64,000 nt of DNA from Dyadobacter arcticus (GTDB taxonomy: Bacteria; Bacteroidota; Bacteroidia; Cytophagales; Spirosomataceae). Made by a program: the position numbers and the translations under genes. Below the pieces are notes generated by a model. The model was not told the DNA's origin. It ran no database searches and worked only from the letters and a program-made list of their open reading frames with translations. This document shows, piece after piece, positions 1 through 64,000 of the stretch. The stretch's first letter is position 1. Each line of letters starts with the position of its first letter. The stretch lies in the NCBI RefSeq assembly GCF_011762185.1, contig NZ_JAASQJ010000005.1, positions 124,001-188,000 on the forward strand, read 5' to 3'.

Positions 1-1
1 A

Positions 2-472
2 ATGCTGACCCAGGTAAGTGGCCGGGCAGGAAGGCGTGCCGATAAGCCCGGTATAGTTCTGATCCAAACTGCTAACCCATCGCAGAAGCTCCTCGAACGG
101 ATCGTTACAAATGATTATGAAGGAATGTATGAATCTGAGATCGTGGAGCGTGAAAAGTTCAGTTATCCGCCATTTACCAGATTAATAAAGGTCACCGTCA
201 AGCATCCAGATGAGGCAACTTCGGAAAGAGCTGCTAAGATTTTAGCGGAAAAATTAACGTCTAATCTGGGTGCAAGCCGGATTTTAGGACCTCAACCACC
301 TTTGGTTGAAAGAGTAAGAAATCAGTTTTTGTTCGATATTCTCATCAAACTTGAACGAGAAAAGATTAATTTTAAGGCGGCTAAGTCATTTATTCAGGAA
401 AAGGTAATTGACACATTGACCGATAAGACATTAAAAAGCATCCAGGTTGTCATCGATGTGGATTGTTTCTAA
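2..472 (+). CDS. priA: Primosomal protein N' (PriA helicase), C-terminal part
   Basis: This is the last ~156 residues of the PriA replication-restart helicase; the gene runs off the left edge. The segment opens with the helicase motif QVSGRAGR, typical of motif VI in PriA, followed by the conserved C-terminal stretch with FSYPPF and a later GPQPP. PriA binds D-loops and forks and reloads the replicative helicase in the cytoplasm. The ATG at position 2 is an internal methionine, not the true start. The stop lies 27 bases before pyk, so the two may be co-transcribed. Confidence 0.93.
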   Translation: MLTQVSGRAGRRADKPGIVLIQTANPSQKLLERIVTNDYEGMYESEIVEREKFSYPPFTRLIKVTVKHPDEATSERAAKILAEKLTSNLGASRILGPQPPLVERVRNQFLFDILIKLEREKINFKAAKSFIQEKVIDTLTDKTLKSIQVVIDVDCF

Positions 473-499
473 AAACCATTACTTACTGCGTACTCATCT

Positions 500-1939
500 A
501 TGTCTTCCAAAAAAACAAGAATTGTTGCAACCGTAGGCCCCGCCTCTGAAACGAAAGAAACATTATATGCATTGGCAAAAGCCGGAGTCAACGTTTTTCG
601 GCTTAATTTCTCCCACGGCACGCACGCCGATCACCTTGCAAGATTAACTACCATTCGCGAAATCAATGAAGAATATGGTCTGAACCTTGCGATTTTGCAG
701 GATTTACAAGGCCCAAAAATCCGGATTGGTCTTGTCGCCGATAAGGAAGGTGTTTTAATTGAAGCGGGTAAAAAACTGATCTTATCTAATACCGAAGTTC
801 TGGGAACAGCCGAAAAGGTTAGTACGCCCTACGACGGCATGTATAATGATGTAAAAATTGGCGATCGTATTTTGATGGATGACGGAAAGCTGGAAGTACT
901 GGTTACCGGAATGGACGGAACCGACGTGGTTACGGAGGTGATTTATGGGGGTTATCTCAAATCAAAAAAAGGCGTAAACCTTCCCAATACCAGAGTTTCC
1001 ATGCCATCAGTAACTACCAAGGATTATGAAGATCTGGATTTTGGCCTTGAACATAACGTGGAATGGGTCGCATTGTCTTTTGTTCGTACGGCTGCTGAAA
1101 TCATAAAAATAAAAGAATATATTACCAGCAAGGGTAAAACGGCGCGGCTCGTTGCCAAGATAGAAAAGCCGGAGGCGATATTGAATATTGATGAAATCAT
1201 TGAAGCTACTGATGCGATAATGGTAGCTCGTGGTGACTTGGGAGTAGAACTTCCCGCAGAGGAAGTTCCGATGATCCAGAAAATGATCGTCGACAAATGC
1301 AATAAGGCAGGGAAACCGGTCATTGTGGCAACTCAAATGCTGGAAAGCATGATCGAAAGTCCGCGCGCAACCCGTGCGGAACTAAATGATGTTGCTAACT
1401 CCGTTTTGGACGGCGCTGATGCAGTAATGTTAAGTGCTGAAACTGCCTCAGGTATGTATCCGCTGCTAGCCGTAGAAAGTATGACACGTACGATTGAAAA
1501 GGTGGAATCTTCTACTAACAGCATATATTTTAAACACCATGCCTTTGTAAATGAAAATTCCGGTACTTATAAGCTGAACGATAATGTTGTGATGAGCGCC
1601 TGTCGTCTTGCTCGTGATACGCAAGCCGCTGCGATTATTGGGATTACGCGCTCTGGCTACACTTCCTTCAGATTATCCCATCACCGTCCAAAAGCCAATT
1701 TACTGATTTTCACTTCCAATAAAGTGCTTATGAACCAGCTTGCATTGTATTGGGGCACCAAAGTATTCTTTTACGATCGTGATCAGGGCGTATCCACGGA
1801 TGATCTAATCGAGGATATTAAGCTTTTCCTGGTTGAAAAAGGAGAATTGCAAAAAGGCGATGTATTTATCAACACCCTCAGTATGCCTGTTTCGCGGCAA
1901 CGCAAAACGAATACAGTGAAATTGAGTGTGGTTGAGTAA
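500..1939 (+). CDS. pyk: Pyruvate kinase
   Basis: Converts phosphoenolpyruvate and ADP to pyruvate and ATP, the last step of glycolysis. The 479-residue length is normal for the family. Visible signatures are the N-terminal RIVATVGPAS and RLNFSHG, the active-site stretch LVAKIEKPEAILNIDEI with the catalytic Lys, MVARGDLGVE, and the ATQMLESM and DVANSVLDGADAVMLS blocks. The C-terminal allosteric domain (about residues 345-479) is present. It follows priA by 27 bases and is followed by a strong hairpin terminator. Confidence 0.97.
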   Translation: MSSKKTRIVATVGPASETKETLYALAKAGVNVFRLNFSHGTHADHLARLTTIREINEEYGLNLAILQDLQGPKIRIGLVADKEGVLIEAGKKLILSNTEVLGTAEKVSTPYDGMYNDVKIGDRILMDDGKLEVLVTGMDGTDVVTEVIYGGYLKSKKGVNLPNTRVSMPSVTTKDYEDLDFGLEHNVEWVALSFVRTAAEIIKIKEYITSKGKTARLVAKIEKPEAILNIDEIIEATDAIMVARGDLGVELPAEEVPMIQKMIVDKCNKAGKPVIVATQMLESMIESPRATRAELNDVANSVLDGADAVMLSAETASGMYPLLAVESMTRTIEKVESSTNSIYFKHHAFVNENSGTYKLNDNVVMSACRLARDTQAAAIIGITRSGYTSFRLSHHRPKANLLIFTSNKVLMNQLALYWGTKVFFYDRDQGVSTDDLIEDIKLFLVEKGELQKGDVFINTLSMPVSRQRKTNTVKLSVVE

Positions 1940-1963
1940 AAAGAATATAGCATTTTATTTCAG

Positions 1964-2000
1964 GAAGCAGCAGGGTATCCCCTTGCTGCTTCTTGGTTTT
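1964..2000 (+). terminator. Rho-independent terminator after pyk
   Basis: A 12-bp stem with one G-T pair (1964-1975 with 1981-1992, GAAGCAGCA pairing with TGCTGCTTC) and a 5-base loop, followed by TTGGTTTT. It sits 24 bases after the pyk stop. Confidence 0.75.
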
Positions 2001-2072
2001 CAGATATTTTACCGTTAGAAAATTGATATTCTACCGCAGGAAAAATAAGAAATACGGAAAATCAAAATTGAT

Positions 2073-2080
2073 TATATTTG
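2073..2080 (+). promoter_or_regulatory. Bacteroidota -7 promoter element for the Uma2-like gene
   Basis: TATATTTG matches the TAnnTTTG -7 box. It overlaps an in-frame TTG at 2078, which argues against that TTG as start and for the ATG at 2105. Confidence 0.5.
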
Positions 2081-2104
2081 ATACTAAGCAAACGGATCAC
2101 CACC

Positions 2105-2728
2105 ATGATAGCTTCACCAGTTCCGAGCAATGTTTTTCCAAAAGCCTCTGCGAAGAATGTACCCAACGTTTTGATTCATGAAATAATAGACGGCAAACCT
2201 TACTATCGGAAAGGTTATCGTGATGTATTGAACAGAACCCGGACAATTGACGACATATTGGGAACCAGCTCGCTACAAGCATTTATTATTACATATCTGC
2301 TCACAATCATTGTCAGACATTTGGATGAGAATCAATATACCTTTTTGACCAATGAAGCTGGACTTCATCTGGATAGGAAGAATAACCTTGCAGGCGACAT
2401 TCTGATTTTTGAAAACAATCAACTCCCGATAGAGTTGATTAATAAAAAGTATATATCGGTAACTCCCAAAATTTGCATCGAGGTTGACACAAACATCGAG
2501 ACCAAAGAATATTCTGAAAACAGTTACATAACCCTGAAAACCAAGAAACTCCTGGATTTTGGTGCTGAAAAAGTGATTTGGTTTTCAACTGAGCCTAAGA
2601 AAGTGATGATCGCGACCTCAGGTTCAGACTGGCAGGTACTGGATTGGAACCAGGATGTGATCATCTTGGATGGAATTATTTGTAACGTTGGAAAATACCT
2701 TAAAGACAAAGGATCTGAATTTGCATAA
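2105..2728 (+). CDS. Uma2-family putative restriction-endonuclease-fold protein
   Basis: A 207-residue cytoplasmic protein resembling the Uma2/DUF820 group, which have a PD-(D/E)XK nuclease fold and mostly unknown function. Acidic residues that could form the core are in AGDILIF (around residue 95) and CIEVD (around 127), followed by a Lys-rich helix TKKLLDFGAEKVIWF where the family has its conserved Lys/Tyr region. The similarity is weaker than for the Uma2 gene at 9213-9824, so the family call is moderate. I chose the ATG at 2105 because an upstream TTG (2078) lies inside the apparent promoter. The gene stands alone between two terminators. Confidence 0.6.
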   Translation: MIASPVPSNVFPKASAKNVPNVLIHEIIDGKPYYRKGYRDVLNRTRTIDDILGTSSLQAFIITYLLTIIVRHLDENQYTFLTNEAGLHLDRKNNLAGDILIFENNQLPIELINKKYISVTPKICIEVDTNIETKEYSENSYITLKTKKLLDFGAEKVIWFSTEPKKVMIATSGSDWQVLDWNQDVIILDGIICNVGKYLKDKGSEFA

Positions 2729-2753
2729 ACTATACCTAACTAAGTCAACTCAG

Positions 2754-2785
2754 AAAACGGCGAATCATCCTTCGCCGTTTTTTAT
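2754..2785 (+). terminator. Rho-independent terminator
   Basis: A perfect 11-bp stem (2754-2764 with 2771-2781, core ACGGCGAA/TTCGCCGT), a 6-base loop and a T-run. It lies 25 bases after the Uma2-like stop. Confidence 0.85.
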
Positions 2786-2794
2786 TTGCTTAAT

Positions 2795-2864
2795 AACTAA
2801 TAAAATAGTTTTGAAACTAAGTAAATAGTATTAACTTTGATTTACCGGTTTATTTAGTACTAAA
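2795..2864 (+). promoter_or_regulatory. Operator cluster for the BlaI-type repressor
   Basis: Three dyads lie in the 82 bases before blaI. Two share the form ACTA-N6-TAGT: AACTA-N6-TAGTT at 2795-2810 and ACTA-N6-TAGT at 2816-2829. They are offset by 20 bases, about two helical turns. The third is the perfect 12-bp palindrome TTTAGTACTAAA at 2853-2864. Known BlaI/MecI operators have ACTACA/TGTAGT-type arms, so these are good candidates for autorepression of the operon. The first two flank and overlap the -33 element, and the third lies after the -7 box. Confidence 0.6.
2810..2839 (+). promoter_or_regulatory. Promoter of the blaI-M56 operon
   Basis: TTTG at 2810-2813, 18 bases, then TAACTTTG at 2832-2839, matching the Bacteroidota TTTG/TAnnTTTG promoter. 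The start codon follows 37 bases later. Confidence 0.65.
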
Positions 2865-2876
2865 AGATCAATTAAT

Positions 2877-3251
2877 ATGGATATTCGCACGCTTACCCGC
2901 GCTGAAGAAGAAATAATGAGGATACTCTGGCACCTCCAAAAAGCCTTTGTAAAAGATATACTGGCTGAGATTCCGGAACCCAAGCCTGCCTACAATACAG
3001 TTTCCACGATCATCCGGATTTTAGAGAAAAAGGAGGTTGTAGGTTACACCGCCTACGGAAAAACCCACGAATATTTCCCTTTGATCAGCGAGGAAGAATA
3101 TAAGCGTTACGAGATGAAACAGTTGATGGTCAATTATTTTGACAACTCTCTCCCCAATCTGGTTTCATTCTTCGTGAAAGACAATGATCTCAAAACCAAG
3201 GATTTGGATGAAATTATGAAACTCATCAATGATCATAAAAACGACCAATAA
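2877..3251 (+). CDS. BlaI/MecI/CopY-family transcriptional repressor
   Basis: A 124-residue winged-helix repressor of the penicillinase-repressor family. The N-terminus has the family pattern LTRAEEEIMRILW, then the recognition region PAYNTVSTIIRILEKKEVV (about residues 39-57) and the wing with GKTHEYFPLIS. The C-terminal helices (about 75-124) would form the dimerisation and cleavage region. In known systems such repressors are cleaved when a partner M56 membrane protease senses a signal. Two such partners follow, the first 12 bases downstream. ACTA-N6-TAGT dyads around its promoter suggest autoregulation. The inducing signal is unknown; nothing here points to beta-lactams. Confidence 0.9.
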   Translation: MDIRTLTRAEEEIMRILWHLQKAFVKDILAEIPEPKPAYNTVSTIIRILEKKEVVGYTAYGKTHEYFPLISEEEYKRYEMKQLMVNYFDNSLPNLVSFFVKDNDLKTKDLDEIMKLINDHKNDQ

Positions 3252-3263
3252 AATCTGTTAGCC

Positions 3264-5021
3264 ATGGATACTTTAATCTATTTCGGCAAGGTTAATTTGT
3301 ATTGGATTATGCTTTACGCCTGTTACTGGCTCATGTTGCGTAACCATACTTTTTTTAAATGGAACCGCTTTTATCTTCTCGGGTCCTTATGCATTGCATT
3401 TACATTGCCTCTCATTATTTATCCGGAAACTGCTCCAACGCTTCCGGTGAACTATGAAATTACAGCCGCCGATTTCACATTTGCGCCAACGGAAAATGTT
3501 GAAAAGCCACTGATGACCTGGCCTCAGATAATCTGGCTTATTTACGGAATCGGTTTTTCGATTGCAACTTATCACTTGGCTTACCATATCCTGCAACTGA
3601 AAAAATTTTTGAATGCAGGTGAAATCATTGACTTAGATGACTGTAAAGTGGTGCTGATCGATTCCAATCACATTGGATCATTCTCATTCCTAAAATGGAT
3701 CGTAATCAATAGAAGTGACTACGAAAACCACTTTGATTCGATTCTAAGGCACGAAATGGTGCATACTCATCAGTGGCATAGTTTAGATATTTTGTTTACC
3801 GAGGTGATGAAGGTTGTCTTTTGGTTCAATCCAGTGTTGCCGCTTTACAAGCGCTCTTTTCAGGAAGTACACGAGTTTCTCGCTGATGAACAAGCTCCAA
3901 ATCGGGAACATTATGCAAAATTTTTGGTTGCCTACGCTCTTCACGCACCCGTTGCTTCCCTTACCAATCATTTTTTCAAACCATCACAAATCAAAAGCCG
4001 AATCCAGATGATCTACAAACACAGAACTTCGAAATGGTTATTGAGTACTTATTTGATCGCATTTAGTCTCATTGGTTTTGCGGCTTTAATCATCGCCGGT
4101 TGTGAACGCAAGGAAAATGACCAGCCCATCGCGGAAAGAAAAGCATTGGGTAAGGAAGCAATTGCTGATAAGAAGATCTTCACAGTCGTTGAAGAGCAAC
4201 CCAAATTCCCAGGAGGAAATAAGGCGATGTTTAAATTCCTTGGTGATCATTTAAAATATCCTGAGAAGGCGGTGAAATCAAACATAACCGGAAGGGTATT
4301 CCTTTCCTTTGTTGTAACAGAAAATGGCGAAATAGCTGATATTCAGGTGTTGAAAGGGCTTGGATATGGCTGCGATGAGGAAGCGATCAGAGTTTTGTCT
4401 CAATTCCCAAAATGGGAACCCGGAAAACAGGGCGGTATCCCTGTAAATGTAAGGTATAACCTGCCCATCAACTTTCAGATTGAAGATGAAACTGGTGCAA
4501 ACAAAGGCACTTCCAAATCCGGCCTTGTTCTCAAAACAAATGATGGTAAAAAACCTTTAATGATCGTGAACGGGAAAGTGATGAGTACGAGCGACCTTGC
4601 CAAAGTCAATACGGCTAACATCAAAAGCGTAAAGGTTTTAAAAGACGATTATGCACTGGTAGCATATGGCGATAAGGGGAAAAACGGCGTTTTGGAAATC
4701 GAAGTTGGCGATGCGCCAGCAGCGAATACACCGCGAACCGATGTCACGATCTCCGATGACAGACCAGCTATGAATCTACAAAAGCCAGCCGTTCCTGATC
4801 AAACGTCAAGCTCACTGACACAACTATCTATAAAAAGCAGTCTCTCTACGGCACAACCGCTGGTTATTATCGACGGTATCAAGCAAGAACAGCGCGGTTC
4901 AGCGGCGTATGAGCATTTGAACCGGGATGTTATCAAAACTATTTCTGTTGTAAAGAATCCTCTTTCAAATTACGGCGCGGAAGGGCGCGACGGCGTTGTT
5001 TATATCACTACAAAAAAGTGA
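3264..5021 (+). CDS. BlaR1-like M56 metallopeptidase with TonB C-terminal and plug-like modules
   Basis: A 585-residue membrane sensor protease. Membrane segments lie near residues 10-25, 37-53 and 87-107. The M56 zinc motif HEMVH is at 163-167, and another membrane segment at about 258-277 ends in AGC. A TonB C-terminal-like domain follows (about 300-395, from FPGGNKAMFKFL to the PINFQ strand). The C-terminus carries two copies of a short module resembling the SusC/RagA plug: LMIVNGK...IKSVKVLKDD...YGDKGKNGVLEI (about 412-458) and LVIIDGI...IKTISVVKNP...YGAEGRDGVVYITTKK (about 530-585). Family knowledge predicts cleavage of the BlaI repressor; the role of the C-terminal modules is inference. 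The next paralogue starts 4 bases after the stop. Confidence 0.85.
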   Translation: MDTLIYFGKVNLYWIMLYACYWLMLRNHTFFKWNRFYLLGSLCIAFTLPLIIYPETAPTLPVNYEITAADFTFAPTENVEKPLMTWPQIIWLIYGIGFSIATYHLAYHILQLKKFLNAGEIIDLDDCKVVLIDSNHIGSFSFLKWIVINRSDYENHFDSILRHEMVHTHQWHSLDILFTEVMKVVFWFNPVLPLYKRSFQEVHEFLADEQAPNREHYAKFLVAYALHAPVASLTNHFFKPSQIKSRIQMIYKHRTSKWLLSTYLIAFSLIGFAALIIAGCERKENDQPIAERKALGKEAIADKKIFTVVEEQPKFPGGNKAMFKFLGDHLKYPEKAVKSNITGRVFLSFVVTENGEIADIQVLKGLGYGCDEEAIRVLSQFPKWEPGKQGGIPVNVRYNLPINFQIEDETGANKGTSKSGLVLKTNDGKKPLMIVNGKVMSTSDLAKVNTANIKSVKVLKDDYALVAYGDKGKNGVLEIEVGDAPAANTPRTDVTISDDRPAMNLQKPAVPDQTSSSLTQLSIKSSLSTAQPLVIIDGIKQEQRGSAAYEHLNRDVIKTISVVKNPLSNYGAEGRDGVVYITTKK

Positions 5022-5025
5022 AGCT

Positions 5026-6813
5026 ATGGAAACGCTCCTCTATCTTGCAAAAATCAATGTATTTCTCGCCGTATTTTATAGCTGCTTTTGGCTGCTATTC
5101 CGCAAACACACATTTTTTCATTGGAACCGGTTTTACCTTTTAGGATCGCTTATCATTTCTCTAATACTTCCTTCCATTAAGGTTTCAGAAACTTATACAG
5201 AATCTATTCCGGCAGCTATTTATAACATTCCGGCGTCGCAGACATTGGCGGCTGTTTCCCAGGTCGAAAAACCAGCGCTGGACTGGACAACATTCTTGCT
5301 ACCCATTTATTGCGCGGGCGTTATCGTGTTTCTTTCTCGCCTCCTTCTATCTTTTTATAAGCTTTTTATTACAATACAAAAAAGCGCCCGTCTTAATGTT
5401 GAAGGGCACACCCTTGTACTGTTGGATGAAACGCAACGGGTGGATACCAGTTCTTTTTCCTTCTTCAAATGGTTAGTTGTCAGCGCCGAAGATTATAAAC
5501 ACAATCCAGATGTCATTTTAAGACATGAATATGTCCATATCCGGCAATGGCACAGCCTGGACATTGTATTTGTTGAATTCCTGAAAGTGGTTTTTTGGAT
5601 AAACCCGGTGGTTTGGTTTTACAAACGTTCGATGCAGGCCGTTCACGAATTTCTAGCGGATCAGCAGATTTCTGACCGTGATCAATACGCCAATTTCCTT
5701 GTGTCCTATGCACTTAATGTGCCTCAAACAACGGTTACCAATCATTTCTTTGATTCATCATTACTCAAAAGCAGGATCCGCATGATCTATAAAAATCCGA
5801 CATCGCGCTGGTTGCTGGGAAAATATATTTTGATATTACCAATCACATTGCTGGCTGTTTTTCTTACTGCTGCCCGTGAACAAGTGCCTGAGCAAAGCAT
5901 TCAGAATAAGGTTGAGTTAGTCCGGGATAAAATCGTCTTTATGAAAAGCGACTCTGTCAACATCAGCGGTTCCGTGATTGATGGAAAAGGCAATAAAATA
6001 TCAGACGCGATCATTGTTCTGGCCGGATCAAAACGGGGTACTTCGACAGACATGGATGGGAAATTTGAATTAAATGCAATGCCTGTTGACGGCAGACTGG
6101 TGATCAGCCACGTAAAATTCAAGTCGCTCGAATTGCTTTTAGAAAAGAACAAAACCATTTATAGTATCACGCTGCATGAAGACGCTGCGGTCAATTCGGT
6201 CGCAGAGAAGTCCGGGGACAAATTTGTCAACTATAATGTTGGTAAATCAAATCAATCCACCAAAAGCGGGTTTAAAGTGATCGAACAAAAGCCACAGTTT
6301 CCTGGCGGGCATGCGGCCATGATAGATTGGCTGAAAGATAATATGAGATATCCTGAACGCGCCTTGATGGTCAATGTTGGAGGGATTGCCCTTGTTCAGT
6401 TTACAGTTGATGAGGAGGGCAAAATTGGCGACGTTGTGCTAATTAAAGGTATTGGTTTCGGAATTGACTGGGAAGCCGTAAATCTGGTAAAAAAAATGCC
6501 TAAATGGGAGCCTGCCATTCAGAACGGAAAGCCCGTTGCGATGACTCAAGCGATAGAAATCAAGTTTGACCTTGAAGAAGGGAGACTCAAAACAAGGCAG
6601 GGCTTATTCCTAAAAGTCAAACAACCGGAAAGTTTGTTTACAATGGACGACCTTGGAAGACAATTAAAGAAAATCTTTGATTTTTCAGTGCTTGAGAACG
6701 TCCCGACACCGGTTAAAAGTGACACAGTTCGTACTTCCCACGTAACCTACAGATACATTCCTTATCAAATTGCAACTCCGCGGTACAAGTATCACAAGCC
6801 GACCCAATACTAG
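5026..6813 (+). CDS. Second BlaR1-like M56 metallopeptidase with carboxypeptidase-regulatory-like and TonB domains
   Basis: A 595-residue paralogue of the preceding protein. The N-termini align closely (METLLYLAKIN with HTFFHWNRFYLLGSL versus MDTLIYFGKVN with HTFFKWNRFYLLGSL). The zinc motif HEYVH is at 167-171 and a membrane segment lies near 262-282. A beta-sandwich resembling CarboxypepD_reg follows (about 318-395, with ISGSVIDGKGN and GTSTDMDGKFEL). Then comes a TonB C-terminal-like domain (about 425-520, FPGGHAAMIDWL to AIEIKF). It lacks the two plug-like modules of its neighbour. The ATG at 5026 is preferred over a TTG at 4996, which lies inside the upstream gene. Local duplication is likely, with different periplasmic modules then gained or lost. 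Confidence 0.85.
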   Translation: METLLYLAKINVFLAVFYSCFWLLFRKHTFFHWNRFYLLGSLIISLILPSIKVSETYTESIPAAIYNIPASQTLAAVSQVEKPALDWTTFLLPIYCAGVIVFLSRLLLSFYKLFITIQKSARLNVEGHTLVLLDETQRVDTSSFSFFKWLVVSAEDYKHNPDVILRHEYVHIRQWHSLDIVFVEFLKVVFWINPVVWFYKRSMQAVHEFLADQQISDRDQYANFLVSYALNVPQTTVTNHFFDSSLLKSRIRMIYKNPTSRWLLGKYILILPITLLAVFLTAAREQVPEQSIQNKVELVRDKIVFMKSDSVNISGSVIDGKGNKISDAIIVLAGSKRGTSTDMDGKFELNAMPVDGRLVISHVKFKSLELLLEKNKTIYSITLHEDAAVNSVAEKSGDKFVNYNVGKSNQSTKSGFKVIEQKPQFPGGHAAMIDWLKDNMRYPERALMVNVGGIALVQFTVDEEGKIGDVVLIKGIGFGIDWEAVNLVKKMPKWEPAIQNGKPVAMTQAIEIKFDLEEGRLKTRQGLFLKVKQPESLFTMDDLGRQLKKIFDFSVLENVPTPVKSDTVRTSHVTYRYIPYQIATPRYKYHKPTQY

Positions 6814-6865
6814 AAGCGATCATGGCACGACTAGCAAAACTGGTCAAAAAGTCATTTGTTGAATT

Positions 6866-6906
6866 TGAATAATGTTTCGATATTTTCACATTCGAAACAT
6901 TATTCA
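6866..6906 (+). repeat. 15-bp perfect inverted repeat upstream of the oxidoreductase gene
   Basis: Arms at 6866-6880 and 6892-6906 (TGAATAATGTTTCGA and its exact reverse complement) enclose an 11-base spacer. The repeat ends 9 bases before the ATG at 6916. There is no T-run, so it is not an ordinary terminator. It could be an operator or an RNA hairpin covering the translation start. Confidence 0.7.
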
Positions 6907-6915
6907 TTTCACTGC

Positions 6916-7941
6916 ATGTCAATTCTCAAAGCAGCCATCATCGGGGGCGGCAGTATCGCCGACCAAAATCACATTCCCGCATTAAAAACACTTTCGGATC
7001 AGGTTGAAGTCACGGCGATTTGCAGCCGCGATTTAAGCAAAGCAAAAGCGCTTGCAGACAAACACGATATACCGTTTGCATTTAATGATGCGGCCAAAAT
7101 GTATGCAAGTGGAGGCAGGCCGGACATTGTCGTTAATTGCACTGCGAATAATCTGCATCACCCTTTTACCATTCAGGCGCTGGAAAATGGTTGTCACGTA
7201 TTTTGTGAAAAACCTCCTGCGATGAACGGCCAGCAAGCCAGGGAAATGGCCGCTATGGCCGCTCACAAAGGAAAAATTCTATCATATAACTTCCAATTGC
7301 GCCAAACGGAGGAATACGCATTACTCAAAAAATGTCTCAGCAATGGTGAATTAGGAAAGGTCTACCACATTAAAGCCAACTTCCTGCGCAGACGGGGAAT
7401 TCCAGGCTGGGGGAATTTTACAAACAAATCCATTCAGGGAGGCGGTGCATTGATCGATTTAGGCGTTCATATTCTCGATCTGGCGTTGGGAATTCTGGAT
7501 TATCAGATACCTGATCGCATTGTTGCCAACACCTATGATTTCATTGGGAAAGCCGGTGGAAAAGGATTGATGGGTGATTGGGATCCGGAAAAATTTGAGG
7601 TCGAAGACGCTTGTTTTGCACATTTGTCTTTCAGTGATAACGCCAGCATATCGCTATCCTCCTCTTTTGCTTTAAATACCAAAATGCAAAAAAATGTAAA
7701 CCTGGAGGTTTTCGGGACGCGCGCCGGGGCGCTACTGAACCCATTTACGATATATACAGAATTCGCCGGCGAGCTAACCAATATGGAGTTTCCACATCTT
7801 GAAGAAACAGATATTCAGCTTAAAAATACTGCTGCTTTCCTGGATGCATGTACAGGAAAGCAGAGTAACATTTGCAATGCAGAGCAAGGAGCGGTTTTAC
7901 AGGAAATCGTCGAGCGGATCTATCAAAGCGCTCAACAGTAG
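6916..7941 (+). CDS. Gfo/Idh/MocA-family NAD(P)-dependent oxidoreductase
   Basis: A 341-residue cytoplasmic oxidoreductase. The N-terminal Rossmann fold shows AAIIGGGSIADQNHIPAL, then the family signature FCEKPPAM (about residues 98-105), where the Lys is the usual catalytic residue. The C-terminal alpha/beta domain contains GGGALIDLGVHILDLALGILD with the conserved Asp/His pair. Family members oxidise or reduce sugars, inositols and related polyols; the substrate cannot be told from sequence. The ATG at 6916 puts the Rossmann motif at the usual distance from the start. The 15-bp inverted repeat just upstream suggests specific regulation. Confidence 0.88.
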   Translation: MSILKAAIIGGGSIADQNHIPALKTLSDQVEVTAICSRDLSKAKALADKHDIPFAFNDAAKMYASGGRPDIVVNCTANNLHHPFTIQALENGCHVFCEKPPAMNGQQAREMAAMAAHKGKILSYNFQLRQTEEYALLKKCLSNGELGKVYHIKANFLRRRGIPGWGNFTNKSIQGGGALIDLGVHILDLALGILDYQIPDRIVANTYDFIGKAGGKGLMGDWDPEKFEVEDACFAHLSFSDNASISLSSSFALNTKMQKNVNLEVFGTRAGALLNPFTIYTEFAGELTNMEFPHLEETDIQLKNTAAFLDACTGKQSNICNAEQGAVLQEIVERIYQSAQQ

Positions 7942-7947
7942 CTTATT

Positions 7948-7990
7948 AATAAAACTGCCCTGAAAATTTAATTTCCAGGGCAGTTTTATT
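7948..7990. terminator. Bidirectional terminator between convergent genes
   Basis: A perfect 15-bp stem (7948-7962 with 7976-7990, core AAAACTGCCCTG/CAGGGCAGTTTT) with a 13-base loop and A/T tracts within the stem ends. It sits between the oxidoreductase stop and the exbD stop and can serve both strands. Confidence 0.85.
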
Positions 7991-8007
7991 GGTATTTTAT
8001 GATGGCT

Positions 8008-8400
8008 CTATTTTGCAGTTGCCATGACCATTTTAATGTCATTCTTCGCTCCAAGTTCCAGCACATCTACCAAATCCTGAACGGCCAGGTTTTTGTCAAC
8101 CCTTAGCACAATGGTACGCTCTTCAACATTGGCAAAAATACTTTGAAGTTCTGCTTCAAGACGATCAAAAGGAATAGGCTCTTTATCAATAAAATAACCT
8201 TTATTTTCATCCACTGAAAGCGTGATCTGCTTTTTATACATCTGTTGTGATGCCGATGCTTTTGGTAACATCAGCTTGATCACATTCGGATTGGACATTG
8301 TCGAAATGATCAGGAAGAACAACAGAAGAAAAAACATGATATCGTTTAGAGAGTGCGTAAACACCTCCGGCACAAACCGGGTCTTGCGACGTATTTTCAT
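8008..8400 (-). CDS. exbD: ExbD/TolR-family biopolymer transport protein
   Basis: A 130-residue inner-membrane protein with one N-terminal membrane segment (about 20-37, IMFFLLLFFLIIS) and a periplasmic domain. The Asp in SLNDIMFF (about residue 20) matches the proton-conducting Asp of ExbD/TolR. With ExbB it forms the proton-driven motor that energises TonB-dependent outer-membrane import or Tol-type envelope work. It lies 11 bases after exbB. No tonB gene is adjacent, so the partner must be elsewhere. Confidence 0.9.
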   Translation of the reverse strand: MKIRRKTRFVPEVFTHSLNDIMFFLLLFFLIISTMSNPNVIKLMLPKASASQQMYKKQITLSVDENKGYFIDKEPIPFDRLEAELQSIFANVEERTIVLRVDKNLAVQDLVDVLELGAKNDIKMVMATAK

Positions 8401-8411
8401 ATTTTTATATT

Positions 8412-9092
8412 TTACTTAGCAGCGACCGGCTTCTGTAATACATCCAGAAAATCGGAAGCAGCCATTTGCAGTCTCAATGCAAAGCCGTCGATTTTCATGT
8501 TCAATAAGTGATAACCTGCATAAGCAATCAGACCAATGATCAAACCGGAGCCGGAAGTGATCATTTTTTCATACATACCCCCAGCGATCGTGCTGATATT
8601 GAAGTCATTGGAAATTGAGATATCATAAAAGATACGGATGATACCAGAAATGGTACCTACGAAACCAAGCATTGGCGCGATACCTGCAATTACACCTAAA
8701 TATGGCAAGTTGCCTTCCATACGCTGAATCTCAATCTGGCTTGCGTTTTCGATGGTTGTCTCAATGTCTTTGATTGGATATCCGATGCGGCCGATCGCGC
8801 GTTCTAATATTCTCCCGGATGCGTTCCGCTGGTTTCTGCAAAGCGATTCTGCTGACTTTAAATTTCCCTGCTGGATAAAATCTTTCACATTATCAATGAC
8901 TTGCGGCTCAATTTTTCCATTCGCATTAATCCCCAAAAACCTTTCAATAATCAGAAAAAGGGTTGCCAGAAATAAAAGTCCGAGCGGCAACATGACCCAG
9001 CCCCCTTTTGCGAGAAGATCTATAACGGAAAGCCCCTGGTCAGCAATGGGTGCTGCCACGGTAGAGTCAGTAAGTGCTTGCAGAAGCATCAT
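8412..9092 (-). CDS. exbB: MotA/TolQ/ExbB-family proton channel protein
   Basis: A 226-residue inner-membrane protein with three hydrophobic segments: about 31-50 (VMLPLGLLFLATLFLIIERF), about 128-150 (LPYLGVIAGIAPMLGFVGTISGII) and about 178-200. The GxxxxxGLxGTxxG-like stretch around GIAPMLGFVGTISGI is the family signature. It forms the stator with ExbD, the next gene in the operon. Two ATGs lie next to each other at the start; either could be used. A -7 box lies about 107 bases upstream. Confidence 0.9.
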   Translation of the reverse strand: MMLLQALTDSTVAAPIADQGLSVIDLLAKGGWVMLPLGLLFLATLFLIIERFLGINANGKIEPQVIDNVKDFIQQGNLKSAESLCRNQRNASGRILERAIGRIGYPIKDIETTIENASQIEIQRMEGNLPYLGVIAGIAPMLGFVGTISGIIRIFYDISISNDFNISTIAGGMYEKMITSGSGLIIGLIAYAGYHLLNMKIDGFALRLQMAASDFLDVLQKPVAAK

Positions 9093-9198
9093 ATGAGAGA
9101 TAAAAAGTGAACGGTTAAGAGAATGAAATTGAGGTCAATTGGGTGTAAAAACAACTTTGAACATAAACGGAGCAAGTAACCCCGTATTGTTTAAAGGG

Positions 9199-9206
9199 CA
9201 AATATA
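9199..9206 (-). promoter_or_regulatory. Likely -7 promoter element for exbB-exbD
   Basis: CAAATATA on the plus strand reads TATATTTG on the minus strand, matching TAnnTTTG. It would give a 5' leader of about 100 bases before exbB. No clear -33 element was seen. Confidence 0.5.
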
Positions 9207-9212
9207 GGAAAA

Positions 9213-9824
9213 TTACTCTTCGGAGGGCTCTGCCACAACACCTTCAAGCACATTCTGAGTCCTGTCGTAAATATCCGATAACAATAGTGACGCTTCCAAT
9301 GATTTAATGGATATCGAATCGGTTAGTTTGTACCCTTCAGAAGCAAGAAGCCAATGATTATCTGGGGTGCGGCGGAAAACTTCTGCACCTATATTAAGAG
9401 AGTTAATTAGAATATATTCCTGAAGGCTATCTATATCCCGGTATAATCTGAATTTATCTCCACGATCGTAACCTGTGGAGCCAGCAGAAAGCACCTCAAT
9501 AATAATTGTAGGATTTGTAATTGAATTCTTATCCTTTTCGGAAAACTTGTCTGGCCCACAAACTACTACCAGGTCGGGATAAGTATACAATGTATTTGAA
9601 GGAATATGAATTCTCTGGTCACTTGAATAGCTTCTGCAGGATTGTCGGCCCTTAAGGATAGAATGTATTTCTCCTGATAAGTTTTCTTTAATACGGTTAT
9701 GGCTTGGCGTGCCGCCAGCCATCATGAATATCTCCCCACGAAAATATTCACTTTTATAACTGGCCTTTTCTTCCATAAGAAGATAGTCGCTTTCGGAGTA
9801 TGTGGTTTGTGCTACTGCTGACAT
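9213..9824 (-). CDS. Uma2-family putative endonuclease (DUF820)
   Basis: A 203-residue protein with clear Uma2 family features: YKSEYFRGEIFMMAGG, HNRIKENL, the core PDLVVVCG (about residues 87-94), IIIEVLSAGSTGYDRGDKFRLY (about 108-129) and EYILI. The Asp, Glu and Lys of these blocks form the predicted PD-(D/E)XK site. The family is abundant and often multi-copy in some bacterial groups, with function still unclear. It has its own -7 box (9844-9851), with the start codon about 20 bases downstream. Confidence 0.85.
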   Translation of the reverse strand: MSAVAQTTYSESDYLLMEEKASYKSEYFRGEIFMMAGGTPSHNRIKENLSGEIHSILKGRQSCRSYSSDQRIHIPSNTLYTYPDLVVVCGPDKFSEKDKNSITNPTIIIEVLSAGSTGYDRGDKFRLYRDIDSLQEYILINSLNIGAEVFRRTPDNHWLLASEGYKLTDSISIKSLEASLLLSDIYDRTQNVLEGVVAEPSEE

Positions 9825-9843
9825 CGCTGAAATGTTGTTTTAA

Positions 9844-9851
9844 CAAAAATA
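9844..9851 (-). promoter_or_regulatory. -7 promoter element for the Uma2 gene
   Basis: CAAAAATA on the plus strand, read as TATTTTTG on the minus strand. It lies 19 bases upstream of the start codon. Confidence 0.5.
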
Positions 9852-9863
9852 AGAAATTAGTGC

Positions 9864-10322
9864 ATGTATCTCTACGAGTTCTTCTTTACCTTTGAATTTG
9901 ATACTATCCGATCGATTGCATTTTTGAAAAGTCTGACAAAACAATGGATTTCACTCAGCCTGCTGAGTCTCATGCTTGTAAAAGTAATGGTGATCCCTTT
10001 GTTATATCTGGACTTTGAGGTTCGACGAGACTACATTATCGCCAATCTTTGCGAAAACCGAAACCGTCCGCAGTTGCATTGCGATGGAAAGTGTTATCTG
10101 GCAAAAAAAATTGCCGATGCCAAGAAACAAGAAGAGAAGCAGGCAGAAAATGATTTCCTATCCAAACTGCTTGTATCCGCTACGGATCTTTCTGCTTTTC
10201 GTTCTATTGCCATCGCTCCTGAATTCGCTTTTACTTTTTTAAAGACTACCAAATTCAGTTTCGCTACTTCGTTTTGGTCGTCCAACAATATACGGGATAT
10301 TTTTCACCCGCCCCTCTGCTGA
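9864..10322 (+). CDS. Small cysteine-containing membrane protein of unknown function
   Basis: Up to 152 residues. One N-terminal membrane or signal segment (SLSLLSLMLVKVMVIPLLYL) is followed by DFEVRRDYIIANLCENRNRPQLHCDGKCYLAKKI. The three cysteines in LCENR and HCDGKC look conserved-family-like and could bind a metal or form disulfides. A possible -7 box (TACCTTTG, 9887-9894) lies after the ATG at 9864. If it is used, translation would begin at the in-frame TTG at 9924, giving a protein that starts with the membrane segment. It precedes the MbnP-peroxidase-barrel genes and may belong to the same metal-related module. I do not recognise a named family. Confidence 0.6.
   Translation: MYLYEFFFTFEFDTIRSIAFLKSLTKQWISLSLLSLMLVKVMVIPLLYLDFEVRRDYIIANLCENRNRPQLHCDGKCYLAKKIADAKKQEEKQAENDFLSKLLVSATDLSAFRSIAIAPEFAFTFLKTTKFSFATSFWSSNNIRDIFHPPLC
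9887..9894 (+). promoter_or_regulatory. Possible -7 promoter element
   Basis: TACCTTTG matches TAnnTTTG. It lies inside the longest reading of the cysteine-containing membrane protein and would favour the shorter start at 9924. Confidence 0.35.
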
Positions 10323-10442
10323 CCTCTCAGCTTCTGTTTTAAGATTCCTTATTTTTTTATTGCATTTCGTATTGTCCTCGCCCAATAAGGCGTTCAGGTT
10401 TTGCCTGTCTGTTGGTCATACAGATGCTCAAATTCTATTTTC

Positions 10443-11255
10443 ATGAAAAGTCTATTCACTTTTTGCGCATACCTGTTTGCGGGTGCGTTTATACTTACAT
10501 TATCTGCCTGCAGTGATAGTGAACCTTCACCTACCGCAGCGTCAGGAATTACCCTGGAATTCGACAATGTTGTTGGCGACAAAAATCTTGTCTTGAGTGG
10601 TCCATCCAATACCAATGCATTCGGAGAAGACTTTGTGATTACCAAGTTTAACTACTTCATTTCCAACATTAAGCTATTACGTTCCGACGGCACCAGCCAC
10701 GTTATTCCGCAGGATTCCAGCTATTTTCTTATTCAGGAAGATAACAAAGAGTCTCAGTTCATCAAATTGAAAAATGTACCAGTTGGTGATTACTCAGGTG
10801 TCGAGTTCATGGTAGGCGTGGATAGTTTAAGGAGCACATCCCCAATTGAAAAACGTAAAGGCGTTTTGGATCCGGGTGGCACCATGGAGGATGGGATGTA
10901 TTGGGCGTGGAACTCTGGTTACATATTTCTTAAAATGGAAGGCACTTCCAGCAAAGCCACCTCAGCAAATGGTAAATTTTACTACCATATCGGCCTTTTT
11001 GGAGGTTTTGACACAAAAACAGTAAATAATACCAGAATTGTCAAGCTGGAATTCGGGTCGTCCAAAGCCTCGGTGACAGCAGAGGAAGTTCCGGAGGTCC
11101 ATTTGTTGGTGGACGCACTTAAAGTGTTTAACGGCCCCGGCACCAACCTCTCCATTGCGCAAAATAACACCGTTATGAGCCAGCAGGCGGCAAAATCACA
11201 GGAGATTGCCAACAATTACGCCAAGATGTTTACGCTGGACCATATTCATAATTAA
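10443..11255 (+). CDS. MbnP-like lipoprotein
   Basis: A 270-residue exported lipoprotein. The signal peptide ends in a lipobox LSAC (Cys about residue 20). The mature part has the MbnP-family layout: GITLEFDNVVGDKNL, a TKFNYFISNIKLLRSDG stretch (about 69-86), SQFIKLKNVPVGDYSGVEFMVGVD, and a Trp/Tyr-rich segment GMYWAWNSGYIFLKMEG (about 155-171) followed by YHIGLFGG. MbnP proteins occur with MbnH/MauG di-haem enzymes in copper-related loci, and such an enzyme follows here 19 bases downstream. The start at 10443 is chosen because it begins the signal peptide. Confidence 0.82.
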   Translation: MKSLFTFCAYLFAGAFILTLSACSDSEPSPTAASGITLEFDNVVGDKNLVLSGPSNTNAFGEDFVITKFNYFISNIKLLRSDGTSHVIPQDSSYFLIQEDNKESQFIKLKNVPVGDYSGVEFMVGVDSLRSTSPIEKRKGVLDPGGTMEDGMYWAWNSGYIFLKMEGTSSKATSANGKFYYHIGLFGGFDTKTVNNTRIVKLEFGSSKASVTAEEVPEVHLLVDALKVFNGPGTNLSIAQNNTVMSQQAAKSQEIANNYAKMFTLDHIHN

Positions 11256-11274
11256 AGTCAATAAACTTTAAAAA

Positions 11275-12402
11275 TTGAAAAACGTATTCAAATTTCTTTG
11301 TGCAAAGCCCATGCTGATGTGGTTAGGATTTCCAATCATAGTCATCTTCTCTTGCAAAAAAGAAACGGAAACGCCTGAGCCCATTATCGAAGACAAGGAG
11401 CCTACCCCTGTTACCTGGATCAAACCGGCCCATTTCCCCGATCCGGTTTACGATATGAGCAGGAATCCTTTGACGGAAGAAGGCGTTGAGCTCGGGCGTT
11501 TCCTGTTTTATGACGGCATTCTTTCCCGTACCAATCAGATCGGCTGCGGTACCTGCCACCAGCAGGTAGCTGCTTTTACCCATCACGGTCACGAACTGAG
11601 TCATGGAGTGGACGATTTGCTTGGGACGCGAAATTCTCCTGCGGTGCAGAATTTGGCCTGGAACCCGTCATTTTTCTGGGACGGGGGCGTCCATGATCTT
11701 GATCTGCTGCCATTTAATCCGATTGAAAATCCTGTGGAAATGGGAGAAAAAGTGCAGAATGTAATCACGAAACTCAAAAGCACGCCAGTTGCCAACGCGA
11801 AAAAGCCTGTGGATTACCCTGCAATGTTCAAAAAAGCATTTGGTACTGAGGAAATCAACAGTGAGCGGATGATGAAAGCCTTGTCGCAATTCATGCTGAC
11901 CATGGTTTCTGCCAATTCGAAATACGACTATTACGTAAAAGGCGACGTCACCGCATTCAAAGCGCAGGAAAAAGAAGGATTAGTGCTTTTTAAAAACAAA
12001 TGCAGCAGTTGCCATAGTGGCGAATTATTTACGGATTTCAGTTTCAGGAACAATGGGTTGGTTCCTATTAAAGTTAATGATCAGGGACGCTTTGCAGTGA
12101 CCGGAACGGAAACTGACAAGTACAAATTCAAAGTACCGAGCCTGAGAAATGCAGGATTAACTGCTCCGTATATGCACGACGGCCGATATCGCACTTTGGA
12201 AGAAGTGTTGGATCATTATTCGGACAGCATTCACAGTTCGGCGACATTGGATCCCATTTTTATAAAGTCTGATGGGAAAACCGGCATTGCGCTAACGGCG
12301 GCAGAAAAACAATCCATTGTCGCCTTTTTGCGAACATTAAGCGACGAGCAATTCGTAAAGGATGCCAAGCTTTCGGATCCAGGAGTAGGCACATCATTTT
12401 AA
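11275..12402 (+). CDS. Di-haem cytochrome c peroxidase (CcpA/MauG/MbnH family)
   Basis: A 375-residue exported protein with two haem c motifs, CGTCH (91-95) and CSSCH (243-247), the hallmark of the CcpA/MauG superfamily. Other family blocks are ELGRFLFYDGILSRTNQIGC, GTRNSPAVQNLAWN, FFWDGG and the C-terminal PSLRNAGLTAPYMHDGRYRTLEEVLDHY. It probably acts outside the inner membrane, reducing peroxide or, as with MbnH, oxidising a Trp in the partner MbnP; the pairing supports the second but does not prove it. The TTG at 11275 gives a full signal sequence ending in FSC, so it is likely a lipoprotein. An ATG at 11311 is the alternative start. Confidence 0.88.
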   Translation: MKNVFKFLCAKPMLMWLGFPIIVIFSCKKETETPEPIIEDKEPTPVTWIKPAHFPDPVYDMSRNPLTEEGVELGRFLFYDGILSRTNQIGCGTCHQQVAAFTHHGHELSHGVDDLLGTRNSPAVQNLAWNPSFFWDGGVHDLDLLPFNPIENPVEMGEKVQNVITKLKSTPVANAKKPVDYPAMFKKAFGTEEINSERMMKALSQFMLTMVSANSKYDYYVKGDVTAFKAQEKEGLVLFKNKCSSCHSGELFTDFSFRNNGLVPIKVNDQGRFAVTGTETDKYKFKVPSLRNAGLTAPYMHDGRYRTLEEVLDHYSDSIHSSATLDPIFIKSDGKTGIALTAAEKQSIVAFLRTLSDEQFVKDAKLSDPGVGTSF

Positions 12403-12420
12403 TTATTAATGTAAAAAATT

Positions 12421-13329
12421 ATGAGGATCAGATATATCATTTTAATCCTTTTCTTGGCCCTAACCCCGAAGACGCAAGCTTGCGACATCTGCGGTTGCGC
12501 CAATAGCGGGTCGTACTTTGGCTTATTGCCACAATCAAATAAGTCGCTTTTCGGAGTCAGGTATCAGCGACTGGATTTTGTAACGCATTCGTCCAGCACC
12601 GTGCTGCGGACTGAGGAACATTTCAATGTCAGTGAATTGTATGCCCGGTTTTTCCCGATCAAAAGGGTTCAGGTCATGGCTTTTTTGCCATATCGTGTTG
12701 ACAGACAAGTAACTTCAGCGGACGTAAAAAAACAGCATGGCTTTGGAGATGCTACGATTCTAGCTAATTACAATGTGCTGAACACTTTGATGGACACCAA
12801 AAGCGAGTCGGCTTTCACGCACACCTTAATGATTGGCGGCGGGGTCAAGCTGCCGACCGGGAAGTTTAAATTTGACGAGAATAACACTTTACAAGTCGCC
12901 AATGCCAATTTTCAGCTTGGTACAGGAAGTGTAGACGCCATTGTAAATGTATTTTATACTATTAATAAAGATCAATGGGGACTTGCAACCAATGTGTCCA
13001 GGAAGTTCAATACAACCAACTCCCAGGATTATCGCTTCGGAAATCAATCATTTGGCTCTGTGGATCTTTACCGGTCATTTACAATCGGCAACATTTCCCT
13101 CACACCCAGCGTCGGAATTTATGGTGAAAAATCCCAACATGGTATTCAAAAAGGTGAAATCCTGAAAGAAACAGGCGGTACGATACTTAATGGAGCGGCT
13201 GGAATCACATTATTTGCCAATCGATGGACATTAGGTGTGAATGCCCAAAAGCCACTTGCCCAGAAAAGCGCCTCGGGACATGTCATTGCAAAAGAACGCG
13301 TGCTTGTTCAATTAGGCTGGTTATTCTAG
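12421..13329 (+). CDS. Outer-membrane-barrel-like protein with CDICGC motif
   Basis: A 302-residue exported protein: signal peptide, then CDICGC right after the predicted cleavage site (about residues 21-26), then a strand-rich body typical of outer-membrane barrels (MIGGGVKLPTGKF, FQLGTGSVDAIVNVFYT, ending VLVQLGWLF). The terminal aromatic residue fits an outer-membrane insertion signal. Proteins of this shape are often annotated as transporters next to MbnP and MauG-like genes. The N-terminal cysteines could bind a metal. The gene starts 18 bases after the peroxidase stop, so the three genes look like one operon. Confidence 0.72.
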   Translation: MRIRYIILILFLALTPKTQACDICGCANSGSYFGLLPQSNKSLFGVRYQRLDFVTHSSSTVLRTEEHFNVSELYARFFPIKRVQVMAFLPYRVDRQVTSADVKKQHGFGDATILANYNVLNTLMDTKSESAFTHTLMIGGGVKLPTGKFKFDENNTLQVANANFQLGTGSVDAIVNVFYTINKDQWGLATNVSRKFNTTNSQDYRFGNQSFGSVDLYRSFTIGNISLTPSVGIYGEKSQHGIQKGEILKETGGTILNGAAGITLFANRWTLGVNAQKPLAQKSASGHVIAKERVLVQLGWLF

Positions 13330-13426
13330 CCAGAACCCCCTGATTAAACATTTATTAAAATCAAGGATAATTGCGCTTCGCGTTGTTTCTTTGTGAAAAT
13401 TTTAAGACATTCAATTGATAAGATAT

Positions 13427-13762
13427 ATGCAAAGCGGAGAAAAAAACGCACAGCCATGGTTGGGAAAGATGCAGGCAAAGTGGGGATTGGAAACAACCAG
13501 GCAGGTTTTACTGGTACTAGCCGTTTTTAGCTTATCAGGTTCTTCGGTGGTTTGGCTGCGCAAAGGTCTTTTCCATTTGCTGGGTTTCGATGACGCCACG
13601 CCAATGTGGCTAAAAACAATTACCTACATTCTTTTCATTTTTCCTACCTACCAGACGCTTTTGCTATTGTATGGATTTTTGTTAGGTCAGTTCTCATTTT
13701 TTTGGGAAAAAGAAAAGAAAATGTTCCGTTGGATCGCTGCGAAATTTAAGTCAAAAGATTAA
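13427..13762 (+). CDS. Small membrane protein, DUF6787-like
   Basis: An 111-residue protein with two predicted membrane segments, about 30-50 (VLLVLAVFSLSGSSVVWL) and about 68-95 (ITYILFIFPTYQTLLLLYGFLLGQF). The pattern KWGLETTRQVLLVLAVFSLSGSS and GQFSFFWEKEKKMF resembles a small family widespread in Bacteroidota that I believe is DUF6787. Its function is unknown. The ATG at 13427 is preferred over the TTG at 13415. It stands alone and is followed by a terminator. Confidence 0.7.
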   Translation: MQSGEKNAQPWLGKMQAKWGLETTRQVLLVLAVFSLSGSSVVWLRKGLFHLLGFDDATPMWLKTITYILFIFPTYQTLLLLYGFLLGQFSFFWEKEKKMFRWIAAKFKSKD

Positions 13763-13796
13763 GCTTTTTGAAACGGATTACTCCGCCGAATTTGTG

Positions 13797-13835
13797 GGAG
13801 TACAGGATTCTCGATCCTGTACTCCTTATTTTATT
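13797..13835 (+). terminator. Rho-independent terminator
   Basis: A perfect 11-bp stem GGAGTACAGGA/TCCTGTACTCC (13797-13807 with 13815-13825), a 7-base loop and a T-rich tail, between the small membrane protein and ffh. Confidence 0.85.
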
Positions 13836-13837
13836 TA

Positions 13838-13845
13838 TACCTTTG
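13838..13845 (+). promoter_or_regulatory. -7 promoter element for ffh
   Basis: TACCTTTG matches TAnnTTTG, 42 bases before the ffh ATG and just after the preceding terminator. Confidence 0.55.
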
Positions 13846-13887
13846 TGTATTACTTGAAATCAGGATCAGAATCATACATATTACTCC

Positions 13888-15210
13888 ATGTTTGAAAACT
13901 TACAGGACAAACTCAACAACGCTTTCCGCACACTTAAAGGCAAGGATAGAATATCTGATATAAATGTTGCCGCGACCACCAAGGAGGTTCGTAAAGCACT
14001 GGTCGACGCCGATGTTAACTTCAAAGTCGCCAAAGATATCACCGACCGTATCCGCGAAAAGGCGCTCGAACGGAAAATACTCATTTCCGTTGAGCCCGGA
14101 CAAATGTTCGTCAAGATCGTTCAGGAAGAGCTGACCGAACTGATGGGCGGACAGGCTGAAGGGATTAACATTAAAGGCGACCCGGCAGTCATTCTGATCG
14201 CAGGTCTGCAGGGTTCCGGTAAAACCACATTTTCTGGAAAACTGGCAGCTTTACTCAAAAAACAAGGAAGGCAGGTATTACTTACCGCCTGCGACGTATA
14301 CCGTCCCGCGGCGATTGATCAGTTGAAGATATTGGGCGAGCAAGTGGGTGTGGAAGTTTACTCTGAGCCGGAAAACACTAATCCCGTAAGCATTGCTCAG
14401 AATGCCGTTGCTCACGCCCGGAAAATTGGCAAGAAGATCGTGATCGTCGATACGGCCGGCCGTTTGGCGGTGGATGAGGTGATGATGCAGGAAGTGCAAG
14501 ACATTAAATCTGCCGTAAAACCTTCCGAAATCCTCTTTGTGGTCGATTCCATGACCGGGCAGGATGCGGTGAATACTGCAAAGACTTTTAATGAGAGACT
14601 TAATTTCGATGGTGTTGTCCTGACCAAACTGGACGGCGATGCGAGAGGTGGAGCTGCATTATCCATTCGCCAGATAGTTGATAAGCCCATCAAATACATC
14701 AGTACCGGCGAAAAAATGGAAGCCCTTGATTCCTTCTATCCTGATCGTATGGCGAGCAGGATTTTGGGTATGGGTGATGTGATTTCCCTGGTTGAAAGAG
14801 CACAACAGGCTTTTGATGAGGATGAGGCGAAACGCATCAATGCTAAAATGCGTCAGAATAAGTTCGATTTAGATGACTTTTTGGGCCAATTGCAGCAAAT
14901 CAAGAAAATGGGTAATGTGAAGGACCTGATCGGGATGATACCTGGAATGGGCAGTGCCATGAAAGATCTTGATATCAGCAATGAATCCTTCAAACCCATT
15001 GAAGCCATCATTCAATCCATGACCGCAAAGGAACGGGAAAATCCAGATATGATTGATGGAAGTCGTAAGAAAAGAATAGCTACGGGCAGCGGAACTTCCA
15101 TTTTACAGGTGAATAATCTGATCAAGCAATTTGATGAAATGCGAAGAATGATGAAAAAGATGAATACCATGCAGGCCGCCGGTAAACTGGGCAAAGCAGT
15201 ACGTCGCTAG
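13888..15210 (+). CDS. ffh: Signal recognition particle protein Ffh (SRP54)
   Basis: A 440-residue GTPase that binds 4.5S RNA and the signal sequences of nascent membrane proteins and hands ribosomes to FtsY. Domains in order: N domain (about 1-90), G domain with GLQGSGKTT (about 110-118), DVYRPAA, DTAGRL, TKLDGDARGG, and a Met-rich M domain (about 325-440) with the RNA-binding stretch MGNVKDLIGMIPGMGSAMKDL and a late MRRMMKKMNTMQ helix. The length is normal. A secreted-protein gene follows 2 bases after the stop. Confidence 0.97.
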   Translation: MFENLQDKLNNAFRTLKGKDRISDINVAATTKEVRKALVDADVNFKVAKDITDRIREKALERKILISVEPGQMFVKIVQEELTELMGGQAEGINIKGDPAVILIAGLQGSGKTTFSGKLAALLKKQGRQVLLTACDVYRPAAIDQLKILGEQVGVEVYSEPENTNPVSIAQNAVAHARKIGKKIVIVDTAGRLAVDEVMMQEVQDIKSAVKPSEILFVVDSMTGQDAVNTAKTFNERLNFDGVVLTKLDGDARGGAALSIRQIVDKPIKYISTGEKMEALDSFYPDRMASRILGMGDVISLVERAQQAFDEDEAKRINAKMRQNKFDLDDFLGQLQQIKKMGNVKDLIGMIPGMGSAMKDLDISNESFKPIEAIIQSMTAKERENPDMIDGSRKKRIATGSGTSILQVNNLIKQFDEMRRMMKKMNTMQAAGKLGKAVRR

Positions 15211-15212
15211 CA

Positions 15213-15713
15213 ATGAAAAAAATCATCCTGCTCATCACCCTCTTATCCATTTGCAGTTTTGAAACACTGAAAGCGCAGGCCTCAGTTGGTTATTATCCTT
15301 GGAGCAGCCTGCTATCCATTAGTACCAATTCCCGAAAAGCGGTATGGCTGGACACCCGCTTTCAGACCAATTCGCTGTTCAGCAGCCTCAGCGTGGACAT
15401 TCTGCCTATGATCAATCTCAAAAGAGGCGAAGTGATGCAGTGGTATCTTGGCGGTGGATTACGGCTGAACCCGCTGTACCGCATTGCAGACGCAGATGCA
15501 GATTTGATTACCATCGACGGCTATTCCATTAATTTTGGCGTAAGAATTGCTCCACTACCTAAAAACCGCAACGTCCAGCTGGCACTTGAACTTAATCCTT
15601 ATGTAAAAGATGAGTTCGATAGCGGCGTTTTGAAAAGCCATTTCGGATTGGTTTATGTTTTTGGCAAGAAGAAAAAAGAAGAGGTACTCCCCGCACCAAC
15701 AACGAATCCCTGA
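15213..15713 (+). CDS. Secreted hypothetical protein, probable small barrel
   Basis: A 166-residue protein with a clear signal peptide (MKKIILLITLLSIC..., cut near ETLKAQ-AS) and a strand-rich body with alternating hydrophobic residues (VDILPMINLKRGEVMQWYLGGGLRLNP, INFGVRIAPLP, SHFGLVYVFGKKKKEE). This looks like a small outer-membrane or periplasmic beta-barrel. It begins 2 bases after the ffh stop and is probably translated from the same transcript. No family recognised. Confidence 0.7.
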   Translation: MKKIILLITLLSICSFETLKAQASVGYYPWSSLLSISTNSRKAVWLDTRFQTNSLFSSLSVDILPMINLKRGEVMQWYLGGGLRLNPLYRIADADADLITIDGYSINFGVRIAPLPKNRNVQLALELNPYVKDEFDSGVLKSHFGLVYVFGKKKKEEVLPAPTTNP

Positions 15714-15810
15714 TATTTATTAATAATTTCTTAGTCTTCAAATGCCTTCAAATTCGGTAAATTACCTTTTATTTGAGGGCATTTCTATTTCTAAGTCATC
15801 TCATACTCCT

Positions 15811-17052
15811 ATGAAACTATCCTTACCCTGCTTTATTCTCCTATTTGTTTTCTTAGGATATGCTGATGGCGTTATTGCTCAGACAAAAGCTAAGAAAACC
15901 CTTTTCATCATTGTAGACGGCATTTCCAGCGACAGTAAAGAAAAAATAGCTACGCCAAACCTGGATGCGATTGCAAAAGTGGGTGGGTATACCCGCGCGC
16001 ATGTGGGTGGTGAAAGAGACACTTACTCGCAAACCCCAACAATATCTGCGGTTGGTTACAATAGCCTGCTGACAGGTACTTGGGTGAACAAACATAATGT
16101 ATGGGATAATGACATTAAAGATCCCAATTACAACTACTGGACATTGTTCCGATTTTTTGAAAGTCAATACCCCAATAAGAAAACCGCGGTATTCTCCACA
16201 TGGCTGGACAATCGCACGAAATTGGTGGGTGAAGGACTTCCAGAAACAGAAAAACTGCGCCTGGATTATTCGTTTGACGGATTTGAGTTGGATACCGTTC
16301 ACTTTCCTCATGATAAAACAAGCCAATACATCCATTTGATCGACGAAAAAGTAGTGAATGAAGCAACATCTTATATTCATGACAACTCGCCCGATATGTC
16401 GTGGGTATATCTGGAATTCACGGACGATATGGGCCACCGTTATGGCGATAGCGAGCAATTTCACAAATCCATTCAAACGATGGATGATCAGATGGGACGG
16501 TTATGGAAGTCTGTCCAATATCGTGAGAAGACATTCAATGAAGACTGGCTGGTTGTGGTCACCACTGATCATGGCAGGGATAGTAAAACCGGCAAAGGCC
16601 ATGGCGGGCAATCGGACCGTGAACGCGGAACCTGGATTGTTACCAACGCGAAGGATTTGAATGCTTCATTCAAGAACACACCAGGAATTGTCGATATCAT
16701 GCCCACCGTGGCCAGGCATATGGATATTCATATCCCGAAAGAACAGTCGTTTGAAGTGGATGGAATTTCGTTGACAGGCAAAGTATCCGCCACGGATTTT
16801 AGAGCAAAAAAAGAGGGTAGTAAGGTGTTACTTTGGTGGAAAACCATTGAAAAAGACGGAAAAGCGAAGATATGGCTGACTACAACCAATCATTTTCAAA
16901 AAGGCAATCGTGACCTGTATAATTTAATGGATGAGGTCGATCTGGCAAATGAAAAAGCCGAGATAGATATCAGTAAATATCCTCCCGGCTTTTTCAAAAT
17001 CGTATTAGAAGCAAAATACAACAATGCCAATTATTGGATTGTTGACAAATAA
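15811..17052 (+). CDS. Secreted alkaline-phosphatase-superfamily phosphodiesterase-like enzyme
   Basis: A 413-residue exported enzyme of the nucleotide pyrophosphatase/phosphodiesterase branch. Signal peptide at 1-23. Metal ligands and the nucleophile region are visible: FIIVDGIS (Asp near residue 34), QTPTISAVGYNSLLTGTW (candidate Thr nucleophile), DDMGHRYG, TTDHGRDSKTGKGHGG (Asp-His and the later His). It would hydrolyse phosphate mono- or diesters outside the inner membrane; the substrate is unknown. The start at 15811 is preferred because it begins the signal peptide; an ATG at 15742 would add a poorly supported N-terminal extension. Confidence 0.85.
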   Translation: MKLSLPCFILLFVFLGYADGVIAQTKAKKTLFIIVDGISSDSKEKIATPNLDAIAKVGGYTRAHVGGERDTYSQTPTISAVGYNSLLTGTWVNKHNVWDNDIKDPNYNYWTLFRFFESQYPNKKTAVFSTWLDNRTKLVGEGLPETEKLRLDYSFDGFELDTVHFPHDKTSQYIHLIDEKVVNEATSYIHDNSPDMSWVYLEFTDDMGHRYGDSEQFHKSIQTMDDQMGRLWKSVQYREKTFNEDWLVVVTTDHGRDSKTGKGHGGQSDRERGTWIVTNAKDLNASFKNTPGIVDIMPTVARHMDIHIPKEQSFEVDGISLTGKVSATDFRAKKEGSKVLLWWKTIEKDGKAKIWLTTTNHFQKGNRDLYNLMDEVDLANEKAEIDISKYPPGFFKIVLEAKYNNANYWIVDK

Positions 17053-17056
17053 CCAA

Positions 17057-17725
17057 TTAGTTACCTCCTCTCCCTGCTTTGTAAGAATCGTATTCTTCAA
17101 GTAACTTGATAAGATCATCATCCGCAGCGAAATCAAGCTGCTGTTCTCTGATCACATAGTTCAGTTTGTTCTTCTCGTCGGTTAGCAGCTTAAGAAAGCT
17201 GCTCCTATTTTTCAATTGAACCGGATTCATCTTGCCATCTTTTAGAATGTACAGCTTGGCCGAAGGATCAATAGTCATGGTGGCCGAAGCCTTTTCCACT
17301 TGGATAGGCTTCACATATTTTTTGAGAAGCTTTGTGTTACCGTCATAAAGCAATCGGTAAAAACTCTTATCGGTATAATCGCCAACAGCCGGGTAGCCAT
17401 TTTTGAAATTGTAAAGGTCCGTACCGGTTGGAAGATTAAACTCTGTTACACCAGTGGACGCCCTATACATGGCAGAATCAACCTTATACTCAACTTCATC
17501 CTTTCCTAAGTCATATCGGAGTTTGATTCCATCGTGCACCTTGTCGTCATTGGTCCTTACACTTCCTGAATACCATTCTTTAAACAAATAACTCGAATTT
17601 TCACCGCTGGTAGATTGCATTTCCTTGTATGGAGTGCCTGATAGTCCGGTAGAATCCTGCTGCGCCATTGCGACTTGTGCGATCAGAAGCGGAGATAGTA
17701 AAAAAAATCTTCGTAAATAATTCAT
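17057..17725 (-). CDS. Secreted hypothetical protein
   Basis: A 222-residue protein with a signal peptide (MNYLRRFFLLSPLLIAQVAMAQ). The body is mixed alpha/beta, with a region YSGSVRTNDDKVHDGIKLRYDLGKDEVEYK that resembles periplasmic proteins of unknown function in Bacteroidota. It ends in a helical, acidic tail. Its stop is only 4 bases from that of the convergent phosphatase gene. No family recognised. Confidence 0.7.
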   Translation of the reverse strand: MNYLRRFFLLSPLLIAQVAMAQQDSTGLSGTPYKEMQSTSGENSSYLFKEWYSGSVRTNDDKVHDGIKLRYDLGKDEVEYKVDSAMYRASTGVTEFNLPTGTDLYNFKNGYPAVGDYTDKSFYRLLYDGNTKLLKKYVKPIQVEKASATMTIDPSAKLYILKDGKMNPVQLKNRSSFLKLLTDEKNKLNYVIREQQLDFAADDDLIKLLEEYDSYKAGRGGN

Positions 17726-17787
17726 GATTTAAGTTGGTTAATTTGATAAGTTAAACGGGAGAGTTTAGATTGCCTGTCATCTTTCAG

Positions 17788-17795
17788 TACTTTTG
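17788..17795 (+). promoter_or_regulatory. -7 promoter element for nuoN
   Basis: TACTTTTG matches TAnnTTTG, 23 bases before the TTG start codon. Confidence 0.5.
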
Positions 17796-17818
17796 CCAAA
17801 AAAATTGTACCCGTTCCA

Positions 17819-19276
17819 TTGGATATCAGCGAACAGCTAATACATATACGCCAAAGTCTGGCCGGAATCGTTCCGGAAATATTTCTGGCAATTCTTTTTT
17901 GCCTTTTCCTTTTCGCAGAATTGCTCCTTTCAAGCCGGTTTGAAAAGAAAAAAGCCTCCGCCTATCTTCAGAACATTGCATTGGCAGGCGCCATTATCAC
18001 ACTTTTCCTGGTCATTGCCCAATGGAATGAAGAACCTGCTTACCGGTTTCAGCCTTTGCTATTTTTGGACAAACAAGCCGTTTATTTCAAACTTTTGATC
18101 GCGATTTCATGGATTTTCACCCTGATCCACGTTCGTGTTCTGAAATACGATTTCCCGCCGGAGTACAATGCATTGCTTATTGCTGCGGTAACCGGTATGA
18201 ACCTGCTGAGTATGTCTACACATCTATTGTCGATATACCTCTCACTAGAGTTAATTTCCATCAGCTCCTACTTGCTGGTGGCATTGTCACCATACAAAAA
18301 GGCGGCCGAAGGCGCGATTAAATACCTCCTTTTTGGTGCCGCGAGCTCAGCGGTGATGCTATATGGCATTTCATTCGTCTATGGCCTGACCGGAACGCTC
18401 GATATCACCAACGAGGCGATGACTGCCGGGCTATCAAATAACCCCGATCTGGTGGTAACGGTTACCATTGTACTGACGCTGGCCGGACTTCTTTTCAAAC
18501 TTTCCCTTGTCCCATTTCACGTCTGGACGCCTGATGTTTACGAAGCTGCACCTACACCGTTGGTTGCATTTCTATCGGTTGCGCCCAAGATTGCAGTCGT
18601 ATTGGTTTTAATGCGTCTGGCTGGAATTTTCCCGTCACAATATTTCCCGGTACTGGGAGGAATCGCGCTGATTAGCATGACCGTTGGAAATGTGGCAGCA
18701 TTATGGCAAACCAATGCGCGCCGGCTTCTTGCATACTCATCCATTGCACAGGCTGGCTATCTGCTGGTGGGCATAGCCACTTACAGTCGCTTTGGCTTCG
18801 AGTCCGCGGTTTTTTACGCCTCGGTTTATATGGTGATCAACCTCGCAGCATTCTTTTTGATTGACCTTTTGCAACCACGCATTGAAACAACATTGTCTGA
18901 TTATGAAGGACTTGGCCGACATTCAATATGGATATCCGGTATTCTCACCGTCATCATGATCGCATTGGCCGGTTTGCCGCCTACTGCTGGATTTACATCA
19001 AAATTATTAATATTCTCGGCGCTCTGGGAAAGTTACCACCAACAGGAATTCCCGTGGATGCTTTGGTTGTTGATTGGTGGGATACTTAATGCTGCCATAT
19101 CTCTCGCCTATTACCTGCGACTTCCTTATCTGCTATTTTTCAAGAATTCAAAACAAACTGATTATAAGGGAAATAGGAGCTTGTCTGGGAAAATAATCGC
19201 AGGGTTTCTCGCACTCACAATTCTACTTCTGTTTTTCAGGCCAGACTGGCTGACCAAATGGATATCTGCTTTTTGA
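17819..19276 (+). CDS. nuoN: NADH-quinone oxidoreductase subunit N
   Basis: A 485-residue polytopic membrane protein with about 13-14 hydrophobic segments, one of the antiporter-like proton-pumping subunits of complex I. Family blocks include SIYLSLELISISSYLLVAL (conserved Glu), AEGAIKYLLFGAASSAVMLYGISFVYGLTG (conserved Lys), LFKLSLVPFHVWTPDVYEAAPTP and ARRLLAYSSIAQAGYLLVG. No ATG lies near the expected N-terminus, so a TTG start at 17819 is used. The neighbours are not nuo genes: upstream is an opposite-strand secreted protein and downstream a solo HTH gene. It is therefore separated from any nuo cluster on both sides. Confidence 0.88.
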   Translation: MDISEQLIHIRQSLAGIVPEIFLAILFCLFLFAELLLSSRFEKKKASAYLQNIALAGAIITLFLVIAQWNEEPAYRFQPLLFLDKQAVYFKLLIAISWIFTLIHVRVLKYDFPPEYNALLIAAVTGMNLLSMSTHLLSIYLSLELISISSYLLVALSPYKKAAEGAIKYLLFGAASSAVMLYGISFVYGLTGTLDITNEAMTAGLSNNPDLVVTVTIVLTLAGLLFKLSLVPFHVWTPDVYEAAPTPLVAFLSVAPKIAVVLVLMRLAGIFPSQYFPVLGGIALISMTVGNVAALWQTNARRLLAYSSIAQAGYLLVGIATYSRFGFESAVFYASVYMVINLAAFFLIDLLQPRIETTLSDYEGLGRHSIWISGILTVIMIALAGLPPTAGFTSKLLIFSALWESYHQQEFPWMLWLLIGGILNAAISLAYYLRLPYLLFFKNSKQTDYKGNRSLSGKIIAGFLALTILLLFFRPDWLTKWISAF

Positions 19277-19310
19277 AATACATATAGAAATAAATTTACC
19301 AAAGAGCGTA

Positions 19311-19318
19311 TATATTTG
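19311..19318 (+). promoter_or_regulatory. -7 promoter element for the LuxR-type gene
   Basis: TATATTTG matches TAnnTTTG, 58 bases before the ATG at 19377. Confidence 0.5.
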
Positions 19319-19376
19319 CAGTAACAGAAAACTCATCGTTCGAAAAAATTAGTGTAAACCCAATTTTCGATCGTTG

Positions 19377-19661
19377 ATGCAATTTCTAGAATTACCTGCC
19401 ATCGGCAACCCTGCGTTAGTCGAACACAATTTCTCCCTCCTGAAACCCAGAGAATGGAAAGTGCTTATCCTTCTCATTGACGACTTCACAAATCAGGACA
19501 TTATGGTTGCGCTGAACCTCAAACGGCGAACTGTCATCAATCTCAGAAACTCCATCGGAGACAAACTAAATCTTAAAGGCGCCCATACACTCGCCCAATT
19601 CTGCCGCAGCAATCGGGAATTAATCCTGTGTCAATATAGCGGGTATCATTCCAAAAAATAG
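19377..19661 (+). CDS. Solo LuxR-type helix-turn-helix protein
   Basis: A 94-residue protein that is little more than a GerE/LuxR DNA-binding domain: LLKPREWKVLILLIDDFTNQDIMVALNLKRRTVINLRNSIGDKLNLKG (about 22-69) has the family's scaffold and recognition helices, with T-V-I-N in place of the usual T-V-K-N/H. No receiver, PAS or sensor domain is present. The ATG at 19377 follows a TTG at 19374. A small palindrome with a T-run (19672-19692) follows the stop. The target is unknown. Confidence 0.75.
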   Translation: MQFLELPAIGNPALVEHNFSLLKPREWKVLILLIDDFTNQDIMVALNLKRRTVINLRNSIGDKLNLKGAHTLAQFCRSNRELILCQYSGYHSKK

Positions 19662-19959
19662 TTTCAACTGTAGGTACAATTGTACCTTTTTTGAGATTGG
19701 GAGGTTGGGTAACATTGTGGCGGAGTAGGAAGTCTGCCAGCAATTCCTATCGATTCTGCAGGCGGGGCGTCCAGATTAATGTTGTAGAAACTTACTTATA
19801 AAGGGCAGGATCGTTGGTGAAGCTAAGAATGCAATTCCCGTCGCTTGGACTAGGCTTCAATCTAGAAATGATAAATCGGCAAGGTTCTGAGCTGAGAATT
19901 ATAAACATGGAAGACTATCATTATAAGTGGTGATCCGTAAACCTATATTAAGTAATAAC

Positions 19960-20121
19960 ATGAATATCAATAGATTTCTGTCCTTACTTAAAAGAAGACC
20001 ATCAGGCAAAAAGCATTGGTTCGCCATTGTCCTCTATGGCCTTATCGTCGGAATTATTGATTCCTACTTTATAAAAGTCGATCGCAACTATTATATCAAT
20101 GTTTTCATTGCCGGATGTTGA
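19960..20121 (+). CDS. Possible small membrane peptide
   Basis: A 53-codon frame starting at an ATG, with a basic N-terminus (RFLSLLKRRPSGKKHW) and one hydrophobic segment (FAIVLYGLIVGIIDSYFI). The positive-inside pattern is credible for a small membrane protein. No promoter, homologue or operon partner was seen, so this is speculative. Confidence 0.3.
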   Translation: MNINRFLSLLKRRPSGKKHWFAIVLYGLIVGIIDSYFIKVDRNYYINVFIAGC

Positions 20122-20215
20122 TTCTTCATTTTAGCTTAAACTACTATTTTATCCACCGGCAAAAAGATCCCAATTCATCGTAGCAACTTCTATAAGCTGA
20201 ATAAACTTGGTTGTC

Positions 20216-20257
20216 AAAACTGGGCACCTGACCAGCATCAAGTGCCCAGTTTTAATG
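20216..20257. terminator. Hairpin terminator
   Basis: A perfect 12-bp stem AAAACTGGGCAC/GTGCCCAGTTTT (20216-20227 with 20242-20253) and a 14-base loop. It can terminate transcripts from either side, including the small minus-strand gene that ends at 20286. Confidence 0.7.
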
Positions 20258-20285
20258 CTGAAATATGACTACGACAAATGCCTCT

Positions 20286-20453
20286 TCATAGTTTCACTAT
20301 GTTCTTATAGCTGTTTTCCAGTCTGGCGACTAATGTTGCTACCCTGAGCTGGTTTACAATATGTTTTCGCATCGAAAAGGTAACATTTTCAAGGCCATCG
20401 GCAAATAAGTAATCCTCGACTATTGCATTAAGCGAATTTTGTGTGGTGTTCAT
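20286..20453 (-). CDS. Small hypothetical protein (55 residues)
   Basis: A 55-codon minus-strand frame from the ATG at 20453 to a TGA at 20286. The peptide is soluble-looking and probably helical (NSLNAIVEDYLFADGLENV, then MRKHIVNQLRVATLVARLEN). It is followed by a terminator hairpin (20216-20253) and preceded by a dyad with a -7-like TAAATTTG at 20561-20568, which supports a real transcript. No family recognised. Confidence 0.5.
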   Translation of the reverse strand: MNTTQNSLNAIVEDYLFADGLENVTFSMRKHIVNQLRVATLVARLENSYKNIVKL

Positions 20454-20538
20454 ACATTTACTAATGTTTAGTTGTTAAATAATTAAACTGACCCAGTTAT
20501 TTGAGTTTGCAAGACGATGTATCCGGGTTTTCTTTGGC

Positions 20539-20570
20539 ATTAAATTTGTCTATTTTCCGACAAATTTAAT
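20539..20570. repeat. Dyad TTTGTC-N8-GACAAA, copy 1
   Basis: A perfect 12-bp inverted repeat (20539-20550 with 20559-20570) around an 8-base spacer. Its central 20 bases (20545-20564) match a second copy at 20811-20830, read on the other strand, at 19 of 20 positions. Each arm includes a TAAATTTG-like -7 box, so the dyad may be an operator overlapping a promoter. Confidence 0.65.
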
Positions 20571-20584
20571 TTAAATAAAAAGCC

Positions 20585-20794
20585 TCACGGCTCATGTACT
20601 ATGCTTGTCTTTATTTTGAAATGGCCAAATTCGATCAGGATTTCCCGCATACGCTTTTCGGAAATTCCTTGGTTATAAGTGTAATCCTTCCAAGCCCGAA
20701 CAGCTTTACCCTTTTTCAATTCCGGGCTTAAAGCAGGATAATGATTCTTGATCCACCAGTCAAACGCTTCTGGTATGGTATCGAAGCTTGTCAT
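20585..20794 (-). CDS. Small hypothetical protein (69 residues)
   Basis: A 69-residue soluble protein beginning MTSFDTIPEAFDWWIKNHYP, with a basic central stretch (LKKGKAVRAWKDYTYNQGISEKRMREIL) that could be a small DNA-binding fold, though no clear helix-turn-helix is recognised. It is flanked on both sides by copies of the same 20-bp dyad. The upstream copy overlaps the promoter, so autoregulation is plausible. The -7 box ends only 4 bases before the ATG, so the mRNA is probably leaderless. Confidence 0.6.
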   Translation of the reverse strand: MTSFDTIPEAFDWWIKNHYPALSPELKKGKAVRAWKDYTYNQGISEKRMREILIEFGHFKIKTSIVHEP

Positions 20795-20798
20795 ATTT

Positions 20799-20830
20799 CA
20801 AATATACAGTTTTGTCGGAAATTAGACAAA
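20799..20830 (-). promoter_or_regulatory. Promoter of the 69-residue gene
   Basis: On the minus strand TTTG (20830-20827), 20 bases, then TATATTTG (20806-20799), a full match to the Bacteroidota promoter. The ATG begins 5 bases after the last G of the -7 box. Confidence 0.7.
20811..20830. repeat. Dyad TTTGTC-N8-GACAAA, copy 2
   Basis: Second copy of the 20-base dyad, in inverted orientation relative to 20545-20564, with one mismatch in the spacer. It covers the -33 element of the 69-residue gene, a natural site for repression. Confidence 0.65.
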
Positions 20831-20855
20831 TTATTTTTTAGTGGGCAATCTTAGG

Positions 20856-21731
20856 CTACAAAACCGCCCGCACCTGATACCCTTCCTTTCTCAACAAAGC
20901 AATCACCCCCTTTTCGCCCCCCAAATGCGCTGCCCCAACCGCAAAAAAAGTAGGCTTTTCGGACATTATTTTTTGGATGCGGGAGATCCATTTTTTATTT
21001 CTCGCAAATAGCATGATCTCCTCATTTCCATCCATCCCGAATTCGCTTTTCATGGTCAGGTTGTACAATTCGTTGACTTTTTGCGCCTTGTACAGGTTAA
21101 CCAATTCCTTAAATTCCTTTCTTGCGGCTGGCAGATTATCGATCATGGTCAGGATCATTTTTGCCTGGTCTTTGTAAGGAATCGAATCGAAAATGGCCAT
21201 TTGTTCGTCCAATGTTTCAATACCGATTACCTCCGATTTTTGTTTTGCAGCCAGCTCAACCAGCGACATTTCGTAAGATTGCGGCTGACATGACAATACC
21301 GCATTGAAAAGCGGCCCCATTAAAACAAATGGTTTGGCTTGCTCAAACATCTGTATTCCCATCCCAACAGAATCCTTGTAAAACTGGCTCAGCTTCGCAT
21401 ATTCCTGTTCCGAAAGTAATTTTCTCAAAGCATTTCCTTCTCGCATGTTCATGGTTTTCATCATCGCCATCATCATACCCGGATCATCCATATCGATTTC
21501 CAGCGCTACCTGCTGTGAACGGGCCAATGTTGCTTTGAGTGAATCGCTCAAAGAAAAATCGGCAGGACAGATTAAATGAATGGTGCCGAAAAGATAGGAT
21601 GGTTTTTCGACGCCCGGCGTAGCGCCGCCCGGCGCCTTGATTTCCCAAAGCAAAGATTTCTCAGTCGGCACCTGAGCCAGACTTAAATTCGCAATGATAA
21701 AAAATAACATTCCCCACAAAATTATTTTCAT
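20856..21731 (-). CDS. TraB/GumN-family secreted protein
   Basis: A 291-residue protein with a signal peptide (MKIILWGMLFFIIANLSLAQ). TraB/GumN blocks are present: SYLFGTIHL (about 44-52), QVALEIDMDD, EVIGIETLDEQM and a C-terminal FFAVGAAHLGGEKGVIALLRKEGY. The GTIH, ExD and GAxHxxG residues correspond to the predicted Tiki-like metalloprotease site. It starts 10 bases after the M28 peptidase stop, so the two are likely one operon. An upstream ATG (21761) would overlap the neighbour and break the signal peptide. Confidence 0.85.
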   Translation of the reverse strand: MKIILWGMLFFIIANLSLAQVPTEKSLLWEIKAPGGATPGVEKPSYLFGTIHLICPADFSLSDSLKATLARSQQVALEIDMDDPGMMMAMMKTMNMREGNALRKLLSEQEYAKLSQFYKDSVGMGIQMFEQAKPFVLMGPLFNAVLSCQPQSYEMSLVELAAKQKSEVIGIETLDEQMAIFDSIPYKDQAKMILTMIDNLPAARKEFKELVNLYKAQKVNELYNLTMKSEFGMDGNEEIMLFARNKKWISRIQKIMSEKPTFFAVGAAHLGGEKGVIALLRKEGYQVRAVL

Positions 21732-21741
21732 ATCTGGCTTA

Positions 21742-23334
21742 TTATTGCTTGTGACTGTCAACGACGATTTTTTCGTCCCTGTTTACTAATTCCCAGGCAG
21801 TGTAAAAGACCAGTTTCACAATCGATGACTGCTTATCGAACATGATCTTTTCCACGTCATCCCCTGGCTTGTGATAATCCTCATGAACGCCCGTAAAATA
21901 GAAAATGACGGGCACGCCCATTTTTGCAAAATTGTAATGGTCGGACCTGTAATAGAAACGATTAGGGTCCTTGGGATCATTAAATGTATAATCCAGCTTG
22001 TAGTTCACATACTTTTTATTTGCCTCCTCGCTGATTTCATGCAGCTTGGAAGACAGTTTGTCCGAACCAATCAGGTACACATATTTCGGGTCGCTTTTGT
22101 GCGCCTCATCAATGCGGCCGATCATATCAATGTTCAGATCTGCGATCGTATTTTGCAATGGATACAACGGGTTTTCTGAATAATATTCCGACCCAAATAA
22201 TCCTTTTTCCTCGCCCGTCACATTCAGGAACAGAATGCTTCGTCTTGGCCCTTTGCCATCAGCTTTTGCTTTACTAAATGCCTCTGCCAGTTCAAGTAGT
22301 GAAACCGTACCAGATCCATCGTCGTCCGCGCCATTGTTAATTTCGCCATTTGCCGATTTTCCAATGTGGTCCAAATGCGCACTGATGACCAGTACTTCAT
22401 CTTTTTTATCAGAACCCTCCATGAAAGCCGCAACGTTCTCCGTTTCAATGGTCTCGCTCACTCTTTCAGCTATCAGGCTTACTTCACCATTCATTTTCTT
22501 TTGATTGGGCTTACCAGATTTGTCAATCTCCGATTTACTTTCGCCCAACTTCTGAGCAGATGTGCCGAGTATACTGGAAGCCATTTCGGGAGATATGACA
22601 AATGCCGAAAGATTCTCCGGATCTTCCTGAACAGGCTTTAAGGTGGGTGCACTAAATCGGCGCGTCATTACCGCATGCTGCCTGACTTCCTTGTTCCAAT
22701 CCTCACCGGTTTTATCAGTAACAATGAAAACATAAATCGCCCCTTTTTCTTTTGCTAGTTTAACTTTTTCCTTCCAACTAACCGGGCCACTCCATTTGGT
22801 TCTTTCACTGCTACCGCTCAACAGATATTTTTCTCCGCCGCCTTTTGGCTCGCCATCATAAATAACAACGGACTTAGACTTCACATCCAAACCGTCATAA
22901 TCACTGTAACTTTTATCCTGAATGCCGTAACCAGCCATCACTACCGAGGTGCCAGCCTCCTGAGGGACATTAACGAGTCCATTGAGATAAAAATCCTTAT
23001 TAAATTCATACTGTTTGCCAGCAGCTTTTACAAACACTTTCCCCCAGCTGCGCTTGTGTAAAGTATATTTCTGCAGATAACTTTTGGAACTGTCAGCAGC
23101 AGTGGCCGCCGGCTGGTAACCGTATTCCTTATAATATTTGGTCACATATTCAGCCGCTTTCTTCTGGCCAGGTGATCCGGTATCGCGTCCTTCGAGACTG
23201 TCCGACGCAATTATGACCAGATGTTTTTTCAAATCTTCCGGCGTGATGCTTTCAGCGTATTTAGTGACGTCATCCTGGGCAAATGCTACTGTATTCACAA
23301 GTAGCAGCAATCCGCCAATTAAGTTTTTGTTCAT
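21742..23334 (-). CDS. M28-family zinc aminopeptidase, secreted
   Basis: A 530-residue exported peptidase. Signal peptide at 1-19 (ending AFA-QD). A PA-like insertion occupies about 120-280. The M28 catalytic domain follows with zinc ligands in ISAHLDHIG and NNGADDDGSGTVSLLELAE, the catalytic Glu pair in TGEEKGLFGSEYY, DLNIDMIGRID, and the last His in HEDYHKPGDDVEKI. It probably trims peptides in the periplasm or outside the cell. It is the first gene of a pair with the TraB-like gene. Confidence 0.92.
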   Translation of the reverse strand: MNKNLIGGLLLLVNTVAFAQDDVTKYAESITPEDLKKHLVIIASDSLEGRDTGSPGQKKAAEYVTKYYKEYGYQPAATAADSSKSYLQKYTLHKRSWGKVFVKAAGKQYEFNKDFYLNGLVNVPQEAGTSVVMAGYGIQDKSYSDYDGLDVKSKSVVIYDGEPKGGGEKYLLSGSSERTKWSGPVSWKEKVKLAKEKGAIYVFIVTDKTGEDWNKEVRQHAVMTRRFSAPTLKPVQEDPENLSAFVISPEMASSILGTSAQKLGESKSEIDKSGKPNQKKMNGEVSLIAERVSETIETENVAAFMEGSDKKDEVLVISAHLDHIGKSANGEINNGADDDGSGTVSLLELAEAFSKAKADGKGPRRSILFLNVTGEEKGLFGSEYYSENPLYPLQNTIADLNIDMIGRIDEAHKSDPKYVYLIGSDKLSSKLHEISEEANKKYVNYKLDYTFNDPKDPNRFYYRSDHYNFAKMGVPVIFYFTGVHEDYHKPGDDVEKIMFDKQSSIVKLVFYTAWELVNRDEKIVVDSHKQ

Positions 23335-23483
23335 TTTGAAGTATTAGTGGTATGTCAGTTATTACAAAGAACGGAAAGGATGAGGCGATTGCAAAATTCT
23401 GAAACTTTAATAGTTAACATGAAAATGATATACGTGAATGCTTCGTAACTTTATATATTCAAGTTCATAACACACACTCATCA

Positions 23484-23747
23484 ATGCCCGAAATAAGCCG
23501 CTTCTTTGGAATCGTTATCAGAATGTTTTTCGATGACCACAACCCTCCCCATTTTCACGCTGAATTCCAGGAATATAAGGCCTTAGTTGCTATTCAAAGT
23601 GCCGAATTAATTGATGGCTACCTTCCAGTAAAGCAGTTAAAATTGGTTCAGGCTTGGGCGATATTGCACGAGGAACAGTTGCTGGAAAATTTTAATAATC
23701 TGGGGAAGGACATTAAATCCTGGAATAAAATAGAGCCGCTCAACTAA
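23484..23747 (+). CDS. DUF4160 protein
   Basis: An 87-residue protein with the DUF4160 signature: MPEISRFFGIVIRMFFDDHNPPHFHAEF (DDHNPPHFHA around residues 17-27), then GYLPVKQLKLVQAWA and a helix ending near LENFNNL. The family is almost always followed by a DUF2442 gene, as here, 1 base after the stop. Such pairs have been suggested to be toxin-antitoxin-like, without firm proof. A near -7 box TAACTTTA lies at 23446-23453. Confidence 0.85.
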   Translation: MPEISRFFGIVIRMFFDDHNPPHFHAEFQEYKALVAIQSAELIDGYLPVKQLKLVQAWAILHEEQLLENFNNLGKDIKSWNKIEPLN

Positions 23748-23748
23748 C

Positions 23749-24018
23749 ATGCTACACTACATCAAGAAAATAGTATCCGTTGAAAACTACACAATATACT
23801 GCCTGTTCAATACAGGTGAGGTAAAGGCAGTTGATCTCACAAGTATTATCGAAAAATATAAAAAGATAAATGATGGTCTTGTAAGTCAATTATCTGATCC
23901 AGACTATTTCAGAACTGTCAGGCTGGACTCATATGGAACATTGAGCTGGGATAATGGAGTCGATTTCGATCCAGATAACCTTTACAATATGTCAGAAAGT
24001 AAAATTGAAAGATTCTGA
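23749..24018 (+). CDS. DUF2442 protein
   Basis: An 89-residue protein matching DUF2442: YTIYCLFNTGEVKAVDLTSII, then LSDPDYFRTVRLDSYGTLSWDNGVDFDPDNLY. It partners the DUF4160 gene directly upstream. The family may bind DNA or act as the antitoxin half of the pair; that is inference from genomic association. Confidence 0.85.
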   Translation: MLHYIKKIVSVENYTIYCLFNTGEVKAVDLTSIIEKYKKINDGLVSQLSDPDYFRTVRLDSYGTLSWDNGVDFDPDNLYNMSESKIERF

Positions 24019-24118
24019 TATTTTTCTTCACTTTTTGTACTTCTCCTAGCCTGATGTCTCTTTTTTGGCTGTTAACAATTAATTAATTGTAAAATACTGT
24101 TATTCAGGGAAAAACTCG

Positions 24119-24126
24119 TACATTTG
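24119..24126 (+). promoter_or_regulatory. -7 promoter element for typA
   Basis: TACATTTG matches TAnnTTTG. It leaves a leader of about 95 bases before the ATG at 24228. Confidence 0.55.
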
Positions 24127-24227
24127 CACCTTATTTGACTAAACTTCAGTCAAGCAAACTCAACGGTTCTTGTTAACCAATCTGTTACAGGTTAAATGAA
24201 TCGTAAACAATTCATCTAAGAGAAAAA

Positions 24228-26042
24228 ATGCAAGCCATTCGTAACATCGCAATCATTGCACACGTTGACCACGGTAAAACCACTTTGGTTGACAAAATCA
24301 TCCATGCTTCAAAGCTCTTTCGGGACAATCAGGAATTTGACGACCTGATCCTAGATAACAATGACCTTGAAAGGGAACGGGGTATTACCATTACTTCCAA
24401 AAACGTATCTGTTCGTTACAAAGACTATAAAATTAATGTAATCGATACTCCAGGTCACGCCGACTTTGGCGGTGAAGTGGAACGTGTACTGAAAATGGCA
24501 GATGGCGTTTTGTTGCTGGTCGATGCATTTGAAGGTCCTATGCCCCAAACACGTTTTGTATTGGGTAAAGCCATCGATTTGGGTTTGAAACCAATCGTGG
24601 TTGTTAATAAAGTAGATAAAGAAAACTGCCGTCCCGAAGAAGTTCAGGAAAGCGTTTTTGATTTAATGTTCAACCTGGGCGCATCCGAAGACCAGCTCGA
24701 CTTCGTAACCGTTTACGGTTCTTCAAAACAAGGCTGGATGGGCCCTGATTGGCAGCACCCAACTGATAACATTACCTATTTGCTGGATACCATTATCGAA
24801 TCAATCCCTGCACCTGTGATTGACGAAGGTACCCTGCAAATGCAGATCACTTCTCTCGACTATAATGCATTTGTGGGCCGTATCGCTATCGGACGTGTAA
24901 GAAGAGGAACGATTAAAGAAGGGCAAACACTGTCTCTTTGCAAAGCGGATGGTGTAATCAAAAAAGTGAAGATAAAAGAACTTCAGACTTTTGAAGGACT
25001 TGGACGTGTCAAAGTATCTGAGGTAACAGCAGGCGATATCTGCGCTGTAACAGGTATTGAAGATTTTGAAATTGGTGATACGATCGCTGATCTTGAAAAT
25101 CCGGAGCCAATTACACGTATTGCTGTGGATGAGCCCACAATGAATATGTTGTTCACCATTAACAATTCGCCATTCTTTGGTAAAGAAGGCAAGTTTGTTA
25201 CATCACGCCACCTTCGTGACCGTTTGATGAAAGAAACCGAGAAAAACCTTGCATTACGCGTTGAAGCAACCGATACTGAAGATAAATTCCTTGTTTTTGG
25301 ACGCGGTATCCTTCACTTGTCTGTTTTGATCGAAACCATGCGTCGTGAAGGTTATGAATTGCAATTAGGCCAGCCGCAGGTATTGTTCAAAGAAGATGAA
25401 AATGGCGAGCGTCTTGAACCAATCGAAACCTTGGTAGTGGATGTTCCGGAATCAACTGCCGGCAAAGTAATAGAATTGGCAACGCAACGTAAAGGTGAAT
25501 TGCTGGTAATGGAGCCGAAAGGTGATTTGCAACATCTTGAATTCCTGATACCTTCGAGAGGTTTGATTGGACTTCGTTCCAATGTATTGACTTCTACTCA
25601 AGGTGAAGCCGTAATGACCCACCGTTTCAAAGAATTCGGGACATTCCGCGGACCGATTCCAGGGCGTATCAGCGGTTCTATCATTTCAAAAAATACAGGA
25701 CCAGCCACTGGTTATACCATTGATAAATTACAGGATCGCGGCCGTTTCTTTGTAGAGCCAGGTGATGAAATTTACGGTGGACAAGTTATCGGCGAGCATA
25801 ACCGCCCGAACGATATCGTGGTAAACCTTCAGGAAGCGAAAAAATTGACCAACATGCGTGCCTCAGGTACAGATGATGGATTGAGGATCGCTCCAAAAAT
25901 CAATTTTTCTCTGGAAGAATCGATGGAATACATTCAGAAAGACGAATATCTTGAAGTTACGCCGCACAGCATGCGTATGCGCAAGATTTATCTGGAAGAA
26001 AACGACCGTAAACGTAATTCCGGCAAAATGGAAATGGCATAG
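24228..26042 (+). CDS. typA: Ribosome-associated GTPase TypA/BipA
   Basis: A 604-residue translational GTPase of the EF-G family that binds 70S ribosomes and aids 50S assembly at low temperature and under stress. GTPase motifs are [10 protein letters not shown] (G1), RGITI (G2), DTPGHADF (G3) and NKVDK (G4). Domains II, III and V follow, with the TypA-specific C-terminal region (about 480-604). The length is normal. The leader is long and AT-rich. A 28-bp perfect hairpin follows the stop. Confidence 0.97.
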
Positions 26043-26051
26043 TCCAGACAC

Positions 26052-26112
26052 ATGGAATATATATAATGCAAAAAGCCGGCTTGTCCGGCTTTTTGCATTA
26101 TATATATTCCAT
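26052..26112. terminator. Very long perfect hairpin between typA and a convergent gene
   Basis: A 28-bp stem without mismatch (26052-26079 with 26085-26112) around a 5-base loop CTTGT. The apex GCAAAAAGCCGG/CCGGCTTTTTGC looks like a normal terminator for both strands; the outer 15 bp are AT-rich (TGGAATATATATAAT and complement). It lies between convergent typA and the GIN-domain gene. Confidence 0.85.
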
Positions 26113-26116
26113 AAAC

Positions 26117-26815
26117 TCAATCAGCCCTTTTAACAGAACTAGCACCCGAGGTGCTGGAATGAATATCTTTTGCGCCGCCTGAATAACGAACGCTGCTTGC
26201 ACCACTGGCTTCTGCATTTACGGTCGCGCTAGCAACTACTGCTGCACTGCTCGCTCCTGATGCATCAATGTTTGCCGTTCTGGCTGAGAAATCCTTTCCT
26301 TTAAAAGAGGATGCCCCACTCACTTCGCCGGTCAAAACATCGCCAGTACCAATTAGGATAAGTGTTGATGCTCCGGAAAGATCGAAGGTAACTTTTGGAG
26401 CGGCGCTGTTGATGGTAACAGAAGAAGCTCCTGACACATCAATACCCAAACTTTTTGTTCCTGGAAAATTGGCGACATTGGCTTTGCTGGCCCCGGAAAA
26501 CTCCACGCCCTCCAACGAAGGCATTGTGATATTAACATTGACCGTTTTCCGGTTTTTATTCCAGCCATTGCTTTTGTATCCCAAATGGAATGTTCCGCCG
26601 CGAACGGATGATTCCAGGTCGTCCAGATCTTCCTTACGTCCTGATGTAGAAACACTGAAACCGCTGCCTTGCTTCACTTCAATTTTAAATGCACTGCCCA
26701 TGGATAACTTATTAAAACCGGAGGCAGAGAAATTACGGGTATCCTGCGCATTCGCATTCAGTGACAATGTGATGAGTATGAATGCAACAACATTAATGGC
26801 AATTATTTTTTTCAT
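26117..26815 (-). CDS. GIN-domain (DUF2807) auto-transporter-adhesin-head-like protein
   Basis: A 232-residue exported protein: signal peptide (to NANAQ), then a DUF2807 beta-helix with the family start FNKLSMGSAFKIEVKQGSGFSV and a repeated SGAS motif about every 17-20 residues (DVSGASSV, DLSGASTL, EVSGASSF, DASGASSA, EASGASSV, TSGASSV). The regular SGAS ladder predicts a right-handed beta-helix. It is the last gene of the padR-pspC-GIN operon and is related to the C-terminal domain of its neighbour. Function unknown. Confidence 0.87.
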   Translation of the reverse strand: MKKIIAINVVAFILITLSLNANAQDTRNFSASGFNKLSMGSAFKIEVKQGSGFSVSTSGRKEDLDDLESSVRGGTFHLGYKSNGWNKNRKTVNVNITMPSLEGVEFSGASKANVANFPGTKSLGIDVSGASSVTINSAAPKVTFDLSGASTLILIGTGDVLTGEVSGASSFKGKDFSARTANIDASGASSAAVVASATVNAEASGASSVRYSGGAKDIHSSTSGASSVKRAD

Positions 26816-26881
26816 GATTTTATTTGGTTGGATTTCTTGAAAGATGAAGGGAAAGTCAAAAAAGTTGCACGTTCCTTTATC

Positions 26882-29422
26882 TTACTGCTGCACATTGATT
26901 TTACTTGCGCCGCTCGCGTGGCGGTCCAGATTAGGGATTCTTCCCAATTCCATTTTAGAAACACCGGAAGCTTCAACGTCTGCTGTTTGAATATTCATTT
27001 CAGTAGCGTCCAGTTTGCAGGCTCCGTGTGCATCGAGATTGGCCGATTTAGCCGATCCCTTCAATGTAGCTTTTGAAGCACCCGAAATACCTACACTCAA
27101 TTGATCGACATCTACGTTAAGCTCTGTTTTGGACGCACCTGAAATGTCTACATTCAGCTTCGCCAGACCGATGAAACCTGTTAGTAAGGTTTTGTTTGCG
27201 CCTGAAAGTGATAATCCTTCGATGGTCGGCATGGTAATCACCAGTCCAACGCGTTTCCAGTCATTGTTGAAAAGGTTAAACTCTTCTGATCTTTTTACTT
27301 TTAACGTACCATTTTCGACGAATACTTTAATATCATCAATGGCTTCCTGCTCTTCGGCATCCGCAGCCACGTTGAATTCGGCTCCCTGCTGGATCACGAT
27401 CGAATATGCACCGCCAATGTCAATCTTATTGAATTCAGTTACTGTGAATTGTTTGATATAATTTCCTTTTTCACCCAATTCAAGGCCGCTGTTGTCATCA
27501 TAATCAAAAGTGAAACCTTCCTTCTCGCTATTGTTTTCCTCGTCAGGGCTTTTCAAAAATTTAGCCGGCATATTGATACAAACCAATCCTGAATCGCTGC
27601 GGATCTCCCATTTCAGCGTGTTCCATTTCACTTCATTATTATCAAGATGATACTTGCCCATGTTCGGATAGGAACCGTCCCAATGACTCAGCGAATAGTA
27701 AAAATCACGGGTCATGATAAAGGTCTTATTGTATGGAACGCTTAGTGCCAGCTCAATCCGCTGGTCGCGAAAGGGACCGTGGCTTGCCAAAACCGGGCCT
27801 TCTTTGATCAAGAGGGTCGAATCTTTGAAAGCGATATCATATTTCAGCATTTCAGCATTCTTTTCCGCGTCTTCACGGTTACGGCCTCTGGCAGACAACG
27901 TCTTTTCCAACTTTACGCTATCAGCATTGTTATACCCCTCAATGCGAATGGAAATGTCAACATTATCCTCATTGTGATCATAATTATTATCGTAGTCCAA
28001 AGTAAGCGTGCCCACCGGAACTGCATAAAAGGCCGATTGCACCACTTCTCCGCGTTTCGCAAAATTTCTTTGGTACGAAACCCCACCTACCGTGCTTCCT
28101 ATAATCCCTACAATCCAAAGTCCAAGCATTGTTAACCAAACTGAACTGCCCACAATTCTCTTATTCGACAGTAACGTTAGTCCTAACAGAAGGAAAGTGA
28201 TCAGCGGAACGGCTGCAACGAGGATTCCGGAAAGGACCAGAATGTCAGGCAATTCCTGAAATATCAGCAATGGGGCTGGCAAACCATCAAATTGGGCGGC
28301 ATTTGTTAAGCCAAGCGCTACACCCCCAGCGATAACCAGCGCAAGCAATGATAATACGGACATGGCGATCAGCATGGCACCGATCAGGATCCTGAGAATT
28401 GGCCCAAGACCCCTAAGCAACTTTCCCAGCGCACCAATGATTAGCGCAATCGCACGGAAAGGGAATAGTAAAACCTTGGTTAGCCCATGCTCTTCGCCCC
28501 CTCTTTCTTCCAGATTAAGGCTTTGTTTAATGTTGGATTCGATATTGGAAAGCGTGATAGGCTCTCCTTGCATTTCCATTTTCTCCGTTAACGTGTGAGC
28601 TACCGGGGCAATAATCCAGAGAACAATGTAAATAAGTACCCCTGTACCAAAAAGCAGGATGGATAATACCCACAGAAACCTTACAACGCCCAGGTCTACC
28701 CCGAAATAGGAAGCCACACCTGCTGCCACGCCACCTACCACTTTACGATCCGGATCGCGATAGAATTTTTTAATTTTAGTATCCTCTTCCAAACCAACGG
28801 TACCAGGGAACGCAACCCACATGGCTATGTAAACAAGTACCATAAATCCAGAGAACGGGCCGAATTCATCCTCCATATTCAAACCCAGCATGCCTGAACC
28901 GGCTGGCAGACCTACCACTGTAAAAAGGAAGGCCAGCCTTACCCAAATCGGGTCCACGGTGAAGTAATGTGCCAGACCAGCTGCTACGCCACCCAATAAT
29001 TTCCGGCGAAGGTCTCTGTAAAGTTTTTTGGGAGCACCTGCTTTTGCTGGTTCTGTAATCGGCGGGGTATATCCAGATACGGGTTCATCCTTGGGTACAA
29101 ACGTTTGTGAAGTTGCTGTCTCCAATGGATCGGCCAGTATATCCTGGGCTTGCTCAATAGCTTCGAAATCTGCAACGGTACCCATTGCGGCAATCAACTC
29201 ATCCACGTCTGTTAGCGAAATAACCTGCTTGGCCTCCGCTTTTTGCTTATTGGTAAATCGTTCGGCGATCCTTCCTTCGATATCAGATACTATTTCCTTG
29301 CTGTCGGCAAATGAAGAAAAGTACTTTTGAATCGAAGACAAGTAACCTTTTAACTTCTCGTACCCATCTTCCTCAATGTGAAAGATGATACCACCTATAT
29401 TTATGCTGATTGTCTTTTTCAT
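26882..29422 (-). CDS. PspC-domain membrane protein with C-terminal GIN domain
   Basis: An 846-residue inner-membrane protein. The N-terminal region (about 1-95) resembles the cytoplasmic head of these proteins (ISINIGGIIFHIEEDGYEKL, VSDIEGRIAERF). Two PspC domains follow: about 132-200 (LYRDLRRKLLGGVAAGLAHYFTVDPIWVR) and about 212-272 (FYRDPDRKVVGGVAAGVASYFGVDLGVVR). Several more membrane segments lie at about 320-440. The periplasmic part ends in a DUF2807 domain with SGA repeats (about 660-846). PspC proteins are linked to membrane-stress responses in other bacteria; the role here is inferred only. It starts 29 bases after padR. Confidence 0.88.
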   Translation of the reverse strand: MKKTISINIGGIIFHIEEDGYEKLKGYLSSIQKYFSSFADSKEIVSDIEGRIAERFTNKQKAEAKQVISLTDVDELIAAMGTVADFEAIEQAQDILADPLETATSQTFVPKDEPVSGYTPPITEPAKAGAPKKLYRDLRRKLLGGVAAGLAHYFTVDPIWVRLAFLFTVVGLPAGSGMLGLNMEDEFGPFSGFMVLVYIAMWVAFPGTVGLEEDTKIKKFYRDPDRKVVGGVAAGVASYFGVDLGVVRFLWVLSILLFGTGVLIYIVLWIIAPVAHTLTEKMEMQGEPITLSNIESNIKQSLNLEERGGEEHGLTKVLLFPFRAIALIIGALGKLLRGLGPILRILIGAMLIAMSVLSLLALVIAGGVALGLTNAAQFDGLPAPLLIFQELPDILVLSGILVAAVPLITFLLLGLTLLSNKRIVGSSVWLTMLGLWIVGIIGSTVGGVSYQRNFAKRGEVVQSAFYAVPVGTLTLDYDNNYDHNEDNVDISIRIEGYNNADSVKLEKTLSARGRNREDAEKNAEMLKYDIAFKDSTLLIKEGPVLASHGPFRDQRIELALSVPYNKTFIMTRDFYYSLSHWDGSYPNMGKYHLDNNEVKWNTLKWEIRSDSGLVCINMPAKFLKSPDEENNSEKEGFTFDYDDNSGLELGEKGNYIKQFTVTEFNKIDIGGAYSIVIQQGAEFNVAADAEEQEAIDDIKVFVENGTLKVKRSEEFNLFNNDWKRVGLVITMPTIEGLSLSGANKTLLTGFIGLAKLNVDISGASKTELNVDVDQLSVGISGASKATLKGSAKSANLDAHGACKLDATEMNIQTADVEASGVSKMELGRIPNLDRHASGASKINVQQ

Positions 29423-29451
29423 GATTGAAATAATCGAATGTCTCTAAATGA

Positions 29452-29826
29452 TCAGTTAGGGTCAGAAAGATTAGTTGCAGCTGCTTTGCTCAATTCCTCT
29501 GTGCGATGTATCACAGTTGTCACAGATTCTGCCAACTCAACCCATGTGGACTGCATAGAGTCCAGAAATATTTTCCCCTCTTCCGTCAAAACATAATATT
29601 TCCTTGGAGGCCCTGATGATGACTCCACCCATTTGTAGTCCAACCAACCTGAGTTTTTTAATCTGGTGAGAAGAGGGTACAACGTCCCCTCCACCACCAT
29701 GATGTGAGCGGACGTTAGTTCATCCAACATATCAGAAGCGTATACTTCGCCCCTTGATATGATGTGCAGGATGCAGAATTCCAAAATTCCCTTCCGCATC
29801 TGCACTTGGGCATTTTCAATATTCAT
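29452..29826 (-). CDS. PadR-family transcriptional regulator
   Basis: A 124-residue winged-helix regulator with the PadR pattern: MRKGILEFCILHIISRGEVYASDML (about 11-35), VVEGTLYPLLTRLKNSGWLDYKW (about 45-67) and PPRKYYVLTEEGK. It is the first gene of the operon with the PspC and GIN proteins. A GGTAC-type dyad covers its own promoter, so it probably represses the operon. The inducing ligand is unknown. Confidence 0.92.
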   Translation of the reverse strand: MNIENAQVQMRKGILEFCILHIISRGEVYASDMLDELTSAHIMVVEGTLYPLLTRLKNSGWLDYKWVESSSGPPRKYYVLTEEGKIFLDSMQSTWVELAESVTTVIHRTEELSKAAATNLSDPN

Positions 29827-29895
29827 GTGGTTTCATGTGTTAATTAAATGAATAAGTTCATGGCTAAAAGATAGAATTCGAAGTTTCTATAATAG

Positions 29896-29926
29896 CAAAG
29901 GTATACACAGGTACTTTGCGATGCAA
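29896..29926 (-). promoter_or_regulatory. Promoter of the padR-pspC-GIN operon
   Basis: On the minus strand TTG (29926-29924), 20 bases, then TACCTTTG (29903-29896). The padR ATG is 69 bases further on. Confidence 0.6.
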
Positions 29927-29932
29927 GGTACC
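29910..29932. promoter_or_regulatory. Probable PadR operator
   Basis: A dyad with 10-base arms GGTACTTTGC and GCAAGGTACC (one mismatch) around GAT. It overlaps the -33 element of the padR promoter. PadR proteins bind such dyads at their own promoters. Confidence 0.55.
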
Positions 29933-30062
29933 ATGTTAAAAAAATGTTTTTGTAGGGAGGAACGGTTATTTAGGATAGTTGACCGGTCTAATAATACGAT
30001 GACTAAGTAGGACGTTTTCCCCCGGCTTTTATATTGCATTTAAAACCTAACATTAGAGCGTT

Positions 30063-30572
30063 TTGGTATCGCAAACGGAACTATATATCATCGCCGCTAT
30101 GAGCGAAAACAGGGTCATTGGTTTAGGTGACCATCTGCCCTGGCACTTACCAGACGAATGGAAACATTTCAAGAAAGTGACTGACGGGAAGCCATTTTTA
30201 ATGGGGAGAAAAAGCTATGAGGCGCCCGACGCTTTGCATTCTTTATACCGGAATGTCATTGTCACTTCAAAAGCGCCGGATATTAAGGAAAATTCGACAG
30301 AGTATGCCAAAGATATTTCTGATGCACTTGCGTTACTTTCTGATGAAAAGGAAGTATTTGTATTAGGGGGTGCATCGATTTTTAGTCAGATGCTCCCTTT
30401 GGTTCAAAGACTTTATTTAACAATTGTTCACGCGCAAGTCGAAGGAGACGCTTATTTTCCGGTTGTTGATCAAAATGACTGGGAGCTGGTCAGTTCTGAA
30501 TACCATGGTACCGATGATGCGCATGCATTTTCGTTCTCTATGAACCTTTATATCAGAAAGGAACCGGAATAA
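30063..30572 (+). CDS. folA: Dihydrofolate reductase
   Basis: A 169-residue enzyme that reduces dihydrofolate to tetrahydrofolate with NADPH. Family blocks are LYIIAAMSENRVIGLGDHLPWHLPDEWKHFKKVTDGKPFLMGRKSYE, where the Asp of LPDEW is the catalytic acid position, and VFVLGGASIFSQMLP near the end. The start is probably the TTG at 30063; the next ATG would remove the first strand. The porU2-like gene begins 34 bases later. Confidence 0.9.
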   Translation: MVSQTELYIIAAMSENRVIGLGDHLPWHLPDEWKHFKKVTDGKPFLMGRKSYEAPDALHSLYRNVIVTSKAPDIKENSTEYAKDISDALALLSDEKEVFVLGGASIFSQMLPLVQRLYLTIVHAQVEGDAYFPVVDQNDWELVSSEYHGTDDAHAFSFSMNLYIRKEPE

Positions 30573-30606
30573 GTGCTGAACCTGACTTGGGTTAATCTTT
30601 AATTCC

Positions 30607-33600
30607 ATGGTCAGGATTTTTGCACACACCTTTGTTTATTCCTTTTTTCTGTTTTTCCAGCAATTAAGTGCGCAGAAGAAATACGGAAACGAATGGATTA
30701 ATCCCTCTCAAAGCTATTTTAAAATTCCCGTAGCCTACACCGGCTTATATCAGATCACCAAACATGATCTCAGCAGTTCAGGAATTTCTATTGAAGACAT
30801 TCCGCCTACTGCTTTCCAAATGTTCAGGCAGGGCAAGGAAATAGCGATTGACGTAAATTTCGGCTCGCTGGGAAATGAGGCTTACATTACCTTTTACGGA
30901 GAAAAGAATGATGGCCACACTGATTCGTCGCTCTACATTTCTCCCGGAGCAATGCCGCATTCACATTATAGTCTTTATTCCGATACAGCCGCGTACTTTC
31001 TCAGCTGGCGCGTGGATGGCGGTTTTGGCAAAAGGATATCTGAACGAGAGCCACAAGGCACAATAGACAGCATTGCATGGAATTTTGAAGAATCAATACA
31101 GCTTTTCACTTCTCATTATCTCCCCGGCAACTTCTATCCGCCGGGAAGCAATTTTGATACCGGCTCGATTTTAAGTGACTACGATGTTGGAGAAGGCTGG
31201 ACCGGGCCGCAGATACCAGAAAATCAATTTCTTGAGATAACATTCAACATCGAAAATGCGATTACATCAAATTTTGAAAAAGCAGAAATTGAGCTTTTAC
31301 TAGCAGGCTGGACAGCGGGAAATCATTCCTTCGAACTATGGTCCGGCCCAAAAACTAGGTTGAAACGAAAGCTTTCCGACATCGCCTTTTCTAATTACAA
31401 CTCCACCGACATTCACGCCTTCTTGAAACCAACGGATATTGGGGAAGATAGAAAAATGACCCTAACTATACTTCCAGTGGGAAAAGGCGGTCATGTATCT
31501 CTTTCGTACGGTTTGCTGAAATACCCGCAGCAGACAAGATTCAAAGACATTTTAACGCAGAAAAAATTTTCATTTGATCTATCCAAAAACCGCCTTTGGA
31601 TGGCTGACGAAAATTCTGGTATCACATTCTATGATGTTTCAGATCCATTAAGTCCCAGAAAATTAAGAAGAACAGATTTCGGCATCTTACTTGATGGTTC
31701 CACGCAAGTATTGGGAGTAAAACAAGCATTGAATGTCAGCGAGATAAGCCAAATTCATTTTAGGAAAATCAACCCATTGGATTTCGACTACCTTATTATT
31801 TCCCATCCGCTCATGCACCTGCCAGTCGAAGGAATTGATCCTGTCAATGCATATGCGGCTTACCGCGCTTCGACGGCAGGCGGACGATATGAGCCATTGA
31901 TTATTAATTCCTCCGAAGTCTATAATCAATTCAATTTTGGAGATCCCGGGCCGCAGGGAATTAGAAATATGATTTCCTGGCTCCATAATGCCGAAAGATT
32001 AAAGTTTGTGTTTTTAATTGGCAGGTCCATTGATCCGCAAAAAGCACGAAAATCGCCGGAAGCCCGACAAGTTGATATGGTACCCAATGCAGGCTGGCCG
32101 GGTTCGGACATTGCGTTGACGATGGATCCAGCGGATTCAACCCAGACATTCCCTTCCATACCGATTGGGAGGATCAATGCACTGACTTCTCAAAATGTAC
32201 ATGATTATCTGCTCAAAGTAAAGGCCGTGGAAGCCGAACCAGCCTCCGCTGCCTGGCGAAAAAATATCCTGCATTTGAGCGGTGGACGGTCTCGCGATGA
32301 ATTATCGGTCTTTAAAGGATATGTAAAATCCTTTGAGCAAAAAATCTCAGGTTCGGCAATTGGAGCGTCAATTGCAACCATTTCGAAGCAAACTGATGAC
32401 CCCGTCGAACAGCTAAAAACAAATATTCCAATCAACAAAGGTGCCGCGCTGGTTACGCTCTTTGGACATTCAAGTCTTGACGTGACGGACATTGACATTG
32501 GGTATGCGAGCGACCCAAAGAGAATGATTGACAATCATCCAAGATATCCGGCCGTAGTCGTCAATGGCTGCGCCTTAGGTAGTATATTTTATTCTGATAA
32601 AACCCTCAGCAGTGACTGGATCTTTGCGCCCAAAAGCGGTGCAGCACTTTTTCTGGCACATACCTTTAATGGTGTCTCTTCATCTCTTAAACGGTATACT
32701 GATTTCTTTTACGAGGTACTTGCCGATAGTGTCTTTACAAATCGGGCTTTTGGAGAAATTCAACAGGAAATGATAAAAAGAAATTTGCAAAGTAGTCACA
32801 GCATTTACGATCGGACGACAATTCAGCAAATGACATTGCACGGAGATCCGGCCATACGGATTTTTCCGGCGGCCCTACCCGATTATCTGCCTGACTCGTC
32901 GTCTGTTGGGCTTTTTGATTTATCCGGAAAAGAATTGAATACTTCCAGCGACAGCATTCTGGTCAAAGTTGTGGTTAGAAATAATGGTAGATATAAAAAG
33001 GAGAACTATCAATTCACTTTCAGAAGAATGGCGGGATCAACGATCCTGCAACAGTTTCTGACAACATTACCAGCGCCGCCGATTTTGGATACAATGTATT
33101 TTACGATTCCAAATAATCCGCGTATTACCGAAAAGGATCAATTGCAATTCATTATTGACGAAGACAATAAGCTGTTAGAGGAAAATGAAGTAAATAATAA
33201 ACTGGTCATCCGTGTCGCTGATATTCAAAGTTCGTCCACGCAACCAGATATGATCCCTCCGCTTTTAATGGTAGAAATTGATGGAAGACAATTGGCTAAT
33301 AATGACGCTATTTCATCCCAACCTACCATCAATATTGAACTTGTTGATCAGCATCTCGCTGCCCGTGACACTACGGCCATTGTAATTTGGTTAAAGAAAA
33401 AATGCACCGGATGTGTGGAAAAGAGAGTTTATTTGAACAATGCGATCTGGAAAAGCATTTCTCCGGAACATATTAGCGTAGAAATACCGTTCCATAATAA
33501 GCTGGCCAATGGTTCTTACCTTTTGACGGTTCAGGCCAAAGATTTGATAGGAAACTTCGCACCTCTTTATCAAATCGACCTCCGGGTCAGTGATAAGTCG

Positions 33601-33897
33601 GGCCTTGTTAGCGTTAACGCTTCACCTAATCCGACCGATTATCTATTCAGGTTTACCTTGGAGCTTGAAGGAACAGTGCCGACGGAAAAAGCAAGACTTT
33701 TCATATCCGACATTTCTGGCAAACTCCTTTTAGAAACATCCTTTCAATGTCATCCTGGTCTGAATGAATGGACGTGGGATCCAGGAACGCTTCCAACAGG
33801 TGCATATTTATATCGGATTATGTTATCAAAAAACATCCCACCTGCATCCCCTGAGGTCGGAAAGGCTTTAAGCGGACGATTATTATGGGTTCGCTAA
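30607..33897 (+). CDS. PorU2-like type IX secretion C25 peptidase
   Basis: A 1096-residue exported protein with a signal peptide (to FFQQLSAQ). It resembles a second PorU (PorU2-like) of type IX secretion. The gingipain-type C25 domain is recognised by FLIGRSIDPQKAR, the candidate His in LVTLFGHSSLDVTDID and the candidate Cys in VVVNGCALGSIF. Ig-like regions follow. The C-terminus (about 1010-1096) has the type IX sorting-domain pattern: NASPNPTDYLFRFTL, ISDISGKLLLE and LPTGAYLYRI. PorU-type proteins process sorting signals at the cell surface. It is distinct from the canonical PorU at 40428-43808. Confidence 0.78.
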   Translation: MVRIFAHTFVYSFFLFFQQLSAQKKYGNEWINPSQSYFKIPVAYTGLYQITKHDLSSSGISIEDIPPTAFQMFRQGKEIAIDVNFGSLGNEAYITFYGEKNDGHTDSSLYISPGAMPHSHYSLYSDTAAYFLSWRVDGGFGKRISEREPQGTIDSIAWNFEESIQLFTSHYLPGNFYPPGSNFDTGSILSDYDVGEGWTGPQIPENQFLEITFNIENAITSNFEKAEIELLLAGWTAGNHSFELWSGPKTRLKRKLSDIAFSNYNSTDIHAFLKPTDIGEDRKMTLTILPVGKGGHVSLSYGLLKYPQQTRFKDILTQKKFSFDLSKNRLWMADENSGITFYDVSDPLSPRKLRRTDFGILLDGSTQVLGVKQALNVSEISQIHFRKINPLDFDYLIISHPLMHLPVEGIDPVNAYAAYRASTAGGRYEPLIINSSEVYNQFNFGDPGPQGIRNMISWLHNAERLKFVFLIGRSIDPQKARKSPEARQVDMVPNAGWPGSDIALTMDPADSTQTFPSIPIGRINALTSQNVHDYLLKVKAVEAEPASAAWRKNILHLSGGRSRDELSVFKGYVKSFEQKISGSAIGASIATISKQTDDPVEQLKTNIPINKGAALVTLFGHSSLDVTDIDIGYASDPKRMIDNHPRYPAVVVNGCALGSIFYSDKTLSSDWIFAPKSGAALFLAHTFNGVSSSLKRYTDFFYEVLADSVFTNRAFGEIQQEMIKRNLQSSHSIYDRTTIQQMTLHGDPAIRIFPAALPDYLPDSSSVGLFDLSGKELNTSSDSILVKVVVRNNGRYKKENYQFTFRRMAGSTILQQFLTTLPAPPILDTMYFTIPNNPRITEKDQLQFIIDEDNKLLEENEVNNKLVIRVADIQSSSTQPDMIPPLLMVEIDGRQLANNDAISSQPTINIELVDQHLAARDTTAIVIWLKKKCTGCVEKRVYLNNAIWKSISPEHISVEIPFHNKLANGSYLLTVQAKDLIGNFAPLYQIDLRVSDKSGLVSVNASPNPTDYLFRFTLELEGTVPTEKARLFISDISGKLLLETSFQCHPGLNEWTWDPGTLPTGAYLYRIMLSKNIPPASPEVGKALSGRLLWVR

Positions 33898-33922
33898 GAA
33901 TTTTCTTTTGGTAAAAACTTCT

Positions 33923-33930
33923 TATTTTTG
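33923..33930 (+). promoter_or_regulatory. -7 promoter element for the DUF4290 gene
   Basis: TATTTTTG matches TAnnTTTG. It lies downstream of a TTG at 33908, supporting the later start at 33956. Confidence 0.45.
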
Positions 33931-33955
33931 TCAATTATATAACAAATACAATCCC

Positions 33956-34690
33956 TTGAAAGAATACGGTAGTAACGTACAAAAGCTTGCCGAACACATC
34001 GTAAAGATGGAGGATAAGGCAAAACGCAATCTCTACGCCCACATTTTGATTGAACTTATGCGGCAAATACATCCGAATATGAGGGACAATCAGGATTACA
34101 CCAATAAATTGTGGGACGACCTGTACATTATCTCCGGCTTCCAATTAGATGTAGACAGCCCTTTTCCACCTCCTTCGCCAGAAGCGCTCGGTAGGAAACC
34201 TCTTAAAGTGGGCTACAACCAGTCGAATCTGATGTACCGCCATTACGGCAAAAACATTGATTTACTACTTGAGAAAGCGGTTCAAACTGAGAATAAGGAA
34301 GATAAGCTGGCATTTGTGTCTTATATTTTTAGACTTATGCGCTCTTTCTTCAATGCCTGGAACAAGGATAACCCGGAGGACAGTGTGCTTCTCGGGCAAC
34401 TTGAACAGTTAAGCAAAGGCTCTTTAAAAGAGGAAATTGACTATATCCGTCAGAATGGTCCGGTTGACGCTGCTCCAAAAGATCGTAACAATAATGGTGG
34501 TCAGGAACGCAACCGTGGTAATCATGCCGGCGGAAGCTTCAAGGCACAATCGAATCACAATCCGGAACGGCAGGGAGGAAATAACCAGGGTAATCCCAAT
34601 AATCCCAACCGCAACAGGCCTAATAACAAATTCTCCGGCCGCAATAACAACAGCAACAACCGCAATAACCGCAAAAAACCTGGGTTGTAA
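33956..34690 (+). CDS. DUF4290 protein with Asn/Arg/Gly-rich tail
   Basis: A 244-residue cytoplasmic protein. The first ~155 residues match DUF4290 (EYGSNVQKLAEHIVKMEDKAKR, LMRQIHPNMRDNQDYTNKLWDDLYIISGF, PFPPPSPEAL). The last ~65 residues are low-complexity and basic (NNNGGQERNRGNHAGG, RNNNSNNRNNRKKPG), a composition often found in RNA-binding or disordered tails. The start is set at the TTG at 33956, which gives the family-like MKEYG N-terminus and lies after the -7 box. murA begins 33 bases later. Function unknown. Confidence 0.83.
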   Translation: MKEYGSNVQKLAEHIVKMEDKAKRNLYAHILIELMRQIHPNMRDNQDYTNKLWDDLYIISGFQLDVDSPFPPPSPEALGRKPLKVGYNQSNLMYRHYGKNIDLLLEKAVQTENKEDKLAFVSYIFRLMRSFFNAWNKDNPEDSVLLGQLEQLSKGSLKEEIDYIRQNGPVDAAPKDRNNNGGQERNRGNHAGGSFKAQSNHNPERQGGNNQGNPNNPNRNRPNNKFSGRNNNSNNRNNRKKPGL

Positions 34691-34723
34691 AACCGGGTTT
34701 GAGTCAACTGCCCAACACCTTAT

Positions 34724-36031
34724 ATGGCTTCATTTAAAATAACCGGGGACAAACGTCTCAACGGTGAAATTGTACCACAAGGCGCTAAAAACGAAGCCTT
34801 GCAAATAATATGTGCGGTGCTCCTGACCAAAGAGGCCGTCACCATCCATAACATTCCTGATATCCGCGATGTAAACCAACTGATTAACCTTTTGGGCGAT
34901 CTGGGTGTCCGCCGGACGCGTTTAAGCGAAAGCGCTATTCGGTTTGAAGCGAGCGAAATCAACCTGGATTACATCGAATCGGATTCATTCAAGCAAAAAG
35001 CGGCAGCTTTACGCGGTTCTGTTATGTTACTTGGCCCAATGCTGGCCCGATTCCGCAAAGGCAGGATACCACGCCCAGGTGGAGACAAAATCGGCCGAAG
35101 GAGACTCGACACCCATTTTCTTGGTTTCGAAAAATTAGGTGCGACATTCAGCTACGATGAGGAGGATGGAGGCTTTTACAAAGTAGATGCCGCCAATCTA
35201 AGAGGTACGTATATGCTACTGGACGAAGCGTCGGTGACAGGAACTGCTAATGTGTTGATGGCGGCGGTTATGGCCGAAGGTATCACTACGATTTATAATG
35301 CAGCTTGCGAGCCATATTTACAGCAATTATGCAAGATGCTAAACAGGATGGGTGCTAAGATTTCCGGAATTGCTTCCAACCTTCTGGTGGTAGAAGGTGT
35401 GAGCGAGCTGCACGGAACAGACCATACGATGCTTCCCGACATGATAGAGATTGGTAGTTTCATCGGTCTGGCGGCTATGACCCAATCCGAAATTACCATC
35501 AAAAATTGCCAGATACCTCAATTGGGTATTATTCCGGATGTCTTCCAAAGACTTGGTATAAAAATGGAATTTCGTGGGGATGATATTTTTATACCCGCAC
35601 AGGAACATTACCGCATAGAAAATTATCTGGATGGCTCTACACTTTCGGTTGCTGATGCGCCGTGGCCAGGTTTCACGCCCGACTTGCTGAGTATTATCCT
35701 GGTTACCGCAACGCAAGCGCAGGGAACCGTTCTGGTCCATCAGAAAATGTTTGAGAGCCGGTTATTTTTTGTAGATAAACTCATTGAAATGGGTGCGCAG
35801 ATTATTCTTTGCGATCCGCACAGGGCAACTGTAATCGGCCACAACCGGGAAACTCAGCTTCGTGGCATCCGGATGACATCTCCGGATATACGTGCAGGTG
35901 TAGCGCTCCTTATTGCAGCCATGTCAGCGAGAGGAGTAAGTATCATCGACAACATTGAGCAAATTGACCGCGGCTATCAAAATATTGATACGCGTCTAAA
36001 TGCAATCGGCGCCGAGATCGTGAGATTGTAA
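34724..36031 (+). CDS. murA: UDP-N-acetylglucosamine 1-carboxyvinyltransferase
   Basis: A 435-residue enzyme that transfers enolpyruvate from PEP to UDP-GlcNAc, the first committed step of peptidoglycan synthesis. Family blocks are GAKNEALQIICAVLLT, QKAAALRGSVMLLGPMLARF, TGTANVLMAAVMAEG, and the C-terminal APWPGFTPDLLS and DIRAGVALLIAA. The active-site loop reads PGGDKIG, with Asp121 where many bacteria have the Cys that fosfomycin alkylates (PGGC). Asp at this site is known from other phyla and gives fosfomycin-insensitive enzymes. It lies 33 bases after the DUF4290 gene. Confidence 0.96.
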   Translation: MASFKITGDKRLNGEIVPQGAKNEALQIICAVLLTKEAVTIHNIPDIRDVNQLINLLGDLGVRRTRLSESAIRFEASEINLDYIESDSFKQKAAALRGSVMLLGPMLARFRKGRIPRPGGDKIGRRRLDTHFLGFEKLGATFSYDEEDGGFYKVDAANLRGTYMLLDEASVTGTANVLMAAVMAEGITTIYNAACEPYLQQLCKMLNRMGAKISGIASNLLVVEGVSELHGTDHTMLPDMIEIGSFIGLAAMTQSEITIKNCQIPQLGIIPDVFQRLGIKMEFRGDDIFIPAQEHYRIENYLDGSTLSVADAPWPGFTPDLLSIILVTATQAQGTVLVHQKMFESRLFFVDKLIEMGAQIILCDPHRATVIGHNRETQLRGIRMTSPDIRAGVALLIAAMSARGVSIIDNIEQIDRGYQNIDTRLNAIGAEIVRL

Positions 36032-36090
36032 ATGTCGCCCTTCCTTTTAGATTCAAAATTTCAACCTTTCTGAATTCGACTGGGTGGCTT

Positions 36091-36396
36091 TCACTCCTGA
36101 TCGCTAACAAACCGGTATTCCACCAGTGTGCGGCAGTAGGAATTCACTTTTGTGGAAAATGTGCCCATACTTTTGTTAAAGTCATCATACTTATTATCAC
36201 TGACAACCATTTTGCCAGCCTCGACCCGAAAAGTATCGTTATAATTATTATTCAGATCATAGCCGCAGACTTTGATATCGAAGCCGTCCAGGTTTTTCCA
36301 GTTGAAAAGCTGCTTCCATTCCTGCTTATCTGTACTTTTTTGCCCCATCACCGTCTCGTAAATCAGGCTGAACAGGACTATTAATTGTATTTTCAT
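36091..36396 (-). pseudogene. Truncated DUF1080 (3-keto-disaccharide hydrolase-like) gene
   Basis: A 101-residue exported fragment: signal peptide (to VMGQ), then the N-terminal strands of a DUF1080 domain (EWKQLFNWKNLDGFDIKVCGYDLNNNYNDTFRVEAGKMVVS, VEYRFV). It stops right after the VEYRFVSDQE stretch, where family members continue for another 100 or more residues. The DNA after the stop does not restore a family-like frame, so this is a 3'-truncated remnant. Confidence 0.7.
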
Positions 36397-36492
36397 GATT
36401 ATGGTTTGGGTAAACCGCAAACTGTGGTCGGATTTTTGTCCTTTGAATAATTCGAGACATTATGAGAGTGGATATACTTACGCAAGACATTC

Positions 36493-37818
36493 ATGAGCTT
36501 AATAGCCAAAGAGAAAATAGCCATATTCTGGTTTAGAAGGGATTTGAGATTGCAGGACAATGCGGGTTTGTATTATGCGTTGCGCTCGGGATACCCGGTA
36601 GTCCCGTTGTTCATTTTTGACCGCAACATCCTCGATGACCTCGATAAAAAGGATGATCGCCTTACTTTCATTTATAATGCCCTGGAAAGCATTCGCAAGG
36701 AATTGATTTCAGTTGAGGCTGACATCCTGATCGAATACGGCTTTCCTGAAAGAATCTGGCGAGAACTGAGCGATGAATATGACATTGCCGAAGTATATAC
36801 CAATACGGATTATGAGCCCTACGCGACAGAAAGAGACCGGAACATTTTTAAAATAGTAAACGAGAGAAAGACGCTTTTTAAAAGCTGCAAGGATCAGGTC
36901 ATCTTTGAAAAAAAAGAAATTCTGTCGGGCCAGAACTCGCCGTATACTGTTTTCACCCCATATAGCAGGGCATGGAGAGATAAAAGCAATGAATTCTTCT
37001 TATCGTCTTACCCTACTCAAAAATATTCTAAAAATTTCCTAAAATGGAAAGCATCTAACATTCCTTCATTGAAAGACATGGGTTTTGAGGCCTCTGACTA
37101 TGCTTTTCCGGCGGATGAGGTGGAAACCGCTTTGTTGAAAAACTACCGGGCAAAAAGGGATTTTCCGGCTGATCAGGCTACAAGCAGAATTGGTGTTCAC
37201 TTGCGTTTCGGGACGGTCAGTATTCGTGAACTGGCAAGAAAAGCAAAAGAAAATAGCGATATATTCCTCAACGAACTGATATGGAGGGACTTTTATCAGC
37301 AGATACTTTGGAATTTTCCGGAAGTAGGAAAGGGTAAAGCATTCCGAAGTGCATATGATAATATCAATTGGCGCTATGATAAGGATGACTTCAAAAAATG
37401 GTGCGAAGGAAAAACAGGGTATCCACTGGTCGACGCAGGAATGCGACAATTAAATAGCATTGGTTTTATGCATAACCGGGTGCGAATGGTCACAGCAAGC
37501 TTTTTATCCAAACATTTACTCATTGATTGGCGCTGGGGGGAGGCTTATTTTGCTGAGAAGCTTTTGGATTTCGATCTGGCCGCAAACAATGGTGGCTGGC
37601 AATGGGCGGCAGGATCTGGGACTGATGCTGCTCCCTACTTCCGGATTTTCAGCCCGATGGCGCAGGCCGAAAGGTTCGATCCAAAACAGGAATACATCAA
37701 GAAATGGATACCCGAATTTGGGACCGAAGACTACCCCGAACCAATGGTAGATCATAAATTGGCACGTGAACGCTGCCTAATTGCATATAAGCAAGCCCTA
37801 GACAAAGCCGGGCAGTAA
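36493..37818 (+). CDS. phrB: Deoxyribodipyrimidine photolyase (class I CPD type)
   Basis: A 441-residue light-driven DNA repair enzyme. The N-terminal antenna domain begins IAIFWFRRDLRLQDNAGLYYAL. The FAD-binding domain carries GVHLRFGTVSIREL, NELIWRDFYQQILW, GYPLVDAGMRQLNSIGFMHNRVRM and NNGGWQWAAGSGTDAAPYFRIFSP, all strong photolyase signatures. The three-Trp electron-transfer chain is plausible from the Trp content of the last blocks. It could be a cryptochrome-like variant, but all CPD motifs are intact. Confidence 0.93.
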   Translation: MSLIAKEKIAIFWFRRDLRLQDNAGLYYALRSGYPVVPLFIFDRNILDDLDKKDDRLTFIYNALESIRKELISVEADILIEYGFPERIWRELSDEYDIAEVYTNTDYEPYATERDRNIFKIVNERKTLFKSCKDQVIFEKKEILSGQNSPYTVFTPYSRAWRDKSNEFFLSSYPTQKYSKNFLKWKASNIPSLKDMGFEASDYAFPADEVETALLKNYRAKRDFPADQATSRIGVHLRFGTVSIRELARKAKENSDIFLNELIWRDFYQQILWNFPEVGKGKAFRSAYDNINWRYDKDDFKKWCEGKTGYPLVDAGMRQLNSIGFMHNRVRMVTASFLSKHLLIDWRWGEAYFAEKLLDFDLAANNGGWQWAAGSGTDAAPYFRIFSPMAQAERFDPKQEYIKKWIPEFGTEDYPEPMVDHKLARERCLIAYKQALDKAGQ

Positions 37819-37820
37819 AT

Positions 37821-39101
37821 TTATTTACCTCCCGCGATAACTGTCAGCATATCCTCGGGTTGCAGATACCTCTTGGCCATCAACAGTACATCTTCACTAG
37901 TTGTGGCGTGGATATTGTCGATGTAATGGTTGTAAAAATCAGCAGGCAGGCCATCTAGTAAGAGCACTTTCTGACGGTCGGCGACTTCAAATGCCGTATT
38001 CAGTGATCCTGCAAACTCTCCGGCCATAAAATTTTTGACTGTTGTGAGTTCTTCTTCGGTCACCAGTTCATTTTGCAGCTTATGGATTTCCTTTTTGATT
38101 TCGCCAATGGTTTGCTGGGTAAACTCCTTCTTAACGTCGGTTCCAATCATGAAGTAACCTTCGTTGCGAAGCGTTACCAGATAAGAGGAAATGCCATAAG
38201 TCAGTCCTTTCTCTTCCCTGATATTTTTCATTAGCCTTGACCCAAAATAGCCGCCCAATATCTCGTTGGTTACCAACATTTTGAAATAATCTTCGTGATG
38301 CCGATTGAAAAGGATTCGTCCCATCCGGATAGAAGACTGTACACTTTCAGGTTTTTCAACCAACGCTTCCGTATTCTGGTAAGAGACTGACGGCGCAAAG
38401 ATTCCATTGTAGGCATCAATAGTGTATTGACTTCTGCCAAGCGTCTCATTCACAACTCGCACGTCTGATTCAGCAACCTGCCCTGCCAGCACAACCGTAA
38501 ACCTACCACTCTTTACAAATCGGTTGTAATGTTCCAGGATGGAATCAATGGATAACTTTGTAATGTTAATTTCATCCTGACTCTGACCATAGGGATGATC
38601 AATGCCGAATAATTTTTCTCTGAACTCCGTCGTCGCGAGATATGCGTTTTTCTCTTTATTTACTTTTAAGTTTTGAATAGTGATGTTTCTTAATTCCTGT
38701 AATTCTTTTTCGGGAAAAGAAGCATCACTAATCAGCTGGCTTACCAATGACAAAACCTCCGGTAGAAACCGCGAAAGGCAATAAACGACAACTCCTATAC
38801 GATCGGCTGTATGTGTCATTTCTGTAAATGCTCCAAGCCTGTCAAACGACTCACTAATTTCCTGTGAGGTCATATTAACCGTTCCTTCTGACAGCATTTT
38901 GATCGCAAAATAAGATGCTCCAATGTGTTTCTCATACCAGCTCCCAGCCTCAAAAATGCACTCCAAACGGATTACGGGTTGCTCACCAATGTTGATCACA
39001 TGTAATGCAATACCATTATCGAGGTTGTAAGTCTTAGGTTCTGGTAGGTTTACTGAATTGATTACTTTAAAATCAGGGGCTATGGTGCGGTCGAGTGACA
39101 T
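37821..39101 (-). CDS. M16-family peptidase homologue lacking the zinc site
   Basis: A 426-residue two-lobed M16 (insulinase/processing-peptidase) fold: an N-terminal lobe from LDNGIALHVINIGEQPVIRLECIFEAGSWYE and a C-terminal lobe with IREEKGLTYGISSYLV. The zinc motif HxxEH is replaced: the aligned stretch is GASYFAIKMLSEGT where active members have GIAHFLEHMLFKGT. It is therefore probably an inactive partner of an active M16 protease, which is not in this window. It is the last gene after porV, beyond a terminator at 39123-39153. Confidence 0.85.
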   Translation of the reverse strand: MSLDRTIAPDFKVINSVNLPEPKTYNLDNGIALHVINIGEQPVIRLECIFEAGSWYEKHIGASYFAIKMLSEGTVNMTSQEISESFDRLGAFTEMTHTADRIGVVVYCLSRFLPEVLSLVSQLISDASFPEKELQELRNITIQNLKVNKEKNAYLATTEFREKLFGIDHPYGQSQDEINITKLSIDSILEHYNRFVKSGRFTVVLAGQVAESDVRVVNETLGRSQYTIDAYNGIFAPSVSYQNTEALVEKPESVQSSIRMGRILFNRHHEDYFKMLVTNEILGGYFGSRLMKNIREEKGLTYGISSYLVTLRNEGYFMIGTDVKKEFTQQTIGEIKKEIHKLQNELVTEEELTTVKNFMAGEFAGSLNTAFEVADRQKVLLLDGLPADFYNHYIDNIHATTSEDVLLMAKRYLQPEDMLTVIAGGK

Positions 39102-39112
39102 GCGGAAGGTTG

Positions 39113-39153
39113 AGTATAAAAAAACGAATGACGTCGCAATAACGCCATTCGTT
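39113..39153 (-). terminator. Terminator after porV
   Basis: On the minus strand a 12-bp stem with one G-U pair (39123-39134 with 39142-39153, arms around GAATGRCGT) and a run of seven T (39118-39124). It separates porV from the M16 gene. Confidence 0.75.
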
Positions 39154-39179
39154 CGGAAAAAATAATTTTCTTATTTCAG

Positions 39180-40325
39180 TTAATTTTCTGTATCACTAAC
39201 GTCCAGTTTTTCGGCTTTATTCAAGCCAAGTGAAAGCGTGATACGAAGTGTTTGTGCCAAAGGGCTGCCCTGAGTAATTGGGAATAGATACGCAAAATCG
39301 ACAGAATATTTGTCCATAAATCTTGCTCCAGCACCAGCGGTGAAAAACCTGCGATCTCCTTTATTCTTGTTTTCTCCGTAATAACCAGCCCGTAAAGCAA
39401 AGATATTGTTGTACCAGTATTCTAATCCGGCTGCAATGGCCACTTCCTGCATTTCCTCTTTAAATCCATCAGGTGCATCAGAGAATGACCCAAATATGCC
39501 TTGTAGAAGAGGTTTTGAATTAATATTAGTTATTCCGTCCGGAGTTGGAACCATCAGCTTATTCGCGTCAACGATAAAATTGAACCGGTTTCTTCCGTCT
39601 CCCGTGAATGAAAGACCGGCACCAAGTTTGAGGTTAGTCGGTATAAAATTTTCAGTTTCGGTTCCCGAACCATAGTTAATCTTACCACCAAGATTTGAAA
39701 GTACTGCACCAAGAGACCAGGTAAATTCGCCACCTGTTTCTTCATTTTTGATTTCCTTGCGGTAGTAAGCGCTGATATCACCTGCCGCTACGCGCGCCGG
39801 ACTCAATGACACGCCATTAATTACGGCCGTTCCTGCCAGGTTTGAGGAAATATATTTTAATGTTAGTCCCATTGAAAAGTTTCTTCCCAACTGACGTGAG
39901 TATGTCCCGTTTAATGCAACTTCTCTTGAATTGAAATAGCCCATTTGCGTTCCCACAGCATCGCGCAAATCAAGTTCACCGTTATTGAAATAATTTGCGG
40001 AGAAGGCTACGGCTTGTCTATCGCCCAATTTTTTGTAAACCGACAAATACCCGAGCCACATATCGTCAACCAAATTTCTAAGCCAGGGCGTGTAAGAAGC
40101 TGAAACACCGAAATCCCTCGTGTTATAAGGAAGCTTGGCAGCATTCCAGTAAGTTGAATTAGCATCCGGACTTAATGCTACACCTGCTTCCCCCATCCCG
40201 GCACTTCGGGCATCAGGGGCAAAAGTTAAAAAAGATAGTGGTGAGGCTGGAATTCTACTTTGCGCCAAAAGTGTGCCTGAAGATAAAATGAATAGTGAGG
40301 ATAATGCACCAAAAAAAAGTCTCAT
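39180..40325 (-). CDS. porV: Type IX secretion outer-membrane protein PorV
   Basis: A 381-residue FadL-like outer-membrane barrel that shuttles secreted proteins from the SprA translocon to PorU. Signal peptide at 1-21 (ending LLAQ), then the family start IPASPLSFLTFAPDARSAGMGEAGVALSPDANSTYWNAAKLP. Repeated aromatic strands follow, with the C-terminal SVDFAYLFPITQGSPLAQTLRITLSLG. porU lies just upstream on the same strand, 102 bases away, as in other Bacteroidota. Confidence 0.93.
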   Translation of the reverse strand: MRLFFGALSSLFILSSGTLLAQSRIPASPLSFLTFAPDARSAGMGEAGVALSPDANSTYWNAAKLPYNTRDFGVSASYTPWLRNLVDDMWLGYLSVYKKLGDRQAVAFSANYFNNGELDLRDAVGTQMGYFNSREVALNGTYSRQLGRNFSMGLTLKYISSNLAGTAVINGVSLSPARVAAGDISAYYRKEIKNEETGGEFTWSLGAVLSNLGGKINYGSGTETENFIPTNLKLGAGLSFTGDGRNRFNFIVDANKLMVPTPDGITNINSKPLLQGIFGSFSDAPDGFKEEMQEVAIAAGLEYWYNNIFALRAGYYGENKNKGDRRFFTAGAGARFMDKYSVDFAYLFPITQGSPLAQTLRITLSLGLNKAEKLDVSDTEN

Positions 40326-40374
40326 AGAAATTGGATTTGCGATAGGAAGCTTTGATTCAGCCTCTTTAAAGGGT

Positions 40375-40382
40375 CAAAAATA
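40375..40382 (-). promoter_or_regulatory. -7 promoter element for porV
   Basis: CAAAAATA on the plus strand, read as TATTTTTG on the minus strand, 49 bases before the porV ATG. Confidence 0.5.
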
Positions 40383-40427
40383 CGATGAAAGATAGTTATT
40401 ACTAAAAAAATGATAAGTTTTATTCAA

Positions 40428-43400
40428 TTATGGAGAGCTGATAAGCTTTCCTGATCTTTGGTCAGTACTATTATCTTTTAAGGAGCGAATCAGCATTTGA
40501 TACAAAATCATTGTATTTGGCTGGATTCTTTTTCCAAGGTTGCTCAAATTCAATGTTTCCCTGATGGTCGCCTCGCTGTTGTAATATTGCCAATGAAATC
40601 CTTCCAAATGCTGCCCTGTTGAAAGCAAAAAATGAAGCGTAACTTCCAGATCTTCATTTATCCTGTTGTGATCCATTTCAAATGAAAGGTCTTTGTGAAA
40701 AGGATTTGGATAAACATTCAGTCTGGTAACTTTAATGCCATCTGCCGCTTCCACTAGAAATCCGAACGCTATTTCGGAAAAGTTAGTATAAGTATCCCAT
40801 ACTTTTGCACGCAACACATATTTACCGGTCGGCAAATTATCCATCGGATATCGGATCATCCCTGATCTGTAATCATCCTGATCAGCGATAAAATAATCAT
40901 TCAGACCAATCGTCAGCGTATCGTTGATGACCAGGGTAATGTCGTGTCCGGTGCCGGTTTTAGATATATTTATGCCATTTTCATCAATTACTCTTATCCA
41001 CAAAATTGGAGAAGGATTTACCACATCGCCATCTCTAAACGATTGATTGTTGAGATATGCTGAAATCTCCGGCGGGGTATTATCGGTTACGGTGTTACCC
41101 CTTCCACCAATGACCAGATTCAGTTGACTACCAGCGTCCAATGTGCTATCAATATCTGTTGCATAAATACTTGCCAGCCCGGTTCCGATCCTGAGATCAA
41201 TGTCTTTGGGAACAATAAATTCACAAGTGAAAATTCCTTTATTGACGGTTACATTGCCATCAAACAGCTTGCTTCGGAATTCTGAATAGCTTTCGGGGTT
41301 ACCTTCATTACCGAGAGTCGGGAATGTTGTTTGTTTGTCGTAAACCGTTATTCGTGCATGACCGTCGAAAAGGCTATCCCTCAAACCGTTTAATTGATCA
41401 AAGATCTCGGCTTTCAGTACTATTTTCTGCATAGCACGCAATGTATCCGGCAGTTGTGTCCATCTTATTGCTTTTTCCCGCTGCCCCAGCTTCATGGATG
41501 GGTCGCCCAGGAGTGCGAAATTGCGGTTTAGGCTCCCTACCAGCGCACCATTTTTAGTTTTCTTGAAAAAATCACCCATGCGTTTGTCACGCCCAGGCTG
41601 GACCAAAGATTCGTAAAACGCCTTGCTTAGTGTAAAATTAGTGCTGGAATAAACAGTGCGCGTTGTACTAATGGCGCCAATAGCAGCTCCTTTTGGACTT
41701 AAAACCATAAGCTCTGCACCTGAAACGGTTCCGGGATCATCATAACGGCCAAAATCACAGGTCGCGGTGAATAGAAGCGGCATGTTATCAATACCACGGG
41801 CTGTTTGCATATCGGCCAACGTAAGGATCTGTTCCTGCGCCCAGCCACTTACCCCGCCGTGTCCCGTATAATTAAGGATCAAAGTCCCTCTCTCAATGTC
41901 TTTTCTTATTGCTTTATTTAACTCCGGGGCTTTTTCACCTTCATTGGTCGTCGCCTGCCTGAACTCATCGACAAATAAACGGGACGACATGAATTGTCCC
42001 TGCACGAGCTTGGCCAGTTCATCCGCATGCCTCTGATGAATGTTCCCGTCCCCGTCATCAGCAACGAATTTGATCACATTTTTCCAATTACCGGTCGATC
42101 GACTGGATTCGTATCGTATCAGTTTATCAACAATCGTCTTGGCCTCAAAAACCGTTTTGATGGGCAACCTGCCTACTCCAATGTCCATGGTGTGATCACC
42201 GGATAGAGATTCTAACCACTCCCCTTCTCCATTTTCCATGAACCCAAAGTAATCGTCTGAGGAATAGGTATATACCGGATTTAAAGATTCCCGACTTTCA
42301 TAAACTGGTATCCAGTTATTGCGCTGCTCCTGGCTCTGATTTTTCCATTTGTTGCGGTAGTCATAAGTAGCATCTCCAAAAAGAAGCAGATACTTAAGTT
42401 TCCCGGGGGTTTTGTTGTAAAGCATTCGAGCGAAATCCCGGATTGAAGTGAGATCCGGTTTTCCGGAAGCAAATTCATTATAAATCTGCTCGCTGGTAAC
42501 CACAAGTGTTTGAAGATTGTCCTGTGTTTCCCTGAAAGCCGCAAGTCGTCTTGCTTCGCTTTCCCAGGTTTTGGGCGTGACGATCAATAAGTCTGGCGCT
42601 TCCTGAGATGTGATATCCTGATTGGCGATTCTTCGGCCAGAAGTCGGCTCATAGGCCTCATTAGTTTTGAAACCAATGTATTTACTCAGTTTCCTGGCTT
42701 CGTCAGTCGCGAATGAAAAGTTACCTGTCGTATTTAGGATTATTGAAGGCCTTTGTGCATTGGTAACATTCCACAGATTCCAGTCATTGCCACCATTTTT
42801 GAATTGATATTGACCCTTGTCGAATTTCTCAGGCAGAAAATAATATAGCTGTTGCTTTTCATAAATGGCTAGCTCCCTTTGCACTTGCAACGCAACATAA
42901 TTAAGGTATGCCTGTGCTGATCCTTGCCCGCTTTTATTGTAAGCAATGTTGATCTTAAAAGATGCTGGCGCAGGTGAAACCGCTTTTTGATAAAACGTAG
43001 CATCAGACCGAAGTGCCTTTACATCATAGGTTCCGCTGCTAACCGTCCCGATTGGGCTTTCTCCTACCACATTGCCATTGAGCTGCCAGACAAACTTAGT
43101 GGCAATCTGTGCAGCGCCGATCGCAGAAGTCCTGACGATTATTTCCGATTCAGGAATTACGCCGGGTATGTCAGCATTGATCGTCAATGGTGCGCCGCCG
43201 AGATATTCCCCAAACCATTCCCGGCCAGATTTGAGCAAATTTGAGGATTCCGATTCATGGTACCAATAGTCTGTGAAATGATCGATTACTTTGGCATTTT
43301 CCCCAGCAATTTCGGGCGCATTTTTAACCCTTAATCCTGGCCCCTGATTAAAAGTAAGAAAGTAGAAACTGGTGTCGGAATAGCAGTTGATTTGGTGTTG

Positions 43401-43808
43401 TAACTCTGCCTTTAAAGAATCAAACAAAATTACGTGGGGTCCTTCTGCATAAAAAAATATGGCATCTGTGCTGTTCAGCTTGCTGTCTTCTTGACCCTGT
43501 ACCCAGATGGCATTCTCGGTCAAGGCATTCTTTTGATCTGCAACGTTTAACTGAGGCAGCATGGCGCCGCCGTTACCATATATCTGTAACTGATTGGGAA
43601 TTATCTTATTGGGATCGACACCCATTTTACGCAAAAATGAGGGATCGATTTTATGAATACCTGTCCGGGTTACTGCAAGCTTATACCATTCACCCGTTGA
43701 CAGCACCGATTTCTGAGCTAGCAAAGCAAAATTGAGTAGAACTGCCAGACAGGTAAATACCATCCGGAACTTCAATTTCTGTACTTCAACATGCTTCAAC
43801 CAATGCAT
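40428..43808 (-). CDS. porU: Type IX secretion system sortase PorU
   Basis: A 1126-residue exported C25 (gingipain-like) protease that removes C-terminal sorting signals and attaches cargo at the cell surface. The N-terminus has a signal peptide (MVFTCLAVLLNFALLAQ) after a short basic segment. The peptidase domain shows LKYLLLFGDATYDYRNKW, VGRLPIKT, NYTGHGGVSGWAQEQI (catalytic His) and LFTATCDFGRYDDP (catalytic Cys). Beta-rich domains follow, and the C-terminus lacks a clear sorting signal. The ATG at 43808 is chosen; 43763 is the alternative, and longer forms extend into the upstream SprT gene. It sits with porV. Confidence 0.93.
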   Translation of the reverse strand: MHWLKHVEVQKLKFRMVFTCLAVLLNFALLAQKSVLSTGEWYKLAVTRTGIHKIDPSFLRKMGVDPNKIIPNQLQIYGNGGAMLPQLNVADQKNALTENAIWVQGQEDSKLNSTDAIFFYAEGPHVILFDSLKAELQHQINCYSDTSFYFLTFNQGPGLRVKNAPEIAGENAKVIDHFTDYWYHESESSNLLKSGREWFGEYLGGAPLTINADIPGVIPESEIIVRTSAIGAAQIATKFVWQLNGNVVGESPIGTVSSGTYDVKALRSDATFYQKAVSPAPASFKINIAYNKSGQGSAQAYLNYVALQVQRELAIYEKQQLYYFLPEKFDKGQYQFKNGGNDWNLWNVTNAQRPSIILNTTGNFSFATDEARKLSKYIGFKTNEAYEPTSGRRIANQDITSQEAPDLLIVTPKTWESEARRLAAFRETQDNLQTLVVTSEQIYNEFASGKPDLTSIRDFARMLYNKTPGKLKYLLLFGDATYDYRNKWKNQSQEQRNNWIPVYESRESLNPVYTYSSDDYFGFMENGEGEWLESLSGDHTMDIGVGRLPIKTVFEAKTIVDKLIRYESSRSTGNWKNVIKFVADDGDGNIHQRHADELAKLVQGQFMSSRLFVDEFRQATTNEGEKAPELNKAIRKDIERGTLILNYTGHGGVSGWAQEQILTLADMQTARGIDNMPLLFTATCDFGRYDDPGTVSGAELMVLSPKGAAIGAISTTRTVYSSTNFTLSKAFYESLVQPGRDKRMGDFFKKTKNGALVGSLNRNFALLGDPSMKLGQREKAIRWTQLPDTLRAMQKIVLKAEIFDQLNGLRDSLFDGHARITVYDKQTTFPTLGNEGNPESYSEFRSKLFDGNVTVNKGIFTCEFIVPKDIDLRIGTGLASIYATDIDSTLDAGSQLNLVIGGRGNTVTDNTPPEISAYLNNQSFRDGDVVNPSPILWIRVIDENGINISKTGTGHDITLVINDTLTIGLNDYFIADQDDYRSGMIRYPMDNLPTGKYVLRAKVWDTYTNFSEIAFGFLVEAADGIKVTRLNVYPNPFHKDLSFEMDHNRINEDLEVTLHFLLSTGQHLEGFHWQYYNSEATIRETLNLSNLGKRIQPNTMILYQMLIRSLKDNSTDQRSGKLISSP

Positions 43809-44400
43809 GGGCTGGAATTGTGTAAAGTCGCTGCGAAGCCTTGTCCGTGCAAAGTACTCGGGTCCTCCGCATAGTACCGCGGGTAAACGTCCTGTTTTGA
43901 AAAACGAAGTTCGATCCTTCATTCAATTGCATCAGGGCAATTCTTCCCATTTGTAAAGCCTGTTCATCATACTGCCGGATCGCATTAAAAAGTAACAAAT
44001 CGCTTCCGGTAGATGCAGCAGGGTTTTGAGCATAACGAAGCAACGGGGAAAGTATATCTTCCGGAAAAATACTTTCTGTCATCATTGGAAGTAACAGCGT
44101 CCGAAATTCTTGTTTCCACTCGGCGCCATGCGGTGCTATGCGTTTTTTTAACCGTCCTTTATATTTATAGTGCACCACACAGTGCGCAACTTCGTGTAAG
44201 TAGGTAATCAGGAAGTTGTAGTGATTCAAATTGACGTTGACAGTAATTCTTGGTGTGAAACCTGGCCTTGCTGTGAAATCACCAAGCCGGGTCCTGCGAG
44301 GGCGTGAGAGAAAGAATTCGAACTTATGATTATGATATAACTCTTCACAATATGAGCTTGCCAGCGCAGGTACATGCATGGCGAAGGATATGTTTTTCAT
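43786..44400 (-). CDS. SprT-like zinc metalloprotease domain protein
   Basis: A 204-residue cytoplasmic protein with an SprT-like domain: TPRITVNVNLNHYNFLITYLHEVAHCVVHY (HEVAH at about residues 69-73) followed by APHGAEWKQEF, the family's third-ligand region. The C-terminus lacks the four zinc-ribbon cysteines of Spartan-like proteins. It overlaps the porU start by 23 bases if porU begins at 43808, implying co-translation. The substrate is unknown. Confidence 0.87.
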   Translation of the reverse strand: MKNISFAMHVPALASSYCEELYHNHKFEFFLSRPRRTRLGDFTARPGFTPRITVNVNLNHYNFLITYLHEVAHCVVHYKYKGRLKKRIAPHGAEWKQEFRTLLLPMMTESIFPEDILSPLLRYAQNPAASTGSDLLLFNAIRQYDEQALQMGRIALMQLNEGSNFVFQNRTFTRGTMRRTRVLCTDKASQRLYTIPAHALVEAC

Positions 44401-44404
44401 CCCT

Positions 44405-44444
44405 TAAATAAAAAAAGAAAAGCCCTATTTTCATAGAGCTTTTC
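44405..44444 (-). terminator. Terminator after the small lipoprotein
   Basis: On the minus strand a 12-bp stem with one G-U pair (44417-44428 with 44433-44444, arms GAAAAGC-N-CTAT) and a T-run (44405-44416). Confidence 0.8.
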
Positions 44445-44468
44445 AAGATTTTCGACTTGTACGCCTGA

Positions 44469-44648
44469 TTACTTAACAGTGTCAGAAGACATTGTATCAG
44501 TAGCCATTGTATCAACAGCAGTTGTATCAACCATAGGAGTTTCAACAGTTACAGCAGTTGTGTCAGCAGATTCATCAGCTGGTTTGCTAGTACAAGCAGC
44601 GAAAGTTACCATCCCGGCAACGAACGCTAAAGCAAAGATTTTTTTCAT
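44469..44648 (-). CDS. Small repetitive lipoprotein
   Basis: A 59-residue lipoprotein. The signal peptide ends in the lipobox FAAC (Cys about residue 19). The mature part is a Thr/Asp/Val repeat (ESADTTAVTVETPMVDTTAVDTMATDTMSSDTVK), likely disordered. It has its own terminator. The start at 44648 is chosen because it begins the signal peptide. A near -7 box (TACCTTTA) lies upstream. Function unknown; such small acidic lipoproteins are common in Bacteroidota. Confidence 0.72.
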   Translation of the reverse strand: MKKIFALAFVAGMVTFAACTSKPADESADTTAVTVETPMVDTTAVDTMATDTMSSDTVK

Positions 44649-44798
44649 TTCTTGGGTGTAATTAAGGTTCGATGTAAAGGTAAGTCGAACAGTTGCAATA
44701 TTCCTAAATTTTGAGTTTGTATTTTTCCAAGAACTTAAAATTTCCTTAGAAAATATTCTAAACACTTCCTAAAGTCCTATTAATTCTGCTACGTTTCC

Positions 44799-45572
44799 TT
44801 AAACACGTTCCAATTTCCTGTTAAACGCTTTCACACAGGCAGCTATCTCCGGGAGAAGATCTGGATTTTGTTCAATTCCGTTACCCACAACAATCACATC
44901 GGCACCCGCCTTTAATGCATTATCCGCCTTTTCGTAAGAATCGATGCCTCCTCCTACAATAATAGGCGTATCCACTGTTGCCCGTACTGCGGCAATCGTT
45001 TCAGCAGTTACCGGGAACTGTGCGCCGCTGCCAGCGTCCAGAAAAATGTTTCTTAAACCTAGATATTCTCCCGCAAGGGCAGTACAAGCTACAATTCCAG
45101 GCTTGTCCCTTGGAAGGGGTATGGTGTTGCTTATGTAGGAAACTGTTGTCAGTTTCCCGCTTTCTATTAATAGATAACCTGTAGGTAATACTTCAATGCC
45201 GCTGCGTTTTAACAATGGAGCGGCGATCACATGCTGGCCAATCAGCAACTCTGCGTTGCGTCCGGAAATTAATGAAAGTAAAAGGATTGCGTCGGCAGAT
45301 GGCTCAATGTGAACACTGCTTCCGGGGAAAAGGATAGCAGGAATACTGGTATGCTCGTGAATTGCGGCAATCAATTGATCGATCGCGTAATTGGTAATAA
45401 GGCTTCCTCCCACAAAAAAGAAGTCAACACCTTGCCCTTCCGCATATGTGAGGAACTGGGGAAAGGTAGAAAAATTAACTTTATCAGGATCTAAGAGAAC
45501 AGCAAACGATTTCCTTTTTTCCTTTTTTCGAGTAGAAAGGAGGTCTGCGATTTGATGATTCGCTGCTTTCAT
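44799..45572 (-). CDS. Geranylgeranylglyceryl phosphate synthase family protein
   Basis: A 257-residue TIM-barrel enzyme of the PcrB/GGGPS family, which joins a polyprenyl diphosphate to sn-glycerol-1-phosphate, the first step of archaeal ether-lipid synthesis. Blocks: FAVLLDPDKVNF, DFFFVGGSLIT, PAILFPGSS, LPTGYLLIESGK, YLGLRNIFLDAGSGA and TPIIVGGGIDSYEKADNALKAGADVIVVGNGIE. Bacteroidota have group II members whose product use is not settled. The stop codon region overlaps the next upstream gene by 4 bases. Confidence 0.9.
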   Translation of the reverse strand: MKAANHQIADLLSTRKKEKRKSFAVLLDPDKVNFSTFPQFLTYAEGQGVDFFFVGGSLITNYAIDQLIAAIHEHTSIPAILFPGSSVHIEPSADAILLLSLISGRNAELLIGQHVIAAPLLKRSGIEVLPTGYLLIESGKLTTVSYISNTIPLPRDKPGIVACTALAGEYLGLRNIFLDAGSGAQFPVTAETIAAVRATVDTPIIVGGGIDSYEKADNALKAGADVIVVGNGIEQNPDLLPEIAACVKAFNRKLERV

Positions 45573-45979
45573 TCAGTTTTTTGTTCGTCTTCAATGACAT
45601 GCTTAAGTTTCTTTCTAGCCCATCCCACGGCCAATGTCCAGGCTAAACTTTGAACCGCCTGTCCAACTGTCGACTGGCTTTTCTTTTTTGAAACTTTACT
45701 CTTCTCAACCAAAACTAATTCTTCTGGCGGCTCTGGTTTCACTTTTGCCTTTTTATTTTTTGGTAAAAAAGCATTCATTACCAGGAAAGTGGTTGCTACA
45801 ACTCCTCCTATCACCAATGCTTTCTTTCCATATCCGGTAGCTTCTGTTTTAAGGTCAGTCCATTGGTTGTCAAGCTTATCGCGGTAAATTTCTGCATCAA
45901 GTAATAAGCCTTGCTTATCTTTATCCGTATCAGAAGAAAACGGTTTTATTTTTACCGAAGAGTCTATTGGCACATTCAT
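45569..45979 (-). CDS. Small membrane-anchored hypothetical protein
   Basis: A 136-residue protein with one membrane segment (KKALVIGGVVATTFLVMNAFL, about 52-72), a charged N-terminus and a Lys-rich C-terminus. It overlaps the GGGPS gene start by 4 bases (translational coupling) and follows the holin-like gene. The ATG at 45979 is preferred; an in-frame TTG at 46054 would add 25 residues. Function unknown; the context of a small envelope-protein cluster suggests a membrane role. Confidence 0.65.
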   Translation of the reverse strand: MNVPIDSSVKIKPFSSDTDKDKQGLLLDAEIYRDKLDNQWTDLKTEATGYGKKALVIGGVVATTFLVMNAFLPKNKKAKVKPEPPEELVLVEKSKVSKKKSQSTVGQAVQSLAWTLAVGWARKKLKHVIEDEQKTE

Positions 45980-46072
45980 TTTGTCCCTGTTTACTAGTGG
46001 TTTATAAAATTTTGAAAGGAATTTTAAATAGTGACGCAGGCGATTTATTCCCAAATTAAGCCATCCTAAGTA

Positions 46073-46411
46073 TTATTCCTCCTTATCTCCTGCAAATCGA
46101 ACAATAATCTTGCGAATTAGGGTGATCAGCTTTTCCTTAAAGACGATCCAAAGGATCAGCTTTAATACGAAAATACCCAACAATATAAGATATCCTAAAT
46201 AATCACTATCAAGCCATTTATTGAGGAAAGTCCCCACCAAAATGACGATCAAAATCAATATCGTCAGCGCAATACATAACACCAGGGCGGCATAAATGGC
46301 CATGACCACTACGCGTTCAATCTTATCTCTGGTTTCGATTTTAAACAGATCGATCCTTGTCTCGAAATATTTAAAAAGTGTGTCTTTGATATCCTCTAAT
46401 TGACTTAGCAT
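46073..46411 (-). CDS. Phage-holin-like membrane protein (DUF1469-like)
   Basis: A 112-residue protein with two membrane segments, about 34-60 (VVMAIYAALVLCIALTILILIVILVG) and about 72-90 (LGYLILLGIFVLKLILWIVF), preceded by an amphipathic helix (LSQLEDIKDTLFKYFETRIDLFKIETRDK). This matches the 'holin superfamily 3/holin-X' annotation class, whose members in Bacteroidota are chromosomal and not phage lysis proteins. Function unknown. Confidence 0.78.
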   Translation of the reverse strand: MLSQLEDIKDTLFKYFETRIDLFKIETRDKIERVVVMAIYAALVLCIALTILILIVILVGTFLNKWLDSDYLGYLILLGIFVLKLILWIVFKEKLITLIRKIIVRFAGDKEE

Positions 46412-46486
46412 AGTAGTAGTTGTCAGAACATGTGCATGAACATTATAGCCTTTTGCAGGCCACCTGATTTTCAGGCCGCTTTAACA

Positions 46487-46822
46487 CTAATCCAAAAACA
46501 TACCAAGGATAGCCGACACGACCGAAACCACAAGACTGAATAATAAGGCGGAAATAAAATTGCTTATCGCAAATCCATCAACCAGATACGTAGCCAGATA
46601 AATGACCAACACATTTATAACAAAATAAAACAGACCTAACGTGAGGATTGTAATCGGCAGGGCTAAAATCTGAAGTATAGGTTTAAGAAACGTGTTCAGA
46701 ATTCCCAATACGATCGCGGCAACGAAGGCTGAACCAACGCTGGAAACTACAACTCCCGGCACAAAATAACCGGCGGCCAGAATTGCCAAAGTACTGATTA
46801 CAAGACGTAGGAGTAATTTCAT
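46487..46822 (-). CDS. Four-helix membrane protein of the YvlD/holin-IV class
   Basis: A 111-residue protein with four membrane segments covering most of its length: LLLRLVISTLAILAAGYFVP, AFVAAIVLGILNTFLKPIL, ITILTLGLFYFVINVLVIYLA and FISALLFSLVVSVVSAILGMF. The NTFLKPILQILALPITILTLGLF core is typical of this class. It is separated from hisIE by only 12 bases, so it probably shares the his transcript. Function unknown. Confidence 0.83.
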   Translation of the reverse strand: MKLLLRLVISTLAILAAGYFVPGVVVSSVGSAFVAAIVLGILNTFLKPILQILALPITILTLGLFYFVINVLVIYLATYLVDGFAISNFISALLFSLVVSVVSAILGMFLD

Positions 46823-46834
46823 GCGGTATCTTTT

Positions 46835-47464
46835 TTATTGGTGACGGCTACGAAGTACGTCAATTACCTCGTCTAAGTCAATGTTTTTTTGTTCCAGAAG
46901 GATCAAAAGGTGGAACAATAAATCCGAAACTTCATTCTTAAAAAGGTCACTATCATCGTCTTTTGCCTCAATCACTACCTCCACCGCTTCTTCACCAACC
47001 TTCTGCGCAATCTTGTTAATTCCCTTCTGAAAAAGGCTGCTGGTATACGATTCTTCGGTAGGATTTAATTTTCTTTCCCTGATCACTTTTTTCTGAAGGT
47101 AATTGAGAAAATCGGCTTCCCCGATCCGCGCATGCTGACTATTTTTTTCCCCAAAACATGTATCTGCTCCCGTATGGCATACAGGGCCTGCCGGTGTGGC
47201 TTTAATGAGCACTGTATCACCATCGCAATCGGCAATTATCTCGTTTACAAAAAGAAAGTTGCCGGAAGTTTCACCCTTGGTCCAAAGCCGCTGTTTGCTC
47301 CTGCTGAAAAAAGTAACGGTTCCCTCTTTTTTTGTTCTTTCCAATGCCTCAGAATTCATATAGCCCAGCATCAGCACCTTATCTGTATGCAGGTCCTGGA
47401 CAATTACTGGTACAAGCCCGTCGGCCGATTTGTCAAAATCAATGGTTGAATAGGTTTCGCTCAT
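46835..47464 (-). CDS. hisIE: Bifunctional phosphoribosyl-AMP cyclohydrolase/phosphoribosyl-ATP pyrophosphatase
   Basis: A 209-residue fusion for steps 2 and 3 of histidine biosynthesis. The HisI half (about 1-115) carries VLMLGYMNSEAL, FFSRSKQRLWTKGETSGN, the metal-binding DCDGD and CHTGADTCF. The HisE half (about 120-209) carries YTSSLFQKGINKIAQKVGEEAVEVVIEAKDDD and LLFHLLILL. The fusion is common in Bacteroidota. It lies 42 bases after hisF in the hisH-A-F-IE order. Confidence 0.95.
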   Translation of the reverse strand: MSETYSTIDFDKSADGLVPVIVQDLHTDKVLMLGYMNSEALERTKKEGTVTFFSRSKQRLWTKGETSGNFLFVNEIIADCDGDTVLIKATPAGPVCHTGADTCFGEKNSQHARIGEADFLNYLQKKVIRERKLNPTEESYTSSLFQKGINKIAQKVGEEAVEVVIEAKDDDSDLFKNEVSDLLFHLLILLEQKNIDLDEVIDVLRSRHQ

Positions 47465-47506
47465 TTACGTCTGTCGGTTAAATTTTATGATGCACGCCGG
47501 GAAGCT

Positions 47507-48280
47507 CTATCGGGTCATCCGGATCGGCAAATCTTTATAATTAAGGAATGCTTTCAAATCAGGTATATCAATTTCCCTAAAATGGAAAATGCTGGCTGCT
47601 AACCCTGCATCGGCTTTTCCGGTGGTAAAAACGTTATAGAAATGTTCCATGGTACCTGCACCACCCGATGCGATCACCGGGATACTTGCATTTCCAGAGA
47701 TGGTTGCAGTCAGTTCAAGCGCAAAGCCGCTTTTCGTACCATCCGTGTCCATAGATGTAAGTAATATTTCCCCTGCACCGCGTTCTTCCACCTCTTTTGC
47801 CCAGGGTATTGTTCGAATTTCGGTGGGTTTCCAGCCCCCATGTGTGTGCACGACATGTTCCTGACTGTTCTCCGTTGCAATGTAACGCGTATCGATCGCT
47901 ACAACAATGCATTGGCTGCCAAATTCAAGCGCAAGCTCATTGATCAGGTCCGGATTTCTTACAGCCGCCGAATTGATGGAAACTTTGTCCGCACCGGCAA
48001 GAAGCAATGCAGAAACATCAGCAATGGACGAAATTCCGCCTCCTACCGTAAACGGAATATTAACCGTTTGCGCCACTCGCCGAACAAGGTCAATAAAGGT
48101 TGAACGACCGTCAATTGTCGCAGTGATATCTAAATAAACCAGCTCGTCCGCTCCCTGAGCAGCATACAATGCGCCCAGCTCCACTGCATCGCCTGCATCT
48201 CTGAGATTCACAAAATTGACTCCTTTCACAGTCCTGCCATCTTTTACATCCAGACAGGGGATGATTCGTTTTGTGAGCAT
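47507..48280 (-). CDS. hisF: Imidazole glycerol phosphate synthase subunit HisF
   Basis: A 257-residue TIM-barrel cyclase that with HisH makes IGP and AICAR. Catalytic Asp11 is in [18 protein letters not shown]; the second catalytic Asp is in [15 protein letters not shown]. Phosphate-binding loops are VGGGIS and [13 protein letters not shown]. It starts 3 bases after hisA, consistent with operon coupling. Confidence 0.97.
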
Positions 48281-48283
48281 ATC

Positions 48284-49006
48284 CTAAGCAGAAAAACGCT
48301 GTAATTCGGCGAGGGTGATCCTGCTTTCGTAGATCGCCTTGCCAATAATCACACCATAAATGTTCATTTCAGCCAGTTTTTCTACGTCTTTCATCCCACT
48401 GATCCCTCCGCTGGCAATAATTTTCAGGTCAGGGCACTTATCCTGAATATTTTTATAAAGATCAAATGAGGGTCCCTTAAGAAGCCCGTCCTTGGCAACA
48501 TCTGTACTGATCGTATATTTTACGCCTTTTTCAACATACTCTTCAACAAAATCATAAACCCAAATCTGCGTCCCTTCTTCCCAGCCACTTACTGCTATCT
48601 TTTCATTTTTTGCGTCAGCGCCCAGAATGATTTTTTCGCCGCCATAAACTTCAAGCCAGTTTTGAAAAATCTCCGGCTGCTTCACCGCTACACTCCCGCC
48701 CGTCACCTGTTTTGCGCCACTTTCAAAAACCGTCCGCAGGTCATCATCGGACTGTACCCCACCTCCAAAATCAATGTGCAGGGAAGTTTTTGAAGCGATT
48801 TTTTCCAATACCTTCCAATTAATCACTTTTTTGGCCTTAGCCCCATCTAGATCCACCAGATGCAATCTTTTCAATCCCGCATCTTCAAATTCCAATGCTA
48901 CTTCCAGCGGGTCTTCGTTGTAGATTATTTTCTTGCCATAATCTCCCTGAGTCAGCCGGACACACTTTCCGTCGATCATATCAATGGCTGGTATTATTTC
49001 AATCAT
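48284..49006 (-). CDS. hisA: ProFAR isomerase HisA
   Basis: A 240-residue TIM barrel that isomerises ProFAR to PRFAR. The N-terminal IIPAIDMIDGKCVRLTQGDY holds the first catalytic Asp and the second is in YTISTDVAKDG. Glycine-rich phosphate sites are DFGGGVQSDD and IIASGGISGMKD. It lies 20 bases after hisH. Confidence 0.97.
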   Translation of the reverse strand: MIEIIPAIDMIDGKCVRLTQGDYGKKIIYNEDPLEVALEFEDAGLKRLHLVDLDGAKAKKVINWKVLEKIASKTSLHIDFGGGVQSDDDLRTVFESGAKQVTGGSVAVKQPEIFQNWLEVYGGEKIILGADAKNEKIAVSGWEEGTQIWVYDFVEEYVEKGVKYTISTDVAKDGLLKGPSFDLYKNIQDKCPDLKIIASGGISGMKDVEKLAEMNIYGVIIGKAIYESRITLAELQRFSA

Positions 49007-49026
49007 TTATTGGTGGGTTTACTAAT

Positions 49027-49614
49027 TCAGATTTTCAAAAAGTTTTCAATGATTTTTTGCCCCACATCCCCGCTGATTTCGCAATGGAACTGGGCTGCGT
49101 AAAAATTACCTTTTTGCAACATGGCGCTGAAAGGCATTACATATTCGCAAATCGCTACCGTATAATCACAAACGGGCGGCGCAAAGCTATGCACAAAGTA
49201 TACAAACGCATTGTCGGGTACACCGTAAGTGAGCGCGGACTTGTAATTGGAAATGTTGTTCCAACCCATATGCGGTACTTTCAGATTGGTATCGGAAGGA
49301 AAACGTTTTACGTCTACGTCGAAAATGCCCATGCATTCGGTACTGTTTTCTTCTGAAAACCGGCACATCAGCTGCATTCCGACGCAGGTACCAAAAACGG
49401 GCTGTTTTAATGTTGGTATCACTTTATCTAATCCTACTTTCCGCAAATAATTCATGGTCGTGCTCGCTTCACCCACGCCCGGGAAAATCACTTTGTCGGC
49501 AGACCTTATCTCAGCCTCATCGTCCGTATACAGGTATCCCGCGCCAATGCGGTCCAGCGCGTACATCACCGACTGTACATTACCTGCATTGTATTTGATA
49601 ATTACGGTTTTCAT
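49027..49614 (-). CDS. hisH: Imidazole glycerol phosphate synthase glutaminase HisH
   Basis: A 195-residue class I glutaminase that supplies ammonia to HisF. The nucleophile Cys is in FGTCVGMQLM (about residue 79) and the His-Glu pair in AAQFHCEIS near the C-terminus. The start at 49614 (MKTVIIKYNAGN) matches the usual length; an in-frame ATG at 49635 would add 7 residues. It is the first structural gene after the His-rich leader and attenuator. Confidence 0.96.
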   Translation of the reverse strand: MKTVIIKYNAGNVQSVMYALDRIGAGYLYTDDEAEIRSADKVIFPGVGEASTTMNYLRKVGLDKVIPTLKQPVFGTCVGMQLMCRFSEENSTECMGIFDVDVKRFPSDTNLKVPHMGWNNISNYKSALTYGVPDNAFVYFVHSFAPPVCDYTVAICEYVMPFSAMLQKGNFYAAQFHCEISGDVGQKIIENFLKI

Positions 49615-49637
49615 TGAAATGTGATATTGAGGCACAA

Positions 49638-49670
49638 ATAAAAAAAGCCCGATTCAAAAAAATCGGGCTT
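49638..49670 (-). terminator. his attenuator terminator
   Basis: On the minus strand the arms AAGCCCGATT and AATCGGGCTT (49645-49654 with 49661-49670) form a perfect 10-bp stem with a 6-base loop, then a T-run. It lies between the His-rich leader peptide and hisH, as expected for a leader-peptide attenuator. A stretch GGCTTT at the end of the leader frame (49743-49748) could pair with GAAGCC of the terminator as an alternative structure. Confidence 0.8.
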
Positions 49671-49720
49671 CTGGGATACTATGTATTCAACCTTATTACA
49701 ACACTACTTGCAAAAACATA

Positions 49721-49786
49721 TCATCCAAGACGTCCGAAAGCCAGATGGCAATGATGATATTGATGATATGTTTCAGCTTTAAACAT
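49721..49786 (-). CDS. Histidine-rich leader peptide of the his operon
   Basis: A 21-residue frame from the ATG at 49786 to a TGA at 49721. It contains YHQYHHCH, four His codons (CAT) within seven codons. It lies 51 bases before a Rho-independent terminator that precedes hisH-hisA-hisF-hisIE. This is the layout of classical his leader peptides: when charged tRNA-His is scarce the ribosome stalls and the terminator is avoided. The codons lie in the right place and all genes downstream are for histidine synthesis, so the case is strong. The ATG starts 5 bases after the last G of the -7 box (likely leaderless). Confidence 0.85.
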   Translation of the reverse strand: MFKAETYHQYHHCHLAFGRLG

Positions 49787-49790
49787 GGAA

Positions 49791-49798
49791 CAAATGTA
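49791..49798 (-). promoter_or_regulatory. -7 promoter element of the his leader
   Basis: CAAATGTA on the plus strand, read as TACATTTG on the minus strand. The leader-peptide ATG follows after 4 bases. No clear -33 element at normal spacing. Confidence 0.6.
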
Positions 49799-49899
49799 AG
49801 CAAAAATTACAAATGAAGGATAGCCTCCTTGTAAATATTACATTAAAATTTGCTTAGAAAATTCTTGTACATTGCGATCGTAAACAGGCATTGCGACGC

Positions 49900-51390
49900 A
49901 TGAGACCATTCATTTCACAATTATTCTTTACAATCATTACCTTGACCACCATTGAATCCCAGGCGCAGTCCGAAGAAATGGCCCGCCGGCTTTTTGATAA
50001 ACACGCAACTTACCGGGAAGCTTCCCTAACCCAACGCCGGTTCAAACAAAAGGACATTCTTCCGTTGATTTCAAAGCGCCAGGACAATCCGCTTTATACC
50101 ATTGAAAAAGTTGGTGAGTCGTTTGAGGGCCGGTCAATTCAGATGATCAAAGTAGGCTCGGGAAAGAAAAAGGTGTTGTTATGGAGTCAAATGCATGGTG
50201 ACGAACCTACCGCCACAATGGCCAGCTTCGATATTTTCAACTTTCTGGAAGGAAAAAATGATGGCTTCGACAGCTTCCGCAAAGATCTGCTTGAAAATAC
50301 GACCTTATACTTTGTCCCTATGCTCAATCCAGACGGTGCCGAACGCTACCAGCGACGGACAGCACAGGGTGTGGATATGAACCGCGATGCGGCATCCAGG
50401 CAAACACCTGAGGCTGTGATACTAAAAGAATTGGTGGATAAATTAAAACCTGATTTTGGTTTCAATCTGCATGACCAAAGCCCACGATATTCGGCGGGCC
50501 GCAGTCCGAAAGTTGCCACGATTTCGTTTCTGGCAACTTCCTATGATTATGAGCTTTCCATCAACAAAGTGCGCGAACGCTCCATGCAGCTGATCGTTGG
50601 AATGAATAACATTCTCCAAAAGTACATTCCAGGCCAGGTGGCCCGATATGCGGATGATCATGAACCGCGAGGCTTTGGTGATAATGTTCAAAAATGGGGT
50701 ACAACGCTCGTCTTGATCGAATCGGGAGGCTATGTGGGCGATCCGGAGAAACAATACATCCGCCAGCTAAACTTTATGGCCATCTTATCAGCATTAGGTA
50801 AGATTTCCGACAATTCGCTGACCAAGGAAAACCGGGAGGATTACTATAAAATTCCCGAAAACGGAAGGTGGGTTTACGATCTTGTCGTCCGCAATGCTAC
50901 CGTAAGACAGGCCGGCAAATCATTCACGGCCGATTTGGGCATCAATCGCAATGAGGTAAGCTATTCCAATGCCACCAAATTCTTTTATTACAGTAAAATA
51001 GAGGATTTTGGTGACCTGCATCCGCAATATGGAAGCCAGGAAGTGGATGCAGCGGGATTAACCATTGAAAAAGGGAAAGTATATCCAACCACCTACAAGA
51101 ACGTCAGCGAAATCAGCAAACTCAATGTGCTGAACCTTTTGAAAGACGGTTATACGTATATACGGCTGAGCGCTGATTCAAATACCCGTGCCCTGGGGCT
51201 TTACTTTACAACATCCCCATTGCATATCCTCCGCGCTGGGCAGGCGTCTCCGTCGGGTACGCCCGGATTGGGTAGCACCGCAACATTCATTCTTAAAAAG
51301 GCTGGCAAAGTTAAATATGCGGTAATTAACGGCTTCGTGCACGATCTGGACAATTTTACAGCTGAGAAAGGACAAGGTATTGTGGAATAA
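49900..51390 (+). CDS. M14-family zinc carboxypeptidase, secreted
   Basis: A 496-residue exported peptidase. Signal peptide (to ESQAQ). The M14 site is visible: LLWSQMHGDEPTATM (first His and Glu, about residue 107), NPDGAERYQRRTAQGVDMNRDA, GFNLHDQSP (third zinc His) and LVLIESGGY (catalytic Glu, about 285). The C-terminal ~190 residues are beta-rich and of unknown role. It may cleave peptides or peptidoglycan fragments. ATG at 49900 preferred to the TTG at 49891. Confidence 0.88.
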   Translation: MRPFISQLFFTIITLTTIESQAQSEEMARRLFDKHATYREASLTQRRFKQKDILPLISKRQDNPLYTIEKVGESFEGRSIQMIKVGSGKKKVLLWSQMHGDEPTATMASFDIFNFLEGKNDGFDSFRKDLLENTTLYFVPMLNPDGAERYQRRTAQGVDMNRDAASRQTPEAVILKELVDKLKPDFGFNLHDQSPRYSAGRSPKVATISFLATSYDYELSINKVRERSMQLIVGMNNILQKYIPGQVARYADDHEPRGFGDNVQKWGTTLVLIESGGYVGDPEKQYIRQLNFMAILSALGKISDNSLTKENREDYYKIPENGRWVYDLVVRNATVRQAGKSFTADLGINRNEVSYSNATKFFYYSKIEDFGDLHPQYGSQEVDAAGLTIEKGKVYPTTYKNVSEISKLNVLNLLKDGYTYIRLSADSNTRALGLYFTTSPLHILRAGQASPSGTPGLGSTATFILKKAGKVKYAVINGFVHDLDNFTAEKGQGIVE

Positions 51391-51470
51391 GTGTCTGATA
51401 ATTAAGGAAAAGTCAGTTTTAAATAACCGAGTCATAACCTAGCCTTAACATTGAGGTAACATTGGAGATC

Positions 51471-51478
51471 TACTTTTG
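51471..51478 (+). promoter_or_regulatory. -7 promoter element for the TonB-dependent receptor gene
   Basis: TACTTTTG matches TAnnTTTG; a TTG lies 17 bases upstream (51451-51453). The ATG at 51500 follows. Confidence 0.55.
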
Positions 51479-51499
51479 TGTCGAAAAAATTGACACCGA

Positions 51500-54394
51500 A
51501 TGATGAAAACCAAACTGTTTACTATTCTACTTTCCCTCTCAGCTGTCCTGACAGCATTCGCAGACCCAGGATCCATTCGCGGATCCATTAAAGACGCTAA
51601 AACCAAAGAAGCCCTCATCGGCGCCTCCGTCCTGATTGAAGGCACACAGATAGGTGCCGCGGCCGACATTGACGGCAATTTTGTCCTCTCCAATGTACCG
51701 GCAGGATCGCATAAAGTCATCATCACATTTGTTTCTTACAAAACAAAAGAAATCCCTAATGTAAGAGTTGAATCTGGTAATACAACGGTTATTGATACCG
51801 AACTCGACGAAGAAGGTACTGCATTACAGGAAGTTGTGGTAAGGGGCACACGTGCAACCAATACAGAGGTAGCCGTGATCAGCGAGATTAAGCAATTGAA
51901 GCCCATAGCGGTTGGTATCTCAGCCGCGCAAATCCAGAAATCACAAGATAGGGATGCTGCTGCGGCCATTCGCAGGGTTCCCGGAGTTAGCATTGTCGAC
52001 AATCGATTTGTAATGATCCGTGGCCTGGGGTCACGATACAACTCTGTTTTGATCAATGATGTGATCACACCGTCCAGCGAGGTTGACACACGTGCATTCT
52101 CTTTCGACCTGGTTCCGAGCAATATCATCGACCGGATGATTGTCTACAAATCAGGGTCGGCCGAGTCTCCCGGCGATTTTGCGGGAGGTATTATAAAAAT
52201 TTACACGAAACGGCGTCCTGACCAGAATTTTATGGATGCAGCTGCGACGATCGGTTATCGTGGAAATACAACCTTTCAGAACGCACAAACGCATACACGA
52301 AGCGGTGCTAACTGGCTGGGATTGTGGGGCGCTGACCAGCAGCTTTCCAGTGCATTCCCCACCAGATCAGCTGATTTTAATGTTCTTTCCGATGCTCAGC
52401 GGGCTTCTTTCGGCAGACTGTTTCCTAATACCTGGGCCCTTAAAGATCTCAATATATCGCCCGACCTGCGGTTTGCCCTAAATCTGGGCAGAAGGTTTGA
52501 CATAGGAAATGTAGATGCAAGCAACATCACAAACATCAACTATTCCCTGACCAACCAACGCGCCGATATTGCATTCTCACTTTTTCAAAATGGCGTCACT
52601 GCAAACGAAGTAGCTGAAACTTACTCGGACGCCAACTTTGCCCGTCAATCCCGCATTGGCGTACTACATAACTGGACATTCCGCTTCTCGCCGGTATTCA
52701 ACCTCGAATGGAAAACGTTGTTCAACCAACTCGGAAATACTGAAACGGTAGTTCGAACAGGGCAAAAGGTCGTGGATGGTTACGACGCGCTCAACTATTC
52801 CCAAAGATTTGAAAACAGGACGATCGTTACTACACAGGTTTCCGGCGACCACAAATTCGGAGAACTTACCAAATTGAACTGGATCTCCGGTTTTGGATAT
52901 ACTGGCCGTTGGGAGCCGGACTGGAAACGTGTCAGATTTCAGCGCGTAACAGGGTCCATGGGACCAGACGGTCAACTTTCTGCATTTACTGTCGTTACAC
53001 CTACTGATCCTACTGCTGCGGAGGTTGGTCGCTTTTACTCCAAACTGGGCGAAAAAGTACTTACGCTTTCGGTTAATGGAGAACGCACCCTCGGAAATCC
53101 GACGGACCGCGAGCCTAACCGCATTCGTTTTGGCATATATGGCGAACGAAAGGACAGGGATTATTCTGCCCACTTTTATGGCTACAACAGCATCGGCAAT
53201 TCCAGTGCCGTTCTAAGCCAGCCAATCGGTTCTATATTTTCGGCCCAGAACGTAAATGGAGAAATGGGCGGGCTTACGATTCGTGATGGATCAAAAGATC
53301 TTGACTCTTATCAGGGGATCAATAACTACGGAGCTGCATACCTAAGCGGTGATGTCAACTTTGGAAGCAAGGCCATTCTTACGCTTGGCTTCCGTGGGGA
53401 ATACAACAATCAACAGCTCCTTTCGGTCATCGTTAATGAGGAAAGAGAGTTGGTCAATAACAAGATCTTTATCCCGCTGCCATCCGTTAACTTCACCTAC
53501 AAGCTCACAGACAAGCAAAATCTAAGATTTGCTTATTCTTCAACTCTGAACAGACCAGAATTTAGAGAGCTTGCCCCGTTTGTCTATTTTGATTTCAACC
53601 TTTTGGCTGAGATCAGAGGTAACACGACACTCAAAACGGCAAGAGTGCAGAACGTGGATGTTAAATGGGAATTGTATCCTTCTCCAAACGAATTAATCTC
53701 AGTTACCGGATTTTATAAACATTTCAAAAATCCAATCGAGTCTTTCCTGCTTCCAACAGGTAGTGGCCTGGCTTACACTTTCATAAATGCAGGATCTGCT
53801 GAAAATTATGGAGTTGAATTGGAAATAAGAAAAGGCTTTGCAGGGGCATCCAGCAAATTTTTCCAAAACCTGACGTTGATCGGAAATGCCTCATTCATCA
53901 ACAGTAGTATCAATCTGGGTGATTTCATTGAAGGTCCAGATTTGGGCGGGACGATTCAGAACTACGATCTGACAGGGCTTACTGATAAAAAGAGACCGAT
54001 GGCAAACCAATCGCCTTTTTTGATCAATGCAGGAGTTTATTATGCCGATCCAGCCTCGGGATGGCAGTGGAATGTACTTTACAATGTGTTCGGTCAACGT
54101 ATTTTCGCTGTGGGTAACCAAAACAACCCGACTGTTTATGAAATGCCCAGGAATGTGCTAGACCTGAACATCAGCAAGAGAATCAAACAGAATCTTGAAA
54201 TCAGGTTGGGTATCCAGGATATCCTGAACCAGCCAGTAAGATTTGCCCAGGATTTTAACCGCGATGGTAAAATCGGCAGCGATGTAACTTCCCAGACTGC
54301 CGACGCGGATCAGGACGTGCGGAAATTTAAAAGAGGCAGCTACTTTACGATTACAGCAGCATATACCTTTGGCAGAAGAACGGTAATTCCTTGA
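51500..54394 (+). CDS. TonB-dependent receptor with carboxypeptidase-regulatory-like domain
   Basis: A 964-residue outer-membrane receptor. Signal peptide (to LTAFA), a CarboxypepD_reg-like domain (about 24-105, GSIRGSIKDAKTKEALIGASVLIEGTQIGAAADIDGNFVL), a plug domain (about 118-230, VTAEIKQLKP-like AVISEIKQLKPIAVGIS, then VPGVSIVDNRFVMIRGLGSRYNSVLIND), and a barrel ending YFTITAAYTFGRRTVIP. The barrel has RP-rich TonB-dependent signatures such as SSTLNRPEFRELAPF. It lacks the SusC-type TonB box context and no SusD gene follows. The ligand is unknown; the next gene encodes a probable surface partner. Confidence 0.9.
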   Translation: MMKTKLFTILLSLSAVLTAFADPGSIRGSIKDAKTKEALIGASVLIEGTQIGAAADIDGNFVLSNVPAGSHKVIITFVSYKTKEIPNVRVESGNTTVIDTELDEEGTALQEVVVRGTRATNTEVAVISEIKQLKPIAVGISAAQIQKSQDRDAAAAIRRVPGVSIVDNRFVMIRGLGSRYNSVLINDVITPSSEVDTRAFSFDLVPSNIIDRMIVYKSGSAESPGDFAGGIIKIYTKRRPDQNFMDAAATIGYRGNTTFQNAQTHTRSGANWLGLWGADQQLSSAFPTRSADFNVLSDAQRASFGRLFPNTWALKDLNISPDLRFALNLGRRFDIGNVDASNITNINYSLTNQRADIAFSLFQNGVTANEVAETYSDANFARQSRIGVLHNWTFRFSPVFNLEWKTLFNQLGNTETVVRTGQKVVDGYDALNYSQRFENRTIVTTQVSGDHKFGELTKLNWISGFGYTGRWEPDWKRVRFQRVTGSMGPDGQLSAFTVVTPTDPTAAEVGRFYSKLGEKVLTLSVNGERTLGNPTDREPNRIRFGIYGERKDRDYSAHFYGYNSIGNSSAVLSQPIGSIFSAQNVNGEMGGLTIRDGSKDLDSYQGINNYGAAYLSGDVNFGSKAILTLGFRGEYNNQQLLSVIVNEERELVNNKIFIPLPSVNFTYKLTDKQNLRFAYSSTLNRPEFRELAPFVYFDFNLLAEIRGNTTLKTARVQNVDVKWELYPSPNELISVTGFYKHFKNPIESFLLPTGSGLAYTFINAGSAENYGVELEIRKGFAGASSKFFQNLTLIGNASFINSSINLGDFIEGPDLGGTIQNYDLTGLTDKKRPMANQSPFLINAGVYYADPASGWQWNVLYNVFGQRIFAVGNQNNPTVYEMPRNVLDLNISKRIKQNLEIRLGIQDILNQPVRFAQDFNRDGKIGSDVTSQTADADQDVRKFKRGSYFTITAAYTFGRRTVIP

Positions 54395-54475
54395 AAATCA
54401 ACAGGTAAGGCCGAATAAGAAAAGAATTTCTTCTACATTTTTCATCAATTATTTTGTAACCCAATAACAATTACT

Positions 54476-56143
54476 ATGAATATTTTAAAAAACCGGATGT
54501 ACTTTTTACTCCTTATGATGGGTCTCTTTGTAGGACTTGCTTCGTGTGATAACGATGATGAACCCACACCACCAGCAGAAGTACTGTCTGTAAAATCACT
54601 GACTCCCTCAAATGGACCGGTTGGTACGAAAGTGGTCATAACGGGTACCAAATTTGATCCTACACCAGCAAACAATACCGTCTTATTTAATACAACTCCT
54701 GCTGTGGTTACTGCTGCAACCGCTACAACTCTTGAAGTGACGGTTCCAGCGGGCGCAACTACAGGTTTGGTATCAGTGACCGTCGCTGGAACAACTGCAA
54801 AAAGTACTGGGAATTTTGACATAGCAGCCCGCGCTGTTGTGGAAAAAATGGGAACCATTGCCGCCAGCGAAACGTGGACAAAAAATAATATCTATTTGTT
54901 GAAAGGTTTTGTTACGGTTGCGTCAGGAGCTACGCTTACTATCGAGGCAGGAACGATCATAAAAGGTGGTGCACCTGCTTTGGACCCTGCGGGTTCTGCA
55001 AAGGGCGGAACGCTGATCATTGGTGCCGGAGCGAAAATAATGGCAGTCGGTACTGTTACTGAGCCTATCGTTTTCACATCAAATGCCGCGGTTGGAGCCC
55101 GTAAGTACGGCGACTGGGGTGGAGTAGTGATTATTGGAAAAGCGCCGCATAACCGTCTTGTAAGCCAAGGGTTTGAAGGTGGTATTTCCGGTCAGCTTGG
55201 TGGTGATGCTATTGCAGCAGACAATTCAGGTACGTTACAATATGTTCGTATCGAGTTTCCAGGTATCGCGCTTTCTCAAGGAAGTGAGATCAACGGATTG
55301 ACGCTCTACAGTGTTGGTTCAGGTACAATAATGGACCACATTCAGGTTTCTTACGGTGGTGATGATTCCTTTGAATGGTTTGGCGGAACTGTCAATTCAA
55401 AGTACCTTGTAGCTTTCAGGGGTTTTGATGACGATTTTGATACAGACTGGGGCTTTATCGGAAAAGTACAGTACGCGTTATCCCTTCGTGATCCTTTGTT
55501 TGCCGACCAGTCAGGTTCTAATGGTTTTGAATCTGATAACTTTAACGGTACAGGTGAGCCTGCAACGGGACCAAATAACGGGTTGCCGTTAACAGCACCA
55601 GTGTTTGCGAACGTTAGTAATTTCGTGTTCAGCGGAACGCCTAGTTCGGCTATTGCATCCGGAAGCGGATCATATCAGTCAGCGATGCATCTACGCCGTA
55701 ATACAGACATTACCATCTTAAACTCTCTTTTTGTCGGATACCCGGAAGGACTTCGTTTGGACGGTGCAAACACTTTGGCACATGCCACTGCAGGAACATT
55801 GGACCTAAAAGGAATAGTACTTGCTAATGTGACTACACCGCTGCGAGGCGACCGCGCCGCAACTGGTGTGACGGACGCCCAAGCAACAGCATATTTCAAT
55901 GCTGCTACACGCAAGAATGTGGTAACCGATATTCCTACCTTGATGCTGAACGCAGCCAACTTTAATCTAGCTGCTCCTGCATTCTTGCCACTGGCCGCTT
56001 CACCCTTGTTGAAAGATGCGGTTTGGGAAGGTAAAGGCGCTGATGCGTTCTTTACGAAAGAACTTTTCAGAGGTGCTTTCGGTACCACTGATTGGACCAC
56101 TGGCTGGACGAACTTTGATCCCCAGAATACGCCTTATAATTAA
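54476..56143 (+). CDS. IPT/TIG-domain surface lipoprotein with beta-helix-like region
   Basis: A 555-residue lipoprotein: signal peptide with lipobox GLASC followed by the acidic DNDDE, which fits lipoprotein surface-export signals in Bacteroidota. An IPT/TIG domain (about 39-120, VKSLTPSNGPVGTKVVITGTKF, VSVTVAGTTAKSTG) precedes a Gly/Ser-rich right-handed beta-helix-like part (about 140-540, LTIEAGTIIKGG, GTIMDHIQVSYGGDDSFEWFGG). It lies 81 bases after the receptor gene, so it may bind the receptor's ligand at the surface in place of SusD. Confidence 0.83.
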   Translation: MNILKNRMYFLLLMMGLFVGLASCDNDDEPTPPAEVLSVKSLTPSNGPVGTKVVITGTKFDPTPANNTVLFNTTPAVVTAATATTLEVTVPAGATTGLVSVTVAGTTAKSTGNFDIAARAVVEKMGTIAASETWTKNNIYLLKGFVTVASGATLTIEAGTIIKGGAPALDPAGSAKGGTLIIGAGAKIMAVGTVTEPIVFTSNAAVGARKYGDWGGVVIIGKAPHNRLVSQGFEGGISGQLGGDAIAADNSGTLQYVRIEFPGIALSQGSEINGLTLYSVGSGTIMDHIQVSYGGDDSFEWFGGTVNSKYLVAFRGFDDDFDTDWGFIGKVQYALSLRDPLFADQSGSNGFESDNFNGTGEPATGPNNGLPLTAPVFANVSNFVFSGTPSSAIASGSGSYQSAMHLRRNTDITILNSLFVGYPEGLRLDGANTLAHATAGTLDLKGIVLANVTTPLRGDRAATGVTDAQATAYFNAATRKNVVTDIPTLMLNAANFNLAAPAFLPLAASPLLKDAVWEGKGADAFFTKELFRGAFGTTDWTTGWTNFDPQNTPYN

Positions 56144-56176
56144 TAAAAATCTTATATAATTGGTGTCAGAATTTAG

Positions 56177-56212
56177 AAAGGCCGGGAGCATATGCTTCCG
56201 GTCTTTTTCTTT
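56177..56212 (+). terminator. Rho-independent terminator
   Basis: A 13-bp stem with two G-T pairs (56177-56189 with 56194-56206, core CCGG) and a 4-base loop, followed by T-rich sequence. It ends the receptor-lipoprotein unit. Confidence 0.8.
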
Positions 56213-56307
56213 CCATATTGTTTTCCTGCCCTGAATAGAATATCTTCGGATTCACTTACTTTGTCTTGACAATTATTTTGTCAGGATTTTTCCTTTTATT
56301 CCATTTA

Positions 56308-56946
56308 ATGTCCGAATTCCAGGCTTACCTTCAGTTAGGATTTTCTCATATTACCGATTCCAATGGCTATGACCATATTCTTTTTATCATGGCGCTCTGT
56401 ACTATATACACATTAATTAATTGGAAAAAAGTGATCGTGCTGGTAACGGCATTTACCGTGGGGCATTCCATTACACTTGCGCTGGCAACCATGGGTTACG
56501 TCGCTGTTAAACCCGATTGGATAGAGCTTTTGATTCCTGTAACCATTGTCATTACCGCATGCCTTAATTTTTTTTATAAAGAGCCAAAAAGCACATTTTC
56601 CCAAAAGAAACAACCCTCTTCGCTACGATATCCAATTGCATTATTTTTCGGCCTCGTCCATGGACTCGGTTTTTCCAATTATCTAAAGGCACTCTTGGGC
56701 AAGGAAGCCGAAATCTTTTATCCGTTGCTAGGTTTCAATATCGGCCTTGAACTAGGCCAGCTTGTTATTGTACTAATTACTTTATCCGTCGCCTTTGTAC
56801 TGATCGAACTGTTGAGGATCCAAAGAACGAGTTGGATCAACATCTTATCAGGAATTATAGTCGGAATGGCGTTATCACTTATTTTGAACAACGCATTGTT
56901 TGAAACACTTACAAGCTCGCCTGCGGTAGGATCGCCTGTCAACTAG
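56308..56946 (+). CDS. HupE/UreJ-family membrane protein
   Basis: A 212-residue protein with about six to seven membrane segments. Family signatures are LGFSHITDSNGYDHILFIMALC (His and Asp-His, about 9-30), TAFTVGHSITLALA (about 56-69) and FFGLVHGLGFSNYLK. The His-rich motifs suggest nickel or other metal transport; HupE/UreJ proteins are linked to nickel uptake. No hydrogenase or urease gene is nearby. The ATG at 56308 gives the family-like start; the TTG at 56266 would add a short hydrophobic extension. Confidence 0.83.
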   Translation: MSEFQAYLQLGFSHITDSNGYDHILFIMALCTIYTLINWKKVIVLVTAFTVGHSITLALATMGYVAVKPDWIELLIPVTIVITACLNFFYKEPKSTFSQKKQPSSLRYPIALFFGLVHGLGFSNYLKALLGKEAEIFYPLLGFNIGLELGQLVIVLITLSVAFVLIELLRIQRTSWINILSGIIVGMALSLILNNALFETLTSSPAVGSPVN

Positions 56947-56977
56947 TGCCTGTCAACATCTTAATGAATAACCAACT

Positions 56978-59359
56978 ATGAAAAAAACACTGCTCCCATT
57001 ACTGATCCTGCTGATTGCCACCGCTTCGATAGCCCAGCAGATCCCAACTTCATCTAATTTCAAGTACAACGACCGTTTCGAGCAACTTGGAACAGGATTG
57101 CCAACACCCAATTCCTATCGCGCAGCCTCGGGAGCGCCAGGACGGGAATACTGGCAGCAACGCGCCGATTATGACATTAAAGCCGAGCTGGACGATGATA
57201 ACCGCAGGATAATCGGGTCCGAAACCATCACTTTTTTTAACAATTCCCCGGATGACCTGAAATACATCTGGATGCAGCTGGATCAGAATCTTTTCAAGAA
57301 AGATGGTATTGGCGCCATGTCCAGGACCGGAACGATTAATAGTGAAAAGGGAATGACACCCGACCAATTGGCTGACTTGAACAACGGGCGTGGTGCCAAG
57401 CTGGATCCTAAAATTGAGTATGGATACAAGATATCGGCCGTAAAAGATAAAACCGGAAAAGCATTGACATATACCATCAATAATACCATGATGCGTATTG
57501 ATCTTCCCGTGACAATGAAACCGGGAACAAATGTCGTTTTCTCGGTAGATTGGAGCTATAACATTACCGAATATTATGGCCGCAGCGGTTATGAACACTT
57601 TCCAAAAGATGGTAATGCCAATTATTTCATTGCGCATTGGTTTCCCCGTCTGGCACCTTATGACGACGTAAATGGCTGGAACCACAAGCAATTCCTGGGT
57701 CAGGGTGAGTTTGCATTGATATTTGGAAATTATAAAGTAGCCATCACGGTTCCCGCCGACCATGTCGTAGCGGCAAGTGGCGAATGTCAGAATTTTGCAC
57801 AAGTTTTGACGTCCACCCAAAAGCAACGTCTGAAAAAAGCTGAAACTTCCAAAACTCCCGTCCTGATCGTAACCCAGGCAGAAGCTGAAAAAGCAGAGAA
57901 ACGCGAGAATAAAACGCCCGGAAAGAAAACCTGGGTTTATAAAGCAGATAATGTGCGTGATTTTGCATTTGCAAGCAGCCGGAAATTCATTTGGGATGCT
58001 ATGCAAACGGATGTTTACAAAAGCGGGCGCAAAATCTGGTGCATGTCTATTTATCCAAAAGAGGGTAACCCACTTTGGGAGCAATATTCGACCCGCGCAG
58101 TAGCCCATACCCTGAAATCTTACGGAGACCGCACTTTTGAATATCCCTATCCGGTTGCCATTTCGTGTCATGGCGTTTCAGGTGGTGGAATGGAATATCC
58201 GATGATCAGCTTCAATGGTGGCCGCCCCGAAGAGGATGGTACATATACGGAAGCTGTAAAATATGGCATGATCGGCGTGATCATTCACGAGGTAGGGCAT
58301 AACTTTTTCCCAATGATCGTCAATTCCGACGAACGTCAATGGGCGTGGATGGATGAAGGGCTTAACACATTCTGCCAGTATCTTGCCGAAAAAGAATGGG
58401 ACTATAACTTCCCGACCCGCCGCGGCGAGCCGAATATGATCACCCAATACATGTCTTCCGACAAATCGGTACTTACACCCATTATGGCCTCCGCAGAGAA
58501 TGTGATTGGCTTGGGACCCAATGCATATGGGAAACCGGCAACTGCATTGAACATTCTTCGCGAAACCGTGATGGGTCGCGAATTGTTTGATCATGCTTTC
58601 AAAGAATATGCAACCCGATGGAAATTTAAGACCCCCACCCCGGCTGATTTCTTCCGTACCATGGAAGATGCCTCCGGCGTGGACCTGGATTGGTTCTGGA
58701 AAGGATGGTTTTATGGAACCGAACCGGTTGATCAGGATCTGGTAAGTGTAGATTGGTTTAACATTAACACCCAGAACCCCGAAATTGAAAAGGAGATCGC
58801 TCGTAAAGAAGCGGAGCGGAAACTAGGTACCATGAGCAAAATGCAGGATGCCAAAACAAAAGGCGAAACAGTTGTCGCACAGGATTCGACCATGGCCGAC
58901 TTTTACAATCGCTACGATCCATTTAAGGTAACAGCCGCGGATAAGCAGAAATATGATGAATATCTGGCGACATTAAGCGAAAGTGAACGCCAGCTGATCC
59001 AGGATAACCAGAATTTTTACACTATTTCAGTCAAAAATAAAGGTGGGTTGCCAATGCCAGTCATCGTTAAAATGGGTTTTGAGGACGGCACCGATTCAGT
59101 AGCGGTCTTCCCAGCTGAAATCTGGCGTTTCAATGACCAGCAAATTAATAAAGTGATCTCGACCAGGAAGAAAGTTGTGCAGTGGACGCTGGATCCGTAC
59201 ATGCAAATTGCGGACATTGATACCGAGAACAATTCTTTCCCTCGTGTTGCCAAACCAACCCGTTTTCAAATTTTCAAAGATCAAACCAAAAAAGCGCCAA
59301 ACCCCATGCAAGAGCAAGGCCAAGGAGCCGGTAAGATCAGCACAGATCCTAAAAATTAG
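56978..59359 (+). CDS. M1-family metallo-aminopeptidase, secreted
   Basis: A 793-residue exported peptidase. Signal peptide (to SIAQQ). An N-terminal beta domain (about 40-250) precedes the catalytic domain with GGGMEYPMI (the GAMEN-like substrate motif, about residue 405), IIHEVGHNFFPMIVNSDERQWAWMDEG (zinc site HEVGH plus distal Glu, about 436-462). The late region contains ADFFRTMEDASGVDLDWFWKGWF and an extra C-terminal part (about 600-793) longer than in housekeeping PepN. It lies 31 bases after the HupE-like gene. Confidence 0.93.
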   Translation: MKKTLLPLLILLIATASIAQQIPTSSNFKYNDRFEQLGTGLPTPNSYRAASGAPGREYWQQRADYDIKAELDDDNRRIIGSETITFFNNSPDDLKYIWMQLDQNLFKKDGIGAMSRTGTINSEKGMTPDQLADLNNGRGAKLDPKIEYGYKISAVKDKTGKALTYTINNTMMRIDLPVTMKPGTNVVFSVDWSYNITEYYGRSGYEHFPKDGNANYFIAHWFPRLAPYDDVNGWNHKQFLGQGEFALIFGNYKVAITVPADHVVAASGECQNFAQVLTSTQKQRLKKAETSKTPVLIVTQAEAEKAEKRENKTPGKKTWVYKADNVRDFAFASSRKFIWDAMQTDVYKSGRKIWCMSIYPKEGNPLWEQYSTRAVAHTLKSYGDRTFEYPYPVAISCHGVSGGGMEYPMISFNGGRPEEDGTYTEAVKYGMIGVIIHEVGHNFFPMIVNSDERQWAWMDEGLNTFCQYLAEKEWDYNFPTRRGEPNMITQYMSSDKSVLTPIMASAENVIGLGPNAYGKPATALNILRETVMGRELFDHAFKEYATRWKFKTPTPADFFRTMEDASGVDLDWFWKGWFYGTEPVDQDLVSVDWFNINTQNPEIEKEIARKEAERKLGTMSKMQDAKTKGETVVAQDSTMADFYNRYDPFKVTAADKQKYDEYLATLSESERQLIQDNQNFYTISVKNKGGLPMPVIVKMGFEDGTDSVAVFPAEIWRFNDQQINKVISTRKKVVQWTLDPYMQIADIDTENNSFPRVAKPTRFQIFKDQTKKAPNPMQEQGQGAGKISTDPKN

Positions 59360-59381
59360 CATTCAAAATTCCAATAAGTCC

Positions 59382-59418
59382 AATCCTTCCTGGGTCAGCA
59401 TCAGGAAGGATTTTTTAT
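59382..59418 (+). terminator. Rho-independent terminator after the M1 peptidase
   Basis: A perfect 11-bp stem AATCCTTCCTG/CAGGAAGGATT (59382-59392 with 59402-59412) and a 9-base loop, then a T-run. Confidence 0.85.
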
Positions 59419-59526
59419 GCAATTTCAAAATGAAACCTATGTAATTTCAAAATAAAGTTCATGTAATTTCAAAGTAAAGTCTATGTAATTTCAAAATAGA
59501 TGTTATGTAATTTCAAAATAGGACTT
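59417..59526 (+). repeat. Five 22-bp tandem repeats (iteron-like)
   Basis: Five head-to-tail copies with exact 22-bp period (59417, 59439, 59461, 59483, 59505). The first 16 bases (ATGTAATTTCAAAATA; first copy ATGCAA..., third ...AAAGTA) are conserved and the last 6 vary. They end directly at the -7 box of the DUF4143 gene, so the array is probably a multi-site operator or enhancer. The period of two helical turns puts all copies on one DNA face. No spacer diversity of CRISPR type. Confidence 0.9.
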
Positions 59527-59533
59527 ATATTTG
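59526..59533 (+). promoter_or_regulatory. -7 promoter element for the DUF4143 ATPase gene
   Basis: TATATTTG matches TAnnTTTG and begins in the last base of the fifth repeat. The ATG at 59552 follows 18 bases later. Confidence 0.65.
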
Positions 59534-59551
59534 TGTGTTAAATACAAGATT

Positions 59552-60706
59552 ATGAGCTTTGTAAGTCGACATATCGAATCAGCTATCAGGATACAAAAAG
59601 AGAAGTATCCTGTTATAGCTGTTACTGGTCCAAGACAGTCAGGTAAAACAACGCTTTTGAAAAACCTGTTTGAAGATTACCGGTATATTTCTCTTGAAAA
59701 CCCAGACAACAGAGCCTTTGCAAATGAAGATCCGCTGGGGTTTCTCAGCATATATCAGGATCGCGTTATCCTTGACGAAGCACAGCAGGCTCCGGTCCTG
59801 TTTTCATATATTCAAACTCTTGTTGATCAATCCGGGAAAATGGGGCAATTTGTTCTTTCAGGCTCGCAGAATTTCCACTTATTAAGCAATATCACGCAAA
59901 GTTTGGCGGGCAGGGTCGCATTATTTAGACTCCTACCTTTCGATTTTGATGAAATGAAATCAGCGAGCCTTCTTGCAGAAAATTTTGCTGATGCGTGTAT
60001 CAATGGATTTTACCCTGCTATTTATGACAGATCAATAAACCCATCGGTGTTTTACTCAAACTATCTCCAAACCTATATAGAGAGAGACGTTGCAGAATTA
60101 ACTAATATTAGAGATAGCCGACAGTTTCGGACATTTCTTGGACTATGTGCAGCACGAGTCGGGCAATTATTAAATCTAAACTCCCTAGCTAATGAGTGCG
60201 GTATATCTCAGCCTACTGCAAAGGCCTGGTTAGCAACTTTGGAAAAAAGTTACATTGTATTTCAGCTGCAACCATTCTACCAAAATTTCAACAAGCGAAT
60301 CATTAAAACACCGAAACTTTATTTCTATGATACAGGACTATTATGTCATGTCTTGGGGATCAGAAATACAGAAGTTCTTACGGAAAATGCGCTGAAAGGG
60401 AATATTTTTGAAAACCTGATCACAGCAGAGTTTTATAAGAAAAGTGAACATCAGTACCTGCATCGTCACTACTGGTTCTGGCGGGATTCTAATGGTCATG
60501 AGATTGACCTCTTAACCCAAAATGGCAATGTTTTTGATATTTTCGAAATCAAATCCACCCATACAATCATGACAGAGCATTTTAAAGGAATGAATTATTT
60601 TAGCGAGATGGCAGGCAGCAAAGTTGGAACAAAAACACTGATTTACGCAGGAGGTGTTGACCAGCAGCGGACACAATACAAAGTTTCTGCTTGGAGAAAT
60701 ATTTGA
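59552..60706 (+). CDS. ATP-binding protein with AAA and DUF4143 domains
   Basis: A 384-residue cytoplasmic ATPase (AAA_14 plus DUF4143). Walker A is VTGPRQSGKTTLLKNLF (about 23-39), Walker B is DRVILDEAQQAP (about 75-86) and a sensor-like FVLSGSQNFHLL follows. The DUF4143 part (about 190-384) contains YLQTYIERDVAELTNI, a winged-helix-like ALANECGISQPTAKAWLATLEKSYIVF-type stretch, YFYDTGLLCHVLGI and the nuclease-like end WFWRDSNGHEIDLLTQ, IFEIKSTH. The final D-(E)xK pattern suggests a degenerate PD-(D/E)XK fold. The family is multi-copy in many genomes and its role is unknown. Strikingly, its promoter is preceded by five tandem repeats. Confidence 0.87.
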   Translation: MSFVSRHIESAIRIQKEKYPVIAVTGPRQSGKTTLLKNLFEDYRYISLENPDNRAFANEDPLGFLSIYQDRVILDEAQQAPVLFSYIQTLVDQSGKMGQFVLSGSQNFHLLSNITQSLAGRVALFRLLPFDFDEMKSASLLAENFADACINGFYPAIYDRSINPSVFYSNYLQTYIERDVAELTNIRDSRQFRTFLGLCAARVGQLLNLNSLANECGISQPTAKAWLATLEKSYIVFQLQPFYQNFNKRIIKTPKLYFYDTGLLCHVLGIRNTEVLTENALKGNIFENLITAEFYKKSEHQYLHRHYWFWRDSNGHEIDLLTQNGNVFDIFEIKSTHTIMTEHFKGMNYFSEMAGSKVGTKTLIYAGGVDQQRTQYKVSAWRNI

Positions 60707-60720
60707 ATTAATAATTATTA

Positions 60721-61671
60721 ATGATGAACATCACAATCCTCGACGGCTATACATTAAATCCGGGTGACCAGGACTGGGCACCGATTCTTAAACTTGGGAA
60801 TGTGAGCATATTCGATCGGTCGCAAGGGGATGAAATTTTGGAGCGGGCTAAGGATGCGGAGGTATTGCTTGTTAACAAAGTGGTCCTGTCAGAATCAACG
60901 TTAAGCCAGCTTCCAAAGCTGAAATACATTGGGGTAATGGCTACGGGATTTAATAACATTGACATCGCTGCGGCTCAGAAAAATAACGTTACAGTAACTA
61001 ATGTGAAGGCATACGGCCCGGCGTCCGTCGCACAGCAGACTTTCGCCTTGCTACTATCACTGGTTAATCGGGCCGAAACGCACAGTCAAAGCGTTTTTGC
61101 AGGTGATTGGGCTGCATCGCAGGATTTTTGCTACTGGAAAACGCCACTCACTGAATTAGCTGGAAAAACGATGGGTTTGATTGGATTGGGAGATATTGGA
61201 TCACAGGTCGCCCAAATAGCGCAGGCATTTGGCATGAAAGTGATCGCTTACCGGAAACACCCGGCCGAAACCAAAGGTATAGAAATGGTCACACTTGACG
61301 ATATTTTCACAAAAAGCGATGTGATCAGTTTACATTGTCCGCTTACGGATGATACCAGGGAGATCATCAATAAGCACTCCCTCTCTCAAATGAAGCCAAC
61401 CGCGTTTTTACTCAATACGGGTAGGGGCCCGTTGGTTAATGAAGTTGATCTGGCCAATGCTCTTAAAGAAGGTACGATTGCAGGGGCAGGTCTGGATGTA
61501 TTGTCTACTGAGCCGCCTAAATCCGATAACCCACTCGTTTCAGCACCCAATTGTGTCATTACCCCACACGTGGCTTGGGCTACTTTCGAGTCAAGAAAAC
61601 GATTGCTTCAAATGGTGGCAGATAACCTCAAAGAATTCATGGAAGGCAAACCAATGAACGTGGTTTCGTAG
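60721..61671 (+). CDS. D-2-hydroxyacid dehydrogenase (hydroxypyruvate-reductase-like)
   Basis: A 316-residue NAD(H)-dependent enzyme. The start MNITILDGYTLNPGDQDW and YIGVMATGFNNIDIAAAQ resemble glycerate dehydrogenases. The nucleotide-binding motif is MGLIGLGDIGSQVAQIA (about 150-166). Catalytic Arg is in NTGRGPLVNE, the Glu in LSTEPPKSDNPL and the His in CVITPHVAWATFE. It probably interconverts hydroxypyruvate and glycerate, but specificity is not certain. Two ATGs (60721, 60724) are possible. It ends 1 base from the stop of the convergent small gene. Confidence 0.9.
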   Translation: MMNITILDGYTLNPGDQDWAPILKLGNVSIFDRSQGDEILERAKDAEVLLVNKVVLSESTLSQLPKLKYIGVMATGFNNIDIAAAQKNNVTVTNVKAYGPASVAQQTFALLLSLVNRAETHSQSVFAGDWAASQDFCYWKTPLTELAGKTMGLIGLGDIGSQVAQIAQAFGMKVIAYRKHPAETKGIEMVTLDDIFTKSDVISLHCPLTDDTREIINKHSLSQMKPTAFLLNTGRGPLVNEVDLANALKEGTIAGAGLDVLSTEPPKSDNPLVSAPNCVITPHVAWATFESRKRLLQMVADNLKEFMEGKPMNVVS

Positions 61672-61672
61672 C

Positions 61673-61855
61673 TTATTCATCCTTCTTTTTCTCACCCCAG
61701 TCTGTCTTCATTTTGGAATAAGACTTTTTGTCAACGGTTTTCTTACTTTTTGGGCGGGAAGTGCCTTTCTTTTTTCTTGCATTGATATTGTTAACCAGCG
61801 AGTTCTTTACACCCAACTTATTCTTTTTCCTGCTCCCTGTTTTCGCCTTTGCCAT
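61673..61855 (-). CDS. Small highly basic protein
   Basis: A 60-residue protein, more than a third Lys/Arg (MAKAKTGSRKKNKLGVKNSLVN at the N-terminus). The pattern GVKNSLVNNINARKKKGTSRPKS looks like a small conserved Bacteroidota family, but I know no assigned function. High charge suggests nucleic-acid or ribosome association; that is inference. It converges with the dehydrogenase gene. Confidence 0.75.
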   Translation of the reverse strand: MAKAKTGSRKKNKLGVKNSLVNNINARKKKGTSRPKSKKTVDKKSYSKMKTDWGEKKKDE

Positions 61856-61907
61856 TTTTGATGAAGTTTATGAAATGGCCGCCTCAATTTTCGTGCCTGG
61901 GACTTCA

Positions 61908-63053
61908 CTACTTAAATTTTTCCAGCGAAAACCAATTCTCAGCATTCGTCCGATAAATTTTGTCCACAACGGTTTTTGGAAGTCTTAATCCATTGAATTC
62001 CTTTTCCACGTCCGCAACCTTCATTTTTTCCGAGGATGTGAAGAATTTCCAATGTTCCAGCCAATTTTCATGCGCTTGTTTACTGTATACATCAATGGGC
62101 GTTTTTTCATTAACCGTTTCGTCGGTGGCATACACAAGTCTGTCCTGGTACTTAACAAAAAAGTCGCGCACCTTTTTTGGATTTGTTACCGCCTGAAATT
62201 CAAAATGTGTGATCCTCTCGGCCATATCTACGGCCATATTTGGATAGAGGTCCAATCGCTTTGCTAATGTATCCGTATCCCATTCCAAGCTTCCCAGATG
62301 CGCTCCTACGAACTTTAACTTCGGATGTTTTTCCAGCATATGGTCCCTGGCCGCCATGATATATTCATGTGTTGGATATTCCGGATGCAGGTACATGTGA
62401 TACTCCGGATGTTCAGAAAAGTAATTTTTATCACCCGCCACGGTCATTTTGTCAACGGGCAGCCAGGCGTTCTTGGGCTCGCCAATGTGGCCAATGAACG
62501 TAGCGTTACTCTTTTCGATGAAATCCAGGACAGGATCAAACTTCGGATCGTCGATCATTACAAATTTACCTTTGGCATCTTTCAACTCCATCCCGACATT
62601 CTTCCAGATCTTAACCGCAATCGCACCCTTTTCAAAGGAATCGTCCAGATAGGAAATCGTTTTCTGCGCCCAGCCCGGCTCATTGAAGTCCTTCACCGAA
62701 ATTGTTGTCGCATAGGCAAGGTCATTTGGATAAGCCTTCAACAGTTTTACAGCCAGCCCCTGCTGCTCTCCGATCGGCGGGGAATAGCCGGAATTCACAT
62801 TGACCGTTATTAATTTGAAATGATCCCTTTTGGCCTGGGCAATGAAAGTGGTATCATACACTTTGAAATGTACGTGGGTATTAATTTTGGAAATCTTCCC
62901 GAAGTCTTCGTCGGTGTAGTAAGCAGATTTATCATCGGTCGCCTCTGAATTGTCGTCACTTTCGTTCCCACTTTTTTGCGTACAGTTGAATGCGAGATAG
63001 CAAAAGCTTAAAATCAGACTTTTAGCAAGGATATGTTTTGGGTGGATTTTCAT
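61908..63053 (-). CDS. Amidohydrolase-family lipoprotein
   Basis: A 381-residue exported lipoprotein with lipobox near FNC and an acidic linker (ESDDNSEATDD). The body is an amidohydrolase-like TIM barrel: INTHVHFKVYDTTF (HxH metal motif, about 59-72), FIGHIGEPKNAW, KLKFVGAHLGSLEWD and RLVYATDETVNEKTP (candidate catalytic Asp). The metal-binding His residues and the last Asp fit the amidohydrolase-2 type. The substrate is unknown. The start at 63053 begins the signal peptide. Confidence 0.83.
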   Translation of the reverse strand: MKIHPKHILAKSLILSFCYLAFNCTQKSGNESDDNSEATDDKSAYYTDEDFGKISKINTHVHFKVYDTTFIAQAKRDHFKLITVNVNSGYSPPIGEQQGLAVKLLKAYPNDLAYATTISVKDFNEPGWAQKTISYLDDSFEKGAIAVKIWKNVGMELKDAKGKFVMIDDPKFDPVLDFIEKSNATFIGHIGEPKNAWLPVDKMTVAGDKNYFSEHPEYHMYLHPEYPTHEYIMAARDHMLEKHPKLKFVGAHLGSLEWDTDTLAKRLDLYPNMAVDMAERITHFEFQAVTNPKKVRDFFVKYQDRLVYATDETVNEKTPIDVYSKQAHENWLEHWKFFTSSEKMKVADVEKEFNGLRLPKTVVDKIYRTNAENWFSLEKFK

Positions 63054-63149
63054 AGAAGTGGTTAAGTTTTCATTGATGAAAAGCACTTAACCCCTGATTT
63101 TTACCAGCAACTCCGGTTCTGTTGCAATGCCTGCCTGCATTCCGATTGG

Positions 63150-64000
63150 TTATCTGCTGAATTTAATCGCAACCAGAACGGCAACAACAAAAATAATGCA
63201 GGCACTCAAAAATGAAGTTATGTGCAGAGAATGTATAAATGCTTGCTTTGCCTGTGCTAGAAGTCCGGTGTCATTCAACCGGTGTGCTTCCGCTATTGCG
63301 CCGCCGATCGTATCGCGGGATACCGCGCTGCCGGTGGAATTGTCCATATCATGGCGATAGAGTGTATTCCATACGCTGCCCAGAATGGCAACGCCCAATG
63401 CGCCACCAAATCCAGTACTAGTTTCGGAAAGGCCTGCTGCCGCACCTGCCTTTTGGGCCGGCGCCGATGCCAGAACAAGGTCAATGCCTACGGTTACCGT
63501 CAGCCCGCATCCTGCCGACATCAGCACCATGGCCACCACAAGCAAGGGCAATCCATTGTCAGTAAGCAATGAAAGTGATGCAATTCCCGTAGTCAGCAGC
63601 AAAAGACCGGCGGTGATAACAACGCCCCGGCTAAAATGTTTAAGCGCAATTGGCGCGAGCATACACAAAACAACGCTACCCAATGCACCCGGCAGCATCC
63701 ACAATCCAGCTTCAAATGATCCAAGCCCCAATACCGATTGCAGGTACTGCCCTACAAAGAGGAACATACCCGACCAGCTAAAAATCCCGATAAACAACGC
63801 CCCCAAAGCGGCATTGAACCTGGCATTGGAAAAAAGTTTCAGGTCAATCAGCGGCAATTCAAGCTTTTTTTGCCTTTGAATAAAAATAAAAATAATCCCG
63901 AAGCCGGGCAGAGTACTTAACAATGCAATGAGGCTGATTCCGTCTTGTGCCATTTGTTTGATACCAAAAATAATTGCCAGAATGCCCGCTATTAACAATA
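63150..64000 (-). CDS. MFS transporter of the DHA2 type, C-terminal part
   Basis: The last ~283 residues of a major facilitator exporter; its beginning lies beyond the right edge, and the Met at 63998 is internal. About seven membrane segments are visible, with family motifs such as LELPLIDLKLFSNARFNAAL, the segment GAAAGLSETSTGFGGALGVAILGSVWN (motif of 14-TM drug:H+ antiporters) and a C-terminal HSLHITSFLSACIIFVVAVLVA. It resembles QacA/EmrB-like multidrug exporters; the substrate cannot be inferred. Confidence 0.88.
   Translation of the reverse strand, partial: LLIAGILAIIFGIKQMAQDGISLIALLSTLPGFGIIFIFIQRQKKLELPLIDLKLFSNARFNAALGALFIGIFSWSGMFLFVGQYLQSVLGLGSFEAGLWMLPGALGSVVLCMLAPIALKHFSRGVVITAGLLLLTTGIASLSLLTDNGLPLLVVAMVLMSAGCGLTVTVGIDLVLASAPAQKAGAAAGLSETSTGFGGALGVAILGSVWNTLYRHDMDNSTGSAVSRDTIGGAIAEAHRLNDTGLLAQAKQAFIHSLHITSFLSACIIFVVAVLVAIKFSR

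Follow-up and report, generated by a model that had tools for sequence, protein, structure and literature searches.

Attenuation at a leader peptide needs the first ribosome to load and to keep up with RNA polymerase, and the his leader of E. coli carries a run of seven His. Proteobacterial hisL elements (RF00514, His_leader) combine a His-rich short ORF, alternative 1:2, 2:3 and 3:4 pairings and an intrinsic terminator with his genes downstream. Candidates in Bacteroidetes/Chlorobi are reportedly mentioned in an abstract of 2004; and leaderless polycysteine short ORFs are said, by the title of a 2020 report, to attenuate an operon in mycobacteria, these being like the leader described here as leaderless attenuator ORFs rich in one amino acid and different in the amino acid (cysteine) and the host. 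His attenuators of Firmicutes with a His leader peptide, a terminator and an antiterminator, likewise unmatched by RF00514, are described in passages of PMC9413887, which place the known RNA attenuators in Proteobacteria; they belong to another phylum and to other operons, and those passages make no leaderless claim. For Bacteroidota, main-text passages on Flavobacterium psychrophilum (PMC9723704) give clues for leader-peptide attenuation before amino-acid operons and describe a conserved structured 5' element of hisG without Rfam hits. That element is alike in its phylum, in belonging to an amino-acid operon, in the short-peptide attenuation proposed for it and in the lack of an Rfam hit; it differs in preceding hisG and in carrying no leaderless claim in those passages. 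The main text of PMC8305728, on Bacteroidota his genes, does not contain the word 'leader' and mentions attenuation once, in general terms. Ribosome-mediated attenuation itself is known and its leader-peptide form has already been proposed for Bacteroidota (passages of PMC9723704); the leaderless form is unusual, and no title or abstract listed in searches of open-access papers for leaderless attenuators or his leaders in Bacteroidetes/Bacteroidota describes such an arrangement.

The locus lies in a window (the whole stretch of DNA analysed) of 64,000 nucleotides from Dyadobacter arcticus, where a leader ORF, a terminator and hisH-hisA-hisF-hisIE are all on the minus strand (Table 1). A sequence-only reading of this DNA had called a histidine attenuator from a 21-residue frame with four His in seven codons, a 10-bp terminator with a T-run and the four genes downstream. 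Translation bore out the frame (His at residues 8, 11, 12 and 14), Pfam domains confirmed the genes and their order, and folding recovered the terminator and T-run with a stem of 13 bp, not 10. The pairing of GGCTTT with GAAGCC, also suggested there, is present but forms only the outer part of a longer antiterminator with the core GGATGATATGT/ACATAGTATCC; and while the attenuator reading as such is supported, the promoter placement that makes the ORF probably leaderless was absent from it. The 161-nt leader-terminator RNA folded to -43.6 kcal/mol (z -3.49), with 1 of 200 shuffles equally low. A short ORF with four His in seven codons arose in 29 of 10,000 dinucleotide shuffles of the intergenic region, and one that also had an ATG start with TAnnTTTG 3-5 nt upstream in 0 of 10,000.

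Table 1. Elements of the his leader region and the genes behind it (positions in the window).
Feature	Position	Strand	Basis or remark
-7 promoter box, TACATTTG	49791..49798	-	fits Bacteroidota consensus TAnnTTTG; ends 4 nt 5' of leader ATG
Predicted transcription start, A of leader ATG	49786	-	from position of -7 box
Leader ORF, 21 codons, encodes MFKAETYHQYHHCHLAFGRLG	49721..49786	-	sequence and translation
Leader His codons	49765-49763, 49756-49754, 49753-49751, 49747-49745	-	translation
Leader stop, TGA	49723-49721	-	sequence
Segment 1 (ACATATCATC), inside Thr-Tyr-His codons	49762..49771	-	partner of segment 2 without leader translation
GGCTTT within leader codons, outer antiterminator strand	49737..49742	-	complementarity
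Segment 2 (GGATGATATGT), across leader stop codon	49716..49726	-	partner of either segment 1 or segment 3
43-nt invariant stretch	49676..49718	-	identical in 38 distinct Dyadobacter leader sequences (48 genomes)
Segment 3, ACATAGTATCC (49684-49674) plus GAAGCC (49671-49666)	49666..49684	-	complementarity
Intrinsic terminator, 13-bp stem, 4-nt loop, T-run	49638..49673 (hairpin 49673-49644)	-	folding
hisH (ATG at 49614)	49027..49614	-	Pfam GATase
hisA	48284..49006	-	Pfam His_biosynth
hisF	47507..48280	-	Pfam His_biosynth
hisIE	46835..47464	-	Pfam PRA-CH and PRA-PH

Compared with hisL, the Dyadobacter leader has interrupted His codons, precedes hisH and not hisG, and is predicted to be leaderless. 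Against RF00514 the region scored 24.8 bits (E 0.089), under the 49-bit gathering cut-off, and this was the best of the 16 matches listed for positions 49400-50100 up to E 10, with no T-box or riboswitch among them. The independence from the usual leaders that had been proposed for this locus holds for its sequence; it does not extend to novelty in the phylum, since the class has many His-rich leaders, most of them upstream of hisG, and since leader-peptide attenuation at amino-acid operons and a conserved hisG 5' element had been put forward earlier (passages of PMC9723704).

The TAnnTTTG box of F. psychrophilum is placed at -12 to -5 relative to +1 (passages of PMC9723704). In the window TACATTTG is followed by four bases and then by ATG, a spacing which, read against the Flavobacterium position, would put +1 on the A of the ATG; the leader mRNA probably starts at, or within about one base of, its AUG, which would make this a leaderless attenuator. 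The spacer measured 4 nt in 40, 3 nt in seven and 5 nt in one of the 48 Dyadobacter loci described below; 4 nt in 29 and 5 nt in one of 30 loci from the rest of the family; and 4 nt in 52, 3 nt in four and 5 nt in two of 58 loci from named genomes, where the scan also allowed 2 and 6-8 nt and returned none. A box near the ATG was required for the leader counts (48/48, 30/40 and 58/80); separate listings without this requirement also show the box before the leaders, including those of all 48 Dyadobacter hisH loci. Bacteroidota are described as having no Shine-Dalgarno sequences, with mapped leaderless mRNAs at a few per cent (passages of PMC9723704 and PMC7366714). A census of TAnnTTTG-N3-4-ATG in the D. 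arcticus genome gave 191 sites against 140 for the reversed pattern, so that an estimated 0.1% of its ATGs carry such a box, with 140 of the 191 matched by the reversed control; it was rejected as a leader finder for this noise. Thirty of the census sites were inspected and held no His leader, some lying before real genes (hemE-like and ribD-like, by eye).

hisH was present in all 48 Dyadobacter genomes and the leader upstream of all 48 main hisH loci, with the His codons, terminator and frame retained as the sequence-only reading would have it. Second hisH-like genes in two of the genomes (L049 and L050, 40-41% identity) have no leader and were excluded from the 48. Among the 38 distinct leader sequences His codon 11 never changes, and 36 also have His at codon 8, the exceptions, L047 and L048, having Pro there and two His only; codons 18, 19 and 21 show only synonymous changes and codon 20 one L-to-I change. 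Synonymous changes are thus present in the conserved frame, an excess of which had been named as support for the attenuator. The peptide ends in G-R-[LI]-G in every Dyadobacter leader except L047, which has a stop after codon 16. In L047 segments 2 and 3 are intact despite this early stop, as if the RNA rather than the peptide end were selected. The Gly-Arg-Leu-Gly-stop stretch (window 49721-49735), kept in Dyadobacter with synonymous third-base changes, might slow termination at the stop codon. Another Dyadobacter genome (G032) has about six tandem 101-bp units, each including the hisH 3' end (L026:2017-2628).

hisH was found in 215 of the 222 genomes of the family, and 40 hisH upstream regions from 25 genera other than Dyadobacter were sampled for a leader, defined by at least two His and a box 2-7 nt from the ATG; 30 of the 40 had one, spread over 18 genera, and none of these 30 leaders had the GRLG ending. 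In three of the ten regions without a leader (L051, L052 and L082) the contig runs out within 170 nt; hisH follows directly on a lumazine synthase-like gene in L089 and L090 and lies about 150 nt after one in L068 (all by eye); L075 has a terminator-like hairpin only; and the leader scan found none before hisH in L087 and L088. L056, in a draft genome assigned to genus g28, has no leader ORF: its -7 box abuts the terminator hairpin.

Conservation beyond the genus was also seen in the named loci returned, 58 of 80 carrying the leader (Dyadobacter, Telluribacter, Rhabdobacter, Arsenicibacter, Spirosoma, Fibrisoma, Rudanella, Larkinella, Siphonobacter, Flectobacillus, Fibrivirga, Pseudarcicella and some drafts, including two records titled Flavobacterium and Cellulophaga); the Dyadobacter, family and named sets overlap in genomes. 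The 44 distinct peptides of the named set contain 21.6% His, and the peptides diverge across genera while His richness, terminator and promoter distance persist. The remaining 22 named loci, including six Runella, Emticicia, two Arcicella drafts, one Larkinella, two Spirosoma drafts and several unclassified Cytophagales, had no upstream frame with three His in eight codons, two of them offering less than 250 nt of DNA. Upstream of hisH in L298 and L305, a transposase-like frame (ending NPVKAGL..., of REP-associated type by eye) occupies the position of the leader in related Spirosoma and Larkinella. No leaderless His leader was found in 30 hisH regions from ten other families of the order, or in nine further hisH regions from six genera of the same family; some in these two groups hold frames with at least three His, without a box and chance-like. 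In 22 of the 30 other-family regions a frame of at least 120 codons ends within 250 nt upstream, so hisH there appears as if inside an operon.

In Dyadobacter segment 2 is able to pair with either segment 1 or segment 3 (10 of 11 positions of the 2:3 core pair), and GGCTTT with GAAGCC, which lies inside the terminator 5' arm. RNAalifold returned the 2:3 antiterminator helix from the 38 distinct sequences, with an inner hairpin UUGCAA/UUGUAA. A terminator-like hairpin was found 3' of the leader in all 78 leaders scanned, and in all 78 the predicted sequestration of the terminator 5' arm was greater with a ribosome stalled at His than with one at the stop codon, the footprint being set at 12 nt beyond the first base of the A-site codon; the alternative structures thus behave in prediction as attenuation needs, in keeping with the earlier call. 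More opened RNA tends to permit more pairing, and shuffles were therefore used as the null (60 for each of 26 hand-chosen representatives): the mean difference in sequestration was 0.363 against 0.051 for shuffles, with 25/26 above their own null mean, the observed value being averaged over all His codons and the null taken at the first His codon, which leaves more RNA open. For the window sequence by itself the switch was not better than shuffles, 19/60 reaching the observed difference. Leaders of other genera have different partner sequences, one instance (by eye) being GGCAGAAC 3' of the stop codon and GTTCTGCC within the terminator, and the same predicted behaviour.

Covariation of the antiterminator in Dyadobacter and near relatives, with 97.0% of cells paired, showed no excess over shuffles, and within the genus no pair had changed on both sides; segments 1:2 had one pair with a double change (41/500 shuffles as high) and were broken at one position in 9/38 Dyadobacter sequences. 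Within the genus such tests are uninformative because the helices hardly vary. Sequence and folding place a terminator between the first gene and a leader ORF rich in the cognate codon, and folding, at the family level, predicts an antiterminator that is incompatible with the terminator and promoted by a stalled ribosome.

All 38 distinct Dyadobacter sequences share an unbroken run of 43 identical bases, which takes in the tail of segment 2, the antiterminator loop with its inner hairpin and the greater part of segment 3. When 30 of the genomes were aligned over a span reaching from 200 nt upstream of hisH to about 2.1 kb past its start, the next longest invariant run was 10 bases, where alignment errors downstream of hisH could break such runs; hisH in the same alignment has 79.4% mean nucleotide identity and 11/194 invariant third positions. 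Each of the 48 Dyadobacter genomes has a single perfect copy of the core 18-mer GTAATAAGGTTGAATACA, at the leader locus; the 18-mer is also present in genera g6, g23, g30 and g35, and with one mismatch in g27. Pairing accounts for segments 2 and 3, and perhaps for the inner hairpin, but not for the rest of the loop; that the element is a pause signal or a factor-binding site would be a guess.

We propose, at a probability of roughly 0.87, that this locus is a ribosome-mediated transcription attenuator sensing charged histidyl-tRNA and built on a leaderless mRNA, as judged from sequence and modelled structure. RNA polymerase would start at the leader AUG or no more than about one base from it. 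When histidine suffices, a translating ribosome would reach the stop codon and cover segment 2, the terminator would form and transcription would end before hisH; when histidine is short, the ribosome would wait on the His codons and cover segment 1, leaving segment 2 to pair with segment 3 (GGAUGAUAUGU/ACAUAGUAUCC together with GGCUUU/GAAGCC), so that the terminator would be blocked and hisH-hisA-hisF-hisIE transcribed by readthrough. If the leader were not translated at all, segments 1 and 2 would pair and the terminator would again form.

The same attenuator might instead have an ordinary short 5' UTR, its start further upstream and its initiation not leaderless. Leaderless mRNAs are rare, at about 5.5% of mapped mRNAs in F. 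psychrophilum (passages of PMC9723704), and in B. thetaiotaomicron 5' UTRs shorter than 10 nt make up about 3.7% (passages of PMC7366714); other leaders, moreover, have longer box-to-ATG spacers (27-38 nt for trp and mostly 7-19 nt for hisG, below). Against this, most of the clade has the box of this locus at -12 to -5 relative to the ATG, the position mapped in Flavobacterium, despite divergent peptides, and spacers of 2 and 6-8 nt were permitted in the named loci and never found; we consider an ordinary UTR unlikely. That a short ORF should stand by chance before an unrelated terminator can scarcely be believed, common as short ORFs are, given the shuffles (29/10,000 for the ORF and 0/10,000 with the promoter) and the conservation of the arrangement in many genera.

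The 43 invariant bases bear on two further explanations. One is that the terminated leader RNA or its peptide also acts in trans, as a small RNA or peptide regulator, which would explain both these bases and the constant GRLG ending in Dyadobacter; the core 18-mer, however, occurring once per Dyadobacter genome and at the leader, fits a role in cis while being compatible with one in trans, and none of the 30 leaders from other genera has the GRLG ending, so that we give this additional role only a slim chance. The other, which we regard as very improbable, is that the structure senses histidine or a protein directly, as a riboswitch or protein-dependent antiterminator to which the ORF is incidental: the antiterminator loop is conserved far beyond the apparent need of an ordinary attenuator, but the His codons are kept while the remaining peptide diverges, other genera retain the predicted switch with quite a different linker, and the 16 Rfam matches listed include no riboswitch or T-box.

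Other amino-acid operons of the genus were compared with the his attenuator. Upstream of Dyadobacter trpE, 7/7 loci had a short ORF containing WW or WWW, together with a strong terminator-like hairpin (MKALNTIWWWRARLKRMDE in the D. arcticus genome, L147 on contig C9; the others being L142-L146 and L148), about 210-225 nt before the matched trpE domain and with a box 27-38 nt 5' of the leader ATG. Before ilvD an Ile/Leu/Val-rich short ORF with a terminator hairpin was likewise present in 7/7 loci (L156 on contig C1 of the D. arcticus genome, where the start codon is GTG, L151-L155 and L157), and no TAnnTTTG lay within 45 nt before the start in these seven. A palindrome, AGCGAAATTTCGCT, lies between a TAnTTTG site and the leader at the ilvD loci, with one base different in L157; it is perhaps an operator. 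Leaderless leaders were sought at trpE, ilvD and the hisG of the genus and discarded, none having TAnnTTTG 2-8 nt before an ATG. With leaders in 7/7 loci at both trpE and ilvD, attenuation seems general; of the operons examined, only his appears to use the leaderless form.

A wider proposal, which we hold only tentatively and think more doubtful than probable, is that much of the family runs its His attenuation leaderless, with promoter, start codon and sensor fused and no ribosome-binding region, while its trp and ilv attenuators are ordinary, and that the 43-nt element of Dyadobacter binds a factor or programmes a polymerase pause which keeps the leaderless-initiating ribosome in step. The locus would offer a natural system in which to study how Bacteroidota initiate on leaderless mRNAs and couple transcription to translation, and the ordinary trp and ilv attenuators of the same genome could serve as controls; the near-fixed distance from promoter to AUG across genera gives a sequence rule for finding similar switches, and the invariant element is an unexplained constraint open to experiment.

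In the D. arcticus genome hisG follows hisS, and neither hisG, the first step of the pathway, nor hisS has a His leader; hisS upstream regions read in four genomes held no frame with three His in eight codons within 700 nt, and hisG in 16 Dyadobacter genomes had no box-linked short ORF, a three-His frame at one of them (L133) being set aside as chance-like. Of 28 genomes picked from the family, 27 had hisG and 26 loci were readable: Fibrisoma (G114) has a hisG leader with the identical 4-nt spacing, the Runella-type genomes G160 and G163 have a His5 frame before hisG without that spacing, and three more loci have His-containing frames that are chance-like. For the Bacteroidia, 31 hisG loci were counted (28 came from a class sample of 60 genomes, 29 of which had hisG, and three came from the order; the D. 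arcticus locus L131 and one fragment, L230, were left out). A His-rich short ORF preceded 26/31 and was accompanied by a terminator in 21/31, against 2/31 and 0/31 on the reverse strand and 21/310 and 1/310 in shuffles; the spacer from box to ATG in these hisG leaders of other Bacteroidia was mostly 7-19 nt. The attenuator seems to be an old device of the Bacteroidia, which either remained with the hisH operon or was transferred to it as the his genes became separated and which, we infer, became leaderless in this family. Elsewhere in the D. arcticus genome, outside the window, genes for an Xre/MbcA/ParS antitoxin and a RES-domain toxin lie between hisD-like and hisC-like genes of the second his cluster (L231:4918-5801, contig C3).
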